A DNA stretch of 64,000 nucleotides from Streptomyces sp. WM6378 (GTDB lineage: Bacteria > Actinomycetota > Actinomycetes > Streptomycetales > Streptomycetaceae), in NCBI RefSeq assembly GCF_001279695.1, contig NZ_LGDD01000121.1, positions 1 to 64,000 on the forward strand. The letters are read 5' to 3'. Below are positions 1-64,000 of the stretch, piece by piece; the stretch's first letter is position 1, and the number at the start of each line of letters is the position of its first letter. The notes below the pieces were generated by a model that saw nothing but the letters and a program-made list of their open reading frames with translations, made no database searches and had not been told where the DNA came from. The position numbers and the translations under genes are program-made.

Positions 1-128
1 AAGCCCTCACGGGCCAGAGGGGACCCAGGAAGACGCTCCGGCGCCCTGCGGTGCACCGCACCGGACGCCGCGACCTGCCCGACCCCGATCCACCAGACAT
101 CCCTGGAACGAGGAGAATGCACAAAACG

Positions 129-539
129 TCACAAATAGTGCCCATTCGGTCCAACGCTCACCTCGCGGGCCGGCAGGGCAGGAGGCCGGGCCGTGGGGCC
201 GTGATGGGGGCCGGTGCGCCCGTTGTCCACCAGCGGCCTCCGGGCCGTGCAGGATGCCCCGCAGAAGCGAACGTTCTTCGGCAGGCACTTCAACGCTCGG
301 CGTTCCCTGCCGTTCAGTGATCCGGCAGGAACGGGCTCGCCGAGTGGCAGCGCCATCAAGAGGTTCAGGGCATCCGGTCGCGTCAGGGGTGGCATACCCG
401 CAGCCGCCCGTCGCTCCCGCTCTCGCGCCTCGAATCGGTAGGCCGCAACGAGCTTCGCCCCCTCGGCTTCAACAACCGCCAGGCTCGCATCGCGGGGCAC
501 GAGATCGCCAGGAGCCAGCACTCCCGCACGCAACCACAC
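129..539 (-). pseudogene. Possible decayed coding remnant, unknown function
   Basis: An open frame of 136 codons on the minus strand. The middle part (ALNLLMALPLGEPV, then SLNGRERRALK) reads like real protein. Past about position 285 a second minus frame reads VPAEERSLLRGILHG, which looks more natural than the continuation of the first frame. This suggests a frameshift in an old gene. I do not recognise the family. Codon use is less G/C-rich at third positions than in the intact genes, and the next several hundred bases are also gene-poor, which fits an eroded mobile-element neighbourhood. It could equally be a chance open frame. Confidence 0.22.
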
Positions 540-929
540 CCAAAGGCTCCCGCGCCGCGATTGCCATCGACCAACCCGCTTCGTCCTGTACCGACGCTGT
601 CCCCAGCAGGGCTGTATGCGCTCATCCTTACCGCTTGCCCCGCGCCACCGGAAGCAGCCTCAACGACAAAGCCAACGGACCTCGACCGGCCCTAGGCACG
701 GGAACGCATCCAAACGAACGGCAAGGCCAGTACGGACACTCGTACGAACAACGACCACCACACCCGATAGCTCCGCATCGGCCATCCGCCGCCCCCCCCC
801 TGCACAATCCGCACCCACAACAGGTCGCGATTGAACGACTGCGATCGTAGCCATCCCGCGGCACGATGCCTACAGTTGTTCGAATTATCGAGTGTGTCCA
901 GCCCTCCCGGAAGCACCTGCCCCTGTGAC
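540..929. other. Gene-free stretch
   Basis: No open frame here has convincing codon use, a ribosome binding site or recognisable protein similarity. I see only a C-run near 792-799. The stretch lies between the remnant to its left and IS21-like terminal repeats to its right. Confidence 0.4.
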
Positions 930-991
930 TGAGCGTTTCAGTTGGCCCCTGAGCGTTGTACTTGGCCCGGCTGAGCGTGACGGTTGGCCCG
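930..991 (+). repeat. Three tandem imperfect repeats, IS21-like terminus
   Basis: Three consecutive units start at 930, 950 and 972. Each has the form TGAGCGT, five variable bases, then TTGGCCC, with a unit length of 20-22 bp. Multiple short tandem repeats of this kind are typical of the ends of IS21-family insertion sequences, where they bind the transposase. No istA or istB reading frame survives nearby, so this looks like an orphan end left after deletion or decay. The assignment rests on the repeat pattern only. Confidence 0.45.
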
Positions 992-1126
992 GGCCGTTCG
1001 CGGGTGGCGCTCCGCCGATCTGATCGGCTGCAGCGTCATGGGTTTCTCGTTACTCCACAGCGCGGCCGATGAGTTTGTGGCTCCCGGCCGGTCCAAGCTC
1101 GTGACACCCCAGGAAAGGACACCGCC

Positions 1127-1732
1127 ATGTCGGAGCTTCTCGTCGACTTCATCACCTCCCTCGACGGCCACGCATCGGGAGAGGGATGGCCCGGGTTCTG
1201 GGGCCTCGAGGGCCCGGAGTACCTCACATGGCTCGGCGAGCAGCCCGAGGCCACCTACCTGATGGGAGCGAACACCTACCGCCTTATGTCGGGCTTCGCC
1301 GCAGGCGAGGTCCCGAAAGGCCAAGACGAGTTCAGGCCCGAAGAAGAGGCGTCCGTCGACGAGCTCACGCAAGCGTCCAAGGTGGTGTTCTCCTCCTCAC
1401 TCGAGGAGCCACTGACGTGGGCCAACTCCACGCTCGTCCGCGACGACGCCGTCGAGGCGGTCCGCGCCATGAAGTCGAGTGGCTCGGGACTCCTCAGCAC
1501 AATCGGCAGCCTCAGCCTGTGCCGGTCCCTGCTACGAGCCGGACTCGTCGACCGCTTCCGGGTCGTGATGTTCCCGGTGATCACCGGGGCCACGGGCGAA
1601 GAACGCATCTACGACGGCTATCCGGACGTTGCCCTCGAGATGATCGAGCACCGCACCTTCGACGGCCGCATCCAACTGGTCGAGTACAAGCCCCGCGTGC
1701 TCAAGCACCCGCCGCTCGGCGTCCCTGCGTGA
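1127..1732 (+). CDS. Dihydrofolate reductase-like (RibD C-terminal domain) protein
   Basis: A 201-residue protein of the RibD C-terminal/dihydrofolate reductase-like family, probably a cytoplasmic NAD(P)H-binding reductase of unknown substrate. The N-terminus has the family pattern of a beta strand followed by SLDGH. The motif YLMGANTYRLM near residue 45 and the glycine-rich segment around GSGLLSTIGSLSL match the nucleotide-binding core, and RFRVVMFPVITG is the conserved later strand. ATG start, with AGGAAAGG about ten bases upstream. It sits alone next to IS21-like repeats. A second, more divergent member of the family lies at 35091-35717. True folate activity is not expected, because these paralogues are usually uncharacterised. 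Confidence 0.85.
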   Translation: MSELLVDFITSLDGHASGEGWPGFWGLEGPEYLTWLGEQPEATYLMGANTYRLMSGFAAGEVPKGQDEFRPEEEASVDELTQASKVVFSSSLEEPLTWANSTLVRDDAVEAVRAMKSSGSGLLSTIGSLSLCRSLLRAGLVDRFRVVMFPVITGATGEERIYDGYPDVALEMIEHRTFDGRIQLVEYKPRVLKHPPLGVPA

Positions 1733-2264
1733 CGTCGCCCCGGTCCGCCGGTCTGGACGGCCAGGCCGACGCCGGCGGGTGCGGAGCAAGACCTAATAGG
1801 GGCCGGCCAACGTCAGGACGCCCGGCCCACCTGGCCCCGAGCCGTCGCGGGTCAGCCCATGTACGCCCTCCCAGGCCGCCGTCTCCGCAAAGATCCACCC
1901 TCCGGATACGGATGCGCCGCTGGACGCTTCCCTGGGCAGAGCCTCGCGAGCTGAGCGCTCCACATGGCCGATGGAGCCAACTGAAGCGCTCAGTCACAGC
2001 CCGCAAGCCGCGGCCGACCAGCACCGCACCATCGGCCCCGCAGTCAAAACCCCGCCGAAACAAGCCGACGAGGGTCAACACCTGTCACACCCCTGTCACC
2101 AACAGCGTCGACGCGCCTGGACGGCAAGATCCCAACCCGGTCAAACGCTCTCGACCTGGACCACACGGACGCCAGGAGACGCCGCCTACCCGTGTCGTGT
2201 GAGGCGGTGCTGGAGACACTTTGGAGGATTCCCAGCCGCGCCCTTCTTCTGCCCTGCCGGTTGG
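1733..2264. other. Intergenic region with diverged repeat copy A
   Basis: This 530-base gap has no convincing gene. Its right half (about 2061-2201) is similar to 5966-6110, described as a separate repeat. The rest shows no recognisable feature. Confidence 0.5.
2061..2201 (+). repeat. Diverged repeat copy A (partner 5966-6110)
   Basis: Similarity to 5966-6110 includes CAAGCCG, TGTCACCAAC, CGGACGCCAG and a matching right end. The only gap I see near the right end is three bases long. Translated in one plus frame, both copies share an HQ-x-RRR segment and end in AY-x-C-x-V. A multiple-of-three gap suggests an old coding sequence, but neither copy has a start or an intact product. Function and family are unknown. 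Confidence 0.4.
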
Positions 2265-3863
2265 CTAGTCGGCCTGCTTGACGCAGGTCTCGTCCTTCTT
2301 CGGCAGCTTGCCGGTGGCCAGGTAGGTGTTGACCTTGTTATCCACGCAGTCGTTGCCGTAGAGCCCGTAGAGGGCGTGGCGGTTGGCGCCCTTGAGGGTG
2401 AGCAGTTTGGAGCTCGGCAGCTGCTTGTGCAGGTCGAGGCTGCTGCGGTAGGTGGTGCGGGGGTCGCCGGTGGCGGCGACGATCAGCATCTTGGCGTCGC
2501 GGCGCACCTGGGTGGGCTGCTCACGGGGCGTATCCAGGAAGGCGCAGGTGCTGATGTTGTTGGCCACCGGTCCCATGATCGGGTGCTCGGCACGGCTGCG
2601 CTGGATGTCCTTCCAGTACGTTTCGGGGTCGCGCGGGGCCGGCTTGTCGCCGCAGATGATCGCGGCCTGCACGCCGGAGTTCGGCGACCCGCCGGTCAGG
2701 GCGGACTTCAGCGCGGCGGCGAACTCGGGCGACAGCTCGGTGGGCTGCCCCTTCGCCGCCTTGGCCAGTACGGAGACCTGTTCGGCGAACGAGGCCCGCG
2801 TCTCGGGGGTGTCGTCCGAGTTCCCCGCGATGAAGAGGAACGGCACCTGGGTATCGTCGAGTTGGAAGGTGCCGGCGCCCTTGCCGACGGTCAGCGGGCC
2901 GCGCGCGGACGCCGCGACGATGCGGTCGAGGGTGTCGAGCACCGCGGCCCGGGTACTGCCGAGGCCGTAGGTGGCGTGGCGCTTCGCGGCCCAGGCGGCC
3001 CAGGCGGAGAGGGCCTGCTCGTTCTCGCGCTCGGAGCCCTTCAGCAGCCGGGGGCCGTAGTCGGCCGGGGCGATCGCCCCGTCGAGGACGAAGCGGTCGT
3101 ACTTGCCGGGAAACATCTGGGTGTAGACGGTGCCGAGGTAACTGCCGTACGAGTAGCCCAGGTAGGAGATCTTGCGTTCGCCGAGCGCGCCCCTGATGAC
3201 GTCCATGTCGCGGGCCGTGTTGCGGGTGCTGACGTGCGGCAGAACGGAGCCGCTGGTGGCGCGGCACTTGTCGGCCAGGCCCTTCTTGAAGGCGACCTGG
3301 CGCTCGAAACTCGCCCGGCTGAGACCGGCCGAGCGGATGTCGGTGCCGACGGGCCAGCCGCAGTCCAGTGGGGTGCTGCGGCCCACGAAGCGCGGGTCGA
3401 AGCCGATGATGTCGTAGCGCGGCCCGGTCTTCTTCATCATTTTGCGCACGTCCGGCGGGGACTGGACGGCGGGGCCGCCAGGGCCGCCGTTGTTGAGGAG
3501 GATCGAGCCGATGCGGTGGCGGGTGTCGGTGGCCTTGAGCCGGGATATCGCGACGGTGATCGTACGGCCCCGGGGGTCGGCGTAGTCCAGCGGTACGAGT
3601 ACGTCGGCGCACTGCACGCCGGCCTTGTCCAGGTCGCGGCCCATCGCGTCGTCGGGGCCCTTGGCACAACTGCCCCAGCCCGGACGCTGGTTGTAGTAGC
3701 GGTCGAGGCCGGTCCCGGCGCTGCTCTTGGCCGTGGCCGTGGCCGTGCTGGTACTCGCGGCCGTGCTCGTGGCCGTGGCCAGGGCGGGAGTCGTGGTGAG
3801 GGCGGCGGCGAGGGCGAGGCCCGCGGCCGAAGCGCGGCGTGCGGTGGTGGTGAGCATGGTCAC
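2265..3863 (-). CDS. Secreted S33-family (tripeptidyl aminopeptidase-like) alpha/beta hydrolase
   Basis: A 532-residue exported hydrolase resembling the Streptomyces tripeptidyl aminopeptidase/SlpD/SlpE group (family S33). It begins with a basic stretch and a hydrophobic signal peptide ending around ALA at residue 29, followed by an Ala/Thr/Ser-rich linker. The oxyanion region NNGGPGGPA is at about 124-132 and the nucleophile elbow G-Y-S-Y-G at 236-240 (Ser238). A late GDPRTTY and the C-terminal NRHALYG (probable catalytic His) follow. It likely trims short peptides from protein N-termini outside the cell. Its ATG overlaps the stop of the upstream serine hydrolase by four bases (ATGA), so the two are probably co-translated. 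Confidence 0.9.
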   Translation of the reverse strand: MTMLTTTARRASAAGLALAAALTTTPALATATSTAASTSTATATAKSSAGTGLDRYYNQRPGWGSCAKGPDDAMGRDLDKAGVQCADVLVPLDYADPRGRTITVAISRLKATDTRHRIGSILLNNGGPGGPAVQSPPDVRKMMKKTGPRYDIIGFDPRFVGRSTPLDCGWPVGTDIRSAGLSRASFERQVAFKKGLADKCRATSGSVLPHVSTRNTARDMDVIRGALGERKISYLGYSYGSYLGTVYTQMFPGKYDRFVLDGAIAPADYGPRLLKGSERENEQALSAWAAWAAKRHATYGLGSTRAAVLDTLDRIVAASARGPLTVGKGAGTFQLDDTQVPFLFIAGNSDDTPETRASFAEQVSVLAKAAKGQPTELSPEFAAALKSALTGGSPNSGVQAAIICGDKPAPRDPETYWKDIQRSRAEHPIMGPVANNISTCAFLDTPREQPTQVRRDAKMLIVAATGDPRTTYRSSLDLHKQLPSSKLLTLKGANRHALYGLYGNDCVDNKVNTYLATGKLPKKDETCVKQAD

Positions 3864-5125
3864 GCGGTCTTCTCCTGGAACGGGTGGGTGCGGTCGGTGG
3901 GGCAGAAGGCGCCGTCCACTACGGCGCGGAAGTCGGCCTCGGCCTTGTCGGTGTCAGGGACCTGGTTGAGGGCGATGGCGATGCTGCGGCCGCCGGGGCC
4001 GCTCGCACCGAGCGCGCGGTGTCCGCCGGGCACGGTCCCGCCGTGCCCCCACCACGTGCCGCCGCACTTCAGCGGCGACGAGACGAGGCCCAGCCCGTAG
4101 CGGGCGCCGGGCCACAGCCGGTCGGGGTCGGCGGGCACGGTGCGCTTCATTTCGGCGAGCCAGCGCGCGGGCACCAGCTTCCCGCCGAACAGCCCCTGGT
4201 AGAACCGGTTCACATCGGCCGGGGTGGAGACCAGGGCACCGCCCGCACCGCCGAAGGTCACGTTCCACTCGGTACCGTCGACCTGCCGGCCCGAGCCGCC
4301 CGGATCGGGGAAGTAGCTGCGCGAGTGCGCGCCCCGGACGCGAGTGGCATCGCCCGGCCAGTACGTGTCGCGCAGGCCGAGCGGCCCCAGGATCCGCCGC
4401 GAGACCTCCGCCTCGATGCCGCGCCCGCTCACCTTCTCGACGATGAGCCCGGCGACGAGGGTGTTGGTGGTCGCGTAGTGCCACTTCTTGACCGGGCGCT
4501 CCATCGTGAGCGCGGTCGCGATCAGCTCACGCGGCTCGAAGTGGCGGTAGCGCCACTCGTTCACGGGTCTGTCGGCGATGGCCTCGACGTAGTCGGGAAG
4601 GCCACTGGTGTGCTGGAGCAGCTGCCGTACGGTGATCTTCCGACCGTCGTAGCCGTTGCCCCGGATCAGCCCCGGAAGATACCGCTCGACCGGAGCGTCC
4701 AGCTCGATCCGGCCCTCGGCGGCCAGTTGAACCACCACCGTCGCGGTGAACGTCTTGGTGACACTGCCGATGCGCAGCCGGTCGTCGGCGTTCATCGGGC
4801 GCCCGGTGTCCCGGTCGGCGACGCCCCGCGCGGCCTTCCAGCGGCCGCACTCGGAGTCGGCCACCTCGGCGGCCGCACCCGCGATCCCGTGCCGGGTGAC
4901 GAGGGTGTCCAGGGACGCGGTGAGCGCTCCACGCGCCGCCACGTCGCACCCGGCGGGCACGCTGGGCCCGGGCGCCGCAGCCGAGGCGATAGAAACGTTC
5001 GAGGCGTTCGCGCTGGGAACGGCGACCGCCAACACAGCCGATGCCGCGCCCAAAGCCACCGCGTACCGGTTCGGCCGGGCTGTTCTGATGGGGGATTTCT
5101 CTGCTCTGAGGTGCGTATGTGTCAC
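3860..5125 (-). CDS. Secreted serine hydrolase, beta-lactamase/DD-carboxypeptidase family
   Basis: A 421-residue penicillin-binding-protein-like hydrolase (beta-lactamase superfamily, class C/esterase type). The N-terminus carries a Sec-type hydrophobic segment after RPNRY (about 20-45). The active-site S-x-x-K is S121-V-T-K124, a Y-A-T triad motif follows near residue 215, and WWGHGG near the C-terminus replaces KTG. These are the usual features of secreted D-alanyl-D-alanine carboxypeptidases and related esterases. The gene is the first of a two-gene operon with the S33 peptidase. Substrate cannot be deduced; both products probably act on extracellular peptides or peptidoglycan. Confidence 0.88.
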   Translation of the reverse strand: MTHTHLRAEKSPIRTARPNRYAVALGAASAVLAVAVPSANASNVSIASAAAPGPSVPAGCDVAARGALTASLDTLVTRHGIAGAAAEVADSECGRWKAARGVADRDTGRPMNADDRLRIGSVTKTFTATVVVQLAAEGRIELDAPVERYLPGLIRGNGYDGRKITVRQLLQHTSGLPDYVEAIADRPVNEWRYRHFEPRELIATALTMERPVKKWHYATTNTLVAGLIVEKVSGRGIEAEVSRRILGPLGLRDTYWPGDATRVRGAHSRSYFPDPGGSGRQVDGTEWNVTFGGAGGALVSTPADVNRFYQGLFGGKLVPARWLAEMKRTVPADPDRLWPGARYGLGLVSSPLKCGGTWWGHGGTVPGGHRALGASGPGGRSIAIALNQVPDTDKAEADFRAVVDGAFCPTDRTHPFQEKTA

Positions 5126-5154
5126 ACCGTCAGACGCTAGGGTCAGAGCCGCCC

Positions 5155-5770
5155 CTACTCACTACAGTCCGCACCCCGATCCCCCAGGGAGCCACCTATA
5201 CCCACGGGGTAGGGTGATCCCCCCAACGGGACGGAGCCGCCGGCCTCATGAACTGGCCCCTCGCCCGCGTAGGTGGCGCCCGGTGGCGCCGATGGCGTGT
5301 CGTCCTCGGTGAGCGTCAGGCCCGGCCGGGACCTGACGAAGGTGGCGTCATCCAGGGTGGTGCCGGGGCGGTCGAGCAGGGCGGCCAATACGGATGCCAT
5401 CCCAGCGCCCTCGCCGTCGCACGCGGCGAGCACCGCCTCAAGCCGGTTCCACCAAGGTGTGGTGGGTTCGGGCCGGGTGTACTCCACGCCGGGTTCAAAG
5501 TTCTCGCGGCACGCGCCGTCACGCCCGTACGGAAAGAACTCGATGCCATCAGTGGCCATCACACTGTACGTCTCCGTGTCCCCGGGGCAGCTCCGTGAGT
5601 GGTCCGTCAGGAGAACCGATAGCACCGCTCTCCTCCATGCGGAATGTCCACTCACGCTCGATCTCAGCGCCCCCGAATGCGTAGCACTGCCGGACATGCC
5701 GCCGGTCGATGACCAGGCGCCAAGTGCGATCGGAATCGGCGGGGATGACGAACTGCTCGGAGATCTCCAT
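5155..5770 (-). pseudogene. Hypothetical protein broken by a single frameshift
   Basis: One minus frame starts at 5770 (MEISEQFVIPADSDRTW) and reads well to about 5587. A second minus frame then takes over with TETYSVMATDGIEFFPYGRD and runs to a stop at 5155. The switch fits a one-base change in the CCCCGGGG run at about 5580-5587; the total length is 3n+1. If repaired, the product would be about 205 residues, with an N-terminal half rich in beta strand and a charged, Gly/Pro-rich tail. I do not recognise the family. Because the break falls in a homopolymer-like run, a sequencing error is a real possibility, in which case the gene is intact. Confidence 0.5.
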
Positions 5771-5965
5771 GCCTTGACCGCAACGCGGCCGAGGGACAGG
5801 ACGACCGCAACAGCGCGCGCAAACAAGCGGCGCGTTCAAAGTCCAGGTTCACGACGCCCGACGCGATGGACTGAGCTGGCCACGGCGGTGCTGGGATGGT
5901 CCGATCATGCCCGGAGCGACAGGCCACCTTCGCCGCCCCCACATTCGCCCGCCGCCCGGCCGACC

Positions 5966-6110
5966 CAAGCCGCCAGAAGCGCCTCAGGTGTCACCGGCGT
6001 GTCACCAACCCCGCAGACGCTCCGGGACCACAAGGAATCCGCCTACGCAAACGCCATCGTTTCGGACCATGCGGACGCCAGAAGACGGCTCCGCTTACCT
6101 GTGCCATGTG
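5966..6110 (+). repeat. Diverged repeat copy B (partner 2061-2201)
   Basis: The second copy of the diverged repeat near 2.1 kb. It aligns from CAAGCCG at about 5966 through TGTCACCAAC and CGGACGCCAG to CATGTG at 6110. It lies just left of an IS5-type transposase remnant, which adds to the picture of an old recombination zone. It has no intact reading frame. Confidence 0.4.
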
Positions 6111-6369
6111 GTACCCAGTGACGGTCCCAAGACCAGGACCGGGGCGTCCGCTGGCCCGTCAGAGCGGTATTGCAGGGTGTTCTTCGGTGTCTCGCTCACC
6201 CGTCCGACCCTCTCATCTGTCACCTGCAGAGCTACCGCCAGGGTCAGAAGGTCAGAAAGTGTGGAGCGACGCGGGCATGGACGCCATGTGGTCCGCCTCT
6301 ACCAGTCCCATTCTGTCTCAGCAGTCCTCACTGTCTACGCGCACCCGGGGCCGTGCGCCACGATCGCCG

Positions 6370-6500
6370 CCCTGCTCCACCAGTACAAGCGCCTGGCCAT
6401 GCGCTGGGGAACAGCGCCTCGAAATCCACGACACCTTCGTCCCGTTGGGGCCTGCGGCCTCATCCGCTGGAGGCGTCCGAGGAGGACCGAACCACGATCG
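6370..6500 (+). pseudogene. IS5-family transposase C-terminal remnant
   Basis: The plus strand encodes LHQYKRLAMRW, then after a one-base shift EQRLEIHDTFV, then after another shift ACGLIRWRR. In order, these match the C-terminal tail typical of IS5-family transposases (a YKRLxxRWERR segment, an IHDAF helix, and a C-x-x-I-C/R-W-R-R end). At least two frameshifts and no upstream catalytic domain mean it is non-functional. No terminal inverted repeats were found. The assignment comes from recognising the motif order. Confidence 0.5.
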
Positions 6501-6542
6501 CTTGGGTGGTGGCTCCGAGGTGTCCGGCCGCAGGAGCCTGCG

Positions 6543-6580
6543 AAAACCCGTTGGGCGGACCCGGCGGCCGCTGCTAACCT
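6543..6580 (+). promoter_or_regulatory. Putative WhiB7-type promoter for the leader/hydrolase unit
   Basis: AAAA at 6543-6546 lies just upstream of TTGGGC (6551-6556). An 18-base spacer separates this from TAACCT (6575-6580). An A/T-rich block immediately upstream of a TTG-type -35 is the established signature of WhiB7/WblC-activated SigA promoters. The acetyltransferase promoter at 20508-20546 has the same arrangement with the same spacer. Confidence 0.45.
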
Positions 6581-6617
6581 CCTGGAGGCCGTGCGAGAGA
6601 ACGAGGAGGTGGTACCC

Positions 6618-6671
6618 GTGAGCGCAGTATCGACGTGGGTGCTCCCCTCCGGGGTCACGGTCGGGCGATAG
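6618..6671 (+). CDS. 17-residue leader peptide (STWVLP type)
   Basis: A short ORF with GTG start and TAG stop encodes VSAVSTWVLPSGVTVGR. GAGGAGGT lies seven bases upstream of the GTG. It is 12 of 17 residues identical to the leader at 20417-20470, which has the same length and the same Shine-Dalgarno spacing and also precedes a hairpin and a resistance-like gene. Conservation of a short peptide directly upstream of a hairpin suggests ribosome-dependent attenuation: stalling in the leader would change folding of the following hairpin and allow expression of the hydrolase at 6716. It is too short for ordinary gene calling. The role is inferred. Confidence 0.6.
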   Translation: MSAVSTWVLPSGVTVGR

Positions 6672-6677
6672 GTCGTC

Positions 6678-6703
6678 CGGGAGCGCCGTTCAACGCCCTC
6701 CCG
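6678..6703 (+). terminator. Leader hairpin (putative attenuator) before the hydrolase
   Basis: CGGGAG (6678-6683) pairs with CTCCCG (6698-6703), with two further possible internal G-C pairs. There is no U-tract. The 3' arm runs straight into AAAGGCA, which contains the hydrolase ribosome binding site. The counterpart at 20375-20404 shares the 13-base string CTCCCGAAAGGCA. It could terminate transcription or restrict ribosome access. Confidence 0.5.
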
Positions 6704-6715
6704 AAAGGCACGATC

Positions 6716-7450
6716 ATGCAATTCACTTCTGAACAGCGTCTCGACGACGGCGTCCTTGAGCGCGAATTCATCCTCGGTGAGATCCCCGGCATCCTGTGGA
6801 CGCCCGGATCCGCATCCGCACCGTCGCCGCTGATCCTGCTCGGCCCCCCTCCTCTCGGGCTGCGCAAGGCGTACCCCCGACTGGTGGCCCGAGCACGGCA
6901 CGCCGCGGCGGACGGCTTCGCCACGGCCACCATCGAGCTCCCCGGGAACGGCGACCGGCCCCGTTGGCCCGCCGCCGAGCAGGCCCTCGCCGACCTGCGC
7001 CGGGCTATGGAGGCCGGCGAACCGGTCAGCGGCGAGATCATCGACGCCCTCGTCCTCCCGCTGGTCGACAAGGCGGTCCCGGAATGGCAGACCGCCCTGG
7101 ACGCCCTCTTGGAGCTGCCCGAGATCGGCGGCCGGGTCGGGTACTCGGGGGGAGTGATCTCCATCGGGACCCGGCTGGCGGTGGTCGAGCCTCGCATCTC
7201 GGCCGCTGTTCTGTTCGCCGGGAGTTTCGTCCCTCGCGCCATGTTCGAGGAGGCCCGCCGGGTCTCCATTCCGCTGCACGTCCTGCTGCAGTGGGACGAC
7301 GAAGGCAACGACCGGCAGGCGGCCCTGGACCTGTTCGACGCCTTCGGCTCCAAGGAGAAGACGCTGAACGCCAATATGGGCGGGCACACAGGCGTCCCGC
7401 AGTTCGCAGGGGACGCCGCCGCCGGGTTCTTCATTCGGCATTTGCGCTAG
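6716..7450 (+). CDS. Dienelactone-hydrolase-like alpha/beta hydrolase
   Basis: A 244-residue cytoplasmic alpha/beta hydrolase. The nucleophile elbow is G142-Y-S144-G-G, a QWDDEG segment near 210 probably supplies the acid, and MGGHTGVPQF near the end supplies the histidine. Start chosen at the ATG preceded by GAAAGG; upstream in-frame codons overlap the leader hairpin. The gene is preceded by a WhiB7-like promoter, a conserved 17-codon leader peptide and a hairpin, the same layout as the GNAT gene at 19563. The context therefore suggests an antibiotic- or translation-stress-induced hydrolase that might open a lactone or ester in an inhibitor. The catalytic family is clear; the substrate is unknown. 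Confidence 0.82.
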   Translation: MQFTSEQRLDDGVLEREFILGEIPGILWTPGSASAPSPLILLGPPPLGLRKAYPRLVARARHAAADGFATATIELPGNGDRPRWPAAEQALADLRRAMEAGEPVSGEIIDALVLPLVDKAVPEWQTALDALLELPEIGGRVGYSGGVISIGTRLAVVEPRISAAVLFAGSFVPRAMFEEARRVSIPLHVLLQWDDEGNDRQAALDLFDAFGSKEKTLNANMGGHTGVPQFAGDAAAGFFIRHLR

Positions 7451-7684
7451 CCGCAGGCTGGCCCCGCCGCTGTGCCGGGTAGACGGCAGGCGATGCCGGC
7501 CGGCACGCCGCTCGTCGAGGGCAGGCCCCGGCCCACCTCCATGGCGGCGGCCGGCAGGTGCACAACCGCCCCGATCGCGATGGTGCCGGCCATCGGCGGT
7601 ACCGGCCGGTCGGGGCGGCACTCAGCCACCGGCGCCCCATCAGCTGGGCCCACGCCGTGAGGCTGCGGGTCTGAGATGCGAGTG

Positions 7685-8833
7685 TCAGGCGTCAGCCGCA
7701 TACCGCCAGAACTCCCTGATCACCGGGGCCGGCACCGGGCTCATCGCTGCCACCTGGGTCAGCAGGATGGTGATCGCACCCGTTGCCGGGATCACGTGTG
7801 CCGCGGTGCCCGTGCCGCCGACCCAGCCGTAACGGCCCGGGACGTTCCACGGATTGGTCCGGTCGATATCGACCGAGCCGCCGAAGCCCCAGCCCTGGCC
7901 GTCCAGGAACAGCCGGCCGATGTCGCGCTGATCCGGATTCGTATGGTCGGTCATCATCATGCGTACGGAGTCGGCCGACAGCACCCGGGTGCCGTCGGCC
8001 GACAGCCCGCCGGCCAGCAGCATCCGGCAGAACGCGAGCCAGTCGTCGGCGGTAGAGGCCAGTCCGCCACTGCCGAGCGGCAGCGCGGGCAGACTGCTCC
8101 ACTCCCCGTCCGGGCCGTCGGCGAGCTCCAGGCTGCCGTCGTCTCCGGAGCGGTAATAGCTGGTGAACCTGCCGCGTTTGACGGCCGGCACCTCGAAACC
8201 CGTGTCCGACATGCCGAGCGGACCGAAGATCCGCTCGGCCAGGAACTCCGGCAGCGACTGTCCGGTGACCCGGGAGATCAGCACCCCCTGCAGTACGGAG
8301 CAGGTGTCGTACAGCCAGGCATCGCCCGGCTGGTACAGCAGCGGAACACTGCCGAGCACCGACATCCACTCGTCCGCCGGCGGAAAGTTGCTCGGCACCC
8401 GGCCGTCCTTCTGCACCGTAAACAAGTGCTGCACCGCGGGCAGGGTGAAGTCGGAGGAGAATCCGTACCCGGCCTGGGAGGCCAGCACGTCGAACACGGT
8501 GATGGGCCGGGCGGCCGGCACCACGTCGTCCACCGGGCTCGCCGGAGTGCGTACGACCAACGGCTTCTCCAGCTCCGGCAGCCACGTCCCGACCGAATCA
8601 TCCAGTGCGAGCCGGCCTTCCTCCACAAGGACCAGCACCGCCGCAGCGGTAACGGACTTGGTGATCGAAGCGACCCGGAAGATGGAGTCCCTGGTCATCG
8701 GGGCGCCGCCCAAGGCGTCCTGCGAACCGGTGGCCTCCACCTCGACCCGGTCGCCGCGTGCCACAAGAGCGACGGCGCCCGGCAGCGTACCGGCACCTAC
8801 ATGGGCATCAAGCAAGTCGTGCAGGGTAGTCAT
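7685..8833 (-). CDS. Serine hydrolase, beta-lactamase family (cytoplasmic type)
   Basis: A 382-residue beta-lactamase-superfamily hydrolase of the esterase EstB/class C type. The catalytic S-x-x-K is S56-I-T-K59, a Y-D-T motif lies near residue 172, and GWVGGTGT near the C-terminus stands in for the KTG box. No signal peptide is visible after the chosen ATG (MTTLHDLLDAHV), which has GGAAGG nine bases upstream. Longer in-frame starts exist but lack a binding site. The gene is convergent with the alpha/beta hydrolase on the left. It is not closely related to the exported hydrolase at 3860. Likely substrates are esters or small amides; resistance to beta-lactams is not implied. Confidence 0.88.
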   Translation of the reverse strand: MTTLHDLLDAHVGAGTLPGAVALVARGDRVEVEATGSQDALGGAPMTRDSIFRVASITKSVTAAAVLVLVEEGRLALDDSVGTWLPELEKPLVVRTPASPVDDVVPAARPITVFDVLASQAGYGFSSDFTLPAVQHLFTVQKDGRVPSNFPPADEWMSVLGSVPLLYQPGDAWLYDTCSVLQGVLISRVTGQSLPEFLAERIFGPLGMSDTGFEVPAVKRGRFTSYYRSGDDGSLELADGPDGEWSSLPALPLGSGGLASTADDWLAFCRMLLAGGLSADGTRVLSADSVRMMMTDHTNPDQRDIGRLFLDGQGWGFGGSVDIDRTNPWNVPGRYGWVGGTGTAAHVIPATGAITILLTQVAAMSPVPAPVIREFWRYAADA

Positions 8834-9087
8834 GAGGCCGCCTTCCGGGAGGTTGCTGTCGGACGACAGACTCCCGTACGGGCCGGGAATCATCGGCGCC
8901 GACAGGCCTCGCGGCCGGCCCCGCGTCACAGTCACAGCCCCTATGAGCGGGTCCTGGCTGTAGCCATCCGCAGATCGGGTGGTGGCGGTGATGGGGTCAC
9001 TGAATCTGCGGCTGCCCCGAGTGGCCGGCTAAGACGCCGGTGCCCGGCCAAGAGCTGAGCGGGACCGGTCACGACCGGTAGGGCAGC

Positions 9088-9120
9088 AGGGCCCGGACCA
9101 CGCGTCGCGGTCCGGGCCCT
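9088..9120 (-). terminator. Perfect 12-bp hairpin terminator
   Basis: AGGGCCCGGACC (9088-9099) pairs perfectly with GGTCCGGGCCCT (9109-9120) around a nine-base loop. It lies 35 bases past the stop of the minus-strand DUF6243 gene. It lacks a U-tract, as is usual in Streptomyces. Confidence 0.7.
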
Positions 9121-9154
9121 GCCCCATGCGGTGCCGCCTCGCGGCGGCGGTGCG

Positions 9155-9370
9155 TCAGCTCTGTGCGGTGTCGTCGCCGGGCTGCCCGGCGCCATCGGCC
9201 GCGCCCGCCTTCTCGCGCATCTTGCGCACCAGCTCCGCCTTCTGGTCGGCGGCACTCTGGCGGTCGAGGTTGCGGTGCGGACCGTTGTTCTGCCGTTCGG
9301 CGCGGGACAGCCTCTTGCGCTGGCCGCCGCCCATGCCCACGGGGTTGTTGATGTTCTTGCTCACGGTCAC
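9155..9370 (-). CDS. DUF6243 family protein
   Basis: A 71-residue hydrophilic protein conserved in Streptomyces (DUF6243), function unknown. It begins TVSKNINNPVGMGGGQRKRL, continues with a basic, Asn/Gln-rich core, then a short amphipathic helix (ADQKAELVRKMREKA) and an acidic Gly/Ala-rich tail. It has no membrane segment. GTG start preceded by GGGAGAA. It is transcribed alone and followed by a strong hairpin. The family assignment comes from the highly recognisable N-terminal sequence. Confidence 0.85.
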   Translation of the reverse strand: MTVSKNINNPVGMGGGQRKRLSRAERQNNGPHRNLDRQSAADQKAELVRKMREKAGAADGAGQPGDDTAQS

Positions 9371-9643
9371 GGGTTCTCCCGGTAATGATGCGAAGTGATC
9401 TACGGATTCATCGGTGGGGGACGGGCGCGGCGTCGTCGCAGGACGTCAGCAGAGGCCCGTCACGCGCTCACTCGTAAATCGGCGTCTGGAAGAACATGAC
9501 AAAGACGTTACCTGGTTCCGTCGGCCCCGCACACCAACTTTTTCGCCGCCCGGCGCCGGCCGGGCCTTCGGCGAGCGCCCGGTCCTGCTTCTTGGGCGCG
9601 CCCGAGCCGGTCCACCGGGCGAGCCGTCTGTGGCCGCGCGGCC

Positions 9644-9877
9644 GGCGACCCCACCTACCTCCTCCAGCTCCGGCCCGCCCCCCTCGCCGCCCCCGTCACC
9701 CACAAAGCCACCAGCGTCTACGGCGCCAGCAGGCGCGAGCCCGCCCCGGTACCCACCGGCCAGCGCCCCGACTGGTACGACCAGAAAACCAGCGGCTACG
9801 GCCCCGACCACTACGCAGCCCAGCAGCAGGACGGCGAAAGCCCCGATCAACGCCATCGCCACCGGCAGACCTCTTGA
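9644..9877 (+). pseudogene. 3' remnant of an unknown gene with strong coding bias
   Basis: A plus-strand open frame of 77 codons with no start codon, ending at TGA 9875-9877, reads GDPTYLLQLRPAPLAAPVT through PDWYDQKTSGYGPDHYAAQQ. Third positions are mostly C or G and the composition (Trp, Tyr, Asp, Gln) looks like a real protein, whereas the overlapping minus-strand ORF (9446-9862) is Gly/Ala/Arg-rich like an antisense shadow. Further upstream the frame loses coding character, so only the C-terminus of a former gene seems to remain. Family not recognised. Confidence 0.4.
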
Positions 9878-9906
9878 CCTCTGCTGCCCGGTCCGGCACA
9901 CCACCG

Positions 9907-10674
9907 CTAGCGACTGAGCGCGTCGACCTCCGCGTAGCTGGGGATGCCGGCGGGCAGGGGCTCGCCTTCTCGGATCGCGACCGCCGTGGTGACCGTGGCG
10001 TTCAGGGCCGCGCGGAAGAGCAGGGAACCGGTGCTGACCCGCCGCACGCCCAACTCCCCCAACCGGTCGAGGCCGAGGGCGGGAAGGTGCAGCACGTTGA
10101 CCGGCACCGGCACCGCGGCGGTCACGGCGGCGATGTCCTCCTCCCTGGCCAGGCCCGGCACGAAGATCCCGTCGGCGCCCGCGTCCACGTACCGTCGCGC
10201 GCGGTCCAGCGTCGCGGGCACCGAGGCGTCGAGCCCGAGCCAGTAGGTGTCCGCGCGGGCATTGAGGAACACCGCCGGTGCACGGCCCTTGACCTCGCGG
10301 ATCAACGCCGTCTGCGTCGCCGGGTCGGCCAGCCGGTCGCCCCGCCCGTCCTCCAGGTTGATCCCGGCGATCCCCAGATCGGCCAACTCCGCTACCAGGT
10401 CGCCGACTTGCCCCGGGTCGGCGCTGAAGCCCGCCTCGATGTCGACGGTGACCGGACACGGCAACCGGACCAGCCTCCGCGCCAGCGCGAGGGTCTCGGC
10501 ACGGGCCACTCCCGCGGCGTCAGGCAGGCCATGGGCGACGGCCACGCCGAGGCTGGTCGTGCCGATGGCGGCGAATCCGGCGGCGGCCAGCGCCGCCGAC
10601 GACGCGAAGTCCCAGGCGTTGGGGAGCAGCAGTGGCCGGTCCGCGTGATGCAGTGCGTGGAACGCGGTGCTCAA
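9907..10674 (-). CDS. Isocitrate lyase/PEP mutase family protein
   Basis: A 255-residue TIM-barrel enzyme of the phosphoenolpyruvate mutase/isocitrate lyase superfamily, which makes or breaks C-C or C-P bonds in 2-oxoacid-like substrates. Diagnostic segments are PLLLPNAWDFASSAALAAAG, VDIEAGF, the metal-binding GINLEDG, ARADTYW and a late RVSTGSLLFRAAL. I chose the TTG at 10674 because it overlaps the TGA of the upstream P450 remnant (TTGA) and has GAGGA five bases upstream. The longer frame to 11133 would run through the P450 remnant. Exact substrate unknown; similar Streptomyces proteins are annotated only at superfamily level. Confidence 0.82.
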   Translation of the reverse strand: MSTAFHALHHADRPLLLPNAWDFASSAALAAAGFAAIGTTSLGVAVAHGLPDAAGVARAETLALARRLVRLPCPVTVDIEAGFSADPGQVGDLVAELADLGIAGINLEDGRGDRLADPATQTALIREVKGRAPAVFLNARADTYWLGLDASVPATLDRARRYVDAGADGIFVPGLAREEDIAAVTAAVPVPVNVLHLPALGLDRLGELGVRRVSTGSLLFRAALNATVTTAVAIREGEPLPAGIPSYAEVDALSR

Positions 10675-11084
10675 CGGGTCCTCGCTTCCACCAGGCCGAC
10701 CGCGAGGGCCGGCCCCTGCTCGCGGCCGGGGCGTGCATGGGGGCCGATCCCGAAGGGCACTTCGGCGAGGCTGACCTCCACAAGCGTGCCGTCCGGCGCC
10801 ACTCGGCGCGTCAGGGGCACCGGCGGATCGGTGCGACCAGCCGCCGTGCTGGCGAGCACCTCGACCGAGCCGTCCCCACGCTCGGCTTCCCGCGGCCGAA
10901 GACCCTCCGGATCGACGGAGGCCAGATCGGCCACTGCCAGCGCACTCCCGCGGCGGTGAGCAGCACCACCGCTGAAGCGCGCGCCGGACGACCTCAGCCA
11001 GGCAACACCACCGGGCGGGGAGTCGGGCACCGCAGGGACGACGAACTCCGGATCGGCCAGCACGGGATGGCTCAGCAAAGGCAT
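10671..11084 (-). pseudogene. Truncated cytochrome P450-like remnant without haem cysteine
   Basis: A 137-residue open frame starting MPLLSHPVLADPEFVVP, like the N-terminus of a small Streptomyces P450-like family. It jumps directly to a haem-loop segment reading VPFGIGPHARPGREQ. The expected cysteine of F-G-x-G-x-H-x-C-x-G is arginine (CGC instead of TGC), and most of the central P450 fold, including the I-helix and E-x-x-R region, is absent. It cannot bind haem by the normal thiolate ligand. The frame is still open and its stop overlaps the next start, so it may still be translated and coupled. I regard it as a decayed gene. Confidence 0.6.
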
Positions 11085-11173
11085 GGTGCCAGGTTAGTGG
11101 CCACCTCCGACAGCGCGGCTCGGCCCGCAACATGCGAGCGCGAGCGTCTTCTCGCCGCGCGAGGGGGGCGGGT

Positions 11174-12535
11174 TCAGGCCGGGGCCGCCGCCTCGACCTC
11201 GCGGGTGGTCTTGGTCCAGCCCGTCTGCCCGCGCACCATGCGGAACAGGGCCCGCCAGGCGCAGAGGAACGACAGGTAGTTCATGACGACGAAGGAGTGT
11301 CCGAGCAGCAGGGCACGGCCCACTCCCACGCCCCTGTCGCGGCGCAGGTACGTCCAGGAGGTGATGAGCGCGGGGGCGAAGGTGAGCAGGTACCAGGCGG
11401 CGAGGTTGGCCGGCCACTTCAGGTGGGTGGCGTTGACGGCGGCCGCCCGACTGCCGCGCAGCACCAGCACGTTGGGGCTGCGGACGAACCAGATCAGGCA
11501 GTACTGGAAGAGCAGCGACCAGGGCAGGTCGAGCACCCAGGGGACCAGGAGGTAGGCGAACATCTCCAGGGCGGCCAGGTGCCCCATCCGGGGCGCGTGC
11601 CAGATCTCGCCCATCCGCCGGATCGCCGTCATATGGCCCTGGTACCAGCGGGTGCGCTGGCGGATGAGCCGTCGCAGGTCGCTCACGCCTTGCTGGTCGA
11701 CGGACGCGTGGGCGGTGGTGCGCAGCCGCCAGCCGCGTACCGCCAGGCTGATGGCCAGGTCCAGGTCCTCGGTCAGCGACTGTGACCAGGGTCGTTCGCC
11801 CAGTGCGTCGAGCGCGGAGAGGCGGGTGAACTGGCCGTTGCCGCCGAGGCTGACGGTGGACGTCCAGTTGCGGCCGAACTGGGTGACGGCGGCCATCGCC
11901 CAGAACTGGTAGTCCTGGAACCAGGTCAGGAAGTTGCCGCGGCGGTTGCGGATGCGTACCCCCAGCTGTACGCCGCCGACCCGGGGGTCGTCGAAGAGCG
12001 GCAGGATGTGGCGCAGCGCCCGGTCCGAGAGGCGGCCGTCGGCGTCCATGACACAGACGACCGTCTCGGCCGGGTCCTGGCCGCGGGCCGCGACCCGCTC
12101 GCGGATCAGCCGGATGCCGTGGTTGAGCGCCTCGCCCTTGCCCTGGCGGGCGTTGGGGGGTTCGCGGCGCAGCACGGCCACTTCCCCTTCGCCACCGGCT
12201 GCCCGCGCCCCCGCCCGTTCGGCCACCTGGCCCGTGGCGTCGTCCGAGCCGTCGTCGATGACCACGACGGTGGTACGGGGTCCGAGCAGCCCGGTGACCG
12301 TGGTGGCGATCACCGACTCCTCGTTGAGGCAGGGAACGAGGACGTAGAGGTCGCGGTGGTCGTGGCGGCCGAGGTGCGGGCGGTCGTACGCGCTGTCTCC
12401 CTGGACCCGCAACGCGGCTTTCTGGCGGCGCAGTTCGAGGAGCCCGGCGCCCATGGCGAGGGCGAGATAGCCGGCGGACAGGCCGATGACGGTGTAGCCG
12501 ATGGAGTCGACGGCCTTGAGGAAGAGGCGTTTCAC
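11174..12535 (-). CDS. Processive family 2 glycosyltransferase, membrane-bound
   Basis: A 453-residue integral membrane glycosyltransferase of the cellulose/hyaluronan/poly-GlcNAc synthase type. An N-terminal membrane helix (about 14-34) is followed by the GT2 catalytic domain with VPCLNEE (68-73), D94-D95-G-S, the D164-A-D166 metal site, T-E256-D257 and the processivity motif Q293-R-T-R-W297. Three or four C-terminal membrane segments form the probable export channel. It polymerises a sugar nucleotide and extrudes the chain. GTG start overlaps the stop of the small membrane gene upstream (GTGA), with AGGAGA in front. Across the divergent intergenic region lie a UDP-GlcNAc 2-epimerase and two NHL proteins, suggesting a ManNAc- or GlcNAc-containing surface polymer. 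Confidence 0.88.
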   Translation of the reverse strand: MKRLFLKAVDSIGYTVIGLSAGYLALAMGAGLLELRRQKAALRVQGDSAYDRPHLGRHDHRDLYVLVPCLNEESVIATTVTGLLGPRTTVVVIDDGSDDATGQVAERAGARAAGGEGEVAVLRREPPNARQGKGEALNHGIRLIRERVAARGQDPAETVVCVMDADGRLSDRALRHILPLFDDPRVGGVQLGVRIRNRRGNFLTWFQDYQFWAMAAVTQFGRNWTSTVSLGGNGQFTRLSALDALGERPWSQSLTEDLDLAISLAVRGWRLRTTAHASVDQQGVSDLRRLIRQRTRWYQGHMTAIRRMGEIWHAPRMGHLAALEMFAYLLVPWVLDLPWSLLFQYCLIWFVRSPNVLVLRGSRAAAVNATHLKWPANLAAWYLLTFAPALITSWTYLRRDRGVGVGRALLLGHSFVVMNYLSFLCAWRALFRMVRGQTGWTKTTREVEAAAPA

Positions 12536-12852
12536 CGAGGGATCTCCTGTTGTGGACGGTCCGTCAGGGATGCGCCCACGGAGGCGGCCGGAACCGGGTG
12601 CGGACGGCGGGGCACGGGCAGGCGGGGTGTTCCGGTCCCGGGGGCCGGTGCCCACCGCTCCCGTCCGGTCCGCCGGCGCTGCAACTCCCGCCCGAGGACG
12701 AACCCGGCGGGCAGCACCATCGCGCCGATCGCCGCCACCAGGGCGCCGCGTCCGGGCGCCCCGGCCCGGGCCGCGGCCATGCCGCCCACGAGCGGCCAGG
12801 TGAATCCCATGTACATGGCGCGGCCGTACCTCCGGGCAAGGGGGATGAGCAC
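12532..12852 (-). CDS. Small membrane protein coupled to GT2 glycosyltransferase
   Basis: A 106-residue protein with two short hydrophobic stretches (about 13-26 and 37-53, the latter AAIGAMVLPAGFVLG) and a basic, Pro/Arg-rich cytoplasmic tail. GTG start; the alternatives are internal methionines near residue 13. Its stop codon overlaps the glycosyltransferase start, so the two are translationally coupled. The context suggests an accessory subunit of the polysaccharide synthase, analogous in position to small partners of other GT2 systems but without recognisable sequence similarity to them. No family recognised. Confidence 0.6.
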   Translation of the reverse strand: MLIPLARRYGRAMYMGFTWPLVGGMAAARAGAPGRGALVAAIGAMVLPAGFVLGRELQRRRTGRERWAPAPGTGTPRLPVPRRPHPVPAASVGASLTDRPQQEIPR

Positions 12853-13267
12853 GAGTCGGGGCGTGGGACGAGGGCCCGACCACTGTCACCCAGAATTCCG
12901 CTGCTGGCCAGACCCCGAAGCGGCGCGTACGAGACGGTCGGAGGCGCTTTCGCGCCGACCCGGGGGTGACTGGATTCCCTTAATCCGCAAGCACACCTGG
13001 CATTTTCCCATCCCCCACCGTGAACGCTGCCCGGATTTGGCCATTCATGCCGGATCGGGGCCATTGCACGCCGAGGAGCCTCAGAGTTAGCGTCGTCGGC
13101 GGGCCGCGCTCAAGACGATGGGTGTTCGGCTCTTCAGCTTCCGCGTCTTTGCGCGTTCCTCCATTCTGCTGAGCGACGGGCGGTGATCCAGTGCGCCAAT
13201 TTTTTCTTCGCAATGCCGTCGACGCGACGGTCAAATATCCCGTGCGACGGACGGAGAACACATCGCG
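12853..13267. other. Divergent intergenic region of the polysaccharide locus
   Basis: About 415 bases between the minus-strand glycosyltransferase unit and the plus-strand epimerase unit. The right part (13190-13245) is noticeably more A/T-rich (CAATTTTTTCTTCG, TCAAATAT) and contains GCGACGG twice, 20 bp apart (13224 and 13244), a possible regulator site. No credible ORF in either strand. It probably holds both promoters. Confidence 0.5.
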
Positions 13268-14455
13268 TTGAACGAACGCCAGCGCATCGCCGTCATCGTG
13301 GGCACCCGCCCCGAAGCCATCAAACTCGCCCCCGTCGTTCAGGAGCTGAAGCGGAAGCGCTGGGCGCTTCCGGTCGTCGTCACCACCGGCCAGCACGGCA
13401 CGGTGGTCCGCGACACCCTCGCCTGTTTCGGGCTGCGGGCGCAGACGGAGCTGACTCTGCCACCGGGCGCGCACTCCATCACCGAGCTGACCGCCGGCCT
13501 GCTCAGGGGGCTGGACAAGGGGCTGAACACGCCCGCGGCCCACGCGGTCGTGGTCCAGGGCGACACCTCATCGGCCCTGGCCGGGGCGATGGCCGGGTTC
13601 TTCTCCTCGATCCCCGTGGTGCACGTGGAGGCAGGGCTGCGCTCCGCGGATCTGCGCAGCCCGTTCCCCGAGGAGGCGCACCGGCGCATGATCGCCGAGG
13701 TGAGCGATCTCCATCTGGCGCCCACTCACACCGCCCAGCGCAATCTCCTCGCCCAGGCAGTGGCGGCCGAGCGGATCGTGGTGACCGGCAACACCGTGAT
13801 CGACGCGGTGGTCTCCGCGAGCCGCCGCCCGCCGGCCGGCCCCGAACCGGCGTCACCGCTGCATCGCATCGAGCGGGATTCCGCTCCGCTGGTTCTGGTG
13901 ACCGCGCACCGCAGAGAGAACTGGGGTGCTCCGATCCGGCGCATCGGGCAGGCGGTGTCAATTCTCAGCCAGGAATACCCGGACGTCAGCTTCGTGGTGG
14001 CGGCACACATGAATCCGGTGGTGCGTACCGCGATCGAAGATTCTCTTCGTGATCGCCCCAATGTTCATCTGCCGGGTCCCATTCCGTACGGCACCTTCGC
14101 CCGGCTCCTCGCCCGTTCCATTCTTGCCATCACTGACTCGGGTGGAATCCAGGAAGAGGCAGCTGCTTTTGGCGTGCCGGTTCTCGTGACCCGTGACAAC
14201 ACCGAGCGGACCGAGGGGATCGATTCCGGCCTCGCGCGTCTGGTCGGCACCCAGGAATCGGAGATCGTCGCGGCCGCGGAAAAGGAATTCGCGCGTGAGG
14301 GAGCCCTCTTGGGTGCTGCTGACCGGCCACTCGTACGACGCAATCCCTACGGCGACGGCAGGGCGGCCGGGCGCTGTGCGGACGCCTGCGGCTGGCTGCT
14401 CGGCCTGGCACCCAGACCGTCCGACATCCCGATGGACTTCGGCAAGGAGGAGTGA
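13268..14455 (+). CDS. wecB: UDP-N-acetylglucosamine 2-epimerase (non-hydrolysing)
   Basis: A 395-residue cytoplasmic epimerase that interconverts UDP-GlcNAc and UDP-ManNAc. Family motifs are all present: VGTRPEAIKLAPVV at the N-terminus, VVQGDTSSAL, HVEAGLRS, the HRRENWG segment, and TDSGGIQEEA in the second Rossmann domain, followed by VTRDNTERTEG. Length is typical. TTG start with GGAGA upstream. The stop overlaps the ATG of the first NHL protein (TGATG), so the sugar enzyme and the NHL proteins are one transcription unit. UDP-ManNAc would be a logical donor for the divergent GT2 synthase; whether that synthase uses it is inference. Confidence 0.92.
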   Translation: MNERQRIAVIVGTRPEAIKLAPVVQELKRKRWALPVVVTTGQHGTVVRDTLACFGLRAQTELTLPPGAHSITELTAGLLRGLDKGLNTPAAHAVVVQGDTSSALAGAMAGFFSSIPVVHVEAGLRSADLRSPFPEEAHRRMIAEVSDLHLAPTHTAQRNLLAQAVAAERIVVTGNTVIDAVVSASRRPPAGPEPASPLHRIERDSAPLVLVTAHRRENWGAPIRRIGQAVSILSQEYPDVSFVVAAHMNPVVRTAIEDSLRDRPNVHLPGPIPYGTFARLLARSILAITDSGGIQEEAAAFGVPVLVTRDNTERTEGIDSGLARLVGTQESEIVAAAEKEFAREGALLGAADRPLVRRNPYGDGRAAGRCADACGWLLGLAPRPSDIPMDFGKEE

Positions 14456-16743
14456 TGGCGACACCAACTGCTGTGGCCAATGGCACGATCACAACGGTGG
14501 CGGGTACCGGCGCCGCCGGGTACGACGAGGACGGCGTCCCCGCCACCGACACCGCGCTCAACGGCCCCCATGTGGCCACGGACCGGTCCGGCACGTTCTA
14601 CATCGCCGACACGAACAACCACCGGATACGCAAGGTCGGCACCGACGGCATCATCCGGACGATCGCCGGCACCGGGACCTCCGGGTTCAGCGGTGACGGC
14701 GGGCAGGCCACCGCGGCACAGATCGCCCAGCCGGTGTCGGTGGCCGTGGGCGCCGACGGCAGTGTGTACTTCGCGACGTGGGGCTCAAGTCGCGTGCGCA
14801 AGGTGGCGCCCGACGGCATCATCACCACCGTCGCGGGCGGCGGGACGGGGACCGCGGACGGCGGCAGGGCCGTCGACGCCGGCCTCAGCAACGTCTTCGC
14901 CATCGCGCTGGACGGGGCCGGAAACCTGTATCTCACCGAACGCTACGGCCACACGGTGCGCAGGGTCGGCACCGACGGCGTCATCCGGACGGTCGCGGGC
15001 ACCGGCCAGGCCGGTTACGACAAGGACGACGTCCCCGCCACCACCGCCACACTCAACGGCCCCAAGGGTCTTGCTGTGGACGGGGCCGGAAACCTCTACA
15101 TCGCCGACACGGGCAACCACCGTGTGCGCAAGGTCGGCACCGACGGCGTCATCCGGACGGTCGCCGGCACCGGGGATCCCGGGTACATCGCGGACGGCGG
15201 GCCCGGGGTCAAGACCCGGCTCAACTCCCCCGAAGGGCTGGCGGTGGACGGCGACGGCAACCTCTACATCGCCGACAGCGCCAATCACCGGGTGCGCCGG
15301 GTGGACCCGGGCGGCGTCATCACCACCATCGCGGGCACCGGCACCGGCGGCTACGACGCCGACGGCACCCCGGCCGACGCCGCGCGGCTCTACTTCCCGA
15401 ACACCGTGGCGCTGGACGGCGACGGCAACCTCTTCATCGGCGACGGCAACAACAACCGAGTGCGCAAGGTCGCCGGGGCGACCCGCTTCGACCCGGCCAA
15501 GTTCCCGATCGCCGACCTGTACGGCGCGGCCGTCGCCCCGCACACCGTGCAGCGCGGCCAGGAGTTCGACGTCGGCGCCCGGATCCGCAACCGCGGCCCG
15601 AACAGCGTCGACGGGGAGAGCGTCACCGTCGTCCTCACCCTGGCCGACGGCCTGACCGGCGGCCCGGGCACCACCGGACGGCGGCTCACCCGCACCTTCC
15701 CCGGCGTGAAGATCATCCCCTACTTCCAGGCGCTGCCCAACGGTTGGGACCACCTGGACGCGCTGTTCCGTGTCAGCGCGCCCGAGACCACTCCCGCGGG
15801 CACCTACGAATGCACCCTGGAGATCCAGTACAGCGGCGAGCTCAATCTCAAGGACAACACCTTCGTCCTGCCCGTGACGGTCGTCGTCCCCCGGGACGTC
15901 AGCGACGAGACCGCCCTGGAGATTCGCCAGGAGACCGTGCCCGAGGCAGCTCCCGGGCAGCAGGCCAAGTTCAACGTCCTGTTCAACTCGCCCACCGGAC
16001 GGCCGGTCAACCCCGGAGTCGTCACCCAGCGCTTCACCGCGCCCACCGGCTTCGTGTTCACCGGCCAGCCGTCGTACGGCTATTACGGGACCATCCACGG
16101 CGTGATCACCGGAAACCTGGACTATCTGATCGAGGACGACGGCCGCATCTTGACCATCAGCGCCAACCCGCACGTCAACACCACCACCAGCGACACCGGC
16201 CCCCTCGTCTACACCATCGGCATTCAGGCGCTCCCCGGCGCCCGGCCCGGCGTCTCGGCCGACGGCAGTGCCGGCGTCGGCAAGCACGCCCCCATCCAGA
16301 TCTCCGGGAAGGTCACCGGCTCCGGTCAGGACGAACGGGCGCTGCGGGTGGCTCAGGAGAGCGTTCCGCAGGCGGCACCGGGTGCGACGGCGTCCTTCAA
16401 CGTCGAGATCCGCTCGCTCAACGACGTGCCGGTCGCCCCCGGCACCATCGAACAGCGCTTCACCGCCCCGACCGGCTTCGCCTTCACCGGCGGCGCCTCC
16501 TACGGCTACTACTACGTCAAACCGGCCGTCACCGGAAACCTCACCACCCGCCTCGAAGACGGCGGCAGGACCCTCGTCGTCGAGTCCGACCCACACGTCA
16601 ACACCGACAGCACGGACGCGACGGCGCTGCTCTACACCCTCTCGGTGCGCGCCCTGCCCGATGCCACACCCGGCTCGTACGAGGACGGGAAGGCCGTCAT
16701 CGGCCGACTGGCCCCCGTACCGCTGTCCGGCCACATCCTCTGA
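14455..16743 (+). CDS. NHL-repeat beta-propeller protein with three C-terminal beta domains (copy 1)
   Basis: A 762-residue protein. Residues about 10-345 hold six NHL-type repeats of roughly 56 residues, each starting with a TTVAGTG-like strand, containing a YDxDG-like turn and ending in a GNLYIADxxNHRVRKV-like strand, enough for one six-bladed propeller. A beta domain beginning ADLYGAAVAPH follows, then two homologous domains of about 135 residues that share QRFTAPTGF-x-FTG and an NPHVNT- or DPHVNT-like motif. No signal peptide, lipobox, LPxTG or membrane segment is visible; the mature-looking sequence starts directly at the ATG. AAGGAGG precedes it and the start overlaps the epimerase stop. 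It is probably a carbohydrate- or protein-binding factor; its location is uncertain. Confidence 0.8.
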   Translation: MATPTAVANGTITTVAGTGAAGYDEDGVPATDTALNGPHVATDRSGTFYIADTNNHRIRKVGTDGIIRTIAGTGTSGFSGDGGQATAAQIAQPVSVAVGADGSVYFATWGSSRVRKVAPDGIITTVAGGGTGTADGGRAVDAGLSNVFAIALDGAGNLYLTERYGHTVRRVGTDGVIRTVAGTGQAGYDKDDVPATTATLNGPKGLAVDGAGNLYIADTGNHRVRKVGTDGVIRTVAGTGDPGYIADGGPGVKTRLNSPEGLAVDGDGNLYIADSANHRVRRVDPGGVITTIAGTGTGGYDADGTPADAARLYFPNTVALDGDGNLFIGDGNNNRVRKVAGATRFDPAKFPIADLYGAAVAPHTVQRGQEFDVGARIRNRGPNSVDGESVTVVLTLADGLTGGPGTTGRRLTRTFPGVKIIPYFQALPNGWDHLDALFRVSAPETTPAGTYECTLEIQYSGELNLKDNTFVLPVTVVVPRDVSDETALEIRQETVPEAAPGQQAKFNVLFNSPTGRPVNPGVVTQRFTAPTGFVFTGQPSYGYYGTIHGVITGNLDYLIEDDGRILTISANPHVNTTTSDTGPLVYTIGIQALPGARPGVSADGSAGVGKHAPIQISGKVTGSGQDERALRVAQESVPQAAPGATASFNVEIRSLNDVPVAPGTIEQRFTAPTGFAFTGGASYGYYYVKPAVTGNLTTRLEDGGRTLVVESDPHVNTDSTDATALLYTLSVRALPDATPGSYEDGKAVIGRLAPVPLSGHIL

Positions 16744-16763
16744 CCCCGACAGGAGCAGCAATC

Positions 16764-19070
16764 ATGACAACCGCAGCCAGCACGGGAACCGGTCCGCAGC
16801 CCGCGGGCCTGATGGAAGGCGCCATCGCGACGGTCGCGGGCAACGGCGTGGGCGGATTCATCTCCGACGGGGGGCCGGGGGCGCTGACCCGGCTCCAGTA
16901 CCCCTACGACGTGACCGTGGACAAGAACGGCAACCTCTACATCGCCGACCGCAACAACCACCGCGTCCGCAGGGTCACCCCCAACGGCAACATCACCACC
17001 GTCGCGGGCGACGGCCAGGCCGGATACGTCTCGGACGGCGGGCCCGCGGTCGCCACCCGGCTCCACTATCCCGGGGGCGTGGCGGTGGACGACGCGGGCA
17101 ATGTCTTCATCGCGGACACCTACAACCACCGCGTCCGCAAGGTCACTCCCGCCGGCAACATCACCACCGTGGCGGGCAACGGCGAGGCCGGTTACGTCTC
17201 CGACGGCGGACCCGCCATCGCCACCCGGCTCCACTACCCGTACGGGGTGGCCGTGGACCGCAGCGGCAACCTGTACATCGCGGACCACTACAACCACCGC
17301 ATCCGCAAGGTCACCCCCAACGGCAACATCACCACCGTGGCGGGCAACGGCGACGCCGGATACGTCTCCGACGGCGGACCGGCGATCTCGACCCGACTGC
17401 ACTACCCCGTGGCGGTGACGGTGGACGGCGACGGAAACCTCTACATCGCCGACCGGCACAACCACCGCATCCGCAAGGTCACTACGAACGGCATCATCAC
17501 CACCGTCGCGGGCAACGGCACGGCGGGCTACGTCTCGGACGGCGGACCGGCCATCGGCACCCGGCTCCACTACCCCTGGGGCCTGGCGCTCGACGAAGCC
17601 GGCAGCCTGTACATCGGCGACGGGCACAACCACCGTGTCCGCAAGGTGACTTCGGACGGTGTCATCACCACCGTCGCGGGCACCGGCACCGCCGGATACG
17701 TGGACGACGGCGGCCCCGCCGCGGCCACCCGCCTCTTCTACCCCTACGGGGTGGCCCTCGACCGGGCCGGCAACCTCTACATCGCCGACAGCAACAACCA
17801 CCGCGTCCGTGGCGTCACGAGCGTCGCGCAGATGACCCCGCCGCCCCCGCCCGCCGCCGACCTGTACGGCGAGGTCGTCAACCCCTATCGGGTGCAGCGC
17901 GACCAGGAGTTCGATCTCGGCGCCCGGATCCGCAGCCGCGGGCCCAACCCGGCCGACGGGCAGTACGTGACCGCCGTACTGACGCTGGCCGACGGTCTGA
18001 GCGGCGGCCCGGGCACCACCGGGCGGCGGCTCACCCGCACCTTCACCGGGCAGCAACTCCTCGCCCACCAGGGCACGTTGGACGGGGTGTTCCGGATCAC
18101 CGCGCCGGACAGCACCCCGCCGGGCACGTACACCTCCACGCTGGAGATCCAGTACGGCGGCGACCTCAACCTCAAGGACAACACGTACACGCTGCCGGTC
18201 ACGGTCGTCGTACCCGAGCCGATCGCGGACGAGAAGGCGCTGACGATCTTCCAGGACACCGTCCCCGAGATCGCGCCGGGCCAGTACACCGCCTTCAACG
18301 TGAAGTACACGGCGCCCGCCGGGCAGCCGGTCAACCCCGGCACGATCACCCAGCGCTTCACCGCCCCGACCGGCTTCGTCTTCACCGGCCATCCCACGTA
18401 CGCGTACTACGAGACCATCCACGGCGTCGTCACCGGGAACCTCGTCCACCGCATCGAGGACGGCGGCCGGACCCTCGTCATCACGGCCAACCCGCACCTC
18501 AACACCACCACCAGCGACACCGGTTCGGTGATCTACACGATCCCGGTGCAGGCCAGGAACGACGCCGTGCCCGGACGGTACGACAACGGCTCGGCCAGCG
18601 TCGGCAGGCACACCCCCGTCCAGCTCTCCGGCAAGATCACCGGAACCGCCCAGAACGAGACGGCGCTGCGCGTGGTGCAGGAGTCGATCCCGGCGGCGGC
18701 TCCGGGCCAGACCACGACCTTCAATCTGGAGTTGCGCTCGCTGAGCAACCAGCCGGTCAACCCCGGCACCATCGAACAGCGCTTCACCGCCCCGACCGGC
18801 TTCGCCTTCACCGGCGGCGCGTCCTACGGCTACTACTTCGTCCAGCCGTACGTCACGGGGAACCTGGACGCCCGCATCGAGGACGGCGGCAAGACGCTGA
18901 TCGTGTCCTCCAACCCGCATCTGAACACCGGGTCCACGGACAAGACCGCGCTGATCTACACCCTGGGCATCCGGGCCCTGCCGGACGCCAGGACCGGCAC
19001 GCAGCCGGATGACGGGCAGGTCGTCGTCGGCCGCCTCGCGCCGGTCCCGCTGACCGCCCGGGTGCTCTGA
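16764..19070 (+). CDS. NHL-repeat beta-propeller protein with three C-terminal beta domains (copy 2)
   Basis: A 768-residue paralogue of the preceding gene with the same architecture: six very regular NHL repeats (about 20-360, each with TTVAGNG, GYVSDGGPA and LYIADxxNHRxRKV elements), one ADLYGEVVNPY domain and two repeats of the QRFTAPTGF domain ending in PVPLTARVL. Its repeats are more alike than those of copy 1, suggesting more recent internal homogenisation. Again there is no signal peptide or anchor. ATG start with AGGAG eight bases upstream, 20 bases after the stop of copy 1. The long regular repeats create very long spurious frames on both strands, all of which I discard. Function unknown; association with the polysaccharide enzymes is by position. 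Confidence 0.8.
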   Translation: MTTAASTGTGPQPAGLMEGAIATVAGNGVGGFISDGGPGALTRLQYPYDVTVDKNGNLYIADRNNHRVRRVTPNGNITTVAGDGQAGYVSDGGPAVATRLHYPGGVAVDDAGNVFIADTYNHRVRKVTPAGNITTVAGNGEAGYVSDGGPAIATRLHYPYGVAVDRSGNLYIADHYNHRIRKVTPNGNITTVAGNGDAGYVSDGGPAISTRLHYPVAVTVDGDGNLYIADRHNHRIRKVTTNGIITTVAGNGTAGYVSDGGPAIGTRLHYPWGLALDEAGSLYIGDGHNHRVRKVTSDGVITTVAGTGTAGYVDDGGPAAATRLFYPYGVALDRAGNLYIADSNNHRVRGVTSVAQMTPPPPPAADLYGEVVNPYRVQRDQEFDLGARIRSRGPNPADGQYVTAVLTLADGLSGGPGTTGRRLTRTFTGQQLLAHQGTLDGVFRITAPDSTPPGTYTSTLEIQYGGDLNLKDNTYTLPVTVVVPEPIADEKALTIFQDTVPEIAPGQYTAFNVKYTAPAGQPVNPGTITQRFTAPTGFVFTGHPTYAYYETIHGVVTGNLVHRIEDGGRTLVITANPHLNTTTSDTGSVIYTIPVQARNDAVPGRYDNGSASVGRHTPVQLSGKITGTAQNETALRVVQESIPAAAPGQTTTFNLELRSLSNQPVNPGTIEQRFTAPTGFAFTGGASYGYYFVQPYVTGNLDARIEDGGKTLIVSSNPHLNTGSTDKTALIYTLGIRALPDARTGTQPDDGQVVVGRLAPVPLTARVL

Positions 19071-19122
19071 CACCGCCCGCGCGGACGTCCGGCGTCCCTG
19101 CCGGGTGATGCGAACAGCCATC

Positions 19123-19153
19123 GCTCCGGCCCGGTTCCGTACCGGTCCGGAGC
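19123..19153. terminator. Hairpin between convergent NHL and infA units
   Basis: GCTCCGGCCCGGT (19123-19135) and ACCGGTCCGGAGC (19141-19153) pair at 12 of 13 positions around a five-base loop. It lies between the 3' ends of convergent genes, so it may act in both directions. Confidence 0.6.
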
Positions 19154-19239
19154 TGTGGCACAGGCGCTTCGACGGGCGGGCGGCGAACTCACCGGCAGCT
19201 ACTGACGAAACCGTCACCGCGCCCGCACGTCCTGGCCCC

Positions 19240-19464
19240 CTACGTCCGGTACCGGTACAGGATCCGGCCGCGCGTGAGGTCGTACGGGCTGAGTTCCACG
19301 AGCACCCGGTCCACCGGCAGGATCCTGATGTAGTTCTTCCGGATCTTCCCGCTGATGTGCGCGAGCACCTGGTGTCCGTTCTGGAGCTCCACCTTGAAGG
19401 TGGCATTGCGCAGGCACTCGACGACGGTGCCCTCGACTTCTATGCCCTTTGCTGTTCTTGCCAA
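19240..19464 (-). CDS. infA: Translation initiation factor IF-1, paralogue
   Basis: A 74-residue S1/OB-fold IF-1, which binds the ribosomal A site during initiation. The core [16 protein letters not shown] and [17 protein letters not shown] are diagnostic. The N-terminus ([19 protein letters not shown]) differs from the usual ribosomal-operon IF-1, and no rpmJ, rpsM or adenylate kinase genes are nearby, so this looks like the extra IF-1 copy that some Streptomyces carry. TTG start. It follows a GNAT gene on the same strand by about 100 bases. The GNAT promoter has translation-stress features, raising the possibility that this variant IF-1 is produced under ribosome stress. Confidence 0.92.
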
Positions 19465-19562
19465 GTTCTGTCACTTCTCCGTTCGGTGATGGTGAGGTTG
19501 GTGGGATCGCAGACAAAACACGATCGCGTGGAAGGCCACCATGGCGGGGGTGGGGCGGGGCG

Positions 19563-20360
19563 TCAGCCGCGGACCAATTCCAGGTTGCCGCCCACGCGCT
19601 GGGCGCCGACGCCGCCGAACAGCGCCCTGGCCGGTCCGTTGGACTCGTCCACCTCGGCCCATGCCGTCGCCTCCCCAGAGCGGTGCAACGAGCCCAGCGC
19701 CTGGGCCAGCATCGCCCGGGCGATGCCACGGCGCTGCCGGTCGGCCCGGACCGCGATCAGCCCGATCCGCGGCCGCCGGGGTACCGGCGCCACCCGGAGC
19801 AGTCCCACGTAGCGGCCCGACTCCGCCGCGACCACGTACTTCGACGGGTCGACCACGGTGCTCCCGCCCGGGCGAAGCAGCACTTCGGCCGGCATCGCTT
19901 GCCAGCCGAGCGTGGCCTCGACCTCATCGCGGATCGTGCGGTCCAGAGCGCGTAGCGGCCCCTCCTGCGCCTCACCGGCAGGCACGACCGTCATGCCCGG
20001 CGGCAGTCGCACAGAGCCCAGCCCGGTGACTTCCGGGTCAGTGGGCACGAGGTACTCGCGCTCGCGGCGCCGGATCCTGAAGCCCGCTCGCTGCCAGTTG
20101 GCCGTCGAGTCGAGGTCGGCTTCGTCGACCACGGTATGGAGCGGCGTCGGCAGGTCCGCCACCATCGCGGCGGCAAGCCGGTCGAACGCCGCCCCGTGCC
20201 ACGCGTCCACGCTCACGAAGAGCCGGCCGTCGAACCGCTGCGCCGCGTCACCGCGGCCGACCACCCGGCCGCCCTCCACGGCGTGCCACTGCTGCTCCGC
20301 GACTCGCGTGACCACGACCGCGTGCCCGTCCGGGCCTGGAGCGAAATGCACAGAATTCAT
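19563..20360 (-). CDS. GNAT family N-acetyltransferase
   Basis: A 265-residue protein with a less conserved N-terminal half and a C-terminal GNAT domain. The acetyl-CoA-binding loop is visible as RADRQRRGIARAML, followed by a DESNGPARALF helix and a final strand, a typical motif A/B arrangement. It transfers acetyl groups to an amine; the substrate is unknown. ATG chosen at 20360 with GAAAGG upstream; a longer frame would overlap the upstream hairpin. It is preceded by a 17-codon leader peptide, a perfect 10-bp hairpin and a WhiB7-like promoter, so it is likely to be induced by ribosome-targeting compounds. An IF-1 paralogue follows. A role in drug acetylation is an inference from this regulation. 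Confidence 0.82.
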   Translation of the reverse strand: MNSVHFAPGPDGHAVVVTRVAEQQWHAVEGGRVVGRGDAAQRFDGRLFVSVDAWHGAAFDRLAAAMVADLPTPLHTVVDEADLDSTANWQRAGFRIRRREREYLVPTDPEVTGLGSVRLPPGMTVVPAGEAQEGPLRALDRTIRDEVEATLGWQAMPAEVLLRPGGSTVVDPSKYVVAAESGRYVGLLRVAPVPRRPRIGLIAVRADRQRRGIARAMLAQALGSLHRSGEATAWAEVDESNGPARALFGGVGAQRVGGNLELVRG

Positions 20361-20374
20361 AGGGTGCTGCCTTT

Positions 20375-20404
20375 CGGGAGTGCCTTGTCGTTGTGGCACT
20401 CCCG
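20375..20404 (-). terminator. Leader hairpin (putative attenuator) before GNAT gene
   Basis: A perfect 10-bp stem: CGGGAGTGCC and its complement (20375-20384 with 20395-20404) around a ten-base loop. Read on the minus strand, the 3' arm runs into AAAGGCA, the acetyltransferase ribosome binding site, giving the same 13-base string as at the hydrolase leader. It may also end transcription from the sugar-transport operon to its right. Confidence 0.6.
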
Positions 20405-20416
20405 GCGACACCTATG

Positions 20417-20470
20417 TCAGCCGCCCGCCGTGACGAAGAGGGGGAGCACCCACGTGCTTACTGCGTTCAC
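20417..20470 (-). CDS. 17-residue leader peptide (STWVLP type)
   Basis: A minus-strand ORF with GTG start and TGA stop encodes VNAVSTWVLPLFVTAGG. AGGAGGT is placed seven bases upstream, exactly as in the plus-strand leader at 6618-6671, with which it shares 12 of 17 residues including the block AVSTWVLP. Its stop is followed by 12 bases and then the hairpin preceding the GNAT start. Conservation of peptide, length and spacing between two unrelated downstream genes argues for a regulatory leader that senses translation. The stall signal would most likely be in or after STWVLP; that is inference. Confidence 0.6.
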   Translation of the reverse strand: MNAVSTWVLPLFVTAGG

Positions 20471-20507
20471 GGGTCTCACCTCCTGGCGGTCTGTCACGTT
20501 GTCGCGC

Positions 20508-20546
20508 ACGCTACCGGCCGAGGTCCGCACACCTCAACCTCTTTTT
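20508..20546 (-). promoter_or_regulatory. Putative WhiB7-type promoter for the leader/GNAT unit
   Basis: On the minus strand, GAAAAAG (about 20540-20546) lies just upstream of TTGAGG (20537-20532). An 18-base spacer leads to TAGCGT (20513-20508). The order and spacing match the promoter at 6543-6580. The A-rich block next to a TTG-type -35 is the known WhiB7/WblC target feature. Confidence 0.45.
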
Positions 20547-20564
20547 CTTCCGCGCCTTACGGGG

Positions 20565-21152
20565 TCAGGGGGTAGCCGTGGACACCACGAAAACGACCGG
20601 CTTGTCCGGGTCGGTCTCGTCGACGGTGATGTTCTGGGTCGGCAGCGGGTCCTTCTGGGCGTGGGTGGTGCCCGCCCAGTCGTGGCCCGCGGAGAAGGGC
20701 CAGCCGACGCGCTTGGCGTCCTCGGGGGTGACCGTCACGTCCCCGGGCTTGAGCGCGGCGGTGCTGGTGCCGCTCTCCTTCATGAACTCGGCGAGGCCCG
20801 CCGCGCTGGTCCTGAAGTTGACGTAGAGCTTGCTGACGTTCCAGGTGTTCGACTCGTAGAAGTCGACGCCGACGGCGTCCGCCGGGATCGGCACGTTGTA
20901 GATGCGCCGCTGGGCCTTGGACGGCCAGTCGTGCTGGAGGGCCTGCTGCGCGGCCGAGGACTCCTTGTCACGGCCGCTGGTGCGGCTCTGTTCGGCGGAG
21001 ATCGCCAGATAGCCGGCGGGCACGCCGATGAGCAGCACGATGATCACCGCGGTGATCCAGCGCCGCCGGATCATGTGCTGCCGGGTCTCGGGGGGCTTCT
21101 CGTCCGGCGGCGGGGACTGGCGCGGCACCGCGGGGCGGTCGGACGGTGTCAT
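20565..21152 (-). CDS. Single-pass membrane protein, last gene of sugar operon
   Basis: A 195-residue protein with a basic cytoplasmic N-terminus, one membrane helix (about 33-51, ITAVIIVLLIGVPAGYLAIS) and an extracytoplasmic domain of about 140 residues with alternating polar and hydrophobic strands (for example YNVPIPADAVGVDFYE). No family recognised. Its ATG overlaps the ROK kinase stop by one base (TGATG), so it belongs to the same operon. A role in sensing or assembly at the membrane is possible, but nothing in the sequence shows it. Confidence 0.75.
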   Translation of the reverse strand: MTPSDRPAVPRQSPPPDEKPPETRQHMIRRRWITAVIIVLLIGVPAGYLAISAEQSRTSGRDKESSAAQQALQHDWPSKAQRRIYNVPIPADAVGVDFYESNTWNVSKLYVNFRTSAAGLAEFMKESGTSTAALKPGDVTVTPEDAKRVGWPFSAGHDWAGTTHAQKDPLPTQNITVDETDPDKPVVFVVSTATP

Positions 21153-22321
21153 CAGTCGGATCCCTGGGTGGTGCGGGTGGTGCCCGTCCTGCGGACGGCT
21201 TCGGCGGCCTTGGCGTACCGCTCGTAGCGCTCGACGCGGCGGCGGTTGGCCCGGCGGAAGCGGCGGGCCACCAGGCGGGCGAGGTCGGCGGCGCCGACCA
21301 TCCCCGCCTCGGGGCCCAGCTGGGCCTTGGCGATCCTGGCCTCGGGGCGGTAGCCGCGGCCGGTGAGGTGGCGTCTGAAGGCGTCCCTGGCGGGGCCGAT
21401 CAGGAGGTCGTCGGCGGCGCTGACGCCCCCGCCGATGACGAAGCAGGACGGATCGAGGGCGGCCGCCAGGTTGGCGATGCCGACGCCGAGCCACTGGCCG
21501 ATGTCCTGGAGCAGTTCGACGCACATGGCGTCGCCCTCGCGGGCCAGCTCGGTGATGAGCGGCCCGGTGATCTCGGGGATGTTCCCGCCGACCCGTTCGA
21601 TGATGTTGTACGCCACCGGGGAGTCGGCCGTGGCCAGCTCGCGGGCCTCGCGGACCAGGGCGTTCCCGGAGCTGTACTGCTCCCAGCAGCCGCGGTTGCC
21701 GCAGGCGCAGCGGTGGCCGCCGGGCACGACCTGCATGTGGCCGAACTCGCCCGCGACGCCGTACTTGCCGCGCTTGACCTGCCCGTCCTCCAGGATCGCG
21801 CCGCCGATGCCGGTGCCAAGGGTGATCATGACCAGGTGGTCCTCGCCGCGTCCTGCGCCGAAGCGCCACTCGGCCCAGGCGGCCGTGTTGGCGTCGTTGT
21901 CGACCATGACCGGCACCGCGAGGCGGGCCTGGAGGGCGTCGCGCAGCGGCTCGTTGCGCCAGGCGAGGTGCGGGGCGAACAGGATGGTGGAGCGGTCGGC
22001 GTCGACCCAGCCGGCCGCGCCGATGCCGACCGCGTGCACGTCGTGCCGGTCGGAGAGGTCGAGGACCAGCTCGGTGATCGTGTCCTCGACGACCTTGGGG
22101 CTCTTGGACTTGTCCGGGGTCTCCGTGCGGAGCTTCTCCAGGATGTTCCCGTCCGCGTCCACGACGCCGGCCATCACCTTCGTACCGCCGATGTCGATGC
22201 CGACGGTGGGGACCCGGGGGGCCGTCAGGTGCGAGCGGCGTTCCCGGGTGCCTACGGTGCGCAGCACGGTGGCCCGGGCGGAACCCCGGTGGGCTAGGGC
22301 GAAGTCGCGGTACGTGGTCAT
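21152..22321 (-). CDS. ROK family sugar kinase (glucokinase-like)
   Basis: A 389-residue ROK-family kinase that phosphorylates a hexose or amino sugar with ATP. The phosphate-binding D43-I-G-G-T-K motif, VDNDANTAAWAE with the catalytic Asp, LGTGIGGAI, and the zinc motif GHRCACGNRGCWEQY are intact, and FVIGGGVS closes the ATP site. No N-terminal helix-turn-helix is present, so this is a kinase, not a ROK repressor. Start placed at the ATG of MTTYRDF; a slightly longer frame exists. It lies downstream of the ABC transporter genes on the same strand and probably traps the imported sugar. Confidence 0.88.
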   Translation of the reverse strand: MTTYRDFALAHRGSARATVLRTVGTRERRSHLTAPRVPTVGIDIGGTKVMAGVVDADGNILEKLRTETPDKSKSPKVVEDTITELVLDLSDRHDVHAVGIGAAGWVDADRSTILFAPHLAWRNEPLRDALQARLAVPVMVDNDANTAAWAEWRFGAGRGEDHLVMITLGTGIGGAILEDGQVKRGKYGVAGEFGHMQVVPGGHRCACGNRGCWEQYSSGNALVREARELATADSPVAYNIIERVGGNIPEITGPLITELAREGDAMCVELLQDIGQWLGVGIANLAAALDPSCFVIGGGVSAADDLLIGPARDAFRRHLTGRGYRPEARIAKAQLGPEAGMVGAADLARLVARRFRRANRRRVERYERYAKAAEAVRRTGTTRTTQGSD

Positions 22322-22396
22322 CGGGGCCGATTCTGCCACCCTTGTGGGAGGCGGACCTTGCGCCGGGGGCCGCCCCGGTGGCCCGGGGCGGCCGGC

Positions 22397-23239
22397 TCAC
22401 TCCTTGTCGGACGGGCCGCCGAGGTGGCCGGGGGCGGGGGCCCGCTGGAGTTCGTGGCTGAGCTCTTCGAGCTCGCTGCCGCCCGCCATCTGGCGGGTGA
22501 GCTCGTCCAGGGTGATGTCGGAGCGCAGGTGGCTGCCTGTCATCGTGCCGCGCTTCAGCAGCACGAAACGGTCTCCGACGAGGTAGGCGTGGTGCGGGTT
22601 GTGCGTGATGAGAACCACGCCGAGTCCGGCGTCCCGGGCGGCCGCCACGTACTTCAGGACGACGCCGGACTGCTTCACGCCGAGCGCCGCGGTCGGCTCG
22701 TCAAGGACGAGGACCTTGGCGCCGAAGTAGACGGCGCGCGCGATGGCGACGCACTGGCGCTCGCCTCCGGACAGGGTGCCGATCGGCTGGTCGACGTCGC
22801 GCAGGTCGATGCCCATGCGCAGCAGCTCCGCGCGGGTGGTGGCGCGCATCTTCTCGACGTCGAGCCGCTTGAAGGGGCCCTTGCCCTTGGTGGGCTCGGA
22901 GCCGAGGAAGAAGTTGCGCCAGACCGGCATCAGCGGGACCACGGCGAGGTCCTGGTAGACGGTGGCGATGCCGCGGTCCAGGGCCTCGCGCGGGTTGTTC
23001 AGCGAGACGTCCTCGCCCTCGATGCGGAAGTCGCCGGCGTCGTGCCGGTGAAGGCCTGCGATGATCTTGATGAGGGTGGACTTGCCGGCTCCGTTGTCAC
23101 CCAGTACGCAGGTGATCTCCCCGGCGTGCACCTCCAGGGAGACCCCTTCGAGGGCGCGGATGTTGCCGTAGTACTTGCTGACGTCGTCGAGCTCGACGAG
23201 CGCCGTCCGCTCGGCCGTCTTGTCCGGTGTGGTCGTCAT
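22397..23239 (-). CDS. Sugar ABC transporter ATP-binding protein
   Basis: A 280-residue single-domain ABC ATPase. Walker A is GDNGAGKST (about 48-56), the signature is LSGGERQ (about 151), Walker B is VLVLDEPTA and the switch histidine lies in LITHNPHH. One ATPase domain per chain differs from RbsA/XylG, which have two, and resembles FrcA-type importers. The C-terminal tail ([12 protein letters not shown]) is predicted helical. The start ATG overlaps the permease stop by four bases. It energises import through the adjacent CUT2-type permease. Confidence 0.9.
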
Positions 23240-24273
23240 GCTGTCGCCTCCGCCCGCTTGCGCACCCACGCGTTGAGGAGGGTGGCGAGCAGGAGCATCG
23301 CTCCGAGGAAGAACTTGAACCAGTCCGGGTTCCACTCCGCGTACACGATGCCCTTGCTGGTCATGCCGAAGATGAAGGCGCCGACGGCGGAGCCGATCGC
23401 CGAGCCGTAGCCGCCGGTGATCAGGCAGCCGCCGATGACGGCCGCGATGATGTAGATCAGCTCGTTGCCGACGCCCTCGCCCGACTGCACCACGTCGAAC
23501 GAGAACAGCAGGTGCTGGCCGGAGACCCAGGCCGCGAAGGCGACGCCCATGTAGAGGCCGATCTTCGTCTTGAAGACGGGTACGCCGACCGCGCGGGCCG
23601 CGTCCGCCTCGCCGCCGACCGCGAAGATCCAGTTGCCGAAGCGGGTCCGCAGCAGGATCCAGGTGGCGACGGCGACCAGGGCGAACCACCACAGGATGGT
23701 GACCTTCAGGTCGACGGAGCCGATGGTCAGCTGGGAGGCGAAGAGCTTCTTCGCGGACTCGAAGCCCTCCATGTCGGCGATGGACTTCGTCGAGACCGTG
23801 CCGCTGATCAACTTGGTGAAGCCGAGGTTGAGGCCGGTCAGCATCAGGAAGGTGCCGAGCGTGATGATGAAGCTCGGGAGCTTGGTGCGGGTCAGCATGA
23901 AGCCGTTGAACGCACCGATGGCGAGGGTGACCAGGAGGGAGACCCCCACTCCGACCCAGACGTTCGCCGTCATCTGATAGCTGAACATCGAGGAGACGAG
24001 AGCGGACGTCGTCACCAGGACTCCGGCCGACAGGTCGAACTCGCCGCCGATCATGAGCAGCGCGACCGGCACCGCCATGATGCCGATGGTCGAGGCCGCG
24101 TACAGGACGGTGGAGAGGCTGGAGGGCTGCAGGAAGCTTCCGGCGACGACCGAGAAGAAGAGGAAGACGGCTCCGGCGCCGACCACCGAGCCGAGTTCGG
24201 GGCGGCCGAGGATCTTGCGCCAGACCGAGCGGCGAAGCAGCCGCTCGTCCTCGGCGATGTCTGTCGCGCTCAT
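23236..24273 (-). CDS. Sugar ABC transporter permease, RbsC/FrcC type
   Basis: A 345-residue polytopic membrane protein with about nine hydrophobic segments and family motifs ([10 protein letters not shown], the [10 protein letters not shown] loop, [12 protein letters not shown] with the cytoplasmic coupling helix, [17 protein letters not shown]). It belongs to the CUT2 importer class (ribose/fructose/inositol-like substrates). It overlaps both neighbours by four bases (24270-24273 and 23236-23239), indicating a tightly coupled operon with the binding protein and the ATPase. Confidence 0.92.
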
Positions 24274-25283
24274 CGCGTCCCCCGCTTCGTGTACTCCTCC
24301 AGCTTGGCGGCCTGGTCCTTGGTGATGATCTGGGGCCCGGTCAGGACCGGGAGCCCGCCGCCGAGGACGTCGGCGTTGTACTTGTAGAGCCAGAGCAGGT
24401 CCACCGCCTCGTACCCCTGGAGGTAGGGCTGCTGGTCGACGGCGAAGCCGAGCGTGCCGGCCTCCAGGGCCGTGGCCACCTTGGCGTTCAGGTCGAAGGT
24501 GTCGATCTCGGCGGAGCTGCCGGTCGACTGCTTGGCCTTGACGGCCGTGTCCGCGAAGGGCGCGCCGAGGGTGACCACGGCGTCGATGGACGGGTCGGCC
24601 TGGAGCTTGGCCTCGATGGAGGACTGCACGTCGGGCATGTTGGTGCCGGTGACGTAGAGGTTCTGAACCTCGCCCTTGAACGTCTTCCTGGTGCCCGCGC
24701 AGCGCTGTTCGTGGCCGACGTTGCCCTGCTCGTGCAGGACGCAGAGGGCCTTCTTCTTACCCCGCTTGGTGAGCTCGTCGCCGACGGCCTCGCCCGCGAT
24801 GGTCTCGTCCTGGCCGATGTGGGTGAGCGCCCCGAACTCCTTGGACTTCTCCGAGCCCGAGTTCACGGTGATCACCGGGATGCCGGCCTTCTCGGCCTTG
24901 GCGACGACGTCCTTGAGGGCGTCCGGCTTTGCGAGCGTGACGATGAGGCCGTCGACCTTCTGGTCGATGGCGGCCTGCACGAACTGCGCCTGCTGCTGCC
25001 CCTGGTCGCTGTGCGAGTAGAGGAAGTCGATGTTGTCCTTGACGGCGGCCTGCTTGGCGCCGTTCTGGACGATGTCCCAGAACGTGTCGCCGTCGCCCGA
25101 GTGGGTGACCATCGCGATCTTCCAGCGGGGCGTGTCCACCGCGGCCCTCCCCTGGGCCTGCGCGGACTTGCGCGCGTCCTCTGCGCGCTTGCCGCCGGTG
25201 CTGCTGCACCCCGCCAAGGAGGCCCCGAGCACCGCTGCCAGCACCGCGCCCATGACGCGTACCCCTGTCCGAACCCTTGCCAC
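24270..25283 (-). CDS. Sugar-binding lipoprotein of ABC importer (copy 2)
   Basis: A 337-residue periplasmic-binding-protein-like lipoprotein with lipobox LAGC near residue 25, then two Rossmann-like lobes ([15 protein letters not shown], the [13 protein letters not shown] hinge, [25 protein letters not shown]). It would deliver a sugar to the permease. GTG start at 25283 with GAAGGG upstream. It is a close paralogue of the next gene upstream, sharing long blocks such as DTFWDIVQ and DQQPYLQGY. Two binding proteins for one permease suggest widened substrate range. The exact sugar is unknown; the neighbouring Gfo/Idh gene makes inositol or a related polyol one option. Confidence 0.9.
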
Positions 25284-25381
25284 GACGCCGTGCCCTTCTT
25301 GCTGTACCACCGGGTGCCTCCGGGGCTGGTTCAGGCCTGCCCCGGCCGCCCAAGTATGGGTCACGCGGGGTCCCCGGGCGA

Positions 25382-26386
25382 TCATCGGGTACCGCGGGCG
25401 GTGTACTTCTCCAGCGTCGGCACGTCCTTCTCGGTGACGATCGCGGGTCCGGTCAGGACCGGCCTGCCGCCGCCGATCACATCCCCATTGGTCTTGTTCA
25501 GCCACAGTTCGTCGACCGCGAGATAGCCCTGGAGGTAGGGCTGCTGGTCGACGGCGAAGCCGATCTCCTCGGCCTTGAACTGCTTGATCACGGCCGCATT
25601 GAGGTCGAAGGTGTCGATCTCGGCGGAGCTGTTCGCGTCGCCCTTGGCCTTGACCGCGGCGGCCGCCATCGGCGCGCCGAGCGTGACGACCGAGTCGATG
25701 TCCTTGGCCGACTGGAGCTTGGCCTCGATGGAGGAGGTGGACGCGGGCGTGTTGGTGCCGTCGACGTTGAGGTTCTCGACGCTGCCCTGGAAGGTCTTCT
25801 TCACACCCGCACAGCGCTGCTCCAGGGACACGTTGCCCTGCTCGTGGATGACGCAGAGGGCCTTCTTCCGGCCCCGCTTGTTGAGCTCGTCGCCGACCGC
25901 CTCGCCGGCCACGCCCTCGTCCTGGCCGATGTGGCCGAGCGCGCCGACCTCCTTGGAGAAGTCGGCGCCGGAGTTGATCGTGACGACGGGTATCCCCGCC
26001 GCGACGGCCTTCTTGACGACGTCCTTGACCGCCTCCGGCTTGGCGAGCGTCACGATCAGCCCGTCGACCTTCTGGTCGATGGCCGCCTGCACCAGCTGCG
26101 CCTGCTGCTGACCCTCCTTGTCCGCCGAGTACAGGAAGTCGACGTTGTCCTTGGCCGCGGCCTGTTTCGCACCGCTCTGGACGATGTCCCAGAAGGTGTC
26201 GCCCTCGCCGGAGTGGGTCACCATCGCGATCTTGAGGCGGGGGGTGTTCACGCCCTTGCCGCCGCTCGGCGATCCGGAACCCTTGTCCTCGGAGCTCTTG
26301 CCCCCCGAGCTGCTGCAGCCGCCGAGCGCGAGCGCCAGTGCGGCGACGGCCACGGCCGCCGTGGTTGCCGTGCGGGGTGTGCGCAT
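25382..26386 (-). CDS. Sugar-binding lipoprotein of ABC importer (copy 1)
   Basis: A 334-residue lipoprotein with a signal peptide and lipobox LGGC near residue 24, a Ser/Gly/Lys linker, then the same two-lobed binding fold as copy 2 ([51 protein letters not shown]). It is the first gene of the transporter operon and sits behind a good promoter with a TTGTC-type half-palindrome (26429-26474). About 100 bases separate it from copy 2. Tandem duplication followed by divergence is the simplest origin. Confidence 0.92.
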   Translation of the reverse strand: MRTPRTATTAAVAVAALALALGGCSSSGGKSSEDKGSGSPSGGKGVNTPRLKIAMVTHSGEGDTFWDIVQSGAKQAAAKDNVDFLYSADKEGQQQAQLVQAAIDQKVDGLIVTLAKPEAVKDVVKKAVAAGIPVVTINSGADFSKEVGALGHIGQDEGVAGEAVGDELNKRGRKKALCVIHEQGNVSLEQRCAGVKKTFQGSVENLNVDGTNTPASTSSIEAKLQSAKDIDSVVTLGAPMAAAAVKAKGDANSSAEIDTFDLNAAVIKQFKAEEIGFAVDQQPYLQGYLAVDELWLNKTNGDVIGGGRPVLTGPAIVTEKDVPTLEKYTARGTR

Positions 26387-26428
26387 GGGTTCCGCCTTCT
26401 GTCCCGGCCGCCCGGTTGCGGCACGTGA

Positions 26429-26474
26429 GTTCTAGCGGCGGTTCCGCTACACGGTCAATACTTTGTCCGAACAT
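26429..26474 (-). promoter_or_regulatory. Promoter and candidate GntR operator of the sugar operon
   Basis: On the minus strand, TTGACC (26458-26453), an 18-base spacer and TAGAAC (26434-26429) form a plausible SigA-type promoter. Directly upstream, TTGTCCGAACAT (26463-26474 on the plus strand) resembles the perfect palindrome TTGTCAGGACAA at 27335-27346. I infer a shared operator for the GntR regulator encoded next door. Confidence 0.5.
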
Positions 26475-26510
26475 TCTTACTCAAGAGCTTTACGGGACCG
26501 CTCGCGTCTC

Positions 26511-27284
26511 TCACGGCCGTACGAGCAGCTGGAACTCGAAGGAGTAGCGCGAGGCCCGGTAGATGTGCGAGCCGAACTCGACCGCCCGGCCGGTGTCGTC
26601 GAAGGTGGTGCGCTGCATGGTGAGCAGCGGCGCGCCCTCGGCCTCGGTGAGGAGGTCGGCCTCCTGCGCGGTGGCCGCCCGCGCCCCCACCGTCTGGCGC
26701 GCGCTGTGCAGCGTGATGCCCGCGCCCCGCATCAGCCGGTACAGGCCGGTGCCCTCCAGGTACTCGGTGTCCAGCGGCAGCAGCCCGGTCGGCAGGTGGT
26801 TGCGCAGCCGCGCCATGGGCTCGCCGTGCGCGTACCGCAGCCGCTCCACCAGGTGTACGTCGCTGCCCTCGGGCACCCCGAGAGCGGCGGCGACTTCGGC
26901 GGTGGCCGGCTCGAAGGTGTTGCGCAGCACGGTGGTGGCGGGCTTCTGGCCGGCCGCCTCCAGGTCGTCGTACAGGCTGCTCAGTTCGAGCGGGCGCTTG
27001 ACCTGGCTGTGCACGACCTGCGTGCCCACCCCTCGGCGGCGGACCAGGAGGCCCTTGTCGACCAGGGCCTGGATGGCCTGGCGGACCGTGGGGCGGGACA
27101 GGCCGAGCCGGCCCGCCAGGTCGATCTCGTTGCCGAGGAGGCTGCCGGGCGTGAGGGTGCCCTTCTCGATGGCCGCCTCCAGCTGCTGCGACAGCTGGAA
27201 GTAGAGCGGGACCGGGCTGGTGCGGTCCACGCTGAGCTGGAGCGGCTTCGGGAAGTCCATCGCTGGTCTGGGCTGCTTGGGCAC
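26511..27284 (-). CDS. GntR family transcriptional regulator (HutC/UTRA type)
   Basis: A regulator of about 257 residues from the GTG at 27284, or 249 from the ATG at 27260; neither has a strong binding site. The N-terminal winged helix (PLYFQLSQQLEAAI through RLGLSRPTVRQAIQALVDKG, then RRRGVGTQV) binds DNA. The C-terminal UTRA domain (VERLRYAHGEPMARLRNHLP, late FGSHIYRASRYSFEFQLLV) binds an effector, usually a sugar phosphate or acid. It lies between the transporter operon and the divergent Gfo/Idh dehydrogenase and probably represses both through TTGTC-type palindromes. Confidence 0.88.
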   Translation of the reverse strand: MPKQPRPAMDFPKPLQLSVDRTSPVPLYFQLSQQLEAAIEKGTLTPGSLLGNEIDLAGRLGLSRPTVRQAIQALVDKGLLVRRRGVGTQVVHSQVKRPLELSSLYDDLEAAGQKPATTVLRNTFEPATAEVAAALGVPEGSDVHLVERLRYAHGEPMARLRNHLPTGLLPLDTEYLEGTGLYRLMRGAGITLHSARQTVGARAATAQEADLLTEAEGAPLLTMQRTTFDDTGRAVEFGSHIYRASRYSFEFQLLVRP

Positions 27285-27334
27285 GGAGCGAGCGTAATGC
27301 GCCGGGGATGTTGACGGGAAGTCGTGAAGTTCGA

Positions 27335-27356
27335 TTGTCAGGACAAACTCTTGACA
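27335..27356 (+). promoter_or_regulatory. Palindromic operator and -35 box before the dehydrogenase
   Basis: TTGTC-AG-GACAA (27335-27346) is a perfect inverted repeat. TTGACA (27351-27356) follows four bases later, exactly 35 bases before the dehydrogenase ATG, with CACGGT at the -10 position. This spacing predicts a leaderless transcript starting at the ATG, with a repressor site just upstream of the -35. The palindrome also lies in front of the divergent GntR gene. Confidence 0.5.
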
Positions 27357-27385
27357 GGATGACCCGCCCCGGCCACGGTGTGCCC

Positions 27386-28384
27386 ATGCGTATCGGAGTG
27401 ATCGGAACGGGACGGATCGGCTCTTTCCACGCGGGAATCCTCGCCCGACATCCCCGGGTCGAGCACCTGGTGGTCGCGGACGCCGACGCCGCGCGGGCCG
27501 CCGAGGTCGCGGCGCTGACCGGCGCGACGGCCGCGGCAACGGTGGCGGACGCGTTCTCCGGGGTCGACGCGGTGGTGATCGCCTCGGCGACCTCCGCGCA
27601 CGCCGGGCTCATCGCGGCCGCCGCCCGCGCCGGGCTGCCCGCCTTCTGCGAGAAACCCATCGCCCTGGACGTGCCGGGCACCCTCGAAGCCCTCCGCGCG
27701 GTCGAGGCCGCGGGCACCGAACTCCAACTGGGCTTCATGCGCCGCTTCGACGCGGGCTACCTGGCCGCCCGGGAGCTCGTGCGCTCGGGTCGGCTCGGCC
27801 GGCTGCACACCGTACGGGCCGTCACCTCCGACCCGGCCCCGCCGCCCGCCGCCTACCTGCCGCTCTCGGGCGGGCTCTACCGCGACTGCCTGGTCCACGA
27901 CTTCGACATCGTGCGCTGGGTGACGGGCCGCGAGGTCACCGAGGTGTACGCGATGGGCTCGGACGCGGGGCCCGCGATGTTCCGCGCGGCCGGTGACGTC
28001 GACACGGCGGCGGTCGTCCTCGCCCTGGACGACGGCATCCTGGCGACGGCGACGGCCACCCGCTGCAACGGCGCGGGGTACGACGTACGGCTCGAACTGG
28101 CCGGAGAACAGGACCAGTTCGCGGTCGGCCTGGACGACCGCACCCCGCTGACCTCGGCCGAACCGCACGGCCCCGGCCGCCCCGACAAGCCGTGGCCCGG
28201 CTTCCTGGAACGCTTCGCGCCCGCGTACGAGGCCGAACTCGACGCCTTCGTCCGGCTCGTACGGGGCGAGGCACCGAACCCCTGCGACGGCCGCGACGCG
28301 CTGCACGCCCTGCGGATCGCGGAGGCGTGCGAGGTGTCGCGCCGGGAGCGGCGGGTGGTGCGGGTCGCGGAGATCGGGGGGTGA
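27386..28384 (+). CDS. Gfo/Idh/MocA family dehydrogenase, inositol dehydrogenase-like
   Basis: A 332-residue NAD(P)-dependent sugar or polyol dehydrogenase. The N-terminal Rossmann motif GVIGTGRIGSFH, the catalytic C-EKP-I motif near residue 93, and the QLGFMRRFD and DCLVHDFDIVRW segments are typical of myo-inositol 2-dehydrogenase-like proteins. ATG start with no ribosome binding site; the -35 box is positioned for leaderless transcription. It faces away from the GntR gene and the sugar transporter operon and likely oxidises the imported compound. Substrate identity (inositol, scyllo-inositol or another cyclitol) cannot be fixed from sequence. Confidence 0.87.
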   Translation: MRIGVIGTGRIGSFHAGILARHPRVEHLVVADADAARAAEVAALTGATAAATVADAFSGVDAVVIASATSAHAGLIAAAARAGLPAFCEKPIALDVPGTLEALRAVEAAGTELQLGFMRRFDAGYLAARELVRSGRLGRLHTVRAVTSDPAPPPAAYLPLSGGLYRDCLVHDFDIVRWVTGREVTEVYAMGSDAGPAMFRAAGDVDTAAVVLALDDGILATATATRCNGAGYDVRLELAGEQDQFAVGLDDRTPLTSAEPHGPGRPDKPWPGFLERFAPAYEAELDAFVRLVRGEAPNPCDGRDALHALRIAEACEVSRRERRVVRVAEIGG

Positions 28385-28385
28385 C

Positions 28386-28443
28386 GGCTGACAGTTTTCG
28401 GCTGACAGACGTCAGATGCCAGCCGGCAGATTTCGGCTGACAG
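28386..28443 (+). repeat. Three short direct repeats GGCTGACAG
   Basis: GGCTGACAG occurs at 28386, 28400 and 28435 in the 60-base gap between the dehydrogenase and a convergent P450. The last two copies extend to TTTCGGCTGACAG (13 bases). They may be an artefact of local duplication or part of a terminator region. Confidence 0.45.
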
Positions 28444-28446
28444 AAA

Positions 28447-29649
28447 TCACCACCTGACCGGCAGCGCCTCCGGCCCCCGCACCAGCATCCCCGTGCGCCA
28501 CTGGATCGCCGCCGGGTCGATGTCCAGGGTCAGGTCCGGGCAGCGGTCAAGGAGCGTGCGGACCGCGATCCGGGCCTCCAGGCGGGCCAGTGGGGCGCCC
28601 AGGCAGTAATGGATGCCGTGGCCGAAGGCGACATGGCCCCGGGCGTCGCGCCGGATGTCAAAGCGGTGCGGGTCCTCGAAGCGCGCCGGGTCGCGGTTGG
28701 CGTCGGCCAGGGCGACGAGGACCAGTTGGCCGCCGCCGGGGATGAGGGTGCCGGCGATCTCGACGGGCTCCTTGGTGAAGCGGTACGTCGCCGTCTCCAC
28801 GGGGTCGTCGTAGCGCAGCATCTCCTCCACCGCGTTGTCGATGAGCCCGTCGAAGTCGGCGCGCAGGGCGGCCAGTTGGTCCGGGTGAGCGAGCAGCGCG
28901 AGCATGCCGTTGGAGATGAGGTTGACGGTGGTCTCGTGGCCCGCGACGAGGAGCAGCCAGGCCATGCCGAGGAGTTCGGGGCCCGACAAGTGGTCGCCGT
29001 CCTCGTCGTCGGTGGCCCTGATCAGGGCGCTGATCAGGTCGTCACCGGGGCTGGCGCGCTTCTCGTCGAGCAGGCGCGTCAGGTACTCGTTGATCGCCTT
29101 GGCGGCGGTCATGCGGTCTTCCAGAGCGGGCGCCGAGAGGGAGGTGTTGGACCACTGGCGGAAGGTTTCCCGGTCGAGCGTGGGCACGCCGATCAGTTCG
29201 CAGATGACCGTGATCGGCAGCGGGAAGGACAGCGCCTCGACCAGGTCGGCCCTGCGGTCCGGGGCGGCCAGCATCGCGTCGACAAAGCCGTCGGCCATCT
29301 CCTGGACGCGCGGGGCGAGTTCCTCGATGCGGCGGGGCGTGAAGTGCCGCGTCACCAGCTTGCGCAGCCGGGTGTGGGCGGGCGCGTCGGAGCCCAGCAT
29401 GGTGGCGCCGGGCGCGACCGTCCGCACGCCGAGGCCGGGCGCGGCCCTGTCCCACTCCTTGGAGAGCCGGTCGTCGGCGAGCGTGGCCCGCCCGGCCTCG
29501 TACCCGACGACGAGCCAGGCGTCGGCCCCCTCGGGCATCCGGATGCGGTGCACGGGGCCCCGCGCCCGCAGCCCCGCGTACACCGGGTAGGGGTCGCGGG
29601 TGAAGTCCTCGCCCAATGCGGCGAGATCGACTATGCCGTCGCTGGTCAA
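28447..29649 (-). CDS. Cytochrome P450
   Basis: A 400-residue soluble bacterial P450 (class I, CYP107/105-like). Present are the I-helix oxygen-binding AGHETT, the K-helix E-x-x-R in EEMLRYDDP, and the haem loop FGHGIHYCLG with the cysteine ligand. It would hydroxylate a small organic molecule with electrons from a ferredoxin, but no ferredoxin or reductase gene is adjacent. I chose the TTG at 29649, which has AAGGGA upstream and gives the normal family length; longer frames are open but have poor codon content. It is clearly paralogous to the P450 at 30599. Confidence 0.9.
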   Translation of the reverse strand: MTSDGIVDLAALGEDFTRDPYPVYAGLRARGPVHRIRMPEGADAWLVVGYEAGRATLADDRLSKEWDRAAPGLGVRTVAPGATMLGSDAPAHTRLRKLVTRHFTPRRIEELAPRVQEMADGFVDAMLAAPDRRADLVEALSFPLPITVICELIGVPTLDRETFRQWSNTSLSAPALEDRMTAAKAINEYLTRLLDEKRASPGDDLISALIRATDDEDGDHLSGPELLGMAWLLLVAGHETTVNLISNGMLALLAHPDQLAALRADFDGLIDNAVEEMLRYDDPVETATYRFTKEPVEIAGTLIPGGGQLVLVALADANRDPARFEDPHRFDIRRDARGHVAFGHGIHYCLGAPLARLEARIAVRTLLDRCPDLTLDIDPAAIQWRTGMLVRGPEALPVRW

Positions 29650-29803
29650 CGCGTGTCCCTTCAGACCGGTCAGGCGGATACGGCGGACAGTACGTGCCCT
29701 GGACGACCGTGCACAGCTTCCACCCCTTGTCGAGCGATCGGCCACACCTTAACTCTCCAGTAGCTTAGGAGGCTTCTACCCTGGTCGGAGCGAGGGAGGC
29801 AAG

Positions 29804-30577
29804 GTGCTGAGGCGTTGGTGGTTCATGGAGAGGCTGCGCCCCGCCGTGCCCGCGCAGCGGCCCGCGGAGCTGTCGAAGGAACAGCAGCAGCTGGTCCTCG
29901 ACGAATGGGCGACGGCCCGCGAGCGGCTCGACCGACTGGTGTCGGCGCGGGTGACGGCTGTGGGTGACGTGCTGCGGACGGCCGAACTGCCTCTGTCCGC
30001 AACCCCGTTGGCGGCGCGGTTCGGGGACGATCCGCGCGCCGAGGGCGACTGCTCCTGGGCCTTCGACGCGTTCCAGGCCGCGGGCAAGCTGCTCGACGAG
30101 GGAGCCGATCTGCCGGATCTGGCGGCCGCGGCGGTGCTCGCCGACCGAGCGCTCGAACGGTTCGCGGCGGTCCATGCCCGGGCGGCCGGGCAGCCGGTGC
30201 CCAAGGCCGCCCGGCGCTGCTTCTACAACCCGCTGCACACGGCGGCCGAGGACACCCACTCCCCCGTCCGCAAGCAGCACCGCCAGCAGGCCAGGCGCCG
30301 CACCGGGCCGCGCGAGGCGGCCGCCGACCGGCGCCCGGCCTGCCCGTCCTGCCGCCGCGCGATCCTGGCCGGCCAGGCGCCGGACGTGCTGCCCGCGCTC
30401 GTTCCGGTGAAGCTGTCGCGGCTGCGGACGGCCAGGGTGCTCGTGCCGTACTACTCGGTGCCGCAGCAGTGGTCGCTGTGGTCGGTCTGCGCCTGCGGGG
30501 CGTACGGGGACGAGTGGCCCTCGCTCGTGCTGCGCGGCGAGCACCGCAAGCGGGCGGCGGCCGCACGCAAAGCGTGA
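29804..30577 (+). CDS. Conserved hypothetical protein with CxxC pair
   Basis: A 257-residue soluble protein, mostly helical in its first 150 residues, with a basic RKQHRQQARRRTGPRE linker. Two cysteine clusters follow, CPSC near residue 183 and CACG near 234, which could bind zinc. GTG start with GGGAGG five bases upstream. It is the only plus-strand gene between two minus-strand P450s. No known function; I recognise it only as the kind of protein often annotated hypothetical in Streptomyces. Confidence 0.75.
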   Translation: MLRRWWFMERLRPAVPAQRPAELSKEQQQLVLDEWATARERLDRLVSARVTAVGDVLRTAELPLSATPLAARFGDDPRAEGDCSWAFDAFQAAGKLLDEGADLPDLAAAAVLADRALERFAAVHARAAGQPVPKAARRCFYNPLHTAAEDTHSPVRKQHRQQARRRTGPREAAADRRPACPSCRRAILAGQAPDVLPALVPVKLSRLRTARVLVPYYSVPQQWSLWSVCACGAYGDEWPSLVLRGEHRKRAAAARKA

Positions 30578-30598
30578 GTCACCGGTCCACCGCGGGTG

Positions 30599-31783
30599 TC
30601 ACCAACGTACGGGCAGGTGACGTACGCCCCTGATGAGCATGCCCGGCAGCCACTCCAACGGGGCCGTTTCCGTTGTCAGTTGGAGGTCGGGGGCGCGTTC
30701 CAGGAGGCTGCGGACCGCGATCCGGCCCTCCATGCGGGCGAGCGGCGCGCCGAGGCAGAAGTGGATGCCGTGGCCGAAGGCGAGGTGGCTCTGCGGGGCG
30801 CGGCGGATGTCGAAGCGGTCCGGGTCGGCGTGGCGCAGTGGGTCGCGACCGGCCGAGGCGAGGGCGATCAGGACGGGTGCGCCCGCCGGGATGAGGGCGT
30901 CGCCGACGAGGACGGGTTCGCGGGCGAAGCGATAGGTGGCCGTCTCGACCGGCCCGTCGTAGCGGAGCATCTCCTCGACGGCGCCGTCGATGAGCCCGTC
31001 GAAGTCGGCGCGCAGCGCGGCCAGTTGGTCGGGGTGGCTCAGCAGGGCGCGTACGCCGTTGGAGATCAGGTTGACGGTCGTCTCGTGGCCCGCGACGAGC
31101 AGCAGGAAGGCCATGCCGATGAGCTCGTCCTGGGACAGCTGGTCGCCGCCCTCGTCGCGCGTGCGGATGAGGGCGCTCAGCAGGTCGTCGGCGGGGCTCG
31201 CGGAGCGTTTGGCCTCGATCAGTTCGGCCAGGTACTCGCCGATCTTCCGGATGGATTCGCCTCCGTCGTCGGTGAGCGGCGCGACGGCCTGGTTGGACAG
31301 CACGCGGAAGGCCGCGCGGTCGAGGTCGGGCACGCCGATGAGTTCGGCGATGACGGTCATCGGGAGGGGGAAGGCGAGCGAGTCGACGAGGTCGGCGGTG
31401 CGGCCGGGGGTGGCCAGCATCGTGTCGAGGAGCCGGTCGGTGACCTCCTGGACGCGCGGGCGGAGCGCCTCGACGCGGCGCGGGGTGAACTCCCTCGCCA
31501 CCAGCTTGCGCAGCCGGGTGTGCTGCGGCGGGTCGGTCTCCAGCATGTTGGAGCTGATGGGGAGTTCGACGTAGCCCTCCTCGGCCAGCAGCCGCCAGTC
31601 CTTGGCGAACCGGGGGTCGGCGAGCGCGGCCCTGGCCTCCTCGTGGCCGACGATCAGCCAGGTCTCCCCGCCCGCCGGGGTGCGGACCATGTGGGCGGGT
31701 CCGTCGGCACGCAGCTTGGCGTACACCGGGTAGGGGTCGGCGTTGAATTCCTCGGCGTGCTCACTCAGATCGACGACCAGCAT
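30599..31783 (-). CDS. Cytochrome P450 (paralogue)
   Basis: A 394-residue class I P450 with the I-helix motif AGHETT, EEMLRYDGP and the haem loop FGHGIHFCLG. Long stretches match the P450 at 28447 (for example VNLISNG, ALRADFDGLID, FDIRR), so they are paralogues from an older duplication. ATG start preceded by GGAGGG. No dedicated redox partner is nearby. Substrate unknown; the first 110 residues, where substrate-contacting loops lie, differ most between the two. Confidence 0.92.
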   Translation of the reverse strand: MLVVDLSEHAEEFNADPYPVYAKLRADGPAHMVRTPAGGETWLIVGHEEARAALADPRFAKDWRLLAEEGYVELPISSNMLETDPPQHTRLRKLVAREFTPRRVEALRPRVQEVTDRLLDTMLATPGRTADLVDSLAFPLPMTVIAELIGVPDLDRAAFRVLSNQAVAPLTDDGGESIRKIGEYLAELIEAKRSASPADDLLSALIRTRDEGGDQLSQDELIGMAFLLLVAGHETTVNLISNGVRALLSHPDQLAALRADFDGLIDGAVEEMLRYDGPVETATYRFAREPVLVGDALIPAGAPVLIALASAGRDPLRHADPDRFDIRRAPQSHLAFGHGIHFCLGAPLARMEGRIAVRSLLERAPDLQLTTETAPLEWLPGMLIRGVRHLPVRW

Positions 31784-31809
31784 GGTCCCGCCCTCCGTTC
31801 CGTTCCGGT

Positions 31810-32487
31810 TCAGCCTACGTCGCGGTCCGGGCCGTCGAGCAGGCCCGCGTCGTGCACCAACAGGGCGATCTGAACGCGGTTGTTGAGGTCGAGCTTGGCC
31901 AGGACGCGGGAGACGTGGGTCTTCACGGTGGGCACGCTCAGATAGAGGCGGGCGGAGATCTCGGCGTTGGAGTGGCCGCGGCCGACGGCGACGGCGACTT
32001 CCCTTTCGCGCTCCGCGAGCAGGGCGATGCGGGCGCGGGCGCGGGCCGCCCGGTCGCCGGGTGCCGCGGACGACACCTGGGTCATCAACTGCCGCATGAC
32101 GGCCGGGGACAGGACGGGATCACCGTTCGCCACCTGGCGTACGGCGGCGACGATCTCGGCGGGCGGGGTGTCCTTGAGGACGAATCCGGCGGCTCCGGCC
32201 CGTAGCGCCCGCAGCACCTGTTCGTCGGCGTGGAAGGTGGTCAGGACGATCACCTCGGGCGCGTCGGGGCGGGCGCGCAGCGTCTCGGTGGCGGTGAGGC
32301 CGTCGACGTGGGGCATGCGGATGTCCATGAGCACGACGTCCGGGCGCAGTTCCTGGGCCAGTTGACCGACCCCGGAGCCGTCGGCCGCCTCGCCGACGAT
32401 CTCGATGTCCTCGGCGCCGCCGAGCATGAGGGTGAGTCCCGCGCGGACCAGGGGGTCGTCGTCGACGATGAGCAGGCGGATGGTCAT
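31810..32487 (-). CDS. NarL/LuxR family response regulator
   Basis: A 225-residue two-component regulator: an N-terminal receiver with the acidic pair in LLIVDDDP, the phospho-acceptor Asp in VVLMDIRMP and the signalling Thr/Lys in VLTT and VLKDT, then a LuxR-type helix-turn-helix (EREREVAVAVGRGHSNAEISARLYLSVPTVKTHV in several parts). Overlaps the sensor kinase stop by four bases, so the pair is co-translated. Targets unknown. Confidence 0.93.
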   Translation of the reverse strand: MTIRLLIVDDDPLVRAGLTLMLGGAEDIEIVGEAADGSGVGQLAQELRPDVVLMDIRMPHVDGLTATETLRARPDAPEVIVLTTFHADEQVLRALRAGAAGFVLKDTPPAEIVAAVRQVANGDPVLSPAVMRQLMTQVSSAAPGDRAARARARIALLAEREREVAVAVGRGHSNAEISARLYLSVPTVKTHVSRVLAKLDLNNRVQIALLVHDAGLLDGPDRDVG

Positions 32488-33707
32488 GAGGGCCACGGTA
32501 GCCAGGCGGCGACCGAGAACCCGCCGTCGGGCCCGCGCCCGTGGTCGAGCCGGCCGCCGGCCAGGGTGGCGCGTTCGGTGAGGCCGATGAGGCCCTGTCC
32601 CGATCCGGGCACGTCGGGTACGGGTCCCGGGGGCGCGGGGTTGCGGACCTCGACGGTGAGTCCCTCGCCGGGGCGGCCGGTCACGGTGACGGTGACCTCG
32701 GCGCCGGGCGCGTGTTTGCGGGCGTTGGTGAGGGCTTCCTGGGCGATGCGGTAGGCGTTGCGCCCGGTGGCGGCGGGGACGCCCGCCGCGTCCGGGACGC
32801 GGCTGTCCAGGACGACCTTCATGCCGGCCTCGCGGGATTCGGCGACGAGCGCGTCGAGGGTGGCCAGCGTCGGCTGGGGCCGGTCGTCGGCGTCCTCGCC
32901 GGGACTGCGCAGGACCCCGATGATCTGCCGCAGGTCCTGGAGCGCCTCGTGCGCGCTGTCCCGGATGACGCCGGCGGCCCGGGCGACCTGGGCGGGCGGC
33001 GCGTCGGGCCGGAATTCGAGGGCGCCCGCGTGCACGGAGAGCAGGGTGAGCCGGTGGGCGAGCACGTCGTGCATCTCGCGGGCGATGGCCTCGCGGGCGA
33101 GGCGCTGCGCGTTCTCGGCCCGCAGCGCCGCCTCGGCCTCGGCGCGGGTGGCCCGTTCGCGCAGCGCGAGGACGAGCTGGCGCCGGGAACGTACGAGCAT
33201 GCCCCAGCCGGTGACCAGCAGGATCAGCACGGTGCCCACGACGGCGTTGGTAAGGAAGCTGGTGGTCGGGTCGGGGCGGACCACCGGCTGGAGCAGCGAG
33301 CTCGCCACGGCGAGGCCGCCCACCGCGAGCACGGCGGGCCTGAACGGCCGGTGCACGGCGAGGCTGAACAGGGCGACCAGGAACGCGCCCGAAGCGACCG
33401 GCGCGAAGACGGACACCACGGCGAGCACCGCCGCGAGCCCCACCGGCCAGCGCCTCCGCAGCCACACCGCGCAGCAGGCCGCGGCGCCGGCCAGCTGGTC
33501 GAGGAGCAGGACGGTGTCGGAGTAGCCGGGCGTCTTGTCGAGGGTGTCGGCCGTGAGCATGCCGATGAGGGCGGCGGCGAGGAAGGCGCAGATGTCGACG
33601 ACCCAGTCGCGCACGGTGCGCCGCGGCCGGGCCCGGTCGCCGGGCAGCTCGGGGTCGGCCACCGCCGAGGGCAGCAGCCAGCGGAACTCGGGTCCGGCTC
33701 GTGTCAT
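32484..33707 (-). CDS. Sensor histidine kinase, NarL-type (HisKA_3)
   Basis: A 407-residue membrane kinase. Four or five N-terminal membrane helices (about 38-165) form a sensor without a large external loop. A coiled segment (RERATRAEAEAAL) leads to the phospho-acceptor His in AREMHDVLAHRLTLL. The HATPase domain contains NARKHAPGAEVTV and the G-x-G box GSGQGLIGL. It is the cognate kinase of the response regulator at 31810. ATG start. The stimulus is unknown; membrane-embedded sensors of this type often detect envelope stress. Confidence 0.92.
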   Translation of the reverse strand: MTRAGPEFRWLLPSAVADPELPGDRARPRRTVRDWVVDICAFLAAALIGMLTADTLDKTPGYSDTVLLLDQLAGAAACCAVWLRRRWPVGLAAVLAVVSVFAPVASGAFLVALFSLAVHRPFRPAVLAVGGLAVASSLLQPVVRPDPTTSFLTNAVVGTVLILLVTGWGMLVRSRRQLVLALRERATRAEAEAALRAENAQRLAREAIAREMHDVLAHRLTLLSVHAGALEFRPDAPPAQVARAAGVIRDSAHEALQDLRQIIGVLRSPGEDADDRPQPTLATLDALVAESREAGMKVVLDSRVPDAAGVPAATGRNAYRIAQEALTNARKHAPGAEVTVTVTGRPGEGLTVEVRNPAPPGPVPDVPGSGQGLIGLTERATLAGGRLDHGRGPDGGFSVAAWLPWPS

Positions 33708-33853
33708 GTCGACAAAGTTACGCAGCCCGGCGGGCTCGCGGCGTGATGCGGGCGCGGGACGCTACCAAAGTCGTACGGCCGGAGACTTTGGGTGCGGCGG
33801 CGGTGTCCCGACGGCCGACGCGGAGGCCGGGTCCGTCGGCGCAGGCTCGGGGC

Positions 33854-34060
33854 ATGAGGAAGTTTCTGGAGGTCGCCGGGTTCCTGCTGCTGCTCCAGGG
33901 CATCGGCGGTCTTGTGCACGAGTGGACGGGGTGGTTCGGCCTGTGGGCGCTGGTGCACCGCCCCGATGCGCTGGCGGGCCACGAGGTGTTCGCGAGCATC
34001 GTGCTTGCGGCCGCGGGCGTGGCGGTGCTGATCGCGTCGGAGCGGGCCGCGAAGAAGTAG
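33854..34060 (+). CDS. Small two-helix membrane protein
   Basis: A 68-residue protein with two hydrophobic helices (about 4-22 with GFLLLLQGIGGLVHEW, and 42-61 with EVFASIVLAAAGVAVLIAS), ending in basic KK. ATG start; upstream codons in frame are poor. It is convergent with the EamA gene, whose stop is the next base. Similar short proteins are common in Streptomyces; function unknown. Confidence 0.7.
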   Translation: MRKFLEVAGFLLLLQGIGGLVHEWTGWFGLWALVHRPDALAGHEVFASIVLAAAGVAVLIASERAAKK

Positions 34061-35038
34061 TCAGGCCACGGCCCGGCGCCCCCAGCCGGTGCCGGCGAGG
34101 ACCAGGATCGCGCCCAACAGGCCGAGTGCGCCCAGGCGTTCACCGCCGAGCGCGATGCCGGCGGCCGCCGCCCACAGCGGTTCGGTGCCGAGCAGGAGGC
34201 TGACGCGGGACGGGGAGGTGCGGCGGACCGCCCACATCTGCACGAAGAACGCGAACAGCGTGCAGAACACGGACAGGAACAGCAGGCCGCTCCACTCGCG
34301 GACACCGAAGCCCGCGGCCACCGTCCAGGGCGCCTCCCCCGCGTCGGGCACGGCGGCCAGGACCGCGAACACCGCGACGGCGCCGCCCAGTTGGACGGTG
34401 GTCAGGGACAGCGAGTCGGCGTCCTGGACCGCCTTGATACGGGCCATGAACAGTACGTGCGCGGTGCGGGCGAGGGCGGCGAGCAGCATCAGGAGGTCGC
34501 CCGCCGAAGGCGGGGTGAAGCCGCCGCCCTGGGTCAGCAGGACCACGCCCGCCACCGAGAGCGCGGCGGCCGCGAGGAAGGCACGAGGTGGCCGGACCCG
34601 AGCGACGGCGGCCTCCGCGAGCGGGGTGAAGATCATGGTGAGGCTGATGATGAGCCCGGCGTTGGTGGCCGAGGTGTGCACGACGCCGTAGGTCTCCAGG
34701 AGGAAGATCCCGCTGAGGACGAGGCCGAGCAGGCCCGCGCCGCGCCACTGGGCGGCGGTCAGCGCACGAAGGCCGCGCCGTCCGGCGGCCACCAGGACCG
34801 GCATGACGACCCCGAAGCGCAGCACCAGGACGGCGGTCACGGTGTGCGCGGTGGTGATGTCCTTGGCGGCGAGGTAGCTGGCGCCCCAGACGACGGCCAC
34901 CAGGAGGACCGGCAGGTCGGTGAGCCAGGCGCGGCGCGGGGCGAGGCCTGCGGAGGGTGCGGCGATCGACGACACGGGCCCGGTCTCCAGACGGTGCGGG
35001 GGTGTGGAGACGTCGGCGGCTCGCACGGGGACGATCAC
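34061..35038 (-). CDS. EamA/DMT family transporter
   Basis: A 325-residue drug/metabolite exporter-type membrane protein with ten predicted helices in two EamA repeats (first around WGASYLAAKDI, second around PPRAFLAAAALSVAGVVLL and ending in LGAILVLAGTGWG). Such proteins export metabolites or amino acids by proton antiport. GTG start at 35038, though internal GTGs (for example before SSIAAPSAG) are possible. The stop is flush with the neighbouring convergent gene. Substrate unknown. Confidence 0.88.
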   Translation of the reverse strand: MIVPVRAADVSTPPHRLETGPVSSIAAPSAGLAPRRAWLTDLPVLLVAVVWGASYLAAKDITTAHTVTAVLVLRFGVVMPVLVAAGRRGLRALTAAQWRGAGLLGLVLSGIFLLETYGVVHTSATNAGLIISLTMIFTPLAEAAVARVRPPRAFLAAAALSVAGVVLLTQGGGFTPPSAGDLLMLLAALARTAHVLFMARIKAVQDADSLSLTTVQLGGAVAVFAVLAAVPDAGEAPWTVAAGFGVREWSGLLFLSVFCTLFAFFVQMWAVRRTSPSRVSLLLGTEPLWAAAAGIALGGERLGALGLLGAILVLAGTGWGRRAVA

Positions 35039-35090
35039 CGTACCCGTACGTGATCGGCCCGGGAAGGGCCGGTCCGCGTGCCGGGCGGGC

Positions 35091-35717
35091 TCACTCGTCG
35101 AGGTCGTAACTTCCGTACCGGGGGCGGCCGGTGGGGCGGTAGGTGTGGACGGAGACGCCGCTGGGGGTGGTGCGGACCTCGGCGACGGCGAAGGAGGTGG
35201 GCGGCACCCCGTCGGTGAACAGCCGGCGGCCCGTGCCGAGCACCACCGGGTGGATCATCAGGCGGTACTCGTCGATGAGGCCGTGGCCCATCAGGAACTT
35301 GGCGAGGGTGCCGCTGCCGTGCACCTGGAGTTCGCGGCCCGGCCGGTCCTTGAGCGCCTGGATCTCCCGGGCCACGTCGGCGTCGGAGCCCGCGACGACG
35401 GTGGTGCGGTGCCACTCGGGGTTCTTGAGGGTGTTGGAGACGACGTACTTGGGGAGCGCGTTCAGCGGGGCCGCGATCGGGTGGTCCGGGTCGGTGACGC
35501 GCGGCCAGTACCCGGCGAAGATGTCGTAGGTGCGCCGGCCGAGCAGGAAGGCGTCGGCGCCGGCGAACCACTCGGTGATGTACCGCCCGAGCGTGTCGTC
35601 GTCGAACGGGGCCTGCCAGCCGCCGTGGGTGAATCCGCCGCCGGGGTCCTCCTCGGGGCCGCCGGGGGCCTGGACGACACCGTCGAGGGTGAGGAACGAC
35701 GTGAAGGTGAGCTTCAT
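35091..35717 (-). CDS. Dihydrofolate reductase-like (RibD C-terminal domain) protein
   Basis: A 208-residue reductase-like protein of the RibD C-terminal family (YwjB/YyaP type). The N-terminal strand and SLDGVVQAPGGPEED loop, LLGRRTYDIFAGYWP, KYVVSNTL and the late LMIHPVVLGTGRRLF are characteristic. ATG at 35717; the longer frame lacks a binding site. It is a distant paralogue of the protein at 1127. Probable NADPH-dependent reductase of unknown substrate. Confidence 0.9.
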   Translation of the reverse strand: MKLTFTSFLTLDGVVQAPGGPEEDPGGGFTHGGWQAPFDDDTLGRYITEWFAGADAFLLGRRTYDIFAGYWPRVTDPDHPIAAPLNALPKYVVSNTLKNPEWHRTTVVAGSDADVAREIQALKDRPGRELQVHGSGTLAKFLMGHGLIDEYRLMIHPVVLGTGRRLFTDGVPPTSFAVAEVRTTPSGVSVHTYRPTGRPRYGSYDLDE

Positions 35718-35819
35718 GGTCCGAGCCTTCCTGAGGGGCGCTCCGGTGCGGTCGTGCCGCGCCGGTCGCATCAGGGGAGACCCCGTGCTCCCGCGGAACT
35801 CATCGCCCGGCGCGGCGGC

Positions 35820-36638
35820 TCATCCCGCGTGGGTGGAGAAGAGCCCGCCCGTGGGGCCCTGCTTGTCGCCGCCCTGTGCCTTCTTCAGGGCGTTGGCCAG
35901 GCCTTCGATGGTGAGGGACTGGAGGATGACGCGACCGTTGCCCTCCAGGGTGGCGAGCGAGAGGCCCTCGCCGCCGAAGACGGCGTTCATCAGGCCCTGC
36001 CGGTTGAGGCCGCCGATGCGCTGCACCCCGTACTCGATGCCCTCCTCGAAGGCGACGATGCAGCCGGTGTCGACCTCGATGCGGCCGCCGAAGTCGGCCG
36101 GGTTGAGGTCGATGAAGTTGCCCGCGCCGCAGATGATCACGGTGCCCGTGCCGGTGAACTTCTCCAGGATGAAGCCCTCGCCGCCGCTCATGCCGGCGCG
36201 GCCGCCCTGGAAGGCGATGCCGAAGTCGACGGTGGACTCGGCGGCCACGAAGGCGTCCTTCTCGGCGAACCAGGCCCGGTTTCCGGTGAGTTCGAGGGCG
36301 CGCATCTCGCCGGGCAGCACGCCCGCGAAACCGACCGTGCCGTCGCCGCCGGTGGAGGTGAAGTACTGGAAGGCGAGCGATTCGCCGGCGAGTGCGCGCT
36401 GGCCGACCTGCATCGCGGTGCCCATGGCCTGGCGCAGCAGGCCGCCCATGCCCGCGCCGCCCTGGCCGCCGGCCTGGTCGCGGCCGCCCCTGTCGGGTCC
36501 GGAGAGCCGGGTCTCCATCGACACGTTGGCGGTCTTGAAGAGGAACTTCCCGGCCTCGCAGTAGACGGTCTGGCCGGGCGTGAGGTTCACGACGGCCATC
36601 TGCATGGCATTGCCGACGATCTCTTGCTGAAGGGTCAC
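35820..36638 (-). CDS. AIM24/TIGR00266 family protein
   Basis: A 272-residue, Gly-rich beta-sheet protein of the AIM24 family (bacterial members annotated TIGR00266), function unknown. It starts VTLQQEIVGNAMQMA, with the characteristic QTVYCEAGKFLF, a Gly-rich flexible insertion, GEMRALELTG, AFVAAESTVDF, and the final RVILQSLTIEGLANAL. No signal peptide or membrane helix. GTG start with GAGGAG upstream. Transcribed alone. Family members form beta-prism-like trimers; a membrane-associated role is suspected but unproven. Confidence 0.88.
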   Translation of the reverse strand: MTLQQEIVGNAMQMAVVNLTPGQTVYCEAGKFLFKTANVSMETRLSGPDRGGRDQAGGQGGAGMGGLLRQAMGTAMQVGQRALAGESLAFQYFTSTGGDGTVGFAGVLPGEMRALELTGNRAWFAEKDAFVAAESTVDFGIAFQGGRAGMSGGEGFILEKFTGTGTVIICGAGNFIDLNPADFGGRIEVDTGCIVAFEEGIEYGVQRIGGLNRQGLMNAVFGGEGLSLATLEGNGRVILQSLTIEGLANALKKAQGGDKQGPTGGLFSTHAG

Positions 36639-36818
36639 GGCCGGTCTCCTCAGGCGTGCGGGGTGGTGTTGCAGGTGGTCAAGGTACGACACGCGGTGCC
36701 CGGCTCCGCCGCCGGGGACTCGGTGTCCGAAGGCCGCCAGCGTAGAGGTCCCGCGAGGGCTTTGCTTGAACCCGCAACCAAACACGGATCTGCGAAACCC
36801 TAAGAAAAGGACCTCACG

Positions 36819-37559
<741 letters not shown>

Positions 37560-37680
37560 GCGGGCTCGTGGAAGTCCGGCGCGGCACAGCCCCGAAGGGG
37601 AGCGGGGAACTGCGCGACCAGCCCCCACCGGCCCGCGGATGAGGCACTCCAGTTCCCGCGGAGCGCCTGCGTACAAGAAC

Positions 37681-37718
37681 GCGAGGCACCCCGGTGCTGT
37701 CGGGTCGGGGTGCCTCGC
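37681..37718. terminator. Perfect 13-bp hairpin between convergent genes
   Basis: GCGAGGCACCCCG (37681-37693) pairs perfectly with CGGGGTGCCTCGC (37706-37718) around a 12-base loop. It lies between the ends of the SDR gene and the allantoicase gene and probably serves both. Confidence 0.75.
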
Positions 37719-37767
37719 GTCCGCGGGCGGGTGTCGTGCCGCCCTGCTCTTGGGGGAACGGGCAGGC

Positions 37768-38883
37768 TCAGCCGCCCAGTTCCTGGTGGCGGGCGGTCAG
37801 GCGCGCCGAGCCCTCGGCCGTCAGTGAGCCGAAGAGGCGCAGGCGCGAGATGCCGCCGTCGGGGAAGATGTCGATCCGCACGTGGGTGCCCACGACGGGG
37901 GCGTCCAGGACGAAGCGGTGGTTGGTGTCGGGCTGCAGGCGCGTGCGGGGCAGCGCCTCGGTCCACTCGCCCGACTCGCCGTCGCGCACCGAGAGCGCCG
38001 CCCAGCCCGCCGAGTTGCCCTTCAGGTACGCCGTGTCGATCTCGATCGCGCGGATCTCCGACTGCGCCGCCAGCTGGTAGCGGATCCAGTCGTTGCCCTT
38101 GTCGCGGCGGCGCCGGGTCTCCCAGCCGTCGTCCATCTTGCGGGAGCGGCCGGGCTGGATGGTGTTGGTGGCGGGCGAGTAGAAGCGGTCGGAGGCGTCC
38201 TCGACCTGGCCGCCGTTCTCCAGGGCCGCGAGGTCGAAGGTGCCGAGGGTGGCCAGCCAGCGCGGGTCGGGGGCGACCTCGCCGTGGACGCGCAGGCGGG
38301 CGACGCCGCCGTCGGGGTGCTGGTTGAGGCGCAGGTGCGTGAAGCGCTGCTCCACGTCCACCGCGAAGCCGTTGGCCGCGTGGCCGCCAACTGCCGTACG
38401 GGGTACGAGAGTTACCCACTTCACGTCGGGGGCGAGCAGTTCCTCGGGCGACGGGGAGCCCGGCACCGAGGCGGCCTCGACGGAGACGGCCTGCGGGTAG
38501 TTGCCGCGGAAGTGGGCGGTGTCCACGACGATGCCCCGGATCACGCCGGGGGCACCGAGGCGGATGAGCGCCCAGTCGTGGTCGTCGTCGGTGGGGTGCG
38601 GCTGCGCGGCCGAGACGCCGCGCCGGCGCCGGGTCTCCCAGCCGTCCATGATCTTGCCCTTGTGCCCGAAGTGCTCGGGGTCGAACTCGGCGGCCTCGGG
38701 CTTGAGCAGGTTCTCGCGCTCGGCGAAGAACTCGTCGTTGGCCGCGATCACGCCCGCGCCGAGGCGCCGGTCGGCGAGGTCGGCGTACTGGGTGAAGCCG
38801 AAGTCCGCGGTGCGGTAGTCGGCGTACGGGTCGCCGCCGCCGAACGGGCTGGCGTCACCGGTGAAGGAAGGAAGGGTGCTCAC
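37768..38883 (-). CDS. alc: Allantoicase
   Basis: A 371-residue allantoicase, which hydrolyses allantoate to ureidoglycolate and urea in purine catabolism. It consists of two homologous jelly-roll halves. Each contains an MDGWETRRRR- or MDDGWETRRRR-like motif (near 81 and 262) and an RLxxHGEVAPD- or RLFGSL-like end, as in known allantoicases. GTG start four bases after the allantoinase stop, with AAAGGA inside the end of allantoinase, so the two are an operon. A strong hairpin follows. Confidence 0.95.
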   Translation of the reverse strand: MSTLPSFTGDASPFGGGDPYADYRTADFGFTQYADLADRRLGAGVIAANDEFFAERENLLKPEAAEFDPEHFGHKGKIMDGWETRRRRGVSAAQPHPTDDDHDWALIRLGAPGVIRGIVVDTAHFRGNYPQAVSVEAASVPGSPSPEELLAPDVKWVTLVPRTAVGGHAANGFAVDVEQRFTHLRLNQHPDGGVARLRVHGEVAPDPRWLATLGTFDLAALENGGQVEDASDRFYSPATNTIQPGRSRKMDDGWETRRRRDKGNDWIRYQLAAQSEIRAIEIDTAYLKGNSAGWAALSVRDGESGEWTEALPRTRLQPDTNHRFVLDAPVVGTHVRIDIFPDGGISRLRLFGSLTAEGSARLTARHQELGG

Positions 38884-38887
38884 GGTG

Positions 38888-40225
38888 TCAGTTGTTCCTT
38901 TCGAGCAGGCGGCCGGTGGGCTCGGCGATGACGCCGTCGTGCTGGATGCGCTCGCCGCGCAGCCAGGTCGACTTGACGACACCGTGCAGCGTCTTGCCGG
39001 CGTAGGCGGTGACGCGGTTGCGGTGCTGGAGTTCGGCCGGGTCCACGGTGAAGGTCTCGTCGGGGGCGAGCACCGCGAAGTCGGCGTCGCGGCCGGCCTC
39101 GATGGCGCCCTTCTGGGTCAGCCCGACCAGGTTCGCGGTCGAGGTCGACATCCAGCGGACCACGTCCTCCAGCGTGTAACCGCGCTTGCGGGCCTCGGTC
39201 CAGATCGCGGGGAGGCTGAGCTGGAGACCGGAGATGCCGCCCCAGGCGGTGGCGAAGTCGGCGGTCTTGAGGTCGGCGGTGGACGGCGAGTGGTCGGTGA
39301 CGATGCAGTCGATGGTGCCGTCGGCCAGCGCGTCCCACAGCAGGTCCTGGTTGGCGGCCTCGCGGATCGGCGGGCAGCACTTGAACTCGCTCGCCCCGTC
39401 CGGGACTTCCTCGGCCGTCAGGGTGAGGTAGTGCGGGCAGGTCTCGACGGTGAGCCTGACGCCCTCGCGCTTGGCCGCGGCGATCAGGGGCAGCGCGTCC
39501 GACGACGACAGGTGCAGGACGTGGACGCGGGCGCCGACGCGCTTGGCCGCGTTGATGAGGCCCTCGATCGCGGTGTTCTCCGAGACGCGCGGCCGGGTCG
39601 CCAGGTAGTCGGCGTACTTGGGGCCGGTCAGGTGTGGGGCCGCGTCCAGCTCGTGCGGGTCCTCGGCATGGATGATCATCAGGCCGTCGAACCCGGCGAT
39701 CTCGGCGAGCGAGCGCTCCAGCTGCTTCTGGTCCAGCTCGGGGAACTCCTCGACGCCGGACGGCGACAGGAACGCCTTGAAGCCGAAGACACCGGCCTCG
39801 TGCAAGGGCTTGAGGTCCTTGACGTTGTCGGGCAGCGCGCCGCCCCAGAAGCCGGTGTCGATGTGCGCCTTGCTCGCGGCGACCTCCCGCTTGACCCGCA
39901 GGTTCTCGACCGTGGTGGTCGGCGGCAGCGAGTTGAGCGGCATGTCGACGAGGGTGGTGATGCCTCCGGCGGCGGCCGCGCGGGTGGCCGTCCAGAAGCC
40001 CTCCCACTCAGTGCGGCCGGGGTCGTTCACGTGCACATGGGTGTCGACGATGCCGGGCAGCAGCACGTCGTCACCGAAGTCCTCCAGGCGCGCGCCGGCC
40101 GGGACCTCGGCCTCGTACGGCAGTACGTCCGCGATCTTCCCGTCGGCGACGGCGACCGTCGCCGGGCGCGTCCCCTCGGGGGTGATGACGCGCGTCGAGC
40201 GCAGTACCAGGTTGACGTCGGACAC
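38888..40225 (-). CDS. allB: Allantoinase
   Basis: A 445-residue amidohydrolase that opens the hydantoin ring of allantoin to allantoate. Metal ligands are visible in [17 protein letters not shown], the carboxylated-lysine site in GFKAFLS, HAED, HVLHLSS and the catalytic Asp in TDHSP. I chose the GTG at 40225 ([14 protein letters not shown]), which has GTGAGGG five bases upstream, over a GTG four codons earlier with no spacing to a binding site. First gene of the allB-alc operon; a 17-bp palindrome 63 bases upstream is a likely AllR site. Confidence 0.95.
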
Positions 40226-40557
40226 CCGAGCCCTCACTTCCCAGCGGATTCTTTAACCGTGCACCGGATCTTTTCCGTACACCGGAATTCAACGATCTGT
40301 TGAAGGAGTTTGCGCCGCCGCCGACGAAGCCGTCAAGAGTGGCCGACGAGTGACGGTCGACACGGGGGCGAGTCTTGGAGGTTTCCACAGAATGGAATTA
40401 GAATTTCGCCAAGCAGAATGTAGGTATCGCCACGGGGCGCCGCGAACGAACGGACAAACCCGCTCTGACCGGCAGGGACACCCGACCTGTCCAGGGTGGG
40501 CCGGACAACCGCCCGATAGTCTGCTCCTTCGCCTGCCAGTACCGAAAGGAACGCGCC
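40226..40557. other. allB/allR divergent control region
   Basis: About 330 bases between the allantoinase operon and its regulator. It holds the palindrome at 40288-40304 and an unusually A/T-rich patch (about 40390-40425) in which AGAAT recurs three times, as well as two CACCGGA/ACCGGA elements (40262, 40281). No ORF. Confidence 0.5.
40288..40304. promoter_or_regulatory. Candidate AllR operator, 6-5-6 palindrome
   Basis: TTCAAC-GATCT-GTTGAA is a perfect inverted repeat with a five-base centre, between allB and the IclR-type regulator gene. A copy with one mismatch per arm, ATCAAC-AAACC-ATTGAA, overlaps the -35 of malate synthase at 52279-52295. IclR regulators bind short palindromes of this size. 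Confidence 0.55.
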
Positions 40558-41361
40558 GTGCCGACGTCAAGCGCCAGCACCACCGACGCCTCCAAGACCC
40601 CCGCCGCCAGCGGAGGAGTCCAGTCTCTTGAGCGCGCCTTCGATCTCCTTGAGCGGATGGCCGACGCCGGGGGCGAGGTCGGCCTCAGCGAGCTCTCCGC
40701 GAGCAGCGGCCTTCCCCTTCCTACCATCCACCGGCTGATGCGCACGCTCGTGGCCTGCGGCTACGTACGCCAGCAGGCCAACCGGCGCTACGCGCTCGGC
40801 CCCCGCCTGATCCGCCTCGGCGAGTCGGCGTCCCGGCTGCTCGGCACGTGGGCGCGGCCGTATCTGACCCGCCTGGTCGAGGAGACCGGCGAGACCGCGA
40901 ACATGGCGCTGCTCGACGGCGACGAGATCGTGTACGTGGCGCAGGTGCCCTCCAAGCACTCGATGCGGATGTTCACCGAGGTCGGCCGCCGCGTCCTGCC
41001 GCACTCCACGGGCGTGGGCAAGGCGCTGCTGGCGCACACCCCGCCGGAGGAGGTCCGCGCGCTCCTCGCCCGCACCGGCATGCCGGCCGCGACGGAGAAG
41101 ACGATCACCACGGCGGACGGCTTCCTCGACGCCCTGGAGCAGGTGCGACGCGCCGGGTACGCGGTGGACGACAACGAGCAGGAAATAGGGGTGCGCTGCC
41201 TCGCGGTGTCGGTGCCCAACTCACCCACCGCGGCGGCCATTTCGATCTCGGGCCCGGCCGGCCGGGTCACCGAGGCGGCCACGGACCGGATCGTCCCGAT
41301 CCTCCAGGGCATCGCCCAGGAGCTCTCGACGGCGCTGGCGAACACGGGCGCGCAGGCCTGA
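40558..41361 (+). CDS. allR: IclR family regulator of allantoin catabolism
   Basis: A 267-residue IclR-type transcriptional regulator. The N-terminal winged helix (SLERAFDLLERMADAGGEVGLSELSAS and LPLPTIHRLMRTLVACGYV in parts) binds DNA, and the C-terminal effector domain (ARPYLTRLVEETGETANMALLDG, TGVGKALLAH, AVDDNEQEIGVRCLAVSVP) senses a small acid. In Streptomyces, AllR represses allantoin-pathway and malate synthase genes and responds to glyoxylate-type ligands. GTG start with GAAAGGA. It is divergent from allB-alc. The identification rests on family plus position. Confidence 0.9.
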   Translation: MPTSSASTTDASKTPAASGGVQSLERAFDLLERMADAGGEVGLSELSASSGLPLPTIHRLMRTLVACGYVRQQANRRYALGPRLIRLGESASRLLGTWARPYLTRLVEETGETANMALLDGDEIVYVAQVPSKHSMRMFTEVGRRVLPHSTGVGKALLAHTPPEEVRALLARTGMPAATEKTITTADGFLDALEQVRRAGYAVDDNEQEIGVRCLAVSVPNSPTAAAISISGPAGRVTEAATDRIVPILQGIAQELSTALANTGAQA

Positions 41362-41368
41362 GCCGCAC

Positions 41369-41408
41369 CCGGTGGGCCCCCTGTCGACTGCGGCAGGGGG
41401 CCCACCGG
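41369..41408. terminator. Perfect 15-bp hairpin after allR
   Basis: CCGGTGGGCCCCCTG (41369-41383) pairs perfectly with CAGGGGGCCCACCGG (41394-41408) around a ten-base loop. It lies seven bases after the allR stop and four before the convergent phosphodiesterase stop. Confidence 0.8.
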
Positions 41409-41412
41409 CGTT

Positions 41413-43062
41413 TCAGCGCACGGGCAGCACGCGGGTGTGCTCGCGCCGCACGGCCGCCAGGTCCTGCGGGTCCAGGCCGAGCAGGGCCAGGATGGTGGGC
41501 GCGATCTGCGTCGTGTGGACGCGGCTTGTCTCACGCACCCCGGCCGGGGTGCCCGCGCCGGAGACGATCAGCGGAACGTCGAGGTCGTCGGCGTTCGCGC
41601 CGCCGTGCTCGGCGATCTTCTTGGTGCCGCCGGTGTAGACGACGCCGTTCCGGGCGATGCCGAAGACGTCCGGGACCCGGGCGTCGTCGGCCGGCACACC
41701 GAAGTAGCGGGCCGCTTCCTTGCCCGCGTACGCCTTGGTCAGACCACTGGCGGTGAAGGCCTTCGGCTTGGCGTCGATGTCGGTGCCGGTGCCGTGCTGG
41801 GCCAGCAGGTACGCCTTGGCGAAGTCGGCGGCGGCCGCTGAGCGGTCGGTGAGCCACAGCATCACGCCGTCGTCGTCCGCGGAGTGCGCGACGAGGTCGC
41901 TGGCGCCCGGGTGGGCCCTCTTCCACGCCGCATTGAGTCCGGCCAGCAGCGGCGCGTCGTCGATACGGGTCAGCGCGGCCGGGTCGGTGGGCGACTGGCC
42001 GTGCTTGGCGGACAGGACGATCGTCGTGCTCGTGTCGAGGTGGCGGGCCTTGAGCTCGGCGACCAGCGAGCCGAGCTCGGAGTCGACGAAGTCGATGCTC
42101 TTCTCGACCAGCGGCCCGGGCACGCCCTTGGCCGCATACCCGCCCTTGAGGCCGTCGGAGGCGGGCAACTTCTGCGCGGTCGACACGGACTGGAAGTTCA
42201 GGCCGAAGACCGCCGGGGTGCCGGTGCGGTGGCTACGGCTGTGGTCGTAGCCGTCGATCTCGTTGCGGACCGCCTGGACCTTGTAGTGGTCGTACTGCTG
42301 GGTGGCCTTGTTGTCGTTGGTCCAGTCGGTGCCCTTGGGGTAGCCGATGGCGTCGGAGTTGATCTCGGGCGTGAACAGGTCCTGGATGCCGTTCCCCGAG
42401 GGCCCTTCGAGGATGTCGTACGCGGCGTGCTTGTCCGACCAGGCGGTGCGCAGCCCGGCCTGGCGGGCCACGTCGAAGACGGTGTTGACGCGCAGGTAGG
42501 AGTGCGGGGCGACCGGCTTGCAGGTCTTCGGGTCGACGGGCAGAGCGGCCGGGTTGAGCAGGGTCTGCGGGCGGCCGGTCATCTGCAGGATGCTGCCGGG
42601 CAGCCCGGTCAGGCCCTGGCCGGCGTCGAGGGCCGACTTGTCCTTGTCGAGGTCCTCGGTGAGGTCGACCTCGGCGCCCGGCTTGGCGTTCTCGCAGTCG
42701 GTGGTGCCGGCCGGGAGCAGGGTGCGGTCGTAGGAGTCGTCGTAGTAGACCCCGGTGGTACCGGGGCCGCCGCCGGTGACCTGTGCGGTCATGCCGGGGA
42801 ACGAGTCGGAGGGCGTGGTGGTGCTCGCGTGCGTGTACTGCACTCCGCCGTGCGCGAGGCGGGCCAGCGCGGACTGCGGGTGCTCGGCGGTGTACCGGTC
42901 GAGGTCGGCCTGGTGCAGTCCGTCCACGGAGACGAGCAGGACGTGCTGGACGGCGGCTCGGTGCTGGCGCGCCGGAGTGGCGTCGGCGTGCAGCACGGCA
43001 GTTCCGGCGAGCGCGCCGGCCGCGCCGAACGTGGCGGCCAGCCGGAGGAGCGGGCGGTTCAC
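41413..43062 (-). CDS. Secreted type I phosphodiesterase/nucleotide pyrophosphatase family protein
   Basis: A 549-residue exported hydrolase of the alkaline phosphatase superfamily. The signal peptide is residues 1-27. The metal site begins VLLVSVDGLHQADL, and the nucleophile region reads TTTPSDSFPGM with a Thr/Ser nucleophile. Later come TTIVLSAKHGQSP and IAEHGGANADDLDVPLIVSG with metal-binding His/Asp. These fit phosphodiesterase/pyrophosphatase enzymes that attack nucleotide or phospholipid diesters outside the cell. GTG start with AGGGG upstream. Single gene, strongly terminated on its 3' side. Substrate unknown. Confidence 0.88.
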   Translation of the reverse strand: MNRPLLRLAATFGAAGALAGTAVLHADATPARQHRAAVQHVLLVSVDGLHQADLDRYTAEHPQSALARLAHGGVQYTHASTTTPSDSFPGMTAQVTGGGPGTTGVYYDDSYDRTLLPAGTTDCENAKPGAEVDLTEDLDKDKSALDAGQGLTGLPGSILQMTGRPQTLLNPAALPVDPKTCKPVAPHSYLRVNTVFDVARQAGLRTAWSDKHAAYDILEGPSGNGIQDLFTPEINSDAIGYPKGTDWTNDNKATQQYDHYKVQAVRNEIDGYDHSRSHRTGTPAVFGLNFQSVSTAQKLPASDGLKGGYAAKGVPGPLVEKSIDFVDSELGSLVAELKARHLDTSTTIVLSAKHGQSPTDPAALTRIDDAPLLAGLNAAWKRAHPGASDLVAHSADDDGVMLWLTDRSAAAADFAKAYLLAQHGTGTDIDAKPKAFTASGLTKAYAGKEAARYFGVPADDARVPDVFGIARNGVVYTGGTKKIAEHGGANADDLDVPLIVSGAGTPAGVRETSRVHTTQIAPTILALLGLDPQDLAAVRREHTRVLPVR

Positions 43063-43226
43063 AAGTGTCCCCTGACGTTGGTGGAACCGGGGTTTGGGGG
43101 GTGCGCGCTCATGAGTAGTGGCGCCCTGTGTACCGCCGTGGCCGGGGAGGTGAACCTCCGGCGCACGGGCGGTATGGAGCGCCCCATGCGCCGGCCAAGG
43201 TTGTGCCGCCGTGGATCCCGTGCTTG

Positions 43227-43922
43227 TCAGCCCGCCACCGCGCGCGCCGCGCTCAGGCGCCCGTCGGCCATCGTCACCACGGCGTCCATCCGCTCCAGGT
43301 GGGCGCGGTCGTGGGTGACCAGGACGGTGGCCGTGCCGCGGTCGCGGGTGAGGGTGAGCAGGAGGTCGAGTATCGCGGCGCCCCGCTCGTGGTCGAGGGC
43401 GCTGGTGGGCTCGTCGACCAGGAGGACCGCGGGCTCGTTCATGAGGGCCCGGGCGATGTTGACGCGCTGGCGCTGCCCTCCGGAGAGCTGGTGCGGGCGG
43501 CGGTGGGCCTGGTCGGCGAGGCCGACGGCGGCCAGGAGCTCCAGGGCGCGGGCCCGCACCTCGCGCGGCCGGCGGCCCGCGAGGTGGGCCATCACCTGGA
43601 GCTGCTCGGCGGCCGTGAGCGAGGGCAGCAGGTTGGGCTGCTGGAAGACGATGCCGATGGAGTCGCGGCGCAGCGCCGCCTTCTCGGCGGGGCCGAGCCC
43701 GCCGGTGTCGGTCCCGGCCACGACGACGCGTCCGCTGTCCGGGGTGACCAGGGTCGCGGCGACCGCGAGCAGGCTGGACTTGCCGGATCCGGACGGGCCG
43801 ACGCAGGCCGTCACCGTGCCCGCGTCGACCGAGAGGGACACCGCGTCGAGGGCGGTGAGGCGGCCTTCGCCGTCGGGGTAGGTCAGCGTGATGTCGTCGA
43901 GGAGCAGGGTCGAGGAAGTCAT
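43227..43922 (-). CDS. ABC transporter ATPase, MacB/LolD type
   Basis: A 231-residue ATPase with Walker A GPSGSGKSS, signature LSGGQRQRV, Walker B VLLVDEPTSALD and LVTHD. The family is that of MacB/LolD/YtrE exporters, which work as mechanotransmitters with FtsX-like permeases instead of importing. ATG start overlaps the permease stop by four bases. A divergent two-component system lies on the other side of the permease, the usual layout of a peptide- or antibiotic-sensing detoxification module. Confidence 0.93.
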   Translation of the reverse strand: MTSSTLLLDDITLTYPDGEGRLTALDAVSLSVDAGTVTACVGPSGSGKSSLLAVAATLVTPDSGRVVVAGTDTGGLGPAEKAALRRDSIGIVFQQPNLLPSLTAAEQLQVMAHLAGRRPREVRARALELLAAVGLADQAHRRPHQLSGGQRQRVNIARALMNEPAVLLVDEPTSALDHERGAAILDLLLTLTRDRGTATVLVTHDRAHLERMDAVVTMADGRLSAARAVAG

Positions 43923-44962
43923 CGGGCACTCCCGAGCGCGGTCAGCGGGTCGACGGCGGTGATGCGCCGGATGGACAGGGCGGCGCCGATCACGCCGAGG
44001 ACGATCAGGACGGCGGCAGGACCGAGCGTCGTGGTGAGGTCGAGCACGAACGGCACCGCGCCGCCCACGAGCCCCCCGGCGAGCGAGGCGAGCCCGGTGC
44101 CGACGAGCGTGCCGACCGTCAACATCACGACCGCCTGGCCGAGCGCGTCCTTGAGGAGGTAGGGCGTCGAGGCCCCGAGCGCCTTCAGTACGGCGATGTC
44201 GCCGCTGCGCTGGATCGTCCACACCGTGAAGAACGCGCCGACGACCAGCGCCGAGATGACGAAGAGGAAGCCGCGCATCAGCTGGAGCGAGCCGTTCTCG
44301 GCCTTGTACGAGGGCAGCGCCGAGAGCGCCTCGGACAGCGTCAGGCTCTTGGTTCCGAGCTCCTTGTCGGTGGCCGCGAGGTCCGCGCCGCCGTCGAGGG
44401 TGAGCGCGACGACGGTCGCGGGCGCGTCGTCGGCGAGCGCCGTCCAGGCGACGGGGGTGTGGCTGTAGGAGTCCTCGCCCGCCACCGCCGACACGGTCAG
44501 CCGCTTGCCGCCCAGCGTCACCGTGTCGCCCGCCTTCGCGGCCAGGTCCTTCGCCGCGCCGTGCGAGAGGACGACGGATCCGGCGCGTACCGCGGCCGGC
44601 GCCAGGTCCGAGCCGGGCGGGACCGCGAAGGAGGACACCGCGGCCGTGCGCTCGCCCGCCTTCGCGTTCAGCGTGGACACGCCGATCGGCTGGGCCTCCT
44701 TCACCCCCGGAGCCTGCTGCCATTTGCGCCAACTGCCGCTCGGCACAACGGAGTTGGTGAAGGACACCGACTGGCCGGACGGCGGCGCGGCGAAGGCCAG
44801 CCGGTCGGCGGGCAGGGCGCTGACGGCCGAGGTGTTGTCCCTGGCAAGGCCGGCGGTGAGCCCGGACAGCAGCCCCACCAGCAGGGTGATGAGCACCACG
44901 ACCGTACCCATCAGCGCGAACCGGCCCTTGGCGAACCGGAGGTCTCTCCATGCGACGAACAT
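43919..44962 (-). CDS. FtsX/MacB-like ABC transporter permease
   Basis: A 347-residue membrane protein with one N-terminal helix (VVVLITLLVGLLSGLTAGLA), a large extracytoplasmic domain (about 40-220), and three C-terminal helices with the FtsX-type GAFFTVWTIQRSGDIAVLKALGAS coupling region. This topology defines the DevC/MacB/FtsX superfamily. ATG start at MFVAWRDLRFAK with GGAAGG upstream. Together with the ATPase at 43227 it probably expels a peptide or lipid-like compound. Confidence 0.92.
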   Translation of the reverse strand: MFVAWRDLRFAKGRFALMGTVVVLITLLVGLLSGLTAGLARDNTSAVSALPADRLAFAAPPSGQSVSFTNSVVPSGSWRKWQQAPGVKEAQPIGVSTLNAKAGERTAAVSSFAVPPGSDLAPAAVRAGSVVLSHGAAKDLAAKAGDTVTLGGKRLTVSAVAGEDSYSHTPVAWTALADDAPATVVALTLDGGADLAATDKELGTKSLTLSEALSALPSYKAENGSLQLMRGFLFVISALVVGAFFTVWTIQRSGDIAVLKALGASTPYLLKDALGQAVVMLTVGTLVGTGLASLAGGLVGGAVPFVLDLTTTLGPAAVLIVLGVIGAALSIRRITAVDPLTALGSAR

Positions 44963-45095
44963 GGGGCCAAGCCTTCCGGGCGGAGCCCGCCGCCACATCG
45001 CACGCGGGCATGTGTCCCCGTATCGAAGGATGCATCCGCACATCAAACTTTCGGTTGACCGGGGCCGCCCGCCTCACCCGTACGCTGGAAGACCT

Positions 45096-46280
45096 ATGGA
45101 TTCCGCACGCCCCCACACCCCCGTCGCCGCCCTGCTGCGCCTGTGTCTGCACGCGCTGCTCGGCGGGCTGCTCGCGCTCGCCGCGGTACGGGCCCTCGGC
45201 GACGGCGCGCCGCACGCGGGGGCCGTCATCGCGGCGGTCGTCCTGATGGCCGCCGTGTACGCGGCGGGCGTCGCCCTGCCCGCGGTGCGGCCGCGCACCT
45301 CGGCGGCCGCGGTGTGGCTCGGGGCGCTCGGCGCGTCCTGGCTGGCGCTGCTCGTCCTCTCCCCCGAGGCGCTGTGGGCCGCCTTCCCGCTCTACTTCCT
45401 GCTGCTCCACCTGCTGCCGCTGCGCTGGGCGCTGCCCGCCGTGCTGGCCACGGCGGGCGCGGCCATCGCGAGTTTCGTGCTGCACGGCCAGCCGGTCACG
45501 CCGGGCGCGTTCATAGGGCCGCTGATCGGGGCGGCGGTCGCCGTCGCGACGGTGCTCGGGTACGACGCGCTGTACCGCGAGAGCGAGCGGCGGCGCGAGC
45601 TGATCGACGAGCTGGTGGCGACGCGGGCCGAGCTCGCCGAGGCCGAGCGCACGGCCGGCACGCTCGCCGAGCGCGAGCGCCTGGCCCGCGAGATCCACGA
45701 CACGCTGGCCCAGGGCCTCTCCTCGATCCAGCTGCTGCTTCGCGCGGCCGAGCGCGCGCTGCCCGCCGGAGATCCGGCCCGCGAACACGTCGAGCAGGCC
45801 CGGCACGCGGCCCAGGACAACCTGGCCGAGGCGCGCCGGTTCGTGAAGGCGCTGACCCCGCCGGACCTGGAGCACGGCTCGCTGTCCGGCGCCCTGGAGC
45901 GGCTCTGCGCGGCGGCGCCGGGCCCGGCCGTGCAGTTCGGCGTGAGCGGCACCCCGGTCGAGCTGCCGACGCCGTACGAGGTGGCGCTGCTGCGCATCGC
46001 GCAGTCGGCGCTCGCCAACACCGTGCAGCACGCGGGCGCAGGGCGGGCCGAGATCACGCTCAGTTTCATGGACACCTCGGTGGCCCTGGACGTCGTCGAC
46101 GACGGGCGCGGCTTCGACCTGGCGGAGCGGCGGCCGAAGGAGGAGACCAGCGGCTTCGGGCTTCCGGCGATGCGCTCGCGTGCCCAGTCGCTCGGCGGCA
46201 CCCTCAGCGTGGAGTCGGCGCCGGGCCAGGGCACGGCCGTCGCGATCACGCTGCCGCTGCCCGTGGCGGGTGCCCGGTGA
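45096..46280 (+). CDS. Sensor histidine kinase, NarL-type
   Basis: A 394-residue kinase with five to six N-terminal membrane helices (about 12-150), a coiled-coil linker (LIDELVATRAELAEAERTAG), the phospho-acceptor His in AREIHDTLAQGLSSIQ, and an HATPase domain with NTVQHAGAGRAEITL and DDGRGFD. ATG with GGAAG five bases upstream. It is divergent from the ABC exporter and overlaps the response regulator start (GTGA). The pair probably controls the exporter. Confidence 0.93.
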   Translation: MDSARPHTPVAALLRLCLHALLGGLLALAAVRALGDGAPHAGAVIAAVVLMAAVYAAGVALPAVRPRTSAAAVWLGALGASWLALLVLSPEALWAAFPLYFLLLHLLPLRWALPAVLATAGAAIASFVLHGQPVTPGAFIGPLIGAAVAVATVLGYDALYRESERRRELIDELVATRAELAEAERTAGTLAERERLAREIHDTLAQGLSSIQLLLRAAERALPAGDPAREHVEQARHAAQDNLAEARRFVKALTPPDLEHGSLSGALERLCAAAPGPAVQFGVSGTPVELPTPYEVALLRIAQSALANTVQHAGAGRAEITLSFMDTSVALDVVDDGRGFDLAERRPKEETSGFGLPAMRSRAQSLGGTLSVESAPGQGTAVAITLPLPVAGAR

Positions 46281-46918
46281 CCGCGGCGCCCATCCGGCTG
46301 CTGCTCGCCGACGACCACCCCATCGTGCGGGCCGGGCTGCGCGCGGTCCTCGACACCGAGCCCGATTTCGCGGTCACCGGGGAGGCAGCCACCGCCGAGC
46401 GCGCGGTGGAGCTCGCCTCGTCGGGCGCGTACGACGTGGTCCTGATGGACCTCCAGTTCGGGGCCGGGATGCACGGCGCCGAGGCGACCGCGAAGATCGC
46501 GGCGCGGCCGGGCGCCCCGCGCGTCCTCGTGCTCACGACGTACGACACGGACGCGGACATCCTCGCGGCGGTGGAGGCGGGCGCGGCGGGCTATCTGCTC
46601 AAGGACGCCCCGCCCGAGGAGCTGGCAGCGGCGGTGCGCACGGCGGCCTCGGGCCAGTCGGCGCTCGCCCCGGCCGTGGCGCACCGCCTGATGGACCGGA
46701 TGCGCACGCCCGCCGAAGCGCTTACCCGGCGCGAGCTGGAGGTGTTGCAGCTGGTCGGCGACGGGCTCTCCAACCAGCAGATCAGCAAGCAGCTGTTCCT
46801 CAGCCAGGCCACCGTCAAGTCCCATCTCGTCCATATCTACGCCAAGTTGGGAGTGGACTCGCGCACGGCGGCGGTCGCGGCCGCGAGCGCGCGCCGTCTG
46901 ATCCGCCAGCCGGGCTGA
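46277..46918 (+). CDS. NarL/LuxR family response regulator
   Basis: A 213-residue regulator: receiver with LLADDHPIVRAGL, phospho-acceptor Asp in VVLMDLQFG, and LLKDAPPEE; LuxR helix-turn-helix with TRRELEVLQLVGDGLSNQQI and SQATVKSHLVHIYAKLGV. GTG start overlaps the kinase stop, so translation is coupled. Probable activator of the neighbouring ABC exporter. Confidence 0.94.
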   Translation: MTAAPIRLLLADDHPIVRAGLRAVLDTEPDFAVTGEAATAERAVELASSGAYDVVLMDLQFGAGMHGAEATAKIAARPGAPRVLVLTTYDTDADILAAVEAGAAGYLLKDAPPEELAAAVRTAASGQSALAPAVAHRLMDRMRTPAEALTRRELEVLQLVGDGLSNQQISKQLFLSQATVKSHLVHIYAKLGVDSRTAAVAAASARRLIRQPG

Positions 46919-47027
46919 ATGCTCCCGTCCCTTGCGGTCACCGGCTGCAAGGCAGGGTCCGTGCGCCTCAGGTTCCGCCATGCTGCTGGCATGTCCCCGG
47001 CATGACACGGACAGCATGGAGGCCCTC

Positions 47028-47354
47028 ATGCCCCAGACCTGCCGCCAGTACTGGTGGAACCTGCAAGGGCGGTGCAGGCTCAACTTCAACTGGGCCGCCA
47101 TCAACCACGACTCGACGGTCGTGGTGACCGCGTCCGAGTACAACGTGGACGGCAACGACCCCCGGCACAGCCCGCGCTTCGTCGGCGCCGCGACCATCAC
47201 CGTCGAGAACATCAGCCCCCACGCGCCGCCCTACGACCCCAACCACGGTGTCAGCTTCGTCGTCAACGTCGACTGGGGCGCGCCCCTGCACGTCGTCACC
47301 GACATCACGGTCCTGGACGGTCCGCCGGTCGACATCGAGTACCAGAACGGCTGA
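47028..47354 (+). CDS. Stand-alone beta domain homologous to N-terminus of the C70 peptidase
   Basis: A 108-residue soluble protein without signal peptide. It matches the first ~105 residues of the next protein closely, sharing the blocks LNFNW, HDSTV, HSPRF, PPYDPNHGV and VTDITVLD. Predicted mostly beta strand. No database family comes to mind. ATG chosen with GGAGG five bases upstream; upstream codons are poor. First gene of a three-gene unit. It may be a free copy of the peptidase's targeting or inhibitory domain. Confidence 0.75.
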   Translation: MPQTCRQYWWNLQGRCRLNFNWAAINHDSTVVVTASEYNVDGNDPRHSPRFVGAATITVENISPHAPPYDPNHGVSFVVNVDWGAPLHVVTDITVLDGPPVDIEYQNG

Positions 47355-47363
47355 GGGGGCCCG

Positions 47364-48173
47364 ATGCCACGCACCGTGCGCCAGTACTGGCACGGCCTCA
47401 AGGGCCGTACCGTGCTGAACTTCAACTGGAACGAGATCGACCACGACTCGACGGTCTGGGTCACCGTGTCCGAGTACTCGGTGGACCCGAACGACGTCAA
47501 GCACAGCCCCCGGTTCACGGGGGACGCCAATGTCCGGGTCGGCAACATCAGCCCGCACTCGCCGCCGTACGACCCCAATCACGGCGTGACGTTCGTGGTG
47601 ACCGTCGACTGGGGCGCGCCGCTGAACATCGTCACCGACATCACGGTCCTGGACGCCAAGCCGGACTACCGGCTCTGGGACTACCAGCGCCTCGCGTTCA
47701 ACATGCAGGCGCAGACCCAGACCAACTGGTGCTGGGCGGCGGTCGCGACCAGCATCGCGCTCTACTACAACGCGAACAGCACCTGGACGCAGTGCCAGGT
47801 CGCCAACTCCCAGACGGGGCAGACCAATTGCTGCACTCCGGCGGGCGCGTCCGGCACCGCGTGCAACAGCCAGCAGCCGCTGGACAACCCGTTGCGCATC
47901 GTCGGCCACCTGGACCGGATGGTCGCCAACCGGGTCGAGTTCGCCGAGGTGGAGAGCGAGATCAAGGCGGGGCGGCCGCTGTGCATCCGGGTCGGCTGGA
48001 AGGCCGGCGGCGGGCACTTCTTCACTGCCATGGGCGTGGACGCCCCGGCGGACCAGGCGATCGTGGCCGTGGACGACCCGATCTACGGCAAGTCCGACCA
48101 GGTGTACACCACCCTCGCCACCAGCTACCAGGGCAGCGGAACCTGGACCCACAGCTACTACACGAGGGGCTAG
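47364..48173 (+). CDS. Papain-like C70 (AvrRpt2-type) cysteine peptidase with N-terminal beta domain
   Basis: A 269-residue protein. Residues 1-105 repeat the beta domain of the previous protein, and 110-269 form a papain-like peptidase of the C70/AvrRpt2 type. The nucleophile is Cys123 in TNWCWAAVATS, the general base His218 in GGGHFFTAMGV, and an Asp at 237-238 completes the triad. Extra cysteines at 144, 156-157 and 167 could form disulphides. No Sec or Tat signal is visible, so how or whether it leaves the cell is unclear. ATG nine bases after the preceding stop. Confidence 0.82.
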   Translation: MPRTVRQYWHGLKGRTVLNFNWNEIDHDSTVWVTVSEYSVDPNDVKHSPRFTGDANVRVGNISPHSPPYDPNHGVTFVVTVDWGAPLNIVTDITVLDAKPDYRLWDYQRLAFNMQAQTQTNWCWAAVATSIALYYNANSTWTQCQVANSQTGQTNCCTPAGASGTACNSQQPLDNPLRIVGHLDRMVANRVEFAEVESEIKAGRPLCIRVGWKAGGGHFFTAMGVDAPADQAIVAVDDPIYGKSDQVYTTLATSYQGSGTWTHSYYTRG

Positions 48174-48181
48174 GACCACCC

Positions 48182-48742
48182 ATGACACTCCAGTCACCAC
48201 AGCCCCCCGAGCAGTCGCGCGAGGCGGCCGAGGCCGGTCTTCGGCTGCTTGCGGGGCTCGGCCGGGTCCGCACCGAGACCCTGCTGCCGGCCGCCCCGGA
48301 CGAGCTGCGCCTCGCGGACCCGGTGCAGCTGTACACCGTCGGGCCCGCGGGCCCGCTCGCGGATGCCGAGCCGGTCGCCTGGCGCTATCTGGTCCGGCAC
48401 GACAGCGACGCGGTGGCGCTCGCCGAGACGGTACGGGACGCGTCGGGCGAGCACGTCTTCAGCCAGCTGAATTACGGCCCGTTCGTGGCCGGTACGGCGG
48501 CCGCTCTCGATGCCGCGAGCGGCCACACCGGCGACGCCGAGGTGCGGCTGCTGCACATTCCGGCCGTACACCTGATCGCGGTCTGGCTGCACTCGGAGGC
48601 GGCCGACGCCCTGATCCCCGCGGCCCCCGCACCGCCGGGCACGGAGGCCGGTCGCGCCTATCCGGCGGACGAACTGCTCGGCCTGCTCTCGCAGTCGAGG
48701 CCGCCCACCCTGGCCCCGGACGACGATCGCGGCGGCGGCTGA
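48182..48742 (+). CDS. Hypothetical protein of the C70 peptidase cluster
   Basis: A 186-residue soluble protein, acidic, with alternating helix and strand (for example LRLADPVQLYTVG, WRYLVRHDSDAVALAE, VRLLHIPAVHLIAVWLH) and a disordered Pro/Asp/Gly tail. No signal peptide and no recognised family. ATG eight bases after the peptidase stop, so it is the third gene of the unit and followed by a strong hairpin. By position it may be a chaperone, inhibitor or immunity partner of the peptidase; nothing in the sequence proves this. Confidence 0.72.
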   Translation: MTLQSPQPPEQSREAAEAGLRLLAGLGRVRTETLLPAAPDELRLADPVQLYTVGPAGPLADAEPVAWRYLVRHDSDAVALAETVRDASGEHVFSQLNYGPFVAGTAAALDAASGHTGDAEVRLLHIPAVHLIAVWLHSEAADALIPAAPAPPGTEAGRAYPADELLGLLSQSRPPTLAPDDDRGGG

Positions 48743-48764
48743 CCAGGACGGGGACGGTCCGGTG

Positions 48765-48797
48765 GGGGCCGGGCCGTCCCCCGTACGGCCCGGCCCC
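48765..48797. terminator. Perfect 13-bp hairpin after the C70 cluster
   Basis: GGGGCCGGGCCGT (48765-48777) and ACGGCCCGGCCCC (48785-48797) are perfectly complementary around a seven-base loop, between convergent genes. Confidence 0.75.
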
Positions 48798-48805
48798 GGC
48801 TCTGT

Positions 48806-49297
48806 TCACCCGTGCAGGGCGAAGTCCTCCGCCCGGGCATGCCGCAGGGCCCGCACCGTGTGCCTGGGGAGGCAGGGGGCCGGGGCCGTCAGGACGGCGC
48901 TGTGCGCGTGCTGCTGGACATAGCGGCGCACCGGAGCCCGCCGCACACCCGGCCGCGCGCCGATGACCAGCAGGTCCTGGGGCCGGTCCGCGAGCGCGCA
49001 CAGCACCCGCCCCGCCTTGCCGCGTACGACGAGCTTCCGCACGGCCACGTCCTCGGGCAGCCCGCCCAGGGCCTCCTCGACGGCCCGGTCGAGCGTTTCG
49101 CGCGCCAGGTCTTCGTGGTACGCGGCCCAGGCGCTGTCCGGGTTGCGCGCGTAGAGGATCTCGCCCTCCGGCGGCTCCCACGCGGTCACCGCCGCCAGAG
49201 CACGGCCGCTGTTACGGGCCTCGTCGACCGCCGCCCGCAGCGCGGCGAGGCTGCCCAGCGAGCCGCTGACGCCCACGACCACGTGCCCCCCGGTCAC
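48806..49297 (-). CDS. Universal stress protein (UspA family)
   Basis: A 163-residue single-domain UspA-like protein. The N-terminal VVVGVSGSLGSLAALRAAVDEA and the later LVIGARPGVRR with HSAVLTAPAPCLP correspond to the family's first strand and ATP-binding loop. The usual G-x-x-G-x9-G-S is only partly kept (GARPGVRRAPVRRYVQQHAHS). GTG start overlaps the stop of a 42-codon ORF (GTGA). Likely cytoplasmic, nucleotide-binding stress factor. Confidence 0.88.
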   Translation of the reverse strand: MTGGHVVVGVSGSLGSLAALRAAVDEARNSGRALAAVTAWEPPEGEILYARNPDSAWAAYHEDLARETLDRAVEEALGGLPEDVAVRKLVVRGKAGRVLCALADRPQDLLVIGARPGVRRAPVRRYVQQHAHSAVLTAPAPCLPRHTVRALRHARAEDFALHG

Positions 49298-49422
49298 TTC
49301 GCGTGCCCCTTGCGCAGCCGCAGACCGCGGACCCAGGCGAGCGAGATCCCTCTGGGGCCTTCCTCGCGACGCCGCTGCATCTCCCGCTCGAACCGGTCCG
49401 TGACCGCCACATCGCGTTCCAT
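49294..49422 (-). CDS. 42-residue basic protein coupled to UspA
   Basis: A short ORF from ATG 49422 to TGA 49294, encoding a very basic, helix-prone peptide (MERDVAVTDRFEREMQRRRE, then a GISLAWVRGLRLRKGHAK end). AAAGGTGAG lies upstream at a good distance, codons are G/C-rich at third positions, and its stop overlaps the UspA start, all signs of a real gene. No membrane segment. Family unknown. It lies directly beside the inverted repeat controlling the divergent MocR gene. Confidence 0.65.
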   Translation of the reverse strand: MERDVAVTDRFEREMQRRREEGPRGISLAWVRGLRLRKGHAK

Positions 49423-49440
49423 GACAACTCACCTTTCTCG

Positions 49441-49499
49441 GCCTTCCAGGCCAATGCGCTGACAGGACCCGAGTCTGTACGCTGATTGGCCTGGAAGGC
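49441..49499. promoter_or_regulatory. 15-bp inverted repeat between UspA unit and MocR gene
   Basis: GCCTTCCAGGCCAAT (49441-49455) and ATTGGCCTGGAAGGC (49485-49499) are perfect inverted copies 29 bases apart. A further GGCCAAT follows at 49503-49509. The size and position suggest an operator for the MocR-type regulator, probably controlling both divergent genes. Confidence 0.6.
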
Positions 49500-49522
49500 A
49501 GGGCCAATTCACGGAGGTTGGT

Positions 49523-51010
49523 ATGGCAGGCATGCGGGTGGTCCGGTCCGTGGACACCGTCAGCAGTACCGCGCGCACGCTCGGCAGCCGCCAGCTCGCC
49601 GCCCAGGTCACCGCCATCACCGGCCCGCACCCCGGCTACCGCGCCCTCGCCCAGGGCGTGCGCACCCTGCTGCTCGACGGCCGCATCCCGCTGCACACGC
49701 GGCTGCCCGCCGAGCGCGAGCTGGCCACCGCCCTTGAGGTCAGCCGGGCCACCATCACGGCCGCGTACGACCTGCTGCGCGAGGGCGGCTACGCGCTGAG
49801 CCGGCGCGGTTCGGGCACCTGGACCGAGCTGCCCGAGGGCGCGGCCCCGGCCAATGTGGCCCGGTACCAGGCCCCCGACGGCGTCATCGACCTGGCGATG
49901 GCCGCGCCGAGCGCCCCGGCCGCCGAGCTGGCCGCCGCCTTCGAACTGGCCGGGCCCGAATTGGCCTGCCACGCCACCACCAACGGCTACCACCCGCTCG
50001 GCCTGCCCGAGCTGCGCGCCGCCGTCGCCGAGCGCTACACCCGGCGCGGTCTGCCCACCCTGCCCGAGCAGATCCTGATCACCACCGGCGCCCAGTCCGC
50101 GGTGTCCCTGGTCGTGAACCTCCTCGGCCGCCCCGGCGACCGGGCTCTGGTCGAGAGCCCCTCCTACCCCAACGCCCTCGACGCGGTGCGCCACACCGGG
50201 CTGCGGATCACTCCCGTGCCGGTGACCGAGGACGGCTGGGACATCGAGCTCCTCGAATGCACCCTGCGCCAGACCGCACCCCGGCTCGCCTACCTCATCC
50301 CGGACTTCCAGAACCCGACCGGCGCCCTGATGAGCGCCGAGCAGCGGGCCCGGCTGCTGCGCGCGGCCCGGGCGACGGGCACCTGGCTGCTCATCGACGA
50401 GACGATGGCCGAGATGTCCCTGGAGGGACCGGCCCCGGCGCCGTTCGCGTCGCTCGCCCACCAGGGCGAGTCCGAGCAGATCGTCACGGTCGGCTCGCTC
50501 AGCAAGACCCATTGGGGCGGGCTGCGCATCGGCTGGGTGCGGGCGGGCTCCCGGCTCGTCAACGAACTGGCCGCGCTGCGCATCCACGTGGACCTGGCGC
50601 CCTCACTCGTCGACCAGGTGCTCGCCAAGACGCTGCTGCCGGGCATGGACGACGTCCTGCTCACCCGGCTGCCCCAGCTGCGCGAGCGGCGCGACGCGCT
50701 GGCCGAGTCGTTGACCCGCCATCTCCCGGAGTGGCGCTGGCAGTTGCCGGTCGGAGGGCTCAGCCTCTGGGTCGACCTCGGCCGCCCGATCGCCGGGGCG
50801 CTCGCGCAGGCCGCCCTGGCCCACGGCGTGAACCTCCAGCCGGGTTCGCGCTTCGCCGCCGACCCCGGCACGCACGAACACCGCCTCCGCATCCCCTTCG
50901 TGCACGAGCCGGAGCGGACGGACGAGGCGGTGCGCCGCCTGGCCGCGACCCTGGACGCGGGCCTGCCCACCTTCACCGGCGAGCAGAACCGGCCGCACTG
51001 GGTGGCGTGA
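49523..51010 (+). CDS. MocR-type regulator (GntR domain fused to PLP aminotransferase domain)
   Basis: A 495-residue MocR/PdxR-class protein. The N-terminal GntR winged helix (about 45-115, LPAERELATALEVSRATITAAYDLL in parts) is followed by a fold-type I aminotransferase domain. Its PLP-binding lysine lies in SLSKTHWGGLRIGW, with FQNPTGALMS and a conserved C-terminal RIPFVHEP. Such proteins use PLP or a PLP adduct as effector, often to control vitamin B6, GABA or amino acid genes. ATG with GGAGG. Divergent from the UspA unit across a 15-bp inverted repeat. Target metabolism unknown. Confidence 0.93.
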   Translation: MAGMRVVRSVDTVSSTARTLGSRQLAAQVTAITGPHPGYRALAQGVRTLLLDGRIPLHTRLPAERELATALEVSRATITAAYDLLREGGYALSRRGSGTWTELPEGAAPANVARYQAPDGVIDLAMAAPSAPAAELAAAFELAGPELACHATTNGYHPLGLPELRAAVAERYTRRGLPTLPEQILITTGAQSAVSLVVNLLGRPGDRALVESPSYPNALDAVRHTGLRITPVPVTEDGWDIELLECTLRQTAPRLAYLIPDFQNPTGALMSAEQRARLLRAARATGTWLLIDETMAEMSLEGPAPAPFASLAHQGESEQIVTVGSLSKTHWGGLRIGWVRAGSRLVNELAALRIHVDLAPSLVDQVLAKTLLPGMDDVLLTRLPQLRERRDALAESLTRHLPEWRWQLPVGGLSLWVDLGRPIAGALAQAALAHGVNLQPGSRFAADPGTHEHRLRIPFVHEPERTDEAVRRLAATLDAGLPTFTGEQNRPHWVA

Positions 51011-51011
51011 A

Positions 51012-51043
51012 CTCGGCCTGAATCTGGGGGAGTTCAGACCGAG
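51012..51043. terminator. Hairpin after MocR gene
   Basis: CTCGGCCTGAA (51012-51022) pairs with TTCAGACCGAG (51033-51043) at ten of eleven positions around a ten-base loop. It lies just past the MocR stop and faces the convergent DUF5955 gene. Confidence 0.6.
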
Positions 51044-51068
51044 CCGCCACAGGAAAGCCTCCGGGCGA

Positions 51069-51383
51069 TCAGTACCGGCCCGGCGGCCCGCCGAACAACT
51101 CGACCGCTTTCCTCACGTCGGTGACCGCGCCCGCCAGCGCGCTGACCGAGCCGATCGAGCCCGCTATCAGCAGCAGCGAGCGACGCAGCCGCGGGACCTC
51201 CGGGACGCCACTGATGGCCATCGCGTCAAGGGCCGCCAGCTCGTCCTCCGCCACGGCCCGGTCGGGAAACTCCGCCGGATGACCGGCCAGCTCCCGGCGC
51301 AGCCGGGACACGGCCGCCCGCAACTCGCTCACTCTGGGGTCCTCACCACTGCCGGCCACGGCCCTCTGCTCCACGCCTCGCAA
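51069..51383 (-). CDS. DUF5955 family protein
   Basis: A protein of about 104 residues of the Streptomyces family DUF5955. After a short basic start it has RVSELRAAVSRLRRELAGHP, EDELAALDAM and a hydrophobic helix RSLLLIAGSIGSVSALAGAVTDVRKAVELF that may lie on or in the membrane. The start is uncertain; I favour TTG at 51383, six bases after GGGGGAGGA, over GTG 51374. Function unknown. Confidence 0.78.
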   Translation of the reverse strand: MRGVEQRAVAGSGEDPRVSELRAAVSRLRRELAGHPAEFPDRAVAEDELAALDAMAISGVPEVPRLRRSLLLIAGSIGSVSALAGAVTDVRKAVELFGGPPGRY

Positions 51384-51539
51384 CAAAAGTCCTCCCCCAC
51401 GCACGTCCTTGTGCAGGTGCAAAAAACCCGTGCAGCGAAGGTCAACTGCCGGGATTCGCGGGCAAGTTAACGCCATCCGGCGTGTCGTGCGCCACTGCGC
51501 GGACGGAATTCGACAGAAGCATTAGGTATATGTGGGGGC

Positions 51540-52154
51540 ATGACGCAACCAATGACAAATGCGGCACCGGTCACGGGGCTGCTGCTCGCGGCGGGCGGCG
51601 GCCGGCGGCTCGGCGGCCGCCCCAAGGCCCTGCTCCCGCACCGCGGCCGCCCGCTCGTCGAGAACGCGGTCCGGGTCCTGCGCGAGGGCGGCTGCCGCAC
51701 CGTGTACGTGGTGCTCGGCGCCGCGGCCCAGGAGGTGAGGGCCCGCGCGGACCTGGCGGGCTGCGTCCTGATCGACAACCCGGACTGGGCGGAGGGCATG
51801 GGCTCCTCGCTCCGGGCCGGGCTTGAGGCACTGGCCAAATCGGACGACGCGGCGCGGGCCGCCCTGGTCTCGCTCGTCGACCAGCCCGGCATCGGCGCCG
51901 AGGCGGTGGCCCGGGTGCTCGCCGCCCACCGTTCGGGCGATTCCCTGGCGGCGGCTTCGTACGACGGGAAGCGCGGCCATCCGGTGCTGTTCGGCGCGGA
52001 CCGCTGGGCGGACATCGCGGCGAGCGCCATGGGCGACCGGGGCGCCCGCGCCTACCTGAAGGCCCACGAGGCGGAGATCGAGCTCGTCGAGTGCGGGGAC
52101 GTGGCGGAGCCGTACGACATCGACACGGAGGCGGACCTCGGCCGCCTCCAGTAG
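51540..52154 (+). CDS. MobA/MocA-like nucleotidyltransferase
   Basis: A 204-residue NTP-transferase-like protein (NTP_transf_3), resembling MocA/MobA enzymes that attach CMP or GMP to molybdopterin. The nucleotide-binding LLLAAGGGRRLGGRPKALLPH, SLVDQPGIGAEAV with the metal-binding Asp, and GHPVLFGADRW are characteristic. ATG start. Molybdenum hydroxylases (for example xanthine dehydrogenase) need such an enzyme, and purine degradation genes lie on both sides, so a link with xanthine oxidation is plausible but not shown. Confidence 0.87.
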   Translation: MTQPMTNAAPVTGLLLAAGGGRRLGGRPKALLPHRGRPLVENAVRVLREGGCRTVYVVLGAAAQEVRARADLAGCVLIDNPDWAEGMGSSLRAGLEALAKSDDAARAALVSLVDQPGIGAEAVARVLAAHRSGDSLAAASYDGKRGHPVLFGADRWADIAASAMGDRGARAYLKAHEAEIELVECGDVAEPYDIDTEADLGRLQ

Positions 52155-52278
52155 ACCTGGAGTACACAGGAAGACAGCCGAGACAGTCGGGATCGCGGAC
52201 ACCCCCGAGACCTCCGAAAACATGGAGTGAACGGGATGGCACCCAGCGCCATGGTCTGTCGACCCGGAGAATCTCGAC

Positions 52279-52319
52279 ATCAACAAACCATTGAACTTCC
52301 ACCATGAGGAAACTAGTAT
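52279..52319 (+). promoter_or_regulatory. Malate synthase promoter with overlapping AllR-like operator
   Basis: TTGAAC (52291-52296), a 17-base spacer and TAGTAT (52314-52319) make a strong SigA-type promoter. ATCAAC-AAACC-ATTGAA (52279-52295) overlaps the -35 and matches the allB palindrome at 40288-40304 with one change per arm, an arrangement suited to repression. Confidence 0.6.
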
Positions 52320-52445
52320 CCACTGTTCAGAAGCGCCCGTCAGATCAACCGGCGCCCGCAGTCGTATCTCGGAGCCCTGGCACTGAGTGCCATCCATGGC
52401 GACCCGGCGGCCGTCAGGGCACCGCCCGCGAAGGAGTGACAGCTC

Positions 52446-54065
<1,620 letters not shown>

Positions 54066-54085
54066 CCCCGGCAGTTGTCCCCCGT

Positions 54086-54121
54086 CTCCGCCCCCGGTAC
54101 CGCACAGCACCGGGGGCGGAG
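54086..54121. terminator. Perfect 13-bp hairpin after malate synthase
   Basis: CTCCGCCCCCGGT (54086-54098) and ACCGGGGGCGGAG (54109-54121) pair perfectly around a ten-base loop between convergent aceB and the YfcC gene. Confidence 0.8.
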
Positions 54122-54126
54122 CCGTG

Positions 54127-55725
54127 TCAGGTGAACGCCGCCCCCGCCGCCACGAACGCGCAGATCAGGACGAACAGGATGGCGAGGAGCGGGGCCACGA
54201 AGCGGAGGTACTTGTTGTAGCCGACCTTCGCCAGGGCCACGCCGCCGATGGTGACGGCGGTCGTGGGGACCCACAGGTTCATCCAGCCGCTCGCCGCCTG
54301 CCAGGCCGTCACCACCACCGCGCGGGAGACTCCCGCGAAGTCCGCCAGCGGGGCCAGGATCGGCATCGCGAGGGTGGCGTGGCCCGAGGTCGACGGGATC
54401 AGGAAGGCCAGGGGGAGGTTGACGATGAAGACGATCACGGCGAACAGGGCGGACGGGGCGCCCTTCACGACGCCCTCGATCGAGTGCAGCACCGTGTCGG
54501 TGATCTGCGAGTTGTTCATGATGACCGTGACGCCCCGGGCCAGGACGATGACCAGCGCCGGAGAGATGAAGTCCGCGGCGCCCTGGATGATCGTCGAGCT
54601 CAGTTCGGCCTCGCCGAGGCGTGCCGCGACGCCCACCAGGACCGCCGCCACCAGGAACAAGGCCGCCAACTGCGGGAAGGACCAGCCCAGTTCCCAGCCG
54701 TACGGGGTGGCGTCGGCCTTGCCCGTCAGGGCGCTGGACCACGGCACCACCGAGAAGATCATGAAGGCGAAGACGAGGGCGAGGAGGGTCAGGACCAGTT
54801 TGTGGGTCCTGGTCAGTTCCGGGGGCTCGGCCCCGGGAGACGCCTCGGCCGCCCCGTCCGCCGGACGCACCTGCGCCTCCCGGTGCTCCAGGTCCCCCGG
54901 CAGGAAGCCCGTCAGGGACTTCGACGGGTCCCGCTGGACGCGCCGCCCGTAGCGGACCACGTACAGGATCGACACCGCCGTCAGGACCACCCACATCACG
55001 AAGCGCAGGACGATGCCGTCGCCCAGGGAGATTCCGGCGGCCGAGGAGGCGACGCCCGTCGCGAAGGGGTTGACCGTCGAGCACAGCACGCCGATGCCCG
55101 CGCCCACGATGATCGTGCCGGTCGCGACCAGGCGGTCGTAGCCGAGCGCCAGCATGAGCGGCACGATCAGGCCGTAGAAGCCGAGGGTCTCCTCCGCGAA
55201 CCCCTCGACCGTGCCGAGGACGGAGAAGACCGTCATCACGCCCGCGATGAGCAGCGCGCCGCGCTCGCGGAGTCGGTGGGCGAGGAGGCCGATGCCGCGG
55301 TCGAGGGCGCCGGTCGCGAAGACCACCGTGATGAACGCGCCGATGGCGAGGACGAAGAGGAACACCCCGGCGCTGCCGTACAGTTCGCCGGCCATCGTGG
55401 GGCCGACCCGGCCGGACTTGGCGTCCTGGATGCCGTACAGGCCGTTGACCGGCGAGAGGAACAGGTCGTTCAGGCGGTCCACGAAGCTCTGGCCGTTGTC
55501 GACCCGGTGGTACGTACCCTCGACGGGCGCCCCGTCGGCGTTGCGGTCGTACGAGCCGGACGGGATGACGAACGCCAGGATCCACACGGCCACCGTGACG
55601 ATCGCGAGGATCGTCAGCGCGCTCGGGAAGCGGAATCCGCCGGTCTTGTGCGGCGTCGGCTCCTCGAACGGCGGCTCCGGGGGCGGCACTTGGGGCGGCT
55701 GTCCAGCAGGCGGACCCGTCGTCAT
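54127..55725 (-). CDS. YfcC/DcuC family membrane transporter
   Basis: A 532-residue polytopic membrane protein with about 12 hydrophobic segments and a Pro-rich cytoplasmic N-terminus (PQVPPPEPPFEEP). The segments VEGFAEETLGFYGLIVPLM, VNPFATGVASSAAGISLGDG and LIPSTSGHATLAMPILAPLAD are characteristic of the YfcC/C4-dicarboxylate-type ion transporter family. It may carry amino acids, peptides or dicarboxylates. The ATG overlaps the stop of the upstream peptidase remnant by four bases, as if they once formed a peptide-use operon. Confidence 0.9.
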   Translation of the reverse strand: MTTGPPAGQPPQVPPPEPPFEEPTPHKTGGFRFPSALTILAIVTVAVWILAFVIPSGSYDRNADGAPVEGTYHRVDNGQSFVDRLNDLFLSPVNGLYGIQDAKSGRVGPTMAGELYGSAGVFLFVLAIGAFITVVFATGALDRGIGLLAHRLRERGALLIAGVMTVFSVLGTVEGFAEETLGFYGLIVPLMLALGYDRLVATGTIIVGAGIGVLCSTVNPFATGVASSAAGISLGDGIVLRFVMWVVLTAVSILYVVRYGRRVQRDPSKSLTGFLPGDLEHREAQVRPADGAAEASPGAEPPELTRTHKLVLTLLALVFAFMIFSVVPWSSALTGKADATPYGWELGWSFPQLAALFLVAAVLVGVAARLGEAELSSTIIQGAADFISPALVIVLARGVTVIMNNSQITDTVLHSIEGVVKGAPSALFAVIVFIVNLPLAFLIPSTSGHATLAMPILAPLADFAGVSRAVVVTAWQAASGWMNLWVPTTAVTIGGVALAKVGYNKYLRFVAPLLAILFVLICAFVAAGAAFT

Positions 55726-56504
55726 GACTCACCCCCGAACGCCGCCGCGTACTCCCGCAGGAACGCCGCCTCCGCGATCACCGCGCCGCGCAGCTCGGAG
55801 AGGAGGACGCGTTCGTTCGGGGCGTGCAGGGCGCACATGCTGTCCTGTGCGCCGAAGAGCAGCACCTCCGCGCCGGGAGCCGCCTTGGCGAGGCCGTTGA
55901 CCAGCGGGATCGAACCGCCGCTCGCCGCGAAGGCGGGCTCCGCTCCCCAGCCCTCGCGCAGCGCGGTGAGCGCGGCGCGGTAGGCCGGGCCGCCGGTCGC
56001 GGGCTCGAACCCGGGGCCGGCGTCGCCCGGGGTGACGGTGAGCGGAATTCCGAACGGCCGCAGTGCCTCCAAATGGGCGACCAGCGCGCCCTGCGCCTCC
56101 TTCGGGGCGTGCAGCAGGACGAGCAGGGCGTCGGGCGCGGCGCCGCCGAACTCCCCGCTGTGCCGCGCCTCGGCCGGCGTGCGCACCTCTACGATCACCT
56201 CGCTCGCGCCGCGCAGGCCCGTGGTGAGGGTGGGCGAGCCGGGGCGGATGTTGCCCATGTCGGCGATGACCATGGCGTCGCAGGCGAACCGTGCGGGGTC
56301 GGTGGGCGGGTAGTCGTCGAAGGCGCTGCCGTACTCCTCCTGGCCCTCGATCACGATCTTGATGCCGGTGGGCGGGCGTCCGCCGTACGCCCGCAGCATG
56401 CCCAGGTGGACGACGATGTTGGACTTGTCGTCCGCGATGCCGCGGGCCCGCAGCCCGTCCATCAGTGCGTCGACCGTCGATCGCAGGTCCTGGTCCGCGT
56501 TCAT
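55722..56504 (-). pseudogene. Internally deleted M20/M25/M40 peptidase
   Basis: A 260-residue open frame with scattered parts of an M20-type metallopeptidase: ADDKSNIVVHL (bridging metal Asp), VIEGQEEYGS (catalytic Glu), SGEFGGAAPDAL, and a C-terminal GGSIPLVNGL with LHAPNERV. The usual first ~110 residues with the H-x-D metal ligands are missing, and the dimerisation domain between APDALLVLLHA and GALVAHLEAL is reduced to a few residues. About 450 residues would be normal. The frame is open and coupled to the transporter (ATGA), so it may be expressed, but it should lack peptidase activity. Confidence 0.65.
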
Positions 56505-56660
56505 GGGCCCAATGGACCATGTGGGGCACGGCGCCGCATCCCGTGATCGACCCAGCACCCTCCTGTGCTCGCCACCCGTTCTGCGAGAATCCCGCGGGGG
56601 CGTGCGCCGTGCCGGGGAAGGCCGGCCCCCTGTCCGACGAGAAGTGCGAGGGGTGCGGGG

Positions 56661-57863
56661 ATGCGTGGAGGGCGAGTTGCCATCGTGGGCGGGAGTGTCG
56701 CGGGGTGTGCCGCGGCACTGGCCGCACACCGCGGTGGCGCCGAGGGGATCACGGTGTACGAGCGGGCCGCGGGGCAGCTGGCCGACCGCGGGGTGGGGCT
56801 CGCGATGCACAACGACCGCTATGCCGAACTGGAGGCCGCCGGGTACGTGGACGCGGCGATGCCGTGGATCCAACTGGTCAGGCGCTGCTGGTACGTGCGC
56901 GACGGCGAGGCCCCGCTGGGCCGCCGCGTCGGGATCCTGCCCTTCCCGTTCCGCACGTACAACTGGGGCCCGCTCTGGCGCGAACTGCGAGCACGGGTAC
57001 CGGAGTCGGTGGAGTTTCGTACGGGTACGGCGATCGAGCGGCTCGAACTGACCCCGGACCACGCCGAGTTGAGCACCGGCGACGGGCGCAGCGAACGGTT
57101 CGACTTCGTCGTGGGCGCCGACGGCTACCGCTCGGTGGTCCGCACCGCCGCCTACCCCGAGGTGCGGCCCAAGTACGCGGGCTATCTCGCCTGGCGCGGC
57201 GCCTTCCCCGTCGAGCGGCTGCCCGATCCGGAGCTCTGGCCGGTGGAGGACTGCGTGTACGCCGTCTTCCCGGGCGGGCACGCGATCATCTACCGCATCC
57301 CGGACGGCCGGGGCGGCCACCGCGTCAACTGGGTGCTGTACGCGGCGCCGCCGGACGGCCACGGTCTGCCCCTCGACTCCCCCACCAGCCTGCCGCCCGG
57401 CACCCTCACCGACGCGCTGCGCGCCTGCGCCCTGGAGATCGCGGACACTCAACTCGCCCCGTACTGGGGCCAGTTGATGCACCTGACGGCACCCGAGGAA
57501 CTCTTCATCCAGCCGATGTACGACTTCACGGCGCCCCGGTACGCGGTCGGCCGGCTCGCCCTGGCCGGGGACGCCGCCACGGTGGCCCGCCCGCACACCG
57601 GAGGGGGCGCGGTGAAGGCGCTGCAGGACGCCACCGCCCTGGGTTCCGCGCTGACCTCGGCCGCGAGCTGGCCCGAGGCGCTGGCAGCCTACGACACCAG
57701 GCGTTCCACGGCCGGGCGCGGCATGGTCGACCTCGGCCGCCGCCTGGGCCTCGGACTCGTACAGCAGAGCCCGGACTGGAGCGCGATGGACCAGAGCGGC
57801 CTGGAGAAGTGGTGGCGACAGGCGGACGGATCGAGCACGTTCGGCGGCCGGAAGCTCTCCTGA
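56661..57863 (+). CDS. FAD-dependent monooxygenase (PHBH/DHPH-like)
   Basis: A 400-residue flavoprotein hydroxylase of group A. The dinucleotide motif GGSVAGCAAALAAHRGG, the central VGADGYRSVVRT (DG motif) and GDAATVARPHTGGGAVKALQD (GD motif) are intact. The PHTGGG form resembles 2,6-dihydroxypyridine 3-monooxygenase and related aromatic hydroxylases. ATG with a G-rich stretch upstream. Divergent from the peptidase remnant. It uses NAD(P)H and oxygen on an aromatic substrate that cannot be named. Confidence 0.87.
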   Translation: MRGGRVAIVGGSVAGCAAALAAHRGGAEGITVYERAAGQLADRGVGLAMHNDRYAELEAAGYVDAAMPWIQLVRRCWYVRDGEAPLGRRVGILPFPFRTYNWGPLWRELRARVPESVEFRTGTAIERLELTPDHAELSTGDGRSERFDFVVGADGYRSVVRTAAYPEVRPKYAGYLAWRGAFPVERLPDPELWPVEDCVYAVFPGGHAIIYRIPDGRGGHRVNWVLYAAPPDGHGLPLDSPTSLPPGTLTDALRACALEIADTQLAPYWGQLMHLTAPEELFIQPMYDFTAPRYAVGRLALAGDAATVARPHTGGGAVKALQDATALGSALTSAASWPEALAAYDTRRSTAGRGMVDLGRRLGLGLVQQSPDWSAMDQSGLEKWWRQADGSSTFGGRKLS

Positions 57864-57897
57864 CAGCTCGGGGGCCCGACCGCGGTCGGCCGACTCC

Positions 57898-58129
57898 TCA
57901 GGGGACGACCACGGTCGGCTGCGCCGAGAAGTCGCGCCATTTCCCGCCCGGCAGCCTCGCGCCGGATCTTCACGCTGCAGCGGGTGCCACATGACGTGTA
58001 CGGACCTGGCGCTGCTCGCCTGCGCGGTGACTCCGCCGGGCACGGACGGGCTCTGCCGGCCCTTGTCGCCCCCTGTGTCCCGCACGCGGTGAGCGGCAGC
58101 AGGGCGACGCCCAGGCCGGGCCCCCGCAC
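57898..58129 (-). pseudogene. Small lipoprotein gene broken by two frameshifts
   Basis: From GTG 58129, VRGPGLGVALLPLTACGTQG looks like a lipoprotein signal with lipobox LTAC. A second frame continues with GDKGRQSPSVPGGVTAQA and SSARSVHVMW, and a third ends with LPGGKWRDFSAQPTVVVP and a stop at 57898. Joined, they make a plausible lipoprotein of about 76 residues. The first break lies in a G-run (about 58066-58072). Sequencing error or real decay are both possible. Confidence 0.4.
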
Positions 58130-58183
58130 AGATGCGTGGCGCGGCCGGCGATGAGTTTTCGTTCCCCGTGCCGTCTGCCTTGC

Positions 58184-58792
58184 ATGAGCAGCGAAACGAA
58201 CGCCCCAGCACCCCGCCCGGACCTCGCCCCCGCGGCGGCCGAGCTGACACGGCTCCTCGAAGGCGTACGCGACGAGCAGCTGGAGGTCCCGACGCCCTGC
58301 CCCGAGTACGTGCTGCGGGATCTCCTCTCGCACATCGCGGGCCTCAGCGTCGCCTTCCGGGATGCCGCGCACAAGGAGTTCGGCCCCTCGACCAGCACCG
58401 CCCCGGGCAGCGTCAGGCCGCCCGAGCTGGCCGGGGACTGGCGCAAGTCCATGCCGGAGAACCTCGCCGCGATGGCGGACGCCTGGCGGGACCCGGCGGC
58501 CTGGGAGGGCGAGACGCAGGCGGGCGGCCTCACGTTCCCCGCGGCGATCGCGGGCCGCGTCGCGCTCGACGAGCTGGTCGTCCACGGCTGGGACGTGGCG
58601 CGGGCCACCGGCCAGACGTACCGGCCCGCCCCGGTCGACCTGGAGGTCTCCTACGGGCTCCTCGCCCCGTCGAAGGACGACCCGGCCGCGCGGGGCACGG
58701 CGTTCGGGCCGGTCGTCGACGTGCCGGACGAGGCGCCGATGCTGGACCGCCTGATCGGCATGAGCGGCCGGGACCCGGGCTGGGCCCGCTGA
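58184..58792 (+). CDS. TIGR03086 family (mycothiol-dependent isomerase-like/DinB fold) protein
   Basis: A 202-residue four-helix-bundle protein of the TIGR03086 metal-binding family, related to mycothiol maleylpyruvate isomerases. The start LTRLLEGVRDEQLEVPTPCPEYVLRDLLSHIAG holds the first His, and ELVVHGWDVARATGQ the H-x-W-D site. ATG at MSSETNAPA. Mycothiol chemistry is typical of actinomycetes, but enzymatic activity of this subfamily is mostly unknown. Confidence 0.85.
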   Translation: MSSETNAPAPRPDLAPAAAELTRLLEGVRDEQLEVPTPCPEYVLRDLLSHIAGLSVAFRDAAHKEFGPSTSTAPGSVRPPELAGDWRKSMPENLAAMADAWRDPAAWEGETQAGGLTFPAAIAGRVALDELVVHGWDVARATGQTYRPAPVDLEVSYGLLAPSKDDPAARGTAFGPVVDVPDEAPMLDRLIGMSGRDPGWAR

Positions 58793-58816
58793 GCGACGCT
58801 CCGCCGGGTGTGATCC

Positions 58817-59656
58817 TCACCAGTGCGAAGGGCGCACCAGGGACGGCGGGAGCTTCGTCGTCCCGTCACCCCGCGCCGCGTTCAGCTGGGCCTGGGTGAG
58901 GAAGAACGCCTCGGTCAGGTCGGCGCCGGACAGCCGTGCGTCGCGGAAGTCCGCGCCGATCAGGTCGGCCATGCGCAGATCGGCGCCGCGCAGGTCCGCG
59001 GCGATCAGGAAGGCACCCCGCAGGTTCGCGCCGCGCAGGTCGGCGCCCTTCAGCTTGGCGCCCATGAGGTCGGCGCCGCGGCGGTCCTTCTTCTTACCCT
59101 TGAAGTCGGCCCTGACCAGCTCGCTCGCCTTCAGGAGCAGCTTGTTGACCTTGTCGCGGTGGGTGGGCACGTCCAGCTCGGCGAGGGCCTCGGGGGCCAG
59201 CGCCGTGAACGCCTCGGTCTCCTCAAGGGCCGCGCGCAACTCGGCGTGGACGGGCCGTGCCTTCGGCAGGGCGAGCGCCTCGGTGACGTACCAGAGCAGC
59301 TCGTGGAGCTGGCGCATCACCGGGAAGACCTCGAACATCGAGGCGGCGGTGTCCGGCGCGGTACGCCAGTCGCGGCCCCCGAAGGTCTGCTGTGAGACCT
59401 TCTGGCCGGCGCCGAAGCAGTCGTACACCGTACAGCCCTGGAAGCCGCGCCCCCGCAGGTCGCGGTGGATTCCGCAGCGGAAGTCCTGCTGGAGGTTGGG
59501 GCAGGGCTTCCCGGCCGGTTTGTCGATCGCGAAGTCGGCGGACGCCGCGTAGGCGAGGGCGACACAGCACAGGCCGAAGCAGTTGCCGCAGTCGGAGACG
59601 AGGGTGAGGCGGGTCGCACCCGGGGCCGGGGCGGCTGCCTCGTGGTTCTCGGACAA
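58817..59656 (-). CDS. Pentapeptide-repeat protein with Cys-rich N-terminal domain
   Basis: A 279-residue protein. Residues about 20-85 contain ten cysteines in close pairs ([33 protein letters not shown]), suggesting a metal centre. A helical middle follows ([14 protein letters not shown]). The C-terminal half is a right-handed beta-helix of pentapeptide repeats ([19 protein letters not shown] and further units) of about 12 units. TTG start with GGAG upstream. The fold resembles Qnr-type DNA mimics, but most such proteins have unknown roles. Confidence 0.85.
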
Positions 59657-59712
59657 CGTGCGGGACTCCTTCTGGCTGGTCGTGCGACGTGCGGCGACGT
59701 CGGCCCGCCAGT

Positions 59713-60348
59713 TTAGTCGCGCTCCTCCCCCGCCGCCGCGACCGGCACCTTGAGCTGGTTGAAGCCGTAGTACACGGCGAGCAGGCCGTGCGCGGCCAGG
59801 GTCAGCGGGGCCGAGACGAAGGCGAGCGCCACCGTCGCCGGGTAGGCGAGCGAGCCGATGGCGAAACGCATACGGGTGGCGCGGGCGGCCGCGTTGTCGA
59901 CCCGGTCGTCGAAGAGGTGGCCCGTACGGGTCAAGTGCCACCACAGGGCTTGATAGTTGAGGGCCATCACGACCATCAGGCCGCTGTAGACGACAGCCGC
60001 GACGTGCGAGGCGCCGGGCTCGCGGAGGTACTCCGCCATCAGCGCGGCCGGCCAGGGAATCGCGACCACCGTCATCAGGAGCAGCAGGTTGAGGAACATC
60101 AGGGTGCGGTCGATGCGGGCCACATAGCTGAACAGGGTGTGGTGGTTGACCCACATGATCCCGATGATCAGGAAGCTCACGACATAGGCCGCGTACGAGG
60201 GCCACAGGTGGCCCAGCTCCCGCCACAGGTGGTCGCCCGCGTGCGGCGGCACCTTGATCTCCAGGATCAGGAGGGTGATCGCGATGGCGAAGACGCCGTC
60301 GCTGAACGCCTCCACGCGGCTCGACTCGGAACGGCTGGTTTCAGTCAC
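59713..60348 (-). CDS. TMEM175 family potassium channel-like protein
   Basis: A 211-residue membrane protein with six hydrophobic helices. The family hallmark [17 protein letters not shown] is in the first helix, and HHTLF and [14 protein letters not shown] follow in later helices. Bacterial members form tetrameric K+ channels using the first-helix Ile/Leu filter. GTG start chosen at VTETSRSE. Transcribed away from the chitosanase gene. Confidence 0.9.
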
Positions 60349-60436
60349 CCGGGCAATGAACCCCACAGCCGCCCCGGTCGCAAGGCCCTTCAACTTCCTT
60401 GTGCCGCAGGGGTGTACGGCCACTCCGCGGTAATGG

Positions 60437-60451
60437 TAGGAAAGTTTCCTA
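60437..60451. promoter_or_regulatory. Palindrome upstream of chitosanase
   Basis: TAGGAAA-G-TTTCCTA is a perfect 15-bp palindrome 27 bases before the chitosanase start. Chitosanase genes of Streptomyces are known to be repressed by the ROK-type regulator CsnR through a TTAGGAAA-type palindrome; this site fits my recollection of it. Confidence 0.65.
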
Positions 60452-60478
60452 ACAGAACACCGGAGCGACGAACTCCTC

Positions 60479-61357
60479 ATGGAGGTCCAGGTGCACACCC
60501 CCCACCGCAAGACCACCGCACGTCGTACCAAGATCGCCGTACGCGCCCTGCTCGGCACCGCCCTCCTGGCGGTTCCGGTCACGGCGTACGCCGCTGAGAA
60601 TCCGGCCGCCGCCACGGCGGACAATGCGACGGTGAACAACGCCGCCGCGACCGGGCTCGACGACCCGGCGAAGAAGGACATAGCCATGCAGCTCGTCTCC
60701 AGCGCGGAGAACTCCTCGCTGAACTGGAAGGCGCAGTACAAGTACATCGAGGACATCAAGGACGGGCGCGGCTACACCGCCGGCATCATCGGATTCTGTT
60801 CCGGCACCGGCGACATGCTCGATCTGGTCAAGCTCTACACGTCCCGCAATCCCGGCAACGTCCTCGCGAAGTACCTGCCGGCCCTGGAGAAGGTCAACGG
60901 GACCGACTCGCACAAGGGTCTCGACCCGAACTTCACCAAGGACTGGAAGACAGCGGCGTCGGAGACGGCGTTCAAAGACGCGCAGAACGACGAGCGGGAC
61001 CGGGTGTACTTCAACCCGGCCGTCAAGCAGGGCAAGTCCGACGGGGTCGGCACGCTCGGCCAGTTCATCTACTACGACGCCATCGTGATGCACGGCGACG
61101 GAAGCGACCCGACCAGCTTCAGCTCCATCCGCAAGAAGGCACTCGCCAAGGCGAAGCCCCCGTCGCAGGGCGGCAACGAGACGACGTACCTCAACGCGTT
61201 CCTGGACGCCCGGGTCTGGGCGATGAAGCAGGAGGAGGCGCACAGCGACACCAGCCGCGTCGACACGGAGCAGCGGGTCTTCCTGAAGAAGGGCAACCTG
61301 AACCTGGACACCCCGCTCGACTGGAAGGTGTACGGCGACCCGTACCACATCGGGTAA
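60479..61357 (+). CDS. csnA: Chitosanase, GH46 family
   Basis: A 292-residue secreted endo-chitosanase that cleaves beta-1,4 bonds of deacetylated chitin. The signal peptide (about 1-39) is followed by an Ala/Thr/Asn-rich linker. The catalytic acid is Glu77 in SSAENSS and the base Asp95 in IEDIKDGRGYTAG, 18 residues apart as in known GH46 enzymes. The C-terminal half (FNPAVKQGKSDGVGTLGQFIYYDA) matches the family. ATG start; a GTG four codons later is an alternative. Repression through the upstream palindrome is likely. Confidence 0.94.
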   Translation: MEVQVHTPHRKTTARRTKIAVRALLGTALLAVPVTAYAAENPAAATADNATVNNAAATGLDDPAKKDIAMQLVSSAENSSLNWKAQYKYIEDIKDGRGYTAGIIGFCSGTGDMLDLVKLYTSRNPGNVLAKYLPALEKVNGTDSHKGLDPNFTKDWKTAASETAFKDAQNDERDRVYFNPAVKQGKSDGVGTLGQFIYYDAIVMHGDGSDPTSFSSIRKKALAKAKPPSQGGNETTYLNAFLDARVWAMKQEEAHSDTSRVDTEQRVFLKKGNLNLDTPLDWKVYGDPYHIG

Positions 61358-61373
61358 CAGCCCCCACAGGAAC

Positions 61374-61408
61374 GGCGGGTACGGCAGCGGAGGGCTGCCG
61401 CACCCGCC
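61374..61408 (+). terminator. Hairpin after chitosanase
   Basis: GGCGGGTACGGCAGC (61374-61388) pairs with GCTGCCGCACCCGCC (61394-61408) at 14 of 15 positions around a five-base loop, followed by CTTT. Confidence 0.8.
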
Positions 61409-61545
61409 CTTTCCGTACGTTCTCCGACCGTACTGCGGCCGAATTCGGCCGAGTTGGCCAATCTCTCTTTACGTAACCTTTGCGGGCCGTATTCTCTCCT
61501 TCACCAGATCATCACAAGCACCCGATCGTCCGAAAGAGCCGCCGC

Positions 61546-62001
61546 ATGCGCATATCAAGGCCAGCCGTCCGCACTCTGCTCATCTCCGGCCTGCTCGGTG
61601 CGCTCGCCTTCACCACGACCGGCTGCCAGGACGGCAACAAGCCGCTGAAGCCCCCGGCCGGCAGCCCGGCCGCCACCCCTTCGGCGTCCGCTTCCGCGAC
61701 CCCGTCGGCCAGTGCGAGTCAGAGCCCGAGCGCCCCGTCGGCCTCGAAGCCCGCCGCCCCGACGCCCCCGCCCCCCAAGGCTCCGCCGAAGCCCAAGACG
61801 AACGGCCCCAGCCTGCCGCCCCCGAGGAACGACGGCGGGGGCAACGGCGGCGGGGACATCGGCGGTGGCGGTGCGGGCAGCGTCTCCTACAAGAACTGCG
61901 CCGCCGTCCGCGCCGCCGGAGCCGCTCCCCTCCATCGCGGCGACCCCGGCTACGCCGCCCACCTGGACCGGGACGGCGACGGCATCGCCTGCGAGAAGTA
62001 G
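61546..62001 (+). CDS. Excalibur-domain lipoprotein
   Basis: A 151-residue exported lipoprotein. Signal and lipobox TTTGC at about residue 26, then a long disordered Ser/Ala/Pro stretch and a Gly/Asn-rich segment, and a C-terminal excalibur calcium-binding domain with NCAAVRAAG and the terminal DRDGDGIACE loop. Typical of Streptomyces surface proteins of unknown function. ATG at MRISRPAV. Confidence 0.88.
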   Translation: MRISRPAVRTLLISGLLGALAFTTTGCQDGNKPLKPPAGSPAATPSASASATPSASASQSPSAPSASKPAAPTPPPPKAPPKPKTNGPSLPPPRNDGGGNGGGDIGGGGAGSVSYKNCAAVRAAGAAPLHRGDPGYAAHLDRDGDGIACEK

Positions 62002-62005
62002 GAGG

Positions 62006-62490
62006 TCAGGCGGCCTGTTGCTGGGTGAGCCGCCAGGTCATCCAGTCCGCGCCGTCCTCGAACCGGGCGCTCGGGAAGGCGGTCGCGCCGCAGCGCACGC
62101 GGTGCAGCCGCCCTTCCGCTTCGAGGAGCGCCAGATCGCGGTAGTGGCGAGCACCTTCTGGAAGACCAGGTATCCGGCGACGGCCGCGAGTCCGGTCGAG
62201 CCGTCCGCCTTCTTGGCGAAGCCGATCGCGATGCCCACGCAGAACAGCAGCGCGATGTTGTTGATGATCGCGCCGCCACCCGCGGACATATATCCGGCGA
62301 TCTTGGTGACGACGGTCGGGAAGGACTCCCGGCCGAGCATGTCGGTGTTGCCGAGGCGTACGAGGAGGGCCGCCGCCGGCATCACGGCCACCGGCAGCAT
62401 CAGGCTCCGGCCGACGCGCTGCATGACGGCCATCACGCCGGAGCCCTTTTTCTTCTTCTCGGTCGCGTCCGTCTGTGCGGCCGTACTCAT
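62006..62490 (-). pseudogene. Truncated PTS sugar IIC gene
   Basis: The minus strand starts STAAQTDATEKKKKGSG and continues with the N-terminal ~95 residues of a glucose/GlcNAc-type PTS EIIC (RSLMLPVAVMPAAALLVRLGN, NNIALLFCVGIAIGFAKKADG). The EIIC then stops after GYLVFQKVLAT; the remaining three quarters are gone. Another frame runs on with LALLEAEGRLHRVRCGATAF and DGADWMTWRL to a stop at 62006, which looks like the end of an unrelated protein, so a deletion probably joined two genes. ATG 62490 has GGAGGAAG upstream. Confidence 0.65.
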
Positions 62491-62546
62491 CTGCTTCCTC
62501 CACGGAAAGGGTGGTGTTGCCGTGGCAGGGAGCGCAACATCCGAAC

Positions 62547-62575
62547 GGGCCGCATCCCGTGGTGGGATGCGGCCC
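62547..62575 (-). terminator. Perfect 12-bp hairpin between permease and PTS remnant
   Basis: GGGCCGCATCCC (62547-62558) and GGGATGCGGCCC (62564-62575) pair perfectly around a five-base loop, downstream of the nucleobase permease and upstream of the PTS remnant. Confidence 0.7.
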
Positions 62576-62700
62576 TTCCGTTCTAACACCGTGAACAGCG
62601 GATAAATGGGCTGAGCGGGCGAGGGGCGACCTAGGGCCCGGCAGGTTGAGCCACAGGTCCCGTGACCGGCCGGGACCTTCCGGGCCGAAGGACCGAGGGT

Positions 62701-64000
62701 TCAGTGCACGGCGACCGCCGGTTCGGCCGAGGCCAGGTCGTCGTCGGCCGCCTCGGCCCGGTTCCTGCCGAAGTGGTTGAACGCCAGGTTGAGGACGATG
62801 GCGACCACGCACCCGGTGGAGATCCCGGAGTCGAGGACGACCAGCGCCTTGTCGGGGAAGGCGTGGTAGAAGTCCGGCTTGGCGATCGGGATCAGGCCGA
62901 TGCCGACCGAGGCCGCCACGATCAGCGCGTTCTCGCCCTTCTCCAGGGCGGCCGTCGACAGGGTCTGGATGCCGCTCGCGGCGACCGAGCCGAACAGCAC
63001 GATGCCCGCGCCGCCGAGCACCGGCAGCGGTACGAGGGAGATCACCGAGGCCGCGACCGGGCAGAGGCCGATGACGATCAGGATGAGCCCGCCGGTGGCG
63101 ACGACGAACCGGCTGCGCACCTTGGTCATCGCGACGAGCCCGATGTTCTGGGCGAAGGCGCTGGCCATGAAGCCGTTGAAGACGGTGCTGAGCACGGATC
63201 CGAGGGTGTCGGCGCGCAGGCCGGCCGCGATGGTCTCCTGGTCGGCAGGGCGCTCGACGATCTTGCCGAGGGCCAGCATGTCGGCGGTGGACTCCGTCAT
63301 GCAGACCAGCATCACGATGCACATCGAGACGATCGCGGCGATGTCGAACTGCGGGGCGCCGAAGTGGAACGGCGTCGGGAAGCCGACGACGTCCGCGTTC
63401 TTGATGGCGTCCAGGCTGGTTTTGCCCATCGGGATGGCGATGACCGAACCCGCCACCAGACCGAGCAGGATCGCGATCTGCTGCAGGAAGCCGCGCAGGA
63501 GTTTGCGCAGTGCGAGCACGATGACCAGGGTGATCCCGGCGAGCGCGAGGTTGGAGAGCGAACCGTAGTCGGCGGCCTTCTCGTTGCCGCCGGAGGACCA
63601 GTTGAAGGCCACCGGGAGCAGCGATACGCCGATCAGGGTGATGACGGTGCCGGTGACGACCGGCGGAAAGAAGCGGACGAGCTTGCCGAAGTACGGGGCG
63701 GCTATGAAGCCGAGCAGTCCGGCGACGACGACCGCGCCGAGGATGACGGGGATCGCGTTGTGGCCGTGCTCCTTGCCGATGGCGATCATCGGGGTGACGC
63801 CGGCGAATGAAACCCCGTTCACGAAGGGCAACTTGGCGCCGATCTTCCAGATCCCGAGGGTCTGCAGAAGTGTGGCGAGGCCCGCGGTGAACAGGCTCGC
63901 GGCGACCAGAAAAGCGGTTTCCTTGGTGTCAAGACCCACAGCGGGGCCGACGATCATGGGCGGGGCCACCACACCCGCGTACATCGCGGCCACGTGCTGG
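62701..64000 (-). CDS. Nucleobase:cation symporter-2 (xanthine/uracil permease), 5' end outside window
   Basis: At least 433 residues of an NCS2 permease, which imports purines or pyrimidines with protons or sodium. The N-terminus lies beyond position 64000; the frame is open to the edge. About 13 hydrophobic segments, the family signature QNIGLVAMTKVRSR, and CMTESTADMLALGKIV are present. The sequence resembles the xanthine/urate-type group more than uracil carriers. With allB, alc, allR and aceB in the window, uptake of xanthine or urate for purine catabolism is a natural fit. A 12-bp hairpin follows. Confidence 0.9.
   Translation of the reverse strand, partial: QHVAAMYAGVVAPPMIVGPAVGLDTKETAFLVAASLFTAGLATLLQTLGIWKIGAKLPFVNGVSFAGVTPMIAIGKEHGHNAIPVILGAVVVAGLLGFIAAPYFGKLVRFFPPVVTGTVITLIGVSLLPVAFNWSSGGNEKAADYGSLSNLALAGITLVIVLALRKLLRGFLQQIAILLGLVAGSVIAIPMGKTSLDAIKNADVVGFPTPFHFGAPQFDIAAIVSMCIVMLVCMTESTADMLALGKIVERPADQETIAAGLRADTLGSVLSTVFNGFMASAFAQNIGLVAMTKVRSRFVVATGGLILIVIGLCPVAASVISLVPLPVLGGAGIVLFGSVAASGIQTLSTAALEKGENALIVAASVGIGLIPIAKPDFYHAFPDKALVVLDSGISTGCVVAIVLNLAFNHFGRNRAEAADDDLASAEPAVAVH

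Follow-up and report, generated by a model that had tools for sequence, protein, structure and literature searches.

A widespread actinobacterial leader RNA with four pairing segments, proposed to turn genes on when a ribosome is held at its start codon

Upstream of a GNAT-family acetyltransferase gene of Streptomyces sp. WM6378 lies a leader element that is probably a four-segment RNA attenuator of actinobacteria, in which the downstream gene comes on when a ribosome is detained on the first codons of a short leader ORF. Comparison of its copies indicates that the conserved entity is the RNA and not a sensor peptide, and the leader apparently belongs to a large actinobacterial family of RNA switches, undescribed so far. 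In the proposed scheme, the segments are the leader ribosome-binding site (segment 1), GGGTGCTCCC (segment 2), GGGAGYGCC (segment 3), and GGCACTCCC, beside the gene Shine–Dalgarno (SD) sequence (segment 4). As long as the leader carries no ribosome, segment 1 would pair with segment 2, and a 3:4 hairpin would hold the gene off. A ribosome at the first leader codons would cover 1 and free 2, allowing 2:3 to form in the nascent RNA; no 3:4 pairing would then lie over the gene SD, and the gene would be translated. Ribosomes passing through the leader would leave no lasting 2:3 pairing, and the likely inducers would be drugs or stresses that trap initiating ribosomes.

The window, i.e. the whole 64,000-nucleotide stretch of DNA that was analyzed, contains two copies of the element. 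Their features are as follows.

20360–20550, minus strand: leader element, GNAT copy (sequence inspection)
20542..20546, minus strand: A-run upstream of the −35 box, predicted WblC/WhiB7-type activator site (GAAAWY-like; motif from the available part of PMC7157823)
20532..20537, minus strand: −35 box TTGAGG (sequence and promoter motif scan)
20508..20513, minus strand: −10 box TAGCGT, spacer 18 nt (sequence and promoter motif scan)
about 20500, minus strand: expected transcription start, placed by the 7–8-bp distance in the same part of PMC7157823
20471..20484, minus strand: segment 1, leader SD AGGAGGTGA plus GACCC, modelled partner of segment 2 when the ribosome is absent
20484–20476, minus strand: leader SD AGGAGGTGA (sequence)
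20417..20470, minus strand: leader ORF GTG...TGA, 17 codons plus TGA, peptide (V/M)NAVSTWVLPLFVTAGG
20442..20451, minus strand: segment 2, GGGTGCTCCC, within the W-V-L-P codons (codon bias, covariation)
20404..20425, minus strand: putative spacer hairpin H2 (GGCGGC...GTCGCC), spanning the leader stop (pairing count)
20395..20403, minus strand: segment 3, GGGAGTGCC; family consensus GGGAGCGCC, also written GGGAGYGCC (duplex energies, covariation)
20376..20384, minus strand: segment 4, GGCACTCCC, partner of segment 3 (sequence, duplex energies)
20404–20395 with 20384–20375, minus strand: 10-bp stem CGGGAGTGCC/GGCACTCCCG (sequence)
20370..20375, minus strand: gene SD GAAAGG, abutting the 3:4 stem (sequence)
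19563..20360, minus strand: GNAT-family acetyltransferase, 265 aa, predicted tandem-GNAT fold (Pfam PF00583, 9e-11)
6543..6671, plus strand: sister copy with A-run, −35 TTGGGC, −10 TAACCT, SD and leader ORF (sequence)
6618–6671, plus strand: sister leader ORF, GTG 6618 to TAG 6671, peptide (V/M)SAVSTWVLPSGVTVGR
6679..6708, plus strand: sister segments 3 (6679–6687) and 4 (6695–6702) and gene SD GAAAGG (6703–6708)
6716..7450, plus strand: type-A alpha/beta-hydrolase-like protein, 244 aa (PDB 4ao6, an esterase, E 2.4e-14)

The original prediction had the GNAT leader repeating one near 6.6 kb, and the sequence bore this out: by inspection, AGGAGGT stands at the same distance and 12 of 17 residues are identical, a perfect 10-bp stem follows the GNAT leader, the 13-mer CTCCCGAAAGGCA is common to both copies, and the promoter has the A-run, TTG −35 box and 18-nt spacer claimed for it, together with the −10 box TAGCGT. 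The stem at 6.6 kb, GGGAGCGCC with GCCCTCCC, is imperfect and also shorter, and the duplex comparison of close copies shows that a perfect stem, as in the GNAT copy, is exceptional within the family. When the 201-base region was searched against the whole genome by blastn, the 6.6 kb copy was recovered (E 2.2e-11) together with a third copy, C289 (E 3.5e-31), which precedes another alpha/beta hydrolase; beyond these and the query itself, no further match was found at E ≤ 0.001. A genome search with covariance model R2 likewise returned exactly these three copies. Because genome-wide blastn returns just three copies, and 217 of 295 same-genus genomes match (blastn, 135 bases, two candidates scored per genome), the likeness of the leaders is not a matter of chance. 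The GNAT and C289 hydrolase genes also begin with the same 14 coding bases, ATGAATTCTGTGCA. The type-A hydrolase at 6716..7450 has no Pfam match. It is flanked together with its leader by two minus-strand PF00144 beta-lactamase-family proteins (3860–5125 and 7685–8935), with a TAP-like hydrolase nearby at 2265–3863.

A pattern scan of named genomes gave at least 117 loci from many actinomycete genera, and covariance models R1 and R2 matched 120 and 132 of 394 genomes of the class, respectively, each in 43 of 137 genera. In a sample of the phylum, 11 of 198 genomes matched, all from the window's class. PLSDB yielded 32 records matching the leader region, some of them chromosome-sized, from Streptomyces, Embleya, Streptantibioticus, Arthrobacter, Nonomuraea, Tsukamurella and Rhodococcus. 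Rfam gave no family over the whole window at gathering cut-offs, and at E ≤ 5 none of the hits at five loci came near cut-off (chance level), the sub-threshold overlap with the element being Pab91 in L210 at 24 of 71 bits. Four leader-peptide strings occurred in none of the open-access papers searched. Exclusion of L072 and L075 reduced 120 close copies to 118. In five type-A copies (L061, L075, L081, L097 and L149), the leader continues beyond the usual stop (25 to 194 codons), and in L075 the stem region is absent. In L049 (Streptomyces lilacinus), a run of N followed by GATGTGTATAAGAGACAG stands upstream of the leader; GATGTGTATAAGAGACAG looks like the end of a sequencing adapter, so the promoter has probably been truncated here by faulty assembly.

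Assignment by tblastn with four seeds placed 63 of 117 loci fetched from the matches listed before a type-A hydrolase, 24 before a Rox-type gene, 18 before a type-B hydrolase and 10 before a GNAT; at the other two, the gene is cut off and was not assigned. These counts replaced crude text-rule classes (54/24/21/9 with 9 unassigned) and, as with all downstream-gene classes given here, rest on fetched loci, a minority of the genomes matched by blastn, R1 or R2. L057, the one of the 24 Rox-type proteins tested, scored as a putative NCBIfam rif_monoox equivalog (834 bits, cut-off 800) and matched the “Rifampin monooxygenase” of PDB entry 5vqb (E 1.4e-212); a plasmid copy was labelled by RGI as S. 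venezuelae rox (66.9% identity). No ABCF gene was seen among copies with an identified downstream gene. Among more distant copies, some lie before genes for patatin-like proteins (nine loci judged by sequence, of which L185 matches PF01734) and others before PrmC-related methyltransferases (L203, TIGR03704, 417 bits, cut-off 249). The element was present at 29 of 30 fetched TIGR03704-like genes (18 by pattern, 11 by eye); the exception, L268, is the window genome's own gene (C358:7680-8450), which retains GAAAGGG before its start.

The idea of a portable cassette was upheld insofar as an attenuator-like leader is common to unrelated genes, some of them from a drug-modifying family (Rox-type). 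Several Rox-type proteins open with a type-B hydrolase stretch (L143 versus L114), and most GNATs have their first codons in common with the type-B hydrolase; such shared 5′ ends across gene families therefore indicate, at the level of sequence, that promoter, leader and gene 5′ end are swapped between genes. The window GNAT itself was modelled with AlphaFold2 from 10 aligned sequences, with a mean pLDDT of 82; L150, whose frame is short, was kept out of the GNAT alignment. The best-matching folds were tandem GNATs, including M. abscessus MAB_4324 and mycothiol synthase MshD (TM ~0.6), and PDB 7q3a matched at E 1.5e-14. The predicted fold does not allow a substrate to be assigned, and the sequence matches are RimI-like and weak; a possible drug-inactivating role is suggested by the company the gene keeps. 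L189, a distant GNAT relative that scores 52 bits against the seed (gene model 152 aa) and belongs to a different family within the class, has the leader VNVSRMWVLPPFSRST.

For close copies, the finding of W-V-L-P is no evidence of peptide conservation, because the scan pattern forced TGGGTNCTNCC; the third positions of codons 8–10 were, however, left free. At these, codon 8 is GTG in 118/118, codon 9 CTC in 115/118 and codon 10 CCC in 107/118 copies, with downstream-gene usage of 34, 29 and 39%, respectively, and codon 4 is GTA in 108/118 against a usage of 4%. Residue 6 varies outside the type-A group. Patatin-type copies carry GGGTGCTCCC in another frame, e.g. MNAVSAMGAPLQ..., read as M-G-A-P, and in 7 of 46 PrmC-type copies segment 2 lies in a different phase with the start-to-stop frame retained. 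The conserved STWVLP sensor peptide that had been proposed is contradicted by these synonymous positions, fixed against usage, and by the other frames of distant copies; amino acid conservation independent of codon choice, the erm-type hallmark, was not found. An erm-like stall, in which a drug-bound ribosome arrests on nascent (M)NAVSxWVLP, could draw on the N, A, V and S of codons 2–5, which are largely kept in the 118 close copies, but we consider it improbable given the same codon and frame evidence and the modelled lack of 2:3 pairing with a ribosome at codons 4–12.

Segment 2 is the complement of GGGAGCGCC, which makes up the stem's 5′ arm. Alignment A1 comprised 75 of the 118 close copies (all non-type-A copies plus 20 type-A copies, 19 of them random and one the window's); in it, 99.6% of the 2:3 cells are paired, and 3:4 carries a C·A mismatch in 69/75. 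Covariation in A1 was no better than in shuffles, one 2:3 measure excepted (8/500), because almost nothing varies, and this holds equally for the presumed OFF-state structure (leader hairpin, H2 and 3:4). Alignment A3 held 59 diverse copies: 63 listed, less 13 left out by hand (near-duplicates, unusual lengths, one misparsed copy and L270, which has an ATG start), plus 9 close copies, with L201, L204, L197, L200 and L254 not parsed for the list; its rows were hand-chosen, so it is not a random sample. Here, 95.4% of the 2:3 cells were paired and 14 cells showed a double change, one C-G pair having become U-A in 13 copies. None of 500 shuffles matched the percentage paired, the double-change cells or the covariation score, although related sequences may exceed shuffles without any structure, as the tool warns. 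Slid versions of 2:3 were lower on all three measures, and whole-row reshuffling gave 0/1000. The other two of five measures fell within the shuffles (pairs with double change, 98/500; pair types, 83/500). An earlier 2:3 shuffle test on 39 ad hoc distant copies, in which several start codons and the L224 segment were misplaced, was not significant, since 239/2000 shuffles reached the observed value. The covariation check suggested with the original prediction thus came out in favor of 2:3 on three of five measures in the diverse set, but not in the close set, nor for 1:2 or 3:4, which had no covariation support.

Two further pairings were scored. All six H2 pairs are possible in 107/117 copies, with several compensated variants, a count flattered by the choice of the best-placed partner in the window. 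An outer stem between leader stop and gene start was no better than reshuffles in type-A copies (5.73 versus a reshuffle mean of 5.70) and slightly better in the other types (6.31 versus a maximum of 6.24 in 200 reshuffles).

Duplex energies favored 2:3 over 3:4 in 117/118 copies (means of −18.2 and −12.4 kcal/mol, respectively). The sole exception is the window GNAT copy, in which 3:4 (−18.2) beats 2:3 (−15.8) because a T in its segment 3 makes 3:4 perfect. Folding of nascent RNA up to the end of segment 3 was modelled for 63 type-A and 54 other copies, and values are given in that order. With no ribosome, segment 2 was predicted to be held by the leader SD, and the probability of 2:3 was 0.00/0.07; with the P-site at codon 1 or 2, segment 3 would hold segment 2 instead (0.79/0.76 at codon 1). 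At codons 4–12, 2:3 was ~0, and it stayed near zero until codon 16. The codon-1 value was robust to footprint edges from +11 to +19 (0.65–0.92, n = 40), the codon-3 value depended on the footprint (0.67 at +11, 0 at +17), and codon-1 pairing lasted until the transcript reached ~20 nt past the start of segment 3, falling to 0.36 at 32 nt. In the model, then, 2:3 depends on ribosome position in the nascent RNA. Switching was weak in the GNAT copy (just 0.21/0.58 at codons 1/2), and 28 PrmC-type copies gave 0.57 without a ribosome and 0.93 at codon 1.

Pairing rose again with the P-site at codon 16 (0.57/0.56, and 0.8 in the 28 PrmC-type copies), which would fit a sensor of slow termination, in which segment 2, behind a ribosome waiting at the leader stop, and segment 3, in front of it, would both be free; the PrmC/HemK-type methyltransferase among the controlled genes would suit such a sensor as well. 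We nevertheless regard it as quite unlikely, since the pairing would have to form around a 70S ribosome, and the leader SD would have no reason to be the partner of segment 2. A ribosome held at the start is our preferred trigger. Equilibrium folding of the full-length leader, in which 3:4 dominates, counts against the scheme: wherever the ribosome was placed, mean gene SD accessibility stayed at ~0.4–0.7 and did not increase at codons 1–2. As this folding shows no switch, the model depends on co-transcriptional folding.

On the output side, the gene SD GAAAGG abuts the 3:4 stem and no U-run follows, so translational control is favored from sequence. Over 12 nt starting with the gene SD, 102/118 copies have no T, 15 have one and one has two, and a search of the minus strand found no terminator-like site at the stem; early transcript ends at a canonical terminator (a GC stem with a U-run), as first envisaged, did not survive this count. 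A transcription attenuator with unchanged sensing, in which 3:4 is a U-less terminator or Rho trigger and 2:3 the antiterminator, has precedents in Streptomyces: the sections of PMC8546547 available describe a mapped premature terminator with uORFs at lmrC, and those of PMC12421871 predict the same for are5sc/tiaA. The window stem, perfect over 10 bp, would also serve it. We judge this alternative unlikely but not negligible in view of the missing T residues and terminator-like site and the gene SD abutting the stem; moreover, in many PrmC-type copies CCTTCGG can, by inspection, pair with the gene SD CCGAAAGG. Translational output remains our preferred reading.

A second layer of control is indicated by the promoters. 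The motif was taken from S. coelicolor WblC data as given in the accessible portion of PMC7157823 (a GAAAWY-like site and a TANNNT −10), and its strict form was present in 92/119 close copies and 0/2380 letter shuffles. A looser form was found in type-A (50/64), Rox (23/24), type-B (14/19) and GNAT (9/10) copies, in 3/8 distant type-B relatives, in 1/46 PrmC-type copies and in 0/8 patatin-type copies; for the last two types, the strict form gave 0/46 and 1/8. Most close copies combine an A-rich site beside the −35 with a 16–19-nt spacer, as at WblC/WhiB7 promoters. In the same portion of PMC7157823, the WblC/WhiB7 regulon shows this site immediately before the −35, the 16–19-nt spacer and the TANNNT −10, and is described as promoter control; the leader RNA comes in addition, and occurs also without such a promoter (PrmC type). 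With a WblC-type promoter on most drug-enzyme copies, two control layers are expected there, of which the promoter would be the second and the RNA may be the older.

PrmC-type copies were parsed with a pattern requiring A or G and then T at the start and leaving the third base free (L254 not parsed). The start position is ATT, ATC or GTT in 18 pattern-found copies; the third base is T or C in 45/46 parsed copies (L270 has ATG) and in 18/19 further ones (L312 has ATG). The first stop lies 15–28 codons past the start position in 46/46 copies, and a stop within a narrow window occurs in 41/46 in the leader frame versus 8/46 and 2/46 in the other frames. This pattern suggests leader translation from AUU/AUC, although the PrmC-type leader could alternatively serve as a standby site for the 30S subunit, its stop being conserved. 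Both ATG and ATT/ATC/GTT starts occur among the type-B hydrolase relatives L043, L193, L198, L199, L204 and L205, and start-codon class is hence not one-to-one with gene family. As a tentative possibility, all copies may derive from one old initiation sensor, which later acquired AUG/GUG and a WblC promoter and spread by 5′ swaps to hydrolases, Rox and GNATs. The PrmC-like branch would keep AUU/AUC (rarely GUU/GUC) behind a strong SD with a closed ORF of ~19 codons, and the element would read ribosome dwell or permissiveness at the start, possibly IF3 discrimination, rather than a peptide.

Translational attenuators of the erm/cat type alternate 1:2/3:4 with 2:3, place the gene SD beside segment 4 and sense through an arrest peptide. 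The element shares this architecture and the position of the gene SD; between its promoter and the gene lies a short ORF that has an SD to itself, and it has mutually exclusive pairings, of which 2:3 covaries in A3. It differs in that erm/cat leaders sense with a nascent arrest peptide, and the element's peptide is not conserved across the family. By analogy, it may work like E. coli toiL, the uORF of topAI, at which tetracycline and retapamulin stall ribosomes on the start codon and so change how the RNA folds near the ribosome-binding site of the following gene (PMC12121999, in the part available); for the element, the nascent-RNA model shows such a pairing change, whereas the full-length equilibrium model shows none. 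As far as that part describes it, toiL is one operon with a toxin–antitoxin target, one repressive hairpin and Rho termination inside the gene, whereas the element has separate 1:2, 2:3 and 3:4 pairings before six gene families of actinobacteria. It also resembles the Streptomyces ABCF attenuators lmrC, are5sc and tiaA, 5′UTR attenuators with uORFs, but these have the uORF peptides MLV and MVGDDDISG and predicted or mapped terminators, and a tiaA transcription reporter was constitutive (PMC8546547 and PMC12421871, in the text available). The rifamycin-associated element (RAE), likewise reported upstream of a rox gene in S. venezuelae, is palindromic DNA, 19 bp long, at the promoter according to the available part of PMC10719064, whereas the element described here is leader RNA.

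If the proposed switch holds, one testable RNA rule would cover actinobacterial genes that include Rox-type monooxygenases and two alpha/beta-hydrolase families, and the two covariance models could be used to gather further candidate drug-modifying enzymes. The element would be a case in which RNA conservation alone makes a leader “peptide” look conserved, and its PrmC-type branch points to bacterial leaders that keep near-cognate start codons across a family.
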